Positions 1 to 22,905 of a stretch of 22,905 nucleotides of DNA are shown here, piece by piece. The DNA is from a virus, in the IMG/VR virus record IMGVR_UViG_3300044911_000207, positions 1-22,905 of that record. The stretch is one strand, 5' to 3'. The position numbers and the translations under genes were made by a program. Positions within the stretch are counted from its first letter, which is position 1. Each line of letters starts with the position of its first letter. The notes under the pieces were generated by a model. The model saw only the letters and a program-made list of their open reading frames with translations, was not told where the DNA came from and ran no database searches.

Positions 1-2
1 AG

Positions 3-1112
3 TACGAAAGTGATCGTTCAATTATAGCTCAAGATACTGGTGACTTCATTGGATTTGTATCCAAATCAGCTGGTGCTACTAAGTTCTTTGGGATGCAATC
101 CAAAGGTAATCTAGCTGCTGCAGATGTTTCTGAGGTTAGTAAAGTAGTTGCAGGTTACTTACCAAGTGATCTACAGCAACTGATTGTCAATGTTCAGGAT
201 TCTACTGCTGCATTGTATACCATCAATTCAGACTCTATTTACCTGTATAAGTATTTCTCTTCAGGTAATGAGCAACTGATGCAAGCATGGTTCAAGTGGC
301 AGCTATCTAGTTCCATTAAGTTTGTAACAGTCATCAACAATTACTTTGTTGTTGTTGTTAAAGATGGTAGTCAGTATAAAGTACTCCTACTTGACATTAT
401 TCAGAACCTTGAACCTGCTCAGGTTGATGCAACACCTGGTGTCTATACAACTAGACTTGATCACTGTTTTGTCGTTAAAGCTGGTGGTACTATTACATAC
501 AACAGTGCTACAAATAAATCAACCATACCAAAACCATACACCCATATCACTGGTAAAACACCTATTGTGATGACTGTACAGACCATGCAAGATGGTGCTG
601 CTACAAATTATGGTAGTCTGTATACGCTATCAGCTACACCTAATGCTACTGTTACCCATGATGTTATCTTAGAGGTAGAAGTACAAAGTGGTGCTTGGTT
701 GATCTCTGGTGATTGGACAGGTAAGGAGTATGATCTAGTTGCTGGTTATGAGTTTGACTTTGATATTGAACTTCCTCGCTATTTCTATAGAACACAAAAC
801 AGTGTCGATTGGACTTCTTCTTTGACTATTGCTCGGATGAAGTTTGACATTGGTTTCAGTGGTTCTATTAACTTTTACATTAACCGTTACGGTGCTCCCG
901 AATGGCAGTATGTAGCTGGTGTACAAAACGCTGGATACTATCTAGCTAACTCATCCCCTACAATTGATCGAACAACACTCGCCGTGCCTATCCATCAAAA
1001 GAACACAAACTTTAATCTTAAACTAAACAGTAACTCACCTTTCCCTGTATCAGTTAATAGTATGACATGGGAAGGTAACTATGCACCCCGTTATTATAGG
1101 AGGGCAGGGTAA
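3..1112 (+). CDS. Tail tubular protein B (T7 gp12-like), 3' part
   Basis: The reading frame is open from the first bases of the window, so this is the C-terminal part (about 369 codons) of a gene that starts upstream; the Met at 93 is internal. T7 gp12 is about 794 residues and forms the nozzle of the short tail. The visible part is beta-rich, with many Thr, Tyr and Asn residues and no membrane segment. Identity rests mainly on position directly before three internal-core-type genes, the T7 order, and on general resemblance to cyanopodovirus gp12. It ends with TAA overlapping the next ATG by one base (TAATG), so the two are probably translationally coupled. Family call fairly sure; residue-level homology was not computed. 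Confidence 0.75.
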   Translation, partial: YESDRSIIAQDTGDFIGFVSKSAGATKFFGMQSKGNLAAADVSEVSKVVAGYLPSDLQQLIVNVQDSTAALYTINSDSIYLYKYFSSGNEQLMQAWFKWQLSSSIKFVTVINNYFVVVVKDGSQYKVLLLDIIQNLEPAQVDATPGVYTTRLDHCFVVKAGGTITYNSATNKSTIPKPYTHITGKTPIVMTVQTMQDGAATNYGSLYTLSATPNATVTHDVILEVEVQSGAWLISGDWTGKEYDLVAGYEFDFDIELPRYFYRTQNSVDWTSSLTIARMKFDIGFSGSINFYINRYGAPEWQYVAGVQNAGYYLANSSPTIDRTTLAVPIHQKNTNFNLKLNSNSPFPVSVNSMTWEGNYAPRYYRRAG

Positions 1113-2143
1113 TGTCTCAAGCTATTACAGGTTTTTTTGGTGCTCAAGAACAAAACAGAGCAGCCCAAGAACAAGCTGATGCAATCAATAAGAGGAATCG
1201 TGTAGCTAGACGTTTTACTAACAAGAACCAACGTCGACAGTTTAGGTACGATAAAGATTCCATTGATATTCAACGCAAGAATATCGCACAAGAGTATGCC
1301 TTCCAGGATGCTATTGCCCAGGATAATTATCGCTACCAGATGACTATCCAAGCATTTGATTTTGCTAATCAGATGCGAGCATTCCAGCAATCTCAACAGA
1401 CCGCTGCTCAGCAGTTGGACTTTAACAGGTTTGCTCAGGACTATGCTATTCAAGATGCTGCACGATGGGAACAAGAGCAATCCATCTCTTTGGACTTTGA
1501 AGAAAAGTCAACCATGATGAATTTTCGGTACAATCAACTCGGTGCCGAACTTGGTCAAAAACAGAATGAAGCAGTACTTCAACAGACACGTGGCCAAAAT
1601 CAACTTAATCAGCAATCTGCTTATGTAGAGGCGTTGAAGAATATGGGTCAAGCTGTAGCTCGTGGAGCTAATGGTGTAACCGCAGAGAAAGTTGCTCAGT
1701 CTTCTATTGCAGAAGCTGGTCTTAGGATGTCTGCATTGATTGATGATGTCTTTAATGCTGAACGCACGTTTGGCTTGAGCATGGCAGACATCAATCAAAA
1801 GCTGACGCAGTTTAACGACCAGTATTATTTGGATCGGGCTCAAATTGCTACTTCACGTACTAGCCTTAAAAACCAAACTCAAGCTATGGTTCAACAGGCT
1901 GCACTTAGTAAGTATCAGGCTGATCTTAATGCTATGGCGAATATCATGTTGCCTCCGCTACCTCCTGTTCCGCTACCTACTCCTCGTGCATTGCCGCGTC
2001 CTACTCTTCAAGATCCTAAGAAGCCTAAGCCACTTCCCAAAGTTGTTGAAGTTGATGCTGCTTACACTAATCCATGGCTTGCTGGACTAAGTGGGTTGGC
2101 TGAAGATGTGAAAACTGCTGTTAGTTTGGGAGCATTTAAGTAA
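1112..2143 (+). CDS. Internal virion protein, gp14-like
   Basis: A 343-residue, Gln- and Ala-rich protein, predicted mostly helical/coiled coil over residues 1-260, with a Pro-rich stretch near residues 278-310 (repeated PPLP/PLP/RALPRP) and a short hydrophobic tail. It sits between tail tubular protein B and two very large core proteins, the place of T7 gp14, an internal core protein ejected into the host envelope at infection. T7 gp14 is shorter (about 196 residues), but cyanopodovirus counterparts are often longer. The start overlaps the previous stop by one base and a GGAGGG lies just upstream, a good ribosome site. Function is inferred from position and composition, not from a catalytic motif. 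Confidence 0.65.
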   Translation: MSQAITGFFGAQEQNRAAQEQADAINKRNRVARRFTNKNQRRQFRYDKDSIDIQRKNIAQEYAFQDAIAQDNYRYQMTIQAFDFANQMRAFQQSQQTAAQQLDFNRFAQDYAIQDAARWEQEQSISLDFEEKSTMMNFRYNQLGAELGQKQNEAVLQQTRGQNQLNQQSAYVEALKNMGQAVARGANGVTAEKVAQSSIAEAGLRMSALIDDVFNAERTFGLSMADINQKLTQFNDQYYLDRAQIATSRTSLKNQTQAMVQQAALSKYQADLNAMANIMLPPLPPVPLPTPRALPRPTLQDPKKPKPLPKVVEVDAAYTNPWLAGLSGLAEDVKTAVSLGAFK

Positions 2144-2151
2144 GGTAAACT

Positions 2152-5100
2152 ATGGCACAATTTAAGAGTTATGCTAATCCCAGGGGATTTAACCCCATTC
2201 AAGTTCCTGATGAAACACAGAAGTACCTAAATCAAGGTAACAACTTTATCAAGTCACTGGCTAATGCAGCACAGTTTGACATTGCTGAAAAGAACAGGCA
2301 ACTACAAGCAGTTACGAATAATAACGATCTTGAAAACGCTAACCGTGATTTTATATTCCAACGGAGTATGGAGAACAAGCAGCGTGTTCAACAAGCTATT
2401 CTTGGTAACTATGATATTGCTGCTCAAAATGCTGAGACTCAAGGTCTTAATCAAGCTAGACTCTACTCTCAGTTAGGTGCTTTCTCTAAGTCAGCAACTG
2501 AAGCTGGTCTTGCTGTTTACAAAACCATCCAAGCAGCAAAACAAGAACGTTACGATAAAGCTGTAAGGGAAGCTGGTGACTCAGCACTCCCTATCATGAA
2601 GGAGTATGCGACTCTTGGGAAGAATGTTACGGATGAAGTGATTAATACTAATCCGTATTTCCAAGGTCTGATTAGAGACAACGGTGTTACTACAGCTCAG
2701 ATTCGTTACCTTGGTGAGAATTATCAGTCTGGTAGGTTTGTAAAAAGTAGGGCTGCAGCTGAACTAATTGGTCAATCAGCTGATGCCTTTATTACCAGTA
2801 ATAGTGATAAGAAGTTTGATATCAATGGTGCACAGATTAGCTTGAACGAAGCTGAAGCTCAAGGTAATCAAAGTGCAGTACGTCAAATCTTATCAAATAT
2901 AGGTACAGATTTTTACCGTGAAAATCAAATAGGTCGTCTTCCTACTGAAACTCAACAGCAATATATCAACCCTTATATTCGCTCTGCTGAGAATCAGATC
3001 ACACAACGCACAGCAGCTAAGTATCGTCAGAACAAATCAAGCGAACTAGCTAATGAAACATTCCTTGCTCGTGATCAGCAATGGAAAGATGCTGGTCCGT
3101 TAGGTGGTCAAGTTGCTGCAGACAGGATTACTGCTGCTAGTGGAGATGCAAGAAACATTGCAATCTCTCAGGAACTTGAGTACCACAACAATAAAATTAA
3201 CTTAGCACGAGTTACTGGTGACGGTAATCCATCCACTGCTATTGCTAATTTCCAACAGTTCTTAGCTGCAGCAACAGTTAAGGGTGGTGCTGAAATGACC
3301 ATGGGCGATGCTTTGGCTGGCAGGCCAGAGATTACTCAACTTGGTGCAACTATCCAAGAAGCACGGGATGGTTACCAACGTAAGTTAGTACAAGATGCAC
3401 AAAGGACTCAGCAGGATGCTTTCATCCTTGAAAGTCAAGTGCTTGCACAAGCTCCACCTCAAACTGCTGATGAAGTGGATCGGTTGTATGAGGAGTTGCG
3501 TAAGAAGCATCCTGGTTATACAAGTGACCGTTTAGAAGCTATCAAACGCAATGAGACAACAGAAGCTAAGGCAATTGCTGAAAACGATAAAAAGTTAGAA
3601 AGATTGCGTGCAGCCGGTCTACTTGTCCCTGATGACTTTGATAGATTGGGTGCTACCCTCAGTCAAAGACAAACATTTGGCCCATATGCTAAGGCTAACC
3701 TCGAAGAACGTCAGCTCAATGGAAACTTTAAAACCCAAATGGATGCTATTGAGAATGCTGTAAAAGGTGTTCCTGGTGTCGTTAAGGGACCTAATAGCGT
3801 TCTTCATTGGACTGTTGGTAATAAAATTAGTCAGCTGCAAAATAAATTTTATGGTCAACTTTCAGCATTGCGTGCAGCTGGTAATACTGACCCAATGTTG
3901 CCAACTCAAGTACAAGCACAAGTCATTAAAGAGTTTCTAGCAAACCCTAATGTTGTAGTAAATGGTAAGGCTGGTGACTTCGGTGGATTTAAAGATATCC
4001 TTGATATCAGTGGTCCCACTGGTGCAGCTTCAGCACGTAATCGCCACATCTTTAGTACTCTTGAAAGATATAGTAGTGCTGGTAATAGCGATAAGTTCCT
4101 TGATGGAACTGGTAATGTTTACACAGTATCTGAGCTTAAAGAAATCAGTGTAGCTTCTAAAAAGCCTGGATGGAAGCCAGATGCCATTGCTTTCAAGTTA
4201 GGCCAAAGTCTTGGTGTCAGCCCGTTGTCCGTTATTAATCGGCAAATTGCAACACTTAATGACCCTAGCATACCCTTTGTTACAATACCTGAACCTCTGA
4301 AGAACTATGCAACAGGCATTAGACCTGAGTTCTTAAAGACGCTGGAAAGGCTGGCCGCTCCACCTCCGCAAGTATCTATCAGGGCTATGGGTAGCACCAA
4401 TGTATTTCTACCTGAAACAATTAAACCGTATAATGGTATTAACATTGGTGGCTTGATTCAACAAGCTGCTACAAAATACAACCTACCTCCTGCTGTACTT
4501 GCTGGATTACTATCCCATGAGAGCGGTGGGTTTGCTCCAGATGTACTATCTGGTCAACGTAAGAGTTCTGCTGGTGCCACTGGTATTGCTCAATTTATGC
4601 CACAAACTGCTGCAGGAATGGGTGTAGACCCTCTTAATATTCCTCAAGCTATTGATGGTTCTGCTAGGTATTTGAGTAACCTTATACGCCATCCAAACAA
4701 CCCAGGCAATAGTCTTAATTGGGCTATCTCAGCTTATAATAGTGGTCCTAATGGTGTTGGATTGTCCCAAGAAAATAGAGAGTATTTCGGTAAAGTTATG
4801 GGACAAGCGTATAAATTTGGACATGGCCAACAAGCACTACAGCATTCTAGCCTTATGCGTTCTAGTATGCGTAGGTATGGTCAAGTTGATTTTGAACGCC
4901 CTTCTTCTGTTAACTTTGAAACCTCTGGTGGTCAGCCTGGTATAGATCTTTACTTTAATAGTAAAAACTTTCCAGCCGTACTTGATGGTGTAGTTAAAGA
5001 TGTAAGCCGTGAACCGGGTTATGGTAACTATGTCGTTATTGAATCTACTGATCCTTTAACTAATCAAAAGGTAGACGTACTGTATGGTCACCTTGCTGAT

Positions 5101-5304
5101 GGTATCTCATTGCGTCCTGGTCAACAGGTTGGTGCTGGTGATATTATTGGTACACAAGGTGGTACAGGTAATGTACGATCAGTTGATGGCACTATTGCTT
5201 CTATTGACTTCCTTGCTCCTGCAACTCGTGGTAGTAAGAGTATGACCCCCTATGCTGGGTTTGATCCTCTCCGCCGTTACGTAGTTCAACAACTTCAACG
5301 TTAA
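2152..5304 (+). CDS. Internal virion protein with lytic transglycosylase and degenerate M23-like domains (gp15 position)
   Basis: 1050 residues. Residues 1-750 are helical, Gln/Ala/Asn-rich core-protein sequence. Residues about 764-885 form an SLT lytic transglycosylase domain: catalytic Glu in LLSHESGG (E790), then GIAQFMP and AYNSGPNGV. Residues about 920-1040 resemble an M23 (LytM-like) peptidase: PGIDLYF, YGHLADG (H980) and a GDIIGTQGGTGN turn. Zinc ligands look lost: the first His of HxxxD is Gln (Q928, D932 kept) and the HLHF motif reads SIDF (1017-1020). In T7 the transglycosylase is at the N-terminus of gp16; here it is at the C-terminus of the preceding core protein. Probably ejected to open peptidoglycan during DNA entry. 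The start has TAAGG nearby. Domain call strong; the exact gp15 equivalence is positional. Confidence 0.8.
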   Translation: MAQFKSYANPRGFNPIQVPDETQKYLNQGNNFIKSLANAAQFDIAEKNRQLQAVTNNNDLENANRDFIFQRSMENKQRVQQAILGNYDIAAQNAETQGLNQARLYSQLGAFSKSATEAGLAVYKTIQAAKQERYDKAVREAGDSALPIMKEYATLGKNVTDEVINTNPYFQGLIRDNGVTTAQIRYLGENYQSGRFVKSRAAAELIGQSADAFITSNSDKKFDINGAQISLNEAEAQGNQSAVRQILSNIGTDFYRENQIGRLPTETQQQYINPYIRSAENQITQRTAAKYRQNKSSELANETFLARDQQWKDAGPLGGQVAADRITAASGDARNIAISQELEYHNNKINLARVTGDGNPSTAIANFQQFLAAATVKGGAEMTMGDALAGRPEITQLGATIQEARDGYQRKLVQDAQRTQQDAFILESQVLAQAPPQTADEVDRLYEELRKKHPGYTSDRLEAIKRNETTEAKAIAENDKKLERLRAAGLLVPDDFDRLGATLSQRQTFGPYAKANLEERQLNGNFKTQMDAIENAVKGVPGVVKGPNSVLHWTVGNKISQLQNKFYGQLSALRAAGNTDPMLPTQVQAQVIKEFLANPNVVVNGKAGDFGGFKDILDISGPTGAASARNRHIFSTLERYSSAGNSDKFLDGTGNVYTVSELKEISVASKKPGWKPDAIAFKLGQSLGVSPLSVINRQIATLNDPSIPFVTIPEPLKNYATGIRPEFLKTLERLAAPPPQVSIRAMGSTNVFLPETIKPYNGINIGGLIQQAATKYNLPPAVLAGLLSHESGGFAPDVLSGQRKSSAGATGIAQFMPQTAAGMGVDPLNIPQAIDGSARYLSNLIRHPNNPGNSLNWAISAYNSGPNGVGLSQENREYFGKVMGQAYKFGHGQQALQHSSLMRSSMRRYGQVDFERPSSVNFETSGGQPGIDLYFNSKNFPAVLDGVVKDVSREPGYGNYVVIESTDPLTNQKVDVLYGHLADGISLRPGQQVGAGDIIGTQGGTGNVRSVDGTIASIDFLAPATRGSKSMTPYAGFDPLRRYVVQQLQR

Positions 5305-5319
5305 CACACAATTACAACA

Positions 5320-8300
5320 ATGAATGAAGACGATATTAGGCAGGATCCCTACCTATTTGGTACGCCAAATTTAAGTCCTGAAGAGGAGCAAGCACTAGCT
5401 GCACAAGCTGCTGCAGAAGCCCAAGAGATGGAAAACATCGAAAGCTTCGCTAATCGGCAACAGCAAGAACAATTACGGCGACCTGCTCCTCAACAAGCAC
5501 AAGGTACATCACAGCCTCGTCCAGCCCAGCCTACGGGTCAAGGGCAACCACAACCACAGCAACAACAGGGTGATCGTAACATCATTCAACAAGCCTTTGA
5601 TGTTTTGGCCGCCCCTGGTCAAGGTGTTAACGACTGGTTTGTTGACACACTAAATTTAGTGCCTGGTGTTAATCTAAGGAAAGCACCTAAGTTTGAAAAT
5701 GATGTAACTCAAAGCCTTAGGGAAATTAGCAGTGTTGTTGTCCCTACCATCTTTCTTACTAAAGGTGCAGGTGCTGCTCTCGGTACTGCTGCTAGTGCTA
5801 GCCGTGTAAAGCTCTTTAGTGATCCATTTGTTAAGTGGGTTGCTCCAAAGATGCTTGGTGCTGGTATAGGTGCTGGTGTTGAGTACGCTGTTGAGACTAG
5901 TCAAACAGACGACAACCTAAGCGGCACACTAAAGAGAGCATTTCCTGCTCAATTTGGTTGGATTTCTGATGATATTGCTACACTTGATAGCGATAGTCCT
6001 GATGTTAAACGTGCCAAAAATATGACTGAAGGCGTTGGTCTTGGTCTTGGTGTTGATTTTATCGAAGGTATTGGTACTCTTGTCAAAGCTCTTCGTGGCA
6101 TCAATCGCTCTACTCAATGGATACCCGAGTCAGAAAAGGCTACAAAGTGGTTCTCAGAGAACTTAGGGGTCGATGTATCAGATGACCTTGAGGAGGCTAT
6201 TGCAGGGTCTGCTGCACGCCGCTCAGACGCTTTGGATGAACTTGGTGAATATAACTTCTCCAAGAATGCTAACCTAGATCAACCATTACTTGGTGTACAT
6301 GATCTTTATGGCTATGAAGAATCAGGTGTTCGTTCTGTCGATAACCTCGGTATTGTTGGTGCTGCTGTTGATGTAGCACGTATTAATAGCAATGCTGGTA
6401 CTGGTTATGGTCGTGTAGGTAGTGTTGTCTCTGAACCTGCACTTAAATTTGGCCTTGAAGTACCTGGTGGACAAGAAGTTATTATTCGTGGTCTTGCTGA
6501 ACAACTTAAAGAGGCTGGTGAGTATGGCTACAAAACTGCATCTGGTAAATACCTAAGCTTCAAAGAGATTAGTTCTGCTGGTGAAGATCTGGCTATGAAC
6601 TTCTATAGGATGGATACCCCGACTCTACGGGAAACCATCAAGAAGTTTCAAACACCTAATCAATACAGCATCCCTGAACTTAATGATGAAGGTTATGCAG
6701 CAGTCTTTAGTTCTATCAAACAACTGATGGGTGATTTTGCTGACATGGATGTGATGAAAGCACAAACTTATGTTGGTACATCATTCGCTGGACAGGTCTC
6801 TGACATGTCTCAGGGTATGCGTTTAATGGAAGGTACTGCTGCTGAAGATCGTGCTCAAGAACAAATCCTAGATCGCCTTGAGTTTCTGATGGCACAAAAG
6901 GGTATGACTTCGTATTCACGTGGTCGTGCTCTTAATATGCTTAACTTGTGGAATCGACTCACTGATAAAGGCAGTGAAGCATATGGTAAGGGTGTTCTCA
7001 CTCGTGCTCGTCTAGCACTTTCTAGTGGAGACATGAGTGCAGAAACTTATTTGAATCGTATTGCTGAGATTCAAGGTGAAGCTAAGCGTACAGTTGACAT
7101 CTTACGTGAAGTCAAAGCTGAGAAGCCTGAGATGTTAAAACCATTTCTGCTTGCCTATGAGCTGACAGACGGTAAAGTAGATACTATTTCAAAGCTTAAC
7201 AACTATGTTAGAAATAGTACAGGTGTATTTAGTAAGGCTTTGATAGACGGTCAAGCTGAGATTCCTTCTGCAGTCATGCGGGGATTCTGGTCTAACGTTT
7301 ACAACTCCACTCTATCTGCAATTGGTACCCCACTTAAAGCTGGTCTTTCTAGTATTGGTTTGTTGGCTGTTAAACCTGTAGCACACGTAGCTGGTGCTAT
7401 GTTGCTTGGTGATCATAAAACCATGCGGCAAGCTTGGTTCCAATATTCAGCAGCTTGGGATACCATTAGCAAAGGCTTTGGGTACATGAACCAAGTGTAC
7501 AAGCGTTCTGCTACTGACCCCTATGTCATGGCAACACGGGAAGACATTGGAGTTGCTGATGAAGAACAGCTGAGAATCCTTAAATCAGTTGCCGATGCCA
7601 AAGCATCAGTAGGTGACTATGGTCCCCAAGTAATGGTTTCCATGATTGAGGAGATCAATGATCTTGCTCAACACCCGTGGCTACGTTTTGGGCAACGTGG
7701 TATGATGGCATTTGATGGTTTTACATCTGCTGTTGTTGGTAACTGGGAAGCACGTACTAGAGCTTGGAATGAAGTAACAAAAGGTGGTGCTCTTGATGTT
7801 GTTGGTAAGCAAGCTGAAGATCTTGCTCAACAAGTCTATCGTTCAATGTTTGACGAGAATGATAACATCACTGATTCAGCTGTCAGGTATAGTTCTGGAG
7901 AGATAGCTCTAAACCTGGATAATCCAGCTAATGATGCACTTTCTAGTCTGATCCGTACTGCACCTGTACTGAAGCCATTCCTTCTTTTTACAAAGACTCC
8001 TCTTAATATGATGAGTTATATGGCTTCTTATAACCCACTTGGTTTGTTTATCAACGAAGTTAACACCTTTAGTCGATCATTTGAAGACATGCCAGCCGAT
8101 CAAGTCATTGATCTTTTAGCTGGACGTGGTATTAAAGCTGGTCCCCATAATGCAAAGTTTGAGTACGATAAAATTCGTGCTGAACTAAAGGGACGCAAGG
8201 CTATCGGAACTCTTGCTGTGATGGGTGCCACTGGTCTCTTTATGTCTGATCGTATTACTGGTGATGGTCTTTACGATAAAGAGAAGCAACGTGTTAGAAA

Positions 8301-9249
8301 TGATGCAGGTTGGCAGAAACGCTCTATCCGTGTTCCTGGTGGTGGTTGGGTTAGCTATGATGGTATCCCTGGTGTAAGTGATTGGCTTGCTTTAACAGCA
8401 ACAGTTATGGACAACTTTGATGTTCTTAACTCTGCTGAACTTTCTGAAAGCTTACGTGCTGCTGGTTTTGTTATTAGCTCTACAATTACTGACAAGTCTA
8501 TGTTAGCTGCTCTTGAACCTCTTAATGATGTTCTAAGTGGTGATGTTGGGGCAATTAATCGTTGGACATCTTCTTTTGCTACTAGTGCTATTATGCCTGG
8601 CTCTAGTTTGATGTCTGAGTTTGGACGCCTTATGATGCCAGCCAAGAAGGAATTAGAAAGTAATTTCTTTGATCTTGTTGCTAATCGTGTACCGCCTTTG
8701 AAGGCTAACTTACCTGATAGGTATGACTGGATTGATGGTGGTCGTGTTGGTGAACCTTCTAACTTCTGGACACGTGTATGGAATACATACATGCCGTGGA
8801 AAGTAAGTGATTCTATTACACCTGAGAAACAGTTCCTTATTGATATTGAATATGATGCTCGTCCTAGTCTTCAGACCAATGGTCGTGGTGTTGAATATAG
8901 CAATGAAGAACGATCTGAAGTGCTAAATATGATGGGTGAGCAAGGTTATTTCCGTGACTCTATTCGTCAGATTATGCAGTCTACAGATGCTAAAACTTTC
9001 CGTGCTGAATTTAAACGAGCAAGAGACATGGGTCTAGCACCTGATGTAGAGTCGTTTAAAAATATCCACCTTTACTTAGATACTGGTCTACGTTCAGCAA
9101 TGCGTATGGCTGAGTCTAATCTAGCTAATCGTGATGGTATTCAACGTAAGGTGTATCAAAATGAGGTTGTTGAGAACATGTTGCAAGTCGGTGATATCGA
9201 CGGTGCTAAGAAGTTTCTTGATGACATGAAGCAAACAATGTCTTACTAG
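5320..9249 (+). CDS. Large internal virion protein, gp16-like
   Basis: 1309 residues, almost the length of T7 gp16 (about 1318), and the last of three core genes before the tail fibre, so it is the likely gp16 counterpart: an ejected protein that forms the trans-envelope DNA channel. Residues about 35-90 are Gln/Pro-rich and probably disordered. Hydrophobic or Gly/Ala-rich segments near residues 134-160, 664-695 and 963-977 could insert in membrane. No transglycosylase motif is seen at the N-terminus, unlike T7 gp16; that domain is in the preceding protein. The start ATG lies 15 bases after the previous stop and has no clear Shine-Dalgarno, as for several genes here. Function inferred from size and order. 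Confidence 0.7.
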   Translation: MNEDDIRQDPYLFGTPNLSPEEEQALAAQAAAEAQEMENIESFANRQQQEQLRRPAPQQAQGTSQPRPAQPTGQGQPQPQQQQGDRNIIQQAFDVLAAPGQGVNDWFVDTLNLVPGVNLRKAPKFENDVTQSLREISSVVVPTIFLTKGAGAALGTAASASRVKLFSDPFVKWVAPKMLGAGIGAGVEYAVETSQTDDNLSGTLKRAFPAQFGWISDDIATLDSDSPDVKRAKNMTEGVGLGLGVDFIEGIGTLVKALRGINRSTQWIPESEKATKWFSENLGVDVSDDLEEAIAGSAARRSDALDELGEYNFSKNANLDQPLLGVHDLYGYEESGVRSVDNLGIVGAAVDVARINSNAGTGYGRVGSVVSEPALKFGLEVPGGQEVIIRGLAEQLKEAGEYGYKTASGKYLSFKEISSAGEDLAMNFYRMDTPTLRETIKKFQTPNQYSIPELNDEGYAAVFSSIKQLMGDFADMDVMKAQTYVGTSFAGQVSDMSQGMRLMEGTAAEDRAQEQILDRLEFLMAQKGMTSYSRGRALNMLNLWNRLTDKGSEAYGKGVLTRARLALSSGDMSAETYLNRIAEIQGEAKRTVDILREVKAEKPEMLKPFLLAYELTDGKVDTISKLNNYVRNSTGVFSKALIDGQAEIPSAVMRGFWSNVYNSTLSAIGTPLKAGLSSIGLLAVKPVAHVAGAMLLGDHKTMRQAWFQYSAAWDTISKGFGYMNQVYKRSATDPYVMATREDIGVADEEQLRILKSVADAKASVGDYGPQVMVSMIEEINDLAQHPWLRFGQRGMMAFDGFTSAVVGNWEARTRAWNEVTKGGALDVVGKQAEDLAQQVYRSMFDENDNITDSAVRYSSGEIALNLDNPANDALSSLIRTAPVLKPFLLFTKTPLNMMSYMASYNPLGLFINEVNTFSRSFEDMPADQVIDLLAGRGIKAGPHNAKFEYDKIRAELKGRKAIGTLAVMGATGLFMSDRITGDGLYDKEKQRVRNDAGWQKRSIRVPGGGWVSYDGIPGVSDWLALTATVMDNFDVLNSAELSESLRAAGFVISSTITDKSMLAALEPLNDVLSGDVGAINRWTSSFATSAIMPGSSLMSEFGRLMMPAKKELESNFFDLVANRVPPLKANLPDRYDWIDGGRVGEPSNFWTRVWNTYMPWKVSDSITPEKQFLIDIEYDARPSLQTNGRGVEYSNEERSEVLNMMGEQGYFRDSIRQIMQSTDAKTFRAEFKRARDMGLAPDVESFKNIHLYLDTGLRSAMRMAESNLANRDGIQRKVYQNEVVENMLQVGDIDGAKKFLDDMKQTMSY

Positions 9250-9268
9250 TCCTTTATTGACATAAGCA

Positions 9269-10690
9269 ATGGCTGTAACTGAAAATCTTTATACAGGGAA
9301 CGGGTCAACCGTTCTCTATTCATTCACCTTCCCATACCTAGAAACCACTGACATTAAGGTAAGTGTCAATGGTACAAATACAAACGCATATACCCTCGCC
9401 AACGCTACTACTGTTCAATTTAATACGGCTCCAGCTAGTAGTGCTGCTATTAGAATCTATCGTCAGACAGATGATACAGCACTACCTGCTACGTTCTATC
9501 CAGGTTCTGCTATTCGTTCTAGTGATCTAAATGAGAACTTTACTCAGAACTTGTATGTAACACAAGAGTCTAATAATAGTTCAACTTCTGCTGCTACAGC
9601 TGCAGCGGCTGCTACTACAACGGCTAACACAGCCCTTAGTAACTCGACTGCAGCTCAGTCTTCAGCAGCTACTGCTATCTCAACGGCTAACGCAGCTAGT
9701 GCAGCGGCGGCAAGTGCTGTGTCTACAGCTAATACTGCAAGCTCTAATGCAGCAGCTGCTGTATCAACTGCTAACACTGCTAATACTAATGCTACAGCGG
9801 CTCTTAATGCTGCTGCAGAGGCTCTTGCCTATACAGTGGTAGCTAACGTAGCAGCCATTCCAGGATCGCCTGTAAACGGTGATGCTATTCGTATCCTTGA
9901 CTCTACAGGTATTCAATCTTTTACACCCCTTAGTGGGCTTCCTGTAGGCTTCATAGGGGATAGTGGTCTTACTGTTGAAATCTACTATAGCAGTGGTACC
10001 AGCTCTTGGGTGTGGGTGCGTTACTACGCTACTGACTCTGATAGTCGGTACCTTAAGACTACTGGTGGTACACTTACTGGTCAACTGAAGGCTGATGATA
10101 GCACCAGTGTTGTAGCTCCTGTCTACTCCTTTGATGGTGATGTAAACACTGGTCTTGCACACCCTGGTGCTGATGAACTAGCACTTGTTACTGGCGGTAC
10201 TGCACGTCTCACTGTGGATCCATCAGGTGCTGTTAATGTACCAGTGTCTTTGTCAGTTGGTGCTAATGCCGTACTGGATGCAGGTGATATTGGTGTAAGT
10301 GTACAAGCTTATAATGCTAATATACTTACCTCTAGTGCCATTGGTTCAACTGTTCAAGCCTACGACGCAGATACGGTAAAGACTGACGTTCTCCCAACGT
10401 TTACTGTTGCTACCCGCAGCACTGAACGTACCATCACTAGTGGTGCATTTGATCTCAGTACTGGCAACCTGTGGACCGTTGGAGCTATCACGGTTCCTAA
10501 CCCCACCAATGCTGTAGCAGGTCAGACCGGAGCTATCCGCATCACTGCTGGTCCTGTGGTGTGGTCGTCTAACTTCAAGTTCCCTGGTGGTACTGCACCG
10601 ACCATTGCGACATTTCCAGCCGTTATTCCGTATTACGTGTCGGGAAGTTCAACCATCCTAATGGGCAATGCAGTTGCGGGGATTGCGTGA
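9269..10690 (+). CDS. Tail fibre protein with T7 gp17-type N-terminal anchor
   Basis: 473 residues. The first ~110 residues match the T7 tail-fibre N-terminal domain that attaches fibres to the tail: NLYTGNGSTVLYSFTFPYL, a VxVNG turn, FNTAPASSAAIRIYRQT, and SSDLNENFTQNLYV. Residues about 107-185 are an Ala/Ser/Thr shaft with 14-residue repeats. The rest is beta-rich with a SRYLKTTGGTLTGQL motif common in phage fibres. T7 gp17 is longer (about 553 residues) and carries its receptor-binding tip; here the chain is shorter and a second, larger tail protein follows, overlapping this stop by one base (TGATG). I infer this is the adaptor part of a split adsorption apparatus. Confidence 0.85.
   Translation: MAVTENLYTGNGSTVLYSFTFPYLETTDIKVSVNGTNTNAYTLANATTVQFNTAPASSAAIRIYRQTDDTALPATFYPGSAIRSSDLNENFTQNLYVTQESNNSSTSAATAAAAATTTANTALSNSTAAQSSAATAISTANAASAAAASAVSTANTASSNAAAAVSTANTANTNATAALNAAAEALAYTVVANVAAIPGSPVNGDAIRILDSTGIQSFTPLSGLPVGFIGDSGLTVEIYYSSGTSSWVWVRYYATDSDSRYLKTTGGTLTGQLKADDSTSVVAPVYSFDGDVNTGLAHPGADELALVTGGTARLTVDPSGAVNVPVSLSVGANAVLDAGDIGVSVQAYNANILTSSAIGSTVQAYDADTVKTDVLPTFTVATRSTERTITSGAFDLSTGNLWTVGAITVPNPTNAVAGQTGAIRITAGPVVWSSNFKFPGGTAPTIATFPAVIPYYVSGSSTILMGNAVAGIA
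9677..9802 (+). repeat. Three tandem 42-bp repeats (14-residue heptad pairs) in the fibre shaft
   Basis: Three in-frame units of 42 bases begin at 9677, 9719 and 9761. Each encodes a 14-residue unit of the form (I/V)STANxAxxxxxxA, and a fourth partial unit follows (LNAAAEAL). Fourteen residues equals two heptads, so this is probably a trimeric helical shaft. The copies differ at synonymous and Ala/Ser/Thr positions, so they are old or diversified duplications. Unit number could change by recombination. Confidence 0.7.
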
Positions 10691-13098
10691 TGAATAACGG
10701 AGAACAGTTTTTTAATACTGCAGCGGGTGGCTACGCCATTCAACGCTCCCTCCGCTTCAACGCACCCGACTCGTCTTTCCTTAGTAAACAGTTCGCGTCC
10801 GATGGGAACAAAAAAACCTGGACGCTTAGCTTTTGGGTAAAACGAGCACGGCTAACATCTGACAACTGTGTTTTCAACGTAAGCAACACAGCTAATTCTC
10901 AGTACGTCTATCTCAGTTTTGACAACAACAATAAGTTTGTTGCAGAAGCTTATAACGGATCTTCCTATCAGTTTGCATTTACGACGACTGAAGTCTTTCG
11001 TGATCCATCAGCTTGGTATCACTTCGTCTTTGTCTGTGACACGACGCAGGCGACTGCTGCAGCAAGAACAAAGCTGTATGTAAATGGTAGTCAAGTAAGC
11101 ATTACTTTTTCCCAGGGAGGCACTCAAAATGCCGATACTGTCGTGAATAGCGGCAGTGGATACACCCACAGGTTTGGGTCTCTGTATGGAACTAGCTGGT
11201 ATTACGGAGGCTACCTCGCCGACATCCACTTCATCGACGGCCAGGCGCTAGACCCCACCAGCTTCGGTGAGTTCTCCGCCACCACCGGCGTGTGGATGCC
11301 TAAGGCGTATAGCGGTAGCTATGGCACCAACGGATTCCACCTTGACTTCTCCGACAACAGCACCGCCGCCGCATTAGGGACGGACTCTTCTGGGGCGGGG
11401 AATACGTGGACTGTCAACAACCTATCCGTCACTGCTGGCGCAGGCAACGACAGCCTCGTAGACGTTCCCACTAATGGCAGCGAGGTTGATACCGGACTCG
11501 GTGGGGAGGTGAGGGGGAATTACTGCACGTTGAATCCGCTAATCAATATTTCCGGGCATACATTTTCAAACGGCAATCTTCAAGTTGTCACAAGTTCAAG
11601 CAACTACGGAACTTTTGCATCAACCGTAGCGGCCCCACCGTCCGGCAAGTGGTACGCAGAAGCGCTTATCTCGGCCACGTCTGGCTATCCACTTGTGGGA
11701 ATCGCTGGAACTGGGTGCACATTTGGAACAACTTCTTACCTGGGCGGCCAGGCAACTATGTATGCGTATTATGGTGTAAATGGAAATAAGTATAACAACG
11801 GGACAAGCAGTAGCTACGGCGCCACCTACGGCGCTGGCGACATAATCGGCATAGCTTATGACGCGGACGCTGGGACTATAACGTTCTACAAGAACGGTGT
11901 ATCCCAAGGGCAGGCGTATAGTTCTATTACTTCTGGATCGTACTATTTTGCTGGCAACGAGTTTAACTCAGCGTCTGGGACGCAGATCTGGAACTTCGGC
12001 CAAAGAAGTTGGGCGTACCAAGCACCCTCGGGCTTCAAGGCGCTCTGTACGGCTAACCTTCCGGCGCCATTAGTCACGAAGCCTAGTGACCTGTTCGATG
12101 TGAAGCTCTACACGGGCAATGGCAGCACGCAGACTATCTCGGGGTTGGGGTTTAGTCCTGACTTGGTGTGGGCAAAGAATCGCAGCAGCAGTTCTGGCTA
12201 TTGGCACACGCTGGTCGATAGCGTTCGTGGCGCGGGTAAGAACCTTGCGTCTAACAGCACAAACGCAGAAGATGGTCCCAACTATCTGATCTCCGCGCTG
12301 AACTCCGATGGGTTTAGCGTCAACGTCAATCCCAACGTCGGAGTCAACGAAAACGGCGGATCACACGTCGCCTGGTGCTGGGACGCCGGCAGCTCCACCG
12401 TCACGAACACACAAGGCTCCATCTCTAGTCAGGTGCGGGCTAATGCGAGTGCGGGGTTCTCGGTGGTTACTTATACAGGTAGTAGCTCTAACTTCACTGT
12501 GGGGCACGGATTGGGAGTTGAGCCGCGCCTTATCTTGATCAAGAACCGCAGTGCTAGTGCCAACTGGTTCGCGCTTACTAAGGCAACTGGATCTTGGCTC
12601 TACGGATTCCTCAATGCCACTGATGCCTTAAATTCCGCTGCCCAGTCCGCAAACTCTTCGACTATTGACTTGGTAAATGCTGCCTATAACTGGTTTAACG
12701 CTAATGGTGACAACTTTGTCGCCTACTGCTTCGCCCCAGTAGCCGGGTACTCTAGTTTCGGCAGCTACACCGGCAACGGCCAAAGCGGAGACTCGGCGCC
12801 GTTTGTATGGACCGGATTTAGGCCGAGGTGGATTTTAGTTAAACCGAATGCCAGCAGCACTTCATGGCTTCTTCACGACACAGCGAGAAATCCTTACAAC
12901 GCATCCGTGTTGGAACTGCAACCCAACGATTCGCTAGCCGAGTACTCCACTGTTGGTGTGGGCGCAGGCGAAAGATACGACATTTTGTCCAATGGGTTTA
13001 AATTGAGATCTAGCAATAACGGCGCCAATCAAAATGGCGTGCAATACATTTACGCGTGTTTTGCGGAGTCGCCCTTCCAATACGCCCGCGCCCGCTAA
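10690..13098 (+). CDS. Putative receptor-binding tail protein (lectin-like, SPRY-like and triplicated domains)
   Basis: About 802 residues from the ATG at 10690 (TGATG overlap); a GTG at 10687 is a possible alternative. Residues about 18-227 resemble a LamG/concanavalin-type lectin domain (TWTLSFWVKRA, WYHFVFVCDT, TKLYVNGSQV, LADIHFIDGQALDP). Residues about 277-454 resemble a SPRY domain (GKWYAEALI, GDIIGIAYDADAGTITFYKNG, IWNFGQRSW). From about residue 473 there are three copies of a ~100-residue beta domain, and the chain ends CFAESPFQYARAR, a tail seen in many phage tail proteins. GC content rises clearly from about 11200 to 13098. Likely role: host surface recognition beyond the anchor fibre. 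Domain names come from motif resemblance, not a search. Confidence 0.7.
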   Translation: MNNGEQFFNTAAGGYAIQRSLRFNAPDSSFLSKQFASDGNKKTWTLSFWVKRARLTSDNCVFNVSNTANSQYVYLSFDNNNKFVAEAYNGSSYQFAFTTTEVFRDPSAWYHFVFVCDTTQATAAARTKLYVNGSQVSITFSQGGTQNADTVVNSGSGYTHRFGSLYGTSWYYGGYLADIHFIDGQALDPTSFGEFSATTGVWMPKAYSGSYGTNGFHLDFSDNSTAAALGTDSSGAGNTWTVNNLSVTAGAGNDSLVDVPTNGSEVDTGLGGEVRGNYCTLNPLINISGHTFSNGNLQVVTSSSNYGTFASTVAAPPSGKWYAEALISATSGYPLVGIAGTGCTFGTTSYLGGQATMYAYYGVNGNKYNNGTSSSYGATYGAGDIIGIAYDADAGTITFYKNGVSQGQAYSSITSGSYYFAGNEFNSASGTQIWNFGQRSWAYQAPSGFKALCTANLPAPLVTKPSDLFDVKLYTGNGSTQTISGLGFSPDLVWAKNRSSSSGYWHTLVDSVRGAGKNLASNSTNAEDGPNYLISALNSDGFSVNVNPNVGVNENGGSHVAWCWDAGSSTVTNTQGSISSQVRANASAGFSVVTYTGSSSNFTVGHGLGVEPRLILIKNRSASANWFALTKATGSWLYGFLNATDALNSAAQSANSSTIDLVNAAYNWFNANGDNFVAYCFAPVAGYSSFGSYTGNGQSGDSAPFVWTGFRPRWILVKPNASSTSWLLHDTARNPYNASVLELQPNDSLAEYSTVGVGAGERYDILSNGFKLRSSNNGANQNGVQYIYACFAESPFQYARAR
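12103..13080 (+). repeat. Three diverged copies of a ~100-residue domain within the tail protein
   Basis: Copies begin near 12106, 12472 and 12766 with YTGNGSTQTISGLGF, YTGSSSNFTVGHGLG and YTGNGQSGDSAPFVW. Each continues with a strand ending in KN or KP plus Ser (LVWAKNRSSS, LILIKNRSAS, WILVKPNASS) and a Trp a few residues on, and closes with an aromatic/Cys strand (VAWCW, FVAYCFA, YIYACFA). The DNA is well diverged, so this is an old domain triplication and not a recent tandem repeat. Confidence 0.75.
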
Positions 13099-13106
13099 TA
13101 CTAACT

Positions 13107-13655
13107 ATGTTTTTACTAAATGGAAAGCCCATCTCATTAGATGCGGCATTTACAACTGAAGATGGAACTCAGTACCCTTCTAATTGGCTACGGTTAGCTA
13201 CGGTAGAGGAGCGGGAAGCGATTGGAATTACCGAGACTCCTGATCCTATTCCTGTTGATCAACGCTTCTATTGGGATACAGGAATCCCTAAGGACCACAC
13301 TGAGCTTGTCAAAACGTGGACTGCTCAAGTTAAACAGACTGCTGGCTCCCTACTCGCTCAGACCGACTGGTATATCACCCGTGCTTCTGAGACAGGCCTA
13401 GCTGCCCCTCAGAGCGTGCTTGAGAGGCGTTCCTTAATACGTGCCATGAGCAACGATAAGGAGGGCTTCCTGAGCCTTACAGAGACCACTGAGCAGCTTG
13501 CTGAGTATGTCACCAGTGCTGGCTTCAATAACTGGGAAAGTGGTGCTTCGATTGACGGCGCTATTCCTGTTGTTGATAACGTCACTAGTGCAACAGTAAT
13601 TACTGGAGATACACTCTTTGGTGGCTCCAGTGATGACACCCTTATTCTTAACTAA
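13107..13655 (+). CDS. Tail-fibre assembly chaperone-like protein
   Basis: 182 residues from ATG 13107, nine bases after the tail protein stop. The frame is open further upstream to 13056, but that part overlaps the previous gene and reads as non-natural sequence. The N-terminus (FLLNGKPISLD, QYPSNWLRL, EEREAIGITE, RFYWDTGIPKD) is a pattern I associate with cyanophage tail genes. The middle segment LLAQTDWYITRASETG followed by an LxxRR helix is typical of tail-fibre assembly / DUF4376-type chaperones. Its place directly after the receptor-binding protein fits a partner that folds or attaches it. The C-terminus GDTLFGGSSDDTLIL looks like one unit of a calcium-binding nonapeptide repeat; with only one copy this is probably chance. 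Confidence 0.65.
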   Translation: MFLLNGKPISLDAAFTTEDGTQYPSNWLRLATVEEREAIGITETPDPIPVDQRFYWDTGIPKDHTELVKTWTAQVKQTAGSLLAQTDWYITRASETGLAAPQSVLERRSLIRAMSNDKEGFLSLTETTEQLAEYVTSAGFNNWESGASIDGAIPVVDNVTSATVITGDTLFGGSSDDTLILN

Positions 13656-13657
13656 CC

Positions 13658-13864
13658 ATGATCACTATTCTTGGTATTAAAGTGTCGTATGAGACACTTG
13701 CTTTCTTCATCCTTTTCATTACCTCTGAGTACCTTGGTGTAACTAAAAAGCGTAAAGCTAATAGTGTTACTCAAGCTATCTCTATGGCAGCTGCTTACTT
13801 TAGTAAGACACGTACTGAGGATGACACTGTTCGTCGTATTCGTCGTACCTTTAGAGGGAAATAG
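13658..13864 (+). CDS. Small single-membrane-span protein, holin candidate
   Basis: 68 residues starting two bases after the preceding stop. It has one hydrophobic span at about residues 8-26 (SYETLAFFILFITSEYLGV), then a basic C-terminal half rich in Lys/Arg (KKRKAN, RRIRRTFRGK). The length and one-span layout resemble T7 gp17.5, a 67-residue holin. It is immediately followed by the endolysin gene two bases later, the usual holin-endolysin pairing. There is no diagnostic holin motif, so the role is inferred from topology and position. Confidence 0.55.
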   Translation: MITILGIKVSYETLAFFILFITSEYLGVTKKRKANSVTQAISMAAAYFSKTRTEDDTVRRIRRTFRGK

Positions 13865-13866
13865 TA

Positions 13867-14835
13867 ATGGTACTGCTGCCAGTTAAGCAGTACTACCCTC
13901 AGACAGATAGTGCAACAGGTCACGGAGATCGGATGTGCTTTAGCTCAACATGTGCTATGGCCATCAAGTATCTCCGTCCTGATGCATTAAAAGGTAGTAA
14001 TGCAGATGATGATTACTTGAGAACAGTACTTAAATACGGTGATACTACACTCTCCACTAGTCAAATAAAAGCCTGTCAGCAGTATGGTGTCTTTGCTTCT
14101 TTTTACCAGAAAGGGACAAGACAAGCTTTACTCAATGAGCTGAAGGCTGGCTTTCCTGTTGCTGTTGGCATCCTCCACAAAGGTCACGTCTCTAACCCTG
14201 TTGGTGGTGGCCATTGGATGCTATTAATTGGTGATGATGGGGAACGTGGTGTCTTCCATGACCCATATGGTGAAATGGATAACGTTAACGGAGGCTATGT
14301 CACTATTGGCAGTGGCGGTAGTAGTGTCCGTTATTCTTGGCATAATTGGCTAAAGCGTTGGGAAGTAGAAGGTAAAGGTACTGGTTGGTTTATGACCTTC
14401 CGCCCAAGTAATACTCCGCAACCAACGGCTCCCGTTACTAACACTTGGGAGGGAGTGATTACTGCCGCTAAGACGGCTGGTGCTAAGTTCCCACAAGTAG
14501 TAGCTGCACAGTGGGCATTAGAAAGCGGTTACGGTAAGCACACCTCTGGTAAGAACAACTATTTTGGACTTAAAGGAGAAGGTTCTGACCGTGAAACCAA
14601 AGAATTCATCAATGGTCAATGGATTACTATTCAAGCTGGTTTTATTGACTTCCCAGACCTACAAACCTGTGTTACCTACCTAGTTGATAGGTGGTACCGG
14701 GACTATCAACGCTATAAAGGCGTCAATCGTGCAACTTCTCCCGAAGAGTGTGCACGACTTCTTGTTGCTGAAGGTTACGCCACCGATCCTCAGTATGCTG
14801 ATAAATTAATCAAACTAATGAGGGAGAATGTCTAG
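13867..14835 (+). CDS. Two-domain endolysin: C39-like peptidase plus glucosaminidase
   Basis: 322 residues. N-terminal domain (about 5-175) looks like a C39-type papain-fold peptidase: C24 in RMCFSSTCAMAIKYL lines up with the Cys of C39_2 proteins (Tyr-Leu 11-12 residues later), H116 in GGGHWMLLIGDD and D132 in FHDPYGE complete a Cys-His-Asp set, and Q8 could be the oxyanion Gln. C-terminal domain (about 195-322) matches FlgJ-type N-acetylglucosaminidases: VVAAQWALESGYGKH with catalytic Glu E219, then KNNYFGLKG and DLQTCVTYLVDRWY. A Thr/Pro linker joins them. It would cut both peptide and sugar bonds of the host wall at lysis. An AGGG precedes the start. T7 instead uses an amidase (gp3.5). 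No signal peptide, so holin-dependent export is expected. Confidence 0.8.
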   Translation: MVLLPVKQYYPQTDSATGHGDRMCFSSTCAMAIKYLRPDALKGSNADDDYLRTVLKYGDTTLSTSQIKACQQYGVFASFYQKGTRQALLNELKAGFPVAVGILHKGHVSNPVGGGHWMLLIGDDGERGVFHDPYGEMDNVNGGYVTIGSGGSSVRYSWHNWLKRWEVEGKGTGWFMTFRPSNTPQPTAPVTNTWEGVITAAKTAGAKFPQVVAAQWALESGYGKHTSGKNNYFGLKGEGSDRETKEFINGQWITIQAGFIDFPDLQTCVTYLVDRWYRDYQRYKGVNRATSPEECARLLVAEGYATDPQYADKLIKLMRENV

Positions 14836-15232
14836 CACTACTTACAATATCACACCTGGCAGGTATGAACGTCAGCTACCTGTAGCAACAAAGGTTCACT
14901 TTAAAAGCTCAACTAACAGCACCAATGCTACTTCTGTAAAGGGTAGTTCTGGTGCTATTTTTAATATGATTATCCACAACACCCATAGTGGTGGAGGTAG
15001 TGGTTCTGCAATTGCATTTCGACTGTATGATAAAGCTACAGCACCAATTGTTGGTACAGATGTACCGATGATTGTCATTCACGTTCAATCAAACGATTCT
15101 AAAGAGATCAACTTTACCAGCGGCATCACCTTTGTTAATGGTATTGCTTACTCTATCACAGATGGTAGCTCATTAATGGATGCAACTGTTGTATCTGCAG
15201 ATGGTGTACAGGTCTACATCGGGTACATGTGA
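14828..15232 (+). CDS. Small beta-rich protein of unknown function
   Basis: 134 residues; its ATG lies inside the end of the endolysin gene (8-base overlap) with an AGGGAG ribosome site upstream. Sequence is Ser/Thr/Gly-rich with alternating hydrophobics, for example AIFNMIIHNTHSGGGSGSAIAFRLYDKA and a final VQVYIGYM. No membrane span or catalytic motif is visible. Composition resembles small virion decoration or tail proteins, but it sits in the lysis/packaging block. I do not recognise the family. Confidence 0.7.
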   Translation: MSSTTYNITPGRYERQLPVATKVHFKSSTNSTNATSVKGSSGAIFNMIIHNTHSGGGSGSAIAFRLYDKATAPIVGTDVPMIVIHVQSNDSKEINFTSGITFVNGIAYSITDGSSLMDATVVSADGVQVYIGYM

Positions 15233-15477
15233 TGATTGAAGCTGCTGTTACAGGAGTTATCTCCCTTGTTATTGGTGTTAGCGGTGGTGTTATGGCTATC
15301 AGTTCACGTTCTAACTCACGTATGGATCAAATAGACAAACGTATTGATGGTATTGAACTACGTCTTGCTGAGAAATACGTACCTCGTCAGGAGCTAGCTA
15401 ATGCCTTGCAAAAGATGGAGGACCATATGATAAGGATCGAGAACAAATTAGACCAGATTGTACTGAAAAATGGCTAA
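15232..15477 (+). CDS. Membrane-anchored coiled-coil protein (holin or spanin candidate)
   Basis: 81 residues from ATG 15232, which overlaps the previous stop by one base (TGATG); GTG 15229 is an alternative. Residues about 2-22 are a hydrophobic span (IEAAVTGVISLVIGVSGGVMA). The remainder is a charged amphipathic helix (RMDQIDKRIDGIELRL, then ALQKMEDHMIRIENKLDQI) predicted as coiled coil. It lies just before the small terminase, where T7-like phages carry lysis accessory genes. The one-span plus coiled-coil layout fits an i-spanin or a small holin. No lipobox partner gene was found nearby, so spanin function is uncertain. Confidence 0.6.
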   Translation: MIEAAVTGVISLVIGVSGGVMAISSRSNSRMDQIDKRIDGIELRLAEKYVPRQELANALQKMEDHMIRIENKLDQIVLKNG

Positions 15478-15721
15478 CAAGAAAGCATCTGAGGATATGT
15501 TTAACGAGTTACATAACATGGTAACTCAAGAACTCCTCAACCGAATTAAATCTGGTGAAGCCAGTACTGCTGATCTTAAAGCAGCATGTGACTGGCTTGC
15601 TAAAAACGATATTAGCGGGGTTGCTTTTGATGGTAACCCCCTTGATAAACTGGCTACTGTACTCCCTAAGGTAGATCCAGAACTTGTACAGAAGAGGCTT
15701 TATGGCAAGTCGTACGTCTGA
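15470..15721 (+). CDS. Small terminase subunit (T7 gp18-like)
   Basis: 83 residues, overlapping the previous stop by 8 bases. The pattern MFNELHNMVTQELLNRIKSGEASTADLKAACDWLAKN with a later PLDKL fits the T7 gp18 / DNA maturase A family (89 residues in T7), which binds the concatemer junction and regulates the large subunit. It belongs to the packaging block that ends with the large terminase at 19127. Small terminases are poorly conserved; the call rests on the helical N-terminal motif, length and gene order. Confidence 0.75.
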   Translation: MANKKASEDMFNELHNMVTQELLNRIKSGEASTADLKAACDWLAKNDISGVAFDGNPLDKLATVLPKVDPELVQKRLYGKSYV

Positions 15722-15947
15722 CTACTACAAAAAGAATCCCAAGGCTCGTCAAAAACGACTGAAGCAACAAGCTCGTTACAACAGACAATCCCTGCAAATT
15801 GAGAAACGTGTTGAACTTAATCGTGAGAATCACAAACGTGGCACCTATGGTAATGGTGATGACATGGATGTATCGCACAAGAAAGATGGTTCAACAGTAC
15901 TTGAAAAAGCCTCTACTAATCGAGCAAGAAATCGGTCTAGGAAATGA
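15702..15947 (+). CDS. Very basic small protein, conserved in cyanophages, unknown function
   Basis: 81 residues from ATG 15702, which has AGAGG seven bases upstream; an upstream TTG at 15684 in the same frame is less likely. Very rich in Lys and Arg: SDYYKKNPKARQKRLKQQARYN at the start, GTYGNGDDMDVSHKK in the middle, ASTNRARNRSRK at the end. The same architecture (YYKxNPxAR ... GTYGNGD ... SKNRAR) is familiar from proteins of marine myo- and podoviruses that commonly neighbour HNH or terminase genes. A nucleic-acid-binding role is likely from charge alone. It overlaps the small terminase by 20 bases and the HNH gene by four (ATGA). Confidence 0.7.
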   Translation: MASRTSDYYKKNPKARQKRLKQQARYNRQSLQIEKRVELNRENHKRGTYGNGDDMDVSHKKDGSTVLEKASTNRARNRSRK

Positions 15948-16270
15948 CTCCCCTGCTGCCGTCCCCTGATCACTACCTCCACAACCTAATAACGATGACA
16001 AGTCCCGAAGCAAAACGCCTTTGGAGGCGTGCCATTAAAGAACACTTCAACTGTCAATGTGTCTACTGTGGAAATCACTATGAATTACATGAACTTACTC
16101 TTGATCACGTTCGCCCTCGTTGTCTTGGAGGGCAAGACCTTACATCAAATCTTGTACCCTCATGTTGGGAGTGTAATCAGGCTAAAGGTAGCAGCAACTG
16201 GCTTACGTGGATGCGTAAGACCTTTGGGATAACACCTAGAGAACATCTTATTTTACAACATATACAATGA
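15944..16270 (+). CDS. HNH endonuclease
   Basis: 108 residues. Zinc-finger HNH fold is complete: C39/C42 in CQCVYC, ELTLDHVRPRCLGG with D54-H55 as the core, N69 in SNLVPSC, then C74/C77 and N78 in CWECNQAKGS. The start at 15944 overlaps the upstream stop by four bases; M18 could be a second start just before the domain. In several tailed phages (for example HK97 gp74) a small HNH enzyme next to terminase is needed for packaging; the position here, between small and large terminase, fits that. A homing role is the alternative, though no intron or disrupted gene is seen. Confidence 0.85.
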   Translation: MTPLLPSPDHYLHNLITMTSPEAKRLWRRAIKEHFNCQCVYCGNHYELHELTLDHVRPRCLGGQDLTSNLVPSCWECNQAKGSSNWLTWMRKTFGITPREHLILQHIQ

Positions 16271-17328
16271 AATACTTTGAAGGTACGCAAGAAGAGTATT
16301 TAAAGGCTGCTGCCGACTATAAAAAGAAAAACAACTCTTTAAGTGGTTTTACTGAAAAGGTTGGGTTTTTTAAAAACTCTGAAGGTGAAACCTATAAAGT
16401 TAGACCTAAAGAAGGTGGGCGTTTAAGTTTAGCTAATATTAAAAGCTATAGAAACTACCAATCCAAACGTAGTGCTGCTGAAAAGGTTAAAACTGAAGGC
16501 GAAGCTCAATACTTAACTGAACTTAAAAAACAAGCTAAAGCTCAAAGTGAAAGCACCGAAGCTCAGTTTGTATCTGGTGGTAAACCAGCAATTGCAGAGC
16601 ATGATGTACGTTTAGCATCTGGTGGTTCTAATGAATACATGAGTATCTCAGATCCAGAATTTAAAGTTTGGAAAGATACGATTGAAGCTAAAGCTGCCAG
16701 CCAGTTCGGTGATAAAGTTATTGTTGATATTGATGATGTGTCTGGTGATGTTCGTGTTATCCCAGCATCTATCCACAATAAATTCCAGCCAACAAGCGTT
16801 CAACCTGGTATTGACATTCCAATTGGTTCTAGCATTGAAGATAGCTTTAAAAAAGTTGATAACCTACTAGAACAGCCAATTTCTAAGTTGGTTGAACCGC
16901 TAAAAAGGTTTGATTTCTCTGGTGGTGGTGTTAAACTTGGTGCAACACTTGGTGCATTACCTGTCATTGGCTCTATCTTTGATGTAGGTGATGTACAAGC
17001 TGGTGTACAAGGGTATACACAAGAAGGTCAGACACCAATGCAACAGTTTGGTAGTGGTCTTCAAGCACTATCTGGAGCTACTGGTCTTGCTGCTATGGTG
17101 CCTACTCCAGCCTCACCAGCACTTGGAGCTGTATCTGCTGTTAGTGGTCTTGGTGCAGCTGCTGTACAATCTGGTGCGGTAGAAGGTGCTGTAAAAGCAG
17201 CTCCTGCTGCAATCAAAAAGGCACAAGAAATTGAACGTATTCTTAATCCAGTTGGGTACTCAATCACTAATGAATTAAAGTTTATTGGTGGTCAAGTTAG
17301 ACTTGGTAAGATTCCATACTTTAACTAA
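16267..17328 (+). CDS. Protein of unknown function with Gly/Ala-rich hydrophobic C-terminal half
   Basis: 353 residues, overlapping the HNH gene by four bases. Residues 1-100 are Lys/Glu-rich and helical. Residues about 105-175 are a mixed globular region (AIAEHDVRLASGGSNEY, FKVWKDTIEAKAASQFGD, VIVDIDDVSGDVRV). Residues about 222-315 are hydrophobic, Gly/Ala-rich: VKLGATLGALPVIGSIFDVG and LQALSGATGLAAMVP onward. That layout resembles the pre-toxin or membrane-active segments of polymorphic toxins and colicins, and also some ejected virion proteins; I cannot assign it. T7 has no gene of this size between gp18 and gp19. It ends ten bases before a hairpin that probably terminates the run. Confidence 0.7.
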   Translation: MKYFEGTQEEYLKAAADYKKKNNSLSGFTEKVGFFKNSEGETYKVRPKEGGRLSLANIKSYRNYQSKRSAAEKVKTEGEAQYLTELKKQAKAQSESTEAQFVSGGKPAIAEHDVRLASGGSNEYMSISDPEFKVWKDTIEAKAASQFGDKVIVDIDDVSGDVRVIPASIHNKFQPTSVQPGIDIPIGSSIEDSFKKVDNLLEQPISKLVEPLKRFDFSGGGVKLGATLGALPVIGSIFDVGDVQAGVQGYTQEGQTPMQQFGSGLQALSGATGLAAMVPTPASPALGAVSAVSGLGAAAVQSGAVEGAVKAAPAAIKKAQEIERILNPVGYSITNELKFIGGQVRLGKIPYFN

Positions 17329-17337
17329 TCCCTCACC

Positions 17338-17374
17338 AGAGGCGTCTAGAAGACTCTACAAGGCGCCTCTTTAC
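17338..17374 (+). terminator. Probable terminator between the unknown gene and large terminase
   Basis: AGAGGCG (17338-17344) pairs with CGCCTCT (17364-17370), loop 19 bases, followed by TTTA. The stem is perfect but short and the U tract is weak, so partial read-through into the terminase gene is likely. Confidence 0.5.
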
Positions 17375-17396
17375 CCACTTAGGTATATTCTACCAT

Positions 17397-19127
17397 ATGA
17401 ATGTTTTAGATGCCCTTAAAGGTGACTTTAAGATCTTCCTTCAAGCGTTATGGTCACAACTAGACCTACCATCACCTACCCGTGCTCAATACGCCATTGC
17501 TGACTACTTACAGCACGGTCCCAAACGTCTACAGATTCAAGCATTCCGAGGAGTCGGTAAGAGCTGGATTACTGGAGCGTTTGTGCTTTGGACTCTATTT
17601 AATAACCCAGAAAAGAAGATCATGATCATCTCCGCTTCTAAAGAGCGGGCAGACAACATGTCGATCTTCCTTCAGAAGCTAATTATTGAGACACCTTGGC
17701 TAAGCCATCTAAGACCGAAGTCGGATGATGCCCGGTGGTCTCGTATTAGCTTTGATGTTGCCTGTAGCCCTCACCAAGCACCATCAGTCAAGTCAGTCGG
17801 TATTACGGGTCAGCTAACTGGTTCTCGTGCAGACCTGATGATTCTTGATGACATCGAAGTGCCTGGTAACTCGATGACCGAAATGATGCGGGAGAAGCTT
17901 CTTCAGTTGTGTACAGAAGCTGAGTCTATCTTAACACCAAAGAAAGATAGTCGTATCATGTTCCTAGGTACACCCCAAACTACCTTTACCATTTACCGTA
18001 AGTTAGCAGAACGTAACTACAAACCATTCGTTTGGCCAGCACGTTACCCACGTAAACTATCTAACTACGAAGGACTCCTTGCACCTCAAGTACAAGACGA
18101 CATCGAAAGTGGTATTGAAGCTTGGAGTGTAACAGACCCTGATCGTTTCTCTAACGAAGACTTGGTAGAACGTGAAGCATCCATGGGTCGTAGCAACTTC
18201 ATGCTACAATTTATGCTGGACACCAGTCTTAGTGATGCTGAGAAGTTCCCACTTAAGATGCAAGACCTGATCATTACTTCAGTTAACCCTAAAGAATGTC
18301 CAGATGCTGTTGTGTGGTGTTCAGATCCCAGTAATGTCATTAAAGACCTACCAACTGTTGGTCTACCTGGTGATTACTTCTACTCACCACAGATTATGCA
18401 AGGTGATTGGTTACCATACACTGAAACTATCTGCTCAGTAGACCCATCAGGTAGAGGTACTGATGAAACAGCAGCTACCTTCCTTTCTCAACGTAATGGT
18501 TTTATCTATCTACATGAGATGCGTGCATATCAAGATGGTTATAGCGACGCTACCTTGTTAGACATCCTTAGGGGTTGTAAGAAGTACGGTGTTACTAAAC
18601 TCCTTATTGAGACAAACTTTGGTGATGGTATTGTCGGTGAACTCTTTAAGAAACACCTCCAACAGACTAAACAAGCTATTGACATCGAAGAAGTACGTGC
18701 TAATGTACGTAAAGAAGACCGAATTATTGATACCCTTGAACCTATTCTAAATCAACATAAACTAATTGTCAATAGAGCAGTTGTTGAATGGGACTTTAAC
18801 TCTAATAAAGACGCAGCACCTGAAACACGATTACTCTACATGCTCTTCTATCAGATGAGTAGAATGTGCCGTGAAAAGGGTGCAGTAAGACACGATGATA
18901 GACTCGATAGTCTAGCTCAAGGTGTTAAATACTTTACAGATGCCCTAGCTATCTCAGCTTATGAGACAGTCAAACTACGTAAACAAGAAGACTGGAATGA
19001 TATGCAAGAAGCTTGGTTAGATGACCCTCAAGCAGCTGCTTCTCACATGGCATTTGGCTTTAGTTTAGATCAACGTAGACAAGCAAGACAACTAGCTGGT
19101 AAAAGTTCAGTCCCCACCTGGGTTTAA
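17397..19127 (+). CDS. Large terminase subunit (T7 gp19-like, DNA maturase B)
   Basis: 576 residues, close to T7 gp19 (586). ATPase: Walker A FRGVGKSW (K55), the SASKERAD motif, HxPSVKSVGITGQLTGSRAD, Walker B LMILDDIE (D151/D152) and LGTPQT coupling motif. Nuclease: VDPSGRGTDE (D349), IETNFGDG (E405) and HDDRLDSLAQG (D501/D504). These match the T7 family closely. It drives DNA translocation into the prohead and cuts the concatemer. The start has no strong Shine-Dalgarno. Separated from upstream genes by a hairpin and from thyX by a 316-base spacer with two hairpins. Confidence 0.95.
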   Translation: MNVLDALKGDFKIFLQALWSQLDLPSPTRAQYAIADYLQHGPKRLQIQAFRGVGKSWITGAFVLWTLFNNPEKKIMIISASKERADNMSIFLQKLIIETPWLSHLRPKSDDARWSRISFDVACSPHQAPSVKSVGITGQLTGSRADLMILDDIEVPGNSMTEMMREKLLQLCTEAESILTPKKDSRIMFLGTPQTTFTIYRKLAERNYKPFVWPARYPRKLSNYEGLLAPQVQDDIESGIEAWSVTDPDRFSNEDLVEREASMGRSNFMLQFMLDTSLSDAEKFPLKMQDLIITSVNPKECPDAVVWCSDPSNVIKDLPTVGLPGDYFYSPQIMQGDWLPYTETICSVDPSGRGTDETAATFLSQRNGFIYLHEMRAYQDGYSDATLLDILRGCKKYGVTKLLIETNFGDGIVGELFKKHLQQTKQAIDIEEVRANVRKEDRIIDTLEPILNQHKLIVNRAVVEWDFNSNKDAAPETRLLYMLFYQMSRMCREKGAVRHDDRLDSLAQGVKYFTDALAISAYETVKLRKQEDWNDMQEAWLDDPQAAASHMAFGFSLDQRRQARQLAGKSSVPTWV

Positions 19128-19180
19128 GGGCAATCCGCCCCGTATACAGGGGAAGGGAAGGGTGGACCCAACTCCTGCGG

Positions 19181-19230
19181 GAGGAATAATCCAAGACAAA
19201 CAAGTTGTCTTGTTCTATTCCTCTCTTTCT
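19181..19230 (+). terminator. Two-part hairpin after the large terminase
   Basis: Outer arms GAGGAATA (19181-19188) and TATTCCTC (19216-19223) are perfect complements. An inner stem AAGACAA (19193-19199) / TTGTCTT (19205-19211) closes a five-base loop, and pyrimidines (TCTTTCTTT) follow. Likely a terminator or RNA-processing site at the end of the virion/packaging transcript. Confidence 0.55.
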
Positions 19231-19232
19231 TT

Positions 19233-19280
19233 AATGAACAGTGAGGGAACAAAAGACAAAGATCTCCCTCTTAGTTCATT
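19233..19280 (+). other. Second two-part hairpin upstream of thyX
   Basis: Outer arms AATGAAC (19233-19239) and GTTCATT (19274-19280), inner arms GAGGGA (19243-19248) and TCCCTC (19265-19270), all perfect, with a 16-base loop. No U tract follows, so an RNase III-type processing site or a 5' stabilising structure for thyX mRNA is more likely than termination. Confidence 0.5.
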
Positions 19281-19443
19281 CATCTACTCTACTGACTGAA
19301 TCTTGTGAGTACTGATTGAAAGGTAGCGAAGCATGAGCGAAGCGAATCTTGTCAATCTTGTCACTACTAATACTACTGTATGCATCAGTATTAACATACT
19401 CAATAATAACCATTTATTAATAAACCAACTACCACCACCACCA

Positions 19444-20082
19444 ATGACCCATACCGCTACACTCGTTCACATTACTCCTAACGCTGAAGAACTTATTACC
19501 TACATGGCTAGGGTAAGTAACCCAGCTAATCAAAACAACACATCCTCTGCACCAAAACTCATTAGGTATCTAATCGAGCATCAGCATTGGTCACCCTTTG
19601 AAATGGTTAATATGTGTGTAGAGATTAACACTACTAGGAGTATTGCTGCTCAGATCCTTAGGCATAGGAGTTTTAGCTTTCAAGAGTTTAGTCAACGGTA
19701 TGCAAAAGTTGCAGCAGTTAGCGTTATGCCCGAACTACGGCGACAAGATCATGCAAATAGACAGAACAGCATTAATGATCTTCCATCCAAGACTAAAGAT
19801 GCTATGGATGAGATGATCAGCGAGCTATTTAATCACTCAGAACGTGTTTACAATGAGCTGTTGGAAGCTGGGGTAGCTAAGGAGTGTGCTAGAGATGTAC
19901 TACCGCTAGCTACACCTACTCGACTGTATATGAATGGGTCTATTCGGTCTTGGATTCATTATTGTAATTTGAGGACTGGTCATGGTACTCAAAAAGAACA
20001 CGCACAGATAGCAGCACAGGTACAAGATATTTTGTATAAAGAGTTGCCAAGCGTGTGTAATGCTATGTGGGATAAAGAATGA
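19444..20082 (+). CDS. thyX: FAD-dependent thymidylate synthase ThyX
   Basis: 212 residues from ATG 19444. The ThyX signature RHRxxSxxxxSxR is exact: RHRSFSFQEFSQR at residues 73-85. Other family features are the early MARVSNP, HWSPFEM, and LPLATPTRLYMNGSIRSWIHYCNLR near the C-terminus. It makes dTMP from dUMP using methylenetetrahydrofolate and NADPH-reduced FAD, supporting DNA synthesis. The frame is open to an ATG at 19333, which has a better ribosome site (AAAGG, nine-base spacing) and would add 37 low-complexity residues ending in LPPPP; 19444 has no Shine-Dalgarno but begins exactly where the family homology starts. T7 lacks this gene; many cyanophages carry it. Confidence 0.92.
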   Translation: MTHTATLVHITPNAEELITYMARVSNPANQNNTSSAPKLIRYLIEHQHWSPFEMVNMCVEINTTRSIAAQILRHRSFSFQEFSQRYAKVAAVSVMPELRRQDHANRQNSINDLPSKTKDAMDEMISELFNHSERVYNELLEAGVAKECARDVLPLATPTRLYMNGSIRSWIHYCNLRTGHGTQKEHAQIAAQVQDILYKELPSVCNAMWDKE

Positions 20083-20110
20083 AGCGATTAAATAAGGCTA
20101 AACGCTTCAT
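20079..20110 (+). other. Inverted repeat over the thyX stop codon
   Basis: ATGAAGCG (20079-20086) and CGCTTCAT (20103-20110) are perfect complements with a 16-base loop, and the stop codon TGA is in the left arm. No U tract follows. It may protect the mRNA 3' end. Confidence 0.4.
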
Positions 20111-20182
20111 GAGAGGTGGCTAGAAGGCTCTGTATGGGGTCTTTAGGTGTTGATTGGTGTCGTTGCACATGTTAATCAGTTC

Positions 20183-20221
20183 AAAGCTCTTCTAGGTCAT
20201 TCTAGAGGGGCTTTACTTTTT
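20183..20221 (+). terminator. Strong intrinsic terminator after thyX
   Basis: A 13-pair stem (20183-20195 with 20202-20214; 11 Watson-Crick and 2 G-U pairs) closes a six-base loop, and is followed by ACTTTTT. This is the best terminator in the window and would end rightward late transcription just before the putative genome terminus. Confidence 0.85.
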
Positions 20222-20435
20222 AACAGAAATTTCTCAAGCCTTATACTACGCTGGAGCAGCGACGCAACCCCCCATAGGGGTACCCCCGGATGCACACGCA
20301 CACACCTACCCACCCCCGCATGTACGCACCCACGCGCGTGTATGTCCGTGTCCAGCGCATCTGCATCACACACAGGTACGCAGGACATAGGCGTGCAGGC
20401 AGGCACACACGAGGGAGGCAGTAGTACAAACAAAC
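20222..20435. other. Candidate genome terminus / terminal-repeat region
   Basis: No credible gene. The element C6-ATA-G4-TAC5 at 20268-20287 closely resembles CCCCCATAGGGGGTACC, which lies about 25 bases from the left end of T7 DNA (from memory of the T7 sequence). A TCTCA at 20232-20236, like the first five bases of T7, is 36 bases before it (25 in T7). The following ~120 bases are skewed: + strand rich in C and A, with alternating purine-pyrimidine runs and the palindrome CACGCGCGTG (20331-20340). Position after terminase, thyX and a strong terminator, and before small early genes, is where T7-like concatemers are joined. The exact ends cannot be read from one sequence. Confidence 0.5.
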
Positions 20436-20450
20436 TGTACAAGTTGTACA
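20436..20450. promoter_or_regulatory. Perfect 15-base palindrome, operator-like
   Basis: TGTACAA-G-TTGTACA is a perfect 7+1+7 inverted repeat in the non-coding region, flanked by AC-rich DNA with related GTACAAAC and TACACAAC words. Shape and length suit binding by a dimeric repressor or a terminus-binding protein; no binding partner is identified. Confidence 0.4.
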
Positions 20451-20485
20451 CAACAAACATACCAATCCAACACATCTGTAGAACC

Positions 20486-20507
20486 TTATTGAGAATGTTA
20501 TTGAGAA
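20486..20507. repeat. Two direct repeats of TTATTGAGAA
   Basis: Copies at 20486-20495 and 20498-20507 are identical with a 12-base period, about one helical turn, in the non-coding terminus/leader region. Same-face protein binding is possible; only two copies, so evidence is modest. Confidence 0.4.
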
Positions 20508-20671
20508 CCCAGTCATACCAATGGATCTCAGCAATACACTGTACCATAAGCAACCCTGATAACCGCTGCAACAACAGGGATCAAGCTGTACTATGTGCCA
20601 CTTACCGTCACTGTCCACTGCTCTGAGCTGCTATCGTGAACCCATACTCTTCTTTGAATGTTGAGTTACTC

Positions 20672-21037
20672 GACTCTCCCTGTTAAGGGTGAGGAGAGTC
20701 TCGAAACTTCAACCAGAAGAGATGAGAGACCAAGCCAACTGAATACGGCAAGCAGCCCTTGGCACTGTGCCACCTGACAAGCCGACCACCACTCCTTGAC
20801 AAACCGCTCCAGCCATGCTATGGTGAGAGCATCGAACCTAGACAACCGAATAGCCAAGGCTGAGTAGGACCACGGGTCACTGCCGCCACCAAGCTGCCGA
20901 GCTAGTGCCAACTAGCGTTGCCGGGACTCCAGCTGGTGGGTTAGGGTACACTCCTTAGGTGCCAGCCGTGCCACGCCGAGAAGGGTGAGCACACCACAGA
21001 TGGCGACTAGCCGTCACCAGCGCCGAGCCACAGGCGC
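20672..21037 (+). other. Non-coding segment dense in inverted repeats (possible structured RNA or origin-like DNA)
   Basis: Successive perfect stems: GACTCTCC (20672) / GGAGAGTC (20693); GTCTC (20698) with GAGAC (20726) around CTTC/GAAG; CCAAG (20731) / CTTGG (20758); TGGCAC-T-GTGCCA (20760-20772); ATGCT / AGCAT around 20815-20834; CCAGCTGG near 20930; GCGCC (21020) / GGCGC (21033). GC content is higher than in the genes. No tRNA, RNase P, tmRNA or group I intron signature was recognised. The + strand is chosen only because neighbours are on +. It may be an untranslated early leader, a regulatory RNA, or duplex structure for replication or packaging. Confidence 0.4.
20796..20824 (+). promoter_or_regulatory. 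Candidate host sigma70-type promoter
   Basis: TTGACA (20796-20801), 17-base spacer, TATGGT (20819-20824). The -35 is a consensus match and spacing is ideal; the -10 matches four of six bases. It points toward the small early genes, so it could drive early transcription by host RNA polymerase. It sits inside the inverted-repeat segment. Confidence 0.45.
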
Positions 21038-21070
21038 AGACATAAATTAGATCATGGCCGCCCGGATAGA

Positions 21071-21115
21071 GCCTAAGCCTCTGCTATGCCCTGATGAGGT
21101 ATACTACGCTTAGGC
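21071..21115 (+). other. Hairpin before the first early gene
   Basis: GCCTAAGC (21071-21078) and GCTTAGGC (21108-21115) are perfect complements; an inner ATGCC (21086-21090) / GGTAT (21098-21102) stem with one G-U pair closes CTGATGA. No U tract follows. TATACT at 21100-21105 in the right half could also serve as a -10 box. Confidence 0.4.
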
Positions 21116-21120
21116 CATCA

Positions 21121-21169
21121 TGAGTCTGATACTGAGGTGGAAGCGATACTCAGAGACTCACCAATCCAC
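21121..21169 (+). promoter_or_regulatory. 5' leader hairpin with possible pseudoknot
   Basis: TGAGTCT (21121-21127) pairs with AGACTCA (21154-21160), and after a GATA bulge CTGAG (21132-21136) pairs with CTCAG (21149-21153). The 12-base loop contains GTGGA (21137-21141), complementary to TCCAC (21165-21169) just 3' of the stem, which would make an H-type pseudoknot. It ends 13 bases before the ATG at 21183, so it could affect translation or RNA stability. Confidence 0.45.
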
Positions 21170-21182
21170 TTGTCTTTTAATT

Positions 21183-21422
21183 ATGTTCAGCTTCAACGTT
21201 ACCAACCGCACTTCCGGTGCTATCGATTGTCTGCTTGTTGATCCTACCCGTGGCACTGCTTGTGTCGTATTCAAGAATGGGTATAGCTACGCTTACCTTA
21301 ACGTAAGCCGTCGTGCTATTCTCAACCTGCTTGCTAACAAGAATATGAGCCTAGGTTTCTGGGTTAATGAGAACCTGGTCAACGCTAAGCGTACCTTTGA
21401 GTGCTCACTGAACTACGCTTGA
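21183..21422 (+). CDS. KTSC-like small early protein
   Basis: 79 residues from ATG 21183. The frame is open to ATG 21120, but those 21 residues are unlike the rest and lie in the leader hairpin, so I prefer 21183. Sequence follows the KTSC domain layout: SGAIDCLLVDPTRGTACVVF, then KNGYSYAYLNVSRRAIL, a small/polar SLGFWVNENL and a final Arg-aromatic. KTSC domains are small, often phage-encoded, and have a suggested nucleic-acid link but no firm function. First gene after the non-coding terminus, hence probably early. Weak ribosome site. Confidence 0.65.
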   Translation: MFSFNVTNRTSGAIDCLLVDPTRGTACVVFKNGYSYAYLNVSRRAILNLLANKNMSLGFWVNENLVNAKRTFECSLNYA

Positions 21423-21445
21423 TTAGCACTCGTTAGTTACACTCT

Positions 21446-21467
21446 CCCATCACCTACGATGGGTTTC
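21446..21467 (+). terminator. Short hairpin between the first two early genes
   Basis: CCCATC (21446-21451) pairs with GATGGG (21458-21463), six-base loop, followed by TTTCT. A second hairpin TGTAGC (21468-21473) / GCTACA (21480-21485) follows directly. Probably attenuating terminators or mRNA-processing structures. Confidence 0.45.
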
Positions 21468-21508
21468 TGTAGCTTACCTGCTACACATGTCCCTTGCTTT
21501 ACACAAAC

Positions 21509-21817
21509 ATGACGATGCATGATGCATTGACTGCACGCTTCACTGATGCAGATGAGATCAAAGACGTAGCTATGTATGGCTGCTCTGGTGGTGTCTCTGG
21601 GTTTATCTACTACTCTGAGAATGAGAAGTTCTTCGATGAGTATGAGGATGAGATCTATGATTACCTCAACGATTGCGAGATGTCTATGGTTAATTTCGTA
21701 GACTCTGGCTCTACCATTTCTTCACTGAAGAATGATATGGTATGGGCTGTTGTTGAGGCATGGTGTTATGCCCAACACACTGTTAATGAGATGGAGGCTG
21801 AGGCACTTGCTGCCTGA
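21509..21817 (+). CDS. Small acidic early protein, unknown function
   Basis: 102 residues from ATG 21509 (the frame is open from TTG 21494). Strongly acidic: SENEKFFDEYEDEIYDYLND. The central block VAMYGCSGGVSGFIYYSENEKFFDEYEDEI is a pattern I have seen in cyanophage hypothetical proteins. No membrane span. Acidic small proteins in T7-like early regions often bind and inhibit host proteins or mimic DNA; here that is only a possibility. Confidence 0.75.
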   Translation: MTMHDALTARFTDADEIKDVAMYGCSGGVSGFIYYSENEKFFDEYEDEIYDYLNDCEMSMVNFVDSGSTISSLKNDMVWAVVEAWCYAQHTVNEMEAEALAA

Positions 21818-21823
21818 TTGATT

Positions 21824-21991
21824 ATGCTTTACCAAGTTAACTATAACCGTGGATACAACACACCTGTTTGTGCCACTGAGTATGTACATGCTAACTCATA
21901 TGATGAGGCATGGGTGATGGGTGATTGCAAGGCAATGTACCCTGAGCGTGTGTTTGATGTTTATCCCATCAATGACGCAGCTAGTGTATAA
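21824..21991 (+). CDS. Short conserved-looking early protein, unknown function
   Basis: 55 residues, starting six bases after the previous stop: MLYQVNYNRGYNTP, then ATEYVHANSYDEAWVMGDCKAMYP and a final VYPINDA. The Tyr/Asp-rich make-up, similar codon use to neighbours and tight spacing support a real gene. The pattern of a beta strand pair followed by SYDEAWVMG helix recurs in small cyanophage proteins. No function can be proposed. Confidence 0.6.
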   Translation: MLYQVNYNRGYNTPVCATEYVHANSYDEAWVMGDCKAMYPERVFDVYPINDAASV

Positions 21992-22028
21992 CTAACGTTC
22001 ACACTATGTGATCACTAACGTTCACACT
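21991..22028. repeat. Two 15-base direct repeats upstream of the next early gene
   Basis: ACTAACGTTCACACT occurs at 21991-22005 and 22014-22028, identical, with a 23-base period; each contains the palindrome AACGTT. They lie between two genes, 30 bases before ATG 22058, a suitable place for an operator or phage promoter element. Confidence 0.55.
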
Positions 22029-22057
22029 CATAGCCAATTGTTGTTACTTATTCACCC

Positions 22058-22261
22058 ATGATTACTTCTGAACGTGTACATCTTGACCTTGATGGTTACT
22101 ATGAACGCATCTACAAAGACGGAGAACGCATTGCTTATGTAACTAATGATTACGATAAGTATTGTTTCTTTGTCCACAAAGATCAATTAGTCTACAAAGA
22201 TTATGCTACAGTTGCTGATGCCAAAGAGGCATTGTTTCGTACTTATCCTGAGTTCAATTGA
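22058..22261 (+). CDS. Small early protein, unknown function
   Basis: 67 residues. Rich in Tyr, Asp and Lys, with a beta-strand-rich core (VHLDLDGYYERIYKDGERIAYVTND, KYCFFVHKDQLVYKDYATV) and a C-terminal helix (ADAKEALFRTYPEF). No motif recognised. The stop overlaps the next start by one base (TGATG), so the pair is likely co-translated. Confidence 0.7.
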   Translation: MITSERVHLDLDGYYERIYKDGERIAYVTNDYDKYCFFVHKDQLVYKDYATVADAKEALFRTYPEFN

Positions 22262-22437
22262 TGAAGCCTAATACTCAATCAATCCTAGCTAACTGTATCT
22301 CTGAAGGTTTACTACGCACTCTCTACTCAGTAGATGATGTGTCGTATCAGAAACTTACTGAGATTATTGATAAAGCCAGTGATGAGATTTGGCTACAGAT
22401 TGACACTTACTTCACCTTCGACGACACTAACAACTGA
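22261..22437 (+). CDS. Small helical early protein, unknown function
   Basis: 58 residues beginning MKPNTQSILANCISEGLLRTLY and ending in an acidic tail (TYFTFDDTNN). Mostly helical, acidic, no membrane span. Support comes from the TGATG overlap with the previous gene and a two-base gap to the next. Function unknown. Confidence 0.6.
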   Translation: MKPNTQSILANCISEGLLRTLYSVDDVSYQKLTEIIDKASDEIWLQIDTYFTFDDTNN

Positions 22438-22439
22438 TC

Positions 22440-22721
22440 ATGAAACTCTCCACTAACTACAGCATTCACGCTGACATTGCTCATGTTAGCTATTGCTCTG
22501 GTGATGATTCGTTCAACTTCTACACTACTGACGATGAGCAGATTGAGATCTACGGTGCAAGTGTATATGACATGATTCGCCTTGCTCGTAACTTCTTTGC
22601 TGTTGACTTTAAGAACACAAACAAGGCACGTCTGTGTGAACATCAGCTTCGCAACCTGAATGAGATCAAAGACGCACTCACCGAATACCTTAAGGAGGAT
22701 ACCAATGAAGCTACCAAGTGA
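22440..22721 (+). CDS. Small acidic early protein, unknown function
   Basis: 93 residues. N-terminal half is beta-like and acidic (ADIAHVSYCSGDDSFNFYTTDDEQIEIYG), C-terminal half helical (ASVYDMIRLARNFF, LNEIKDALTEYLKED). No family recognised. The end of this gene carries the AAGGAGG ribosome site of the next gene, which overlaps it by 17 bases. Confidence 0.7.
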   Translation: MKLSTNYSIHADIAHVSYCSGDDSFNFYTTDDEQIEIYGASVYDMIRLARNFFAVDFKNTNKARLCEHQLRNLNEIKDALTEYLKEDTNEATK

Positions 22722-22905
22722 TACTCTTGTGGGACAATACCTACAGTATTTCACACTCATAATGGCTGCAAGTATCGCCTTTGTGTATACTTGTGGCTAC
22801 ACATTTGGTCTCTTTGTTCATTCACTTAACAGCAAATGTACACAACTTACAAAGGTCTTCGTGAATACGAAATCACCCTTAGTTCAGGTGTTTGGTATCT
22901 ACTAG
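22705..22905 (+). CDS. Small membrane protein, unknown function
   Basis: 66 residues; stop TAG is the last codon of the window. The start is set by a consensus AAGGAGG six bases before ATG 22705, the strongest ribosome site in the early block. Residues about 13-38 form one hydrophobic span (YFTLIMAASIAFVYTCGYTF and on). The last ~20 residues overlap another frame that also looks coding, so the C-terminus may be shared DNA. Function unknown. Confidence 0.65.
   Translation: MKLPSDTLVGQYLQYFTLIMAASIAFVYTCGYTFGLFVHSLNSKCTQLTKVFVNTKSPLVQVFGIY
22836..22905 (+). CDS. Possible start of a further early gene, cut by the window end
   Basis: ATG at 22836 opens a frame with no stop to the end: MYTTYKGLREYEITLSSGVW and on (23 codons). 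The balanced, strand-like sequence looks more protein-like than the overlapping tail of the membrane protein. A 70-base overlap would be large for this genome, so one of the two readings may be wrong. Confidence 0.4.
   Translation, partial: MYTTYKGLREYEITLSSGVWYLL

Follow-up and report, generated by a model that had tools for sequence, protein, structure and literature searches.

A phage protein in which an M23 peptidase-like domain seems to have lost its zinc site, next to a transglycosylase domain that seems intact, raises the question of what the altered domain does. The protein considered here is encoded in the window, by which we mean the whole 22,905-nt stretch of DNA that was analysed (IMG/VR virus record IMGVR_UViG_3300044911_000207, positions 1 to 22,905).

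The open reading frame, confirmed at 1050 aa, stands in a T7-type gene order (nozzle, gp14, gp15, gp16) that was recognised from Pfam and phrog matches and from synteny with S-CBP4 (Table 1). The window virus is a T7-like cyanophage related to S-CBP4, with this frame in the place of T7 gp15, and the product is probably injected to get the phage DNA through the cell wall. T7 shares the gene order and has a transglycosylase in its ejectosome, but carries that enzyme in gp16, whereas here the gp15-position protein has both the SLT and the LytM-like domain. A review (PMC8954989) describes an exchange of domains between gp15 and gp16 homologues and does not contain the word ‘peptidase’. An AlphaFold2 model of the whole chain has a mean pLDDT of 72.2 and a pTM of 0.28; T7 gp15 is not among its best 50 structural matches, a list filled by single domains, and the helical part is of modest confidence. 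A full-length profile match to SMC3 was taken for coiled-coil noise.

Table 1. Features of the window (nucleotide positions in the window; residue numbers of the 1050-aa protein)
Feature	Positions	Strand	Basis
Tail nozzle protein, truncated 5′ by the window edge	3..1112	+	Pfam PF25675, 160.7 bits
gp14-position protein, 343 aa	1112..2143	+	position; phrog_20153
gp15-position internal virion (ejection) protein, 1050 aa, C-terminal SLT and LytM-like domains	2152..5304	+	phrog_24152 over whole length; S-CBP4 synteny
aa 1-740, mostly helical (predicted)	2152..4371	+	AlphaFold2 whole-chain model
SLT lytic transglycosylase domain, aa 768-874	4453..4773	+	Pfam PF01464, 50.1 bits; MltF 4oxv
E790, catalytic Glu of SLT	4519..4521	+	invariant in 24/24 rows of alignment A5
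LytM-fold (M23-like) domain without canonical zinc site, aa 912-1050 (model-based)	4885..5301	+	Pfam PF01551, 39.7 bits; LytM 2b13_A
Q928, replaces first zinc His of Hx3D	4933..4935	+	Gln in 68/68 family rows
D932, kept Asp of Hx3D	4945..4947	+	68/68
H980, kept His of YGHL (LytM His260 position)	5089..5091	+	68/68; sole conserved His/Cys column
I1015, aligns with first (catalytic) His of HxH	5194..5196	+	Ile 68/68; MAFFT register
S1017, aligns with zinc-ligand His of HxH	5200..5202	+	Ser 68/68; MAFFT register
D1019, aligns with Glu/Gln after HxH	5206..5208	+	Asp 68/68; MAFFT register
gp16-type internal virion protein, 1309 aa	5320..9249	+	phrog_6651, 1175 bits; 64.8% to S-CBP4 internal core protein

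The C-terminal domain, as modelled, has the LytM/M23 fold. The Pfam match to Peptidase_M23 spans aa 929-1008 and exceeds the curated cut-off of 28.7 bits. Structure prediction and comparison with LytM, proposed as a check in a sequence-only reading of this DNA, gave LytM 2b13_A at Z 13.3 (rmsd 2.6, 120 residues), with a best LytM match of Z 12.7 in a separate structure comparison; a wrong fold is thereby ruled out. Other matches are the LytM domain of DipM (7qrl_C, Z 12.8, 117 residues), SpoIIQ from the SpoIIQ-SpoIIIAH pore complex, itself of LytM fold (3tuf_B, Z 12.3), and EnvC (4bh5_A, Z 12.1). The strand of the HxH motif is modelled with modest confidence, the block mean pLDDT being 77 in one model and 51 in the whole-chain model.

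LytM/M23B zinc endopeptidases (PF01551) have in common with this domain the fold, the Pfam score, the Asp of Hx3D and the His of YGHL, but in the window domain Gln stands for the first His and HxH is absent. At the five catalytic M23 positions, D932 and H980 are kept, the latter, some 30 residues ahead of HxH, being the second catalytic His; the first His and both HxH His are gone, and with them two of the three zinc ligands and the HxH catalytic His. The sequence-only reading, which took the zinc ligands to be lost, was thus right about Q928 and HxH and too sweeping about the Asp ligand D932, which is retained, as is the catalytic H980. That other residues might complete the usual zinc site finds no candidate: H980 is the last His of the window protein, and no second His or Cys column is conserved in the 68-row family alignment, which speaks against a replacement zinc site.

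Judged from sequence alignment, the HxH positions are probably I1015 and S1017 rather than the ‘SIDF’ that had been equated with HLHF, a register probably off by two residues. HxH fell on I1015/S1017, and the following Glu/Gln on D1019, in 13 of 18 MAFFT runs, which use the same sequences under other settings and are not independent; it fell on T1014/A1016 in one run and on S1017/D1019 in none, and the strand was misplaced in four. Two of the nine reference rows (L134 and L140; wrong-strand) were ignored in one set of runs, and MAFFT and hhalign runs that contained a wrongly cut YomI row and an incorrect L131 row are left out of the count. The profile-profile alignment stops before HxH.

The same substitutions were found throughout the homologues surveyed. 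Q928, D932, H980, I1015, S1017 and D1019 are each invariant in all 68 family rows, which all differ in sequence, though many only slightly; the full proteins form 52 clusters at 90% identity. Twenty-seven of 134 alignment columns are invariant, and the presence of Q928, D932, H980 and S1017 all among them has P = 0.0014 if columns are taken alike. Five of 73 rows (L061, L062, L064, L067 and L129) had been dropped before counting, at 23.5-35.5 bits versus at least 116 for the family, and the 117 family loci include contigs represented two or three times. One of the two patterns in two locus searches contains Q928 and D932, so that loci found in this way are not neutral on those residues. A search with patterns free of site residues gave 51 family loci, 50 of them long enough for Q, D and H and all with the Q/D/H/S/D set; the seven other loci that it found are canonical M23 (L061-L063) or another Q-type (L064-L067). 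Such invariance (68 of 68 rows) rules out decay of a single phage's gene.

Peptidase_M23 exceeds the curated Pfam cut-off in 45 of 48 records. In 47 of the 48 the M23-type match is single, and each match ends at profile position 77-79 of 96, before HxH; for comparison, 17 of 21 M23 matches in seven bacterial genomes reach position 96. The remaining record (L120) gave no candidate at the first look of the M23 search, though the domain is present in the family alignment. A second, canonical M23 was found in none of those 47 records, most of which are fragments, so whole-genome absence does not follow. In the phages collection the domain was found at E 1e-5 only in S-CBP4 and S-CBP2, both from Synechococcus. 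Genes of the psbA/psbD type (PF00124) occur in 15 of the 48 records. A bacterial or prophage origin was considered and set aside: the one scan of genome contigs gave one relative, a canonical M23 (L129), and its two short patterns could miss others. No zinc-less M23 domain in cyanophage ejection proteins was found in the open-access literature by title and abstract opening.

By sequence comparison the LytM-like domain moves as a module among cyanophage ejection proteins and is traded between phage lineages. The window and S-CBP4 share 84% identity in the LytM-like domain and 28% in the SLT region. In 36 of 48 representatives the domain is 50-75% identical to that of the window; in these the gp16-type protein is either not found or no more than 47% identical, and the gp15 body either not found or no more than 30%, some of the ‘not found’ being short contig flanks. 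The domain DNA is identical between two contigs with dissimilar flanks. The domain sits in the gp16-type protein in S-CBP2-like phages (seen in S-CBP2 and L118) and, as in the window, in the gp15-position protein; in 40 of the 48 proteins no more than 10 aa follow it, and in eight it is internal. Domain dS is 0.70 versus S-CBP4 and 0.51 versus L012, against 1.5-1.9 for the rest of the protein, so some of the high identity comes from exchange and not from constraint. In the comparison with the relative L003 the domain does not stand out: its identity is 82%, that of the gp15 body 84% and that of the gp16-type protein 91%. Constraint is seen in the domain dN/dS of 0.18 (0.12/0.68) for that pair, close to the 0.11-0.13 found outside the domain; in the comparisons with L032 and L059 synonymous change has reached saturation (pS 0.93), yet domain dN is 0.21 and 0.56.

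The neighbouring SLT domain was said to keep its Glu, and E790 is indeed present, invariant in an alignment (A5) whose 24 rows include the window and three sequences (L091, L096 and L110) without a Pfam SLT match. MltF 4oxv gave the highest Z against the SLT model (15.4; rmsd 3.0, 132 residues). The sequence-only reading of a missing canonical zinc site next to an intact transglycosylase is supported, and the peptidoglycan binding or structural role that it suggested is plausible; the fixation of the change across a cyanophage family, the mobility of the domain and the intact zinc M23 of some other cyanophages go beyond it. Glycan-cutting and M23-fold domains also share one virion protein in phi29 gp13 (3csq_A against the domain model: Z 10.4, 122 residues) and in SPbeta YomI, which we take to be the CwlP of the literature. 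The SLT and M23 domains of YomI are about 29% identical to the window protein over aa 769-1007; unlike the window domain, YomI keeps HKGTD, H and HLH. Both gp13 and CwlP are classed as D,D-endopeptidases in an M23 review (PMC9662197).

Several other cyanophages have hydrolase domains in their gp15-position proteins. That of S-SRP01 carries a canonical M23, as does the corresponding protein, by gene order, of Anabaena phage A-4L, so this place can hold a wall-cutting M23. The A-4L protein (ORF28, the ‘Internal protein’ of 9k2v, ‘Cyanophage A4 pre-ejectosome’) is like ours an internal core protein with an M23 domain and, at 1058 aa, of similar length, but has the complete zinc set (HAGED, FAHL, YHLHWE; Pfam 77.1 bits); the 9k2v chain gave an M23 match at E 0.0096, and its whole-chain superposition on the window model is poor (rmsd 26.7). 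On the family profile the M23 domains of S-SRP01 and A-4L score 3.4 and 17.3 bits and are not close relatives, so descent of the zinc-less domain from an M23 in the same slot does not follow. The family's domain is absent from the nine other gp15-position proteins examined. By eye, the end of the S-CBP1 protein resembles a truncated M23 (HGID kept, no HxH), and in S-SRP02 p045, annotated by the depositors as an amidase, Pfam finds nothing at E 0.01.

We tentatively read the domain as a fixed, non-zinc pseudo-endopeptidase of LytM fold that binds a constant envelope ligand, most likely peptidoglycan, an account that we consider possible, if short of probable. The zinc-holding residues are replaced by a strictly kept set, and so the domain probably grips or positions rather than cuts. 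It would lack a catalytic zinc and would not cut by the M23 mechanism; on ejection it would enter the periplasm together with the core proteins, and there the old substrate groove (Q928, D932, H980, S1017 and D1019) would bind a ligand that stays constant while the surrounding phage proteins change. That ligand would most likely be the peptide part of cyanobacterial peptidoglycan. Binding would keep the ejection channel, together with any linked domain that cuts glycan, anchored at the wall; in phages such as the window virus the SLT domain would meanwhile open the glycan strand. The constant ligand may alternatively be a conserved docking site on another virion protein (portal, capsid).

It is unlikely that the groove instead docks on a linked or co-ejected glycan hydrolase (SLT, DPBB or lysozyme-like) and switches it on at the wall, as DipM and EnvC do for their partners. 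The precedent is direct, an inactive LytM domain of DipM binding and stimulating the soluble lytic transglycosylase SdpA through its degenerate-site groove (PMC10336132), and the model resembles DipM and EnvC about as well as LytM. The degenerate LytM factors (DipM, EnvC, NlpD, ActS) likewise combine an inactive fold with conserved old-site residues; they are host cell-envelope regulators, whereas the window domain is a covalent phage virion module with a Q/D/H/I/S/D set of its own. By Pfam, SLT is linked in the same protein in 19 of the 48 representatives, RlpA-like DPBB in six and glucosaminidase in one, with nothing recognised in the others. A surface that docks on one particular partner would be expected to diverge along with it, but the domain is far better kept than the SLT region between the window and S-CBP4. 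In the same study E. coli Slt was not stimulated by DipM, which makes such activation partner-specific. With a glycan hydrolase in at most 26 of the 48 proteins, help to a linked hydrolase cannot be the domain's only job.

We judge it unlikely that the domain serves in assembly or docking within the core or the periplasmic channel and binds no wall component. The match to the pore-complex protein SpoIIQ, the prevalence of C-terminal positions and the M23 match in the solved pre-ejectosome fit such a role; but the domain is found in two different ejection proteins and internally in eight, neighbouring virion proteins diverge much faster than it does, and nine other gp15-position proteins manage without it.

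It is improbable that Q928, D932, H980, S1017 and D1019 make up a novel site for catalysis or metal binding, for example of another divalent metal, with which the domain still cuts; just as doubtful is that they are the working site of an M23-fold phage-entry enzyme by which cyanobacterial peptidoglycan is cut or modified without the canonical zinc triad. The substituted residues are polar and invariant, without drift, D932 and H980 survive from the original machinery, and hydrolases occupy the gp15 position elsewhere. Against this, the first ligand His and both HxH His are gone with no other His or Cys conserved, and, if the favoured register is right, Ile holds the position of the catalytic His throughout. 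That the domain is a functionless remnant on its way out is most improbable: the zinc ligands are lost, nine related proteins lack the domain and the S-CBP1 protein ends in an apparent truncated M23, but the dN/dS against L003 is near that of the rest of the protein and the site is invariant where synonymous sites are saturated, so that the general account is already contradicted.

Inactive LytM domains are already known as regulators of bacterial wall enzymes; here such a domain is fixed in a virus ejection-protein family and, by sequence comparison, traded as a unit, in the kind of protein that carries an intact zinc M23 in some other cyanophages. A zinc and a non-zinc LytM fold in one machine offer a comparison for the wall-facing role of the podophage ejectosome, where candidate tasks are to cut cross-links, to hold the wall or to switch on the transglycosylase, and the cyanophage pre-ejectosome structure in the PDB (9k2v) makes the question directly testable.

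In the window, a virus record of 22,905 bases, the 1050-aa ORF by gene order occupies the gp15 position, next to the gene for a gp16-type internal virion protein that is 64.8% identical to its counterpart in Synechococcus phage S-CBP4; tail fibre genes, an endolysin and a T7-type terminase lie downstream. The whole ORF aligns with a hypothetical protein of S-CBP4 at 36.2%, and phrog_24152 spans it end to end. The putative endolysin has a weakly matched C70/C39-like cysteine-peptidase N-terminus and a glucosaminidase C-terminus. Adjoining the T7-type tail fibre is a virion protein that contains SPRY and DUF7483 domains and whose gene lies within a stretch of locally raised G+C.

Coordinates of features in the window, in the 1050-aa protein and in collected loci (L numbers)
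Feature	Source	Coordinates	Length
Nozzle	window	3-1112	
gp14-position ORF	window	1112-2143	343 aa
Family protein	window	2152-5304	1050 aa
SLT match	family protein	aa 768-874	
Peptidase_M23 match	family protein	aa 929-1008	
gp16-type internal virion protein	window	5320-9249	1309 aa
SPRY/DUF7483 virion protein	window	10687-13098	803 aa
Putative endolysin	window	13867-14835	
LytM-like domain (first base to gene end)	L003	6746-7156	
Tract identical to L028	L003	6786-7145	
Single frame corresponding to S-CBP2 ORFs 0040/0041	L118	2892-8330	1813 aa
ORF of second non-canonical type	L064	2826-5696	

Pfam identifies SLT (50.1 bits) and Peptidase_M23 (39.7 bits; cut-off 28.7) in the C-terminal part of the protein. 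An AlphaFold2 model of aa 740-1050, made with 38 relatives, has a mean pLDDT of 82.5 and ends in a domain made up of strands and a final helix; confidence is lower for the full-length model (mean pLDDT 72.2, pTM 0.28). In structure comparison this last domain matches LytM (2b13_A, Z 13.3, rmsd 2.6; 4zyb_B, Z 12.7, rmsd 2.8; 120 residues each), lysostaphin and Csd3, and the SLT region resembles MltF (4oxv, Z 15.4, 132 residues), so that on the models the fold assigned to each domain is upheld, and the M23-like fold proposed by the sequence-only reading is borne out. The domain also resembles DipM (7qrl_C, Z 12.8, 117 residues), SpoIIQ (3tuf_B, Z 12.3) and EnvC (4bh5_A, Z 12.1). The strand expected to carry HxH is a less certain region, with a block mean pLDDT of 77 in the aa 740-1050 model and 51 in the full-length model.

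M23 peptidases bind zinc through the Hx3D His and Asp and the second HxH His; a catalytic role is proposed for the first HxH His and for one more His roughly 30 residues upstream of that motif (PMC9662197, partial text). In the window domain the Hx3D His is replaced by Q928, the Asp is kept as D932 and the upstream His as H980; HxH is missing, and the protein has no His beyond H980. We aligned the domain with canonical M23 domains in 18 MAFFT runs, which are not independent because they use the same sequences under different settings. In all 18, Q928, D932 and H980 fall opposite a His, an Asp and a His, respectively, in the reference rows judged valid. HxH falls on I1015/S1017, followed by Glu/Gln on D1019, in 13 runs and on T1014/A1016 in one, and the strand is misplaced in four; the earlier equation of HLHF with SIDF appears in none. 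Under any HxH register, then, two of the three zinc ligands and one of the two catalytic histidines are lost. The claim of lost zinc ligands thus stands for the first His and for HxH, but not for the Asp ligand, which is retained, as is the catalytic H980.

Three IMG/VR scans, one GTDB scan, the S-CBP4 and S-CBP2 records and the window's own locus gave 129 loci, some of them one contig fetched repeatedly. The family profile matches 125, of which 117 score at least 116 bits; the other eight (five distinct rows, 23.5-35.5 bits) are not members, since L061-L063 and L129 are canonical and L064-L067 are of another type. In all, 68 of 73 distinct rows count as family. In the survey of ligand positions that had been proposed, the substituted residues proved constant: Q928, D932, H980, I1015, S1017 and D1019 are identical in all 68 rows. 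Invariant columns number 27 of 134, and P is 0.0014 for Q928, D932, H980 and S1017 all falling among them, assuming columns alike. In these rows H980 is the sole column where His or Cys is conserved; with no second such column to supply a replacement, no other ordinary zinc site appears possible. One IMG/VR scan used patterns without any site residues, and the 50 long enough of its 51 family loci carry the same residue set. In 47 of 48 representative records there is one M23 match, always ending at profile position 77-79 of 96; in seven bacterial genomes taken for comparison, 17 of 21 matches extend to position 96. The conserved columns argue that the zinc-less site is a family-wide trait and not an accident. 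The second non-canonical type, in IMG/VR loci L064-L067, reads Q-T-G-[IV]-D, keeps the YGHL-type His and carries GPHVSTHIN within its HxH strand; PHROG ties these to families of tape-measure, minor head and endolysin proteins.

Degenerate LytM domains as such are already known in bacteria. Of one fixed in phage ejection proteins, no description was found among literature titles and abstract openings; the words peptidase and transglycosylase are absent from the available part of the S-CBP4 genome paper (PMC4646655).

The domain behaves as a mobile module. Between the window and S-CBP4 it is 84% identical (dS 0.70), the SLT region 28% (dS 1.64) and the gp15 body 31% (dS 1.84). Loci L003 and L028 have identical DNA across six 60-base windows inside the domain; the four windows upstream of L003 position 6726 are 30-42% identical, the four just downstream 57-65% and those further on 72-88%. 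This pattern suggests very recent domain-exact recombination, an assembly artefact being less likely. A milder case is L084 and L085 (domain 99.4%, upstream 77.7%, downstream 94.5%), from a comparison that left out eight loci missed by the motif search, including L003 and L028. S-CBP2 carries the domain in ORF 0040. This ORF and the annotated ORF 0041 jointly match the single protein of L118, which has a gp16-type internal virion protein as its C-terminal portion; against that single frame, the S-CBP2 pair (L009) looks to be either one split gene or the result of a sequencing frameshift. Among the 48 representative proteins of at least 700 aa, Pfam at E 0.001 finds M23 in 46, SLT in 19, all in frames equal in length to the family protein, DPBB in six and glucosaminidase in one. 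The first 771 residues of the L032 protein are common to Synechococcus phage S-SRP02 (49.7%), which argues that the module crosses cyanophage lineages. In L032 and L057, two of the six with DPBB, this RlpA-like 'lytic transglycolase' domain is C-terminal to the LytM-like domain.

Across nine phages the gp15-position protein holds varied domains. That of S-SRP01 has glucosaminidase and canonical M23 (HEGND 929, AHL 981, HVHLE 1019); that of S-CBP1 (L152) has glucosaminidase and then an M23-like C-terminal stretch with HGID and LHG and without HxH, which looks like a truncated M23. In S-CBP3 the domain is SLT_3, in S-RIP2 Hydrolase_2 (S-B28 the same, below cut-off) and in S-CBP2 Phage_lysozyme2; those of P-SSP2, P-SSP7 and MedDCM-OCT-S28-C3 gave no Pfam match. 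The S-CBP3 and MedDCM-OCT-S28-C3 proteins end in an HxxGxAxD stretch that may resemble M15-type peptidases. In another family, Saffermanviridae, Anabaena phage A-4L has an intact M23 (HAGED, FAHL, YHLHWE) in ORF28 (1058 aa). We identified this ORF, by length, M23 position and phage name, with the 1058-residue 'Internal protein' of PDB 9k2v, 'Cyanophage A4 pre-ejectosome', whose M23 match at 680-741 has the same residues. These two canonical M23 domains are not close relatives of the family (profile scores 3.4 bits for S-SRP01, 17.3 for A-4L), so both illustrate what the slot can hold and not a direct ancestor.

Ordinary purifying selection acts on the domain in use. Against the close relative L003 its dN is 0.12 and dS 0.68, close to the values elsewhere in the protein (0.10 and 0.75-0.88); the comparisons with L032 and L059 show saturation at synonymous sites (pS 0.93), with dN 0.21 and 0.56. 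For 36 of the 48 representatives, identity to the window's domain is 50-75%. In these the nozzle reaches no more than 48%, the gp16-type protein no more than 47% and the gp15 body no more than 30%; the latter two were not found in some records, partly owing to missing contig flanks. The 12 closest give a mixed picture: in the comparison with L003, the domain, at 82%, is no better conserved than its surroundings. That the groove is kept while neighbouring phage proteins change suggests a constant partner that is not itself part of the phage.

The usual ligand of the LytM fold is the peptide of peptidoglycan, and for this reason we favour, tentatively and at somewhat under an even chance, wall binding without cutting. 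The strongest rival, that the domain activates its linked transglycosylase as DipM stimulates SdpA (PMC10336132, partial text), is unlikely, and the fast divergence of the SLT partner speaks against it. A structural role is less probable again, and an unusual catalytic site in the domain the least probable of these. T7 gp15 and gp16 exit the head and form a periplasmic tunnel, and shifts of muralytic domains between their homologues have been described (PMC8954989, partial text). Under wall binding, the 1050-aa protein would leave the head with the ejection proteins, as T7 gp15 and gp16 do, toward the periplasmic tunnel, where its LytM-like groove may bind the peptidoglycan peptide without cutting it.
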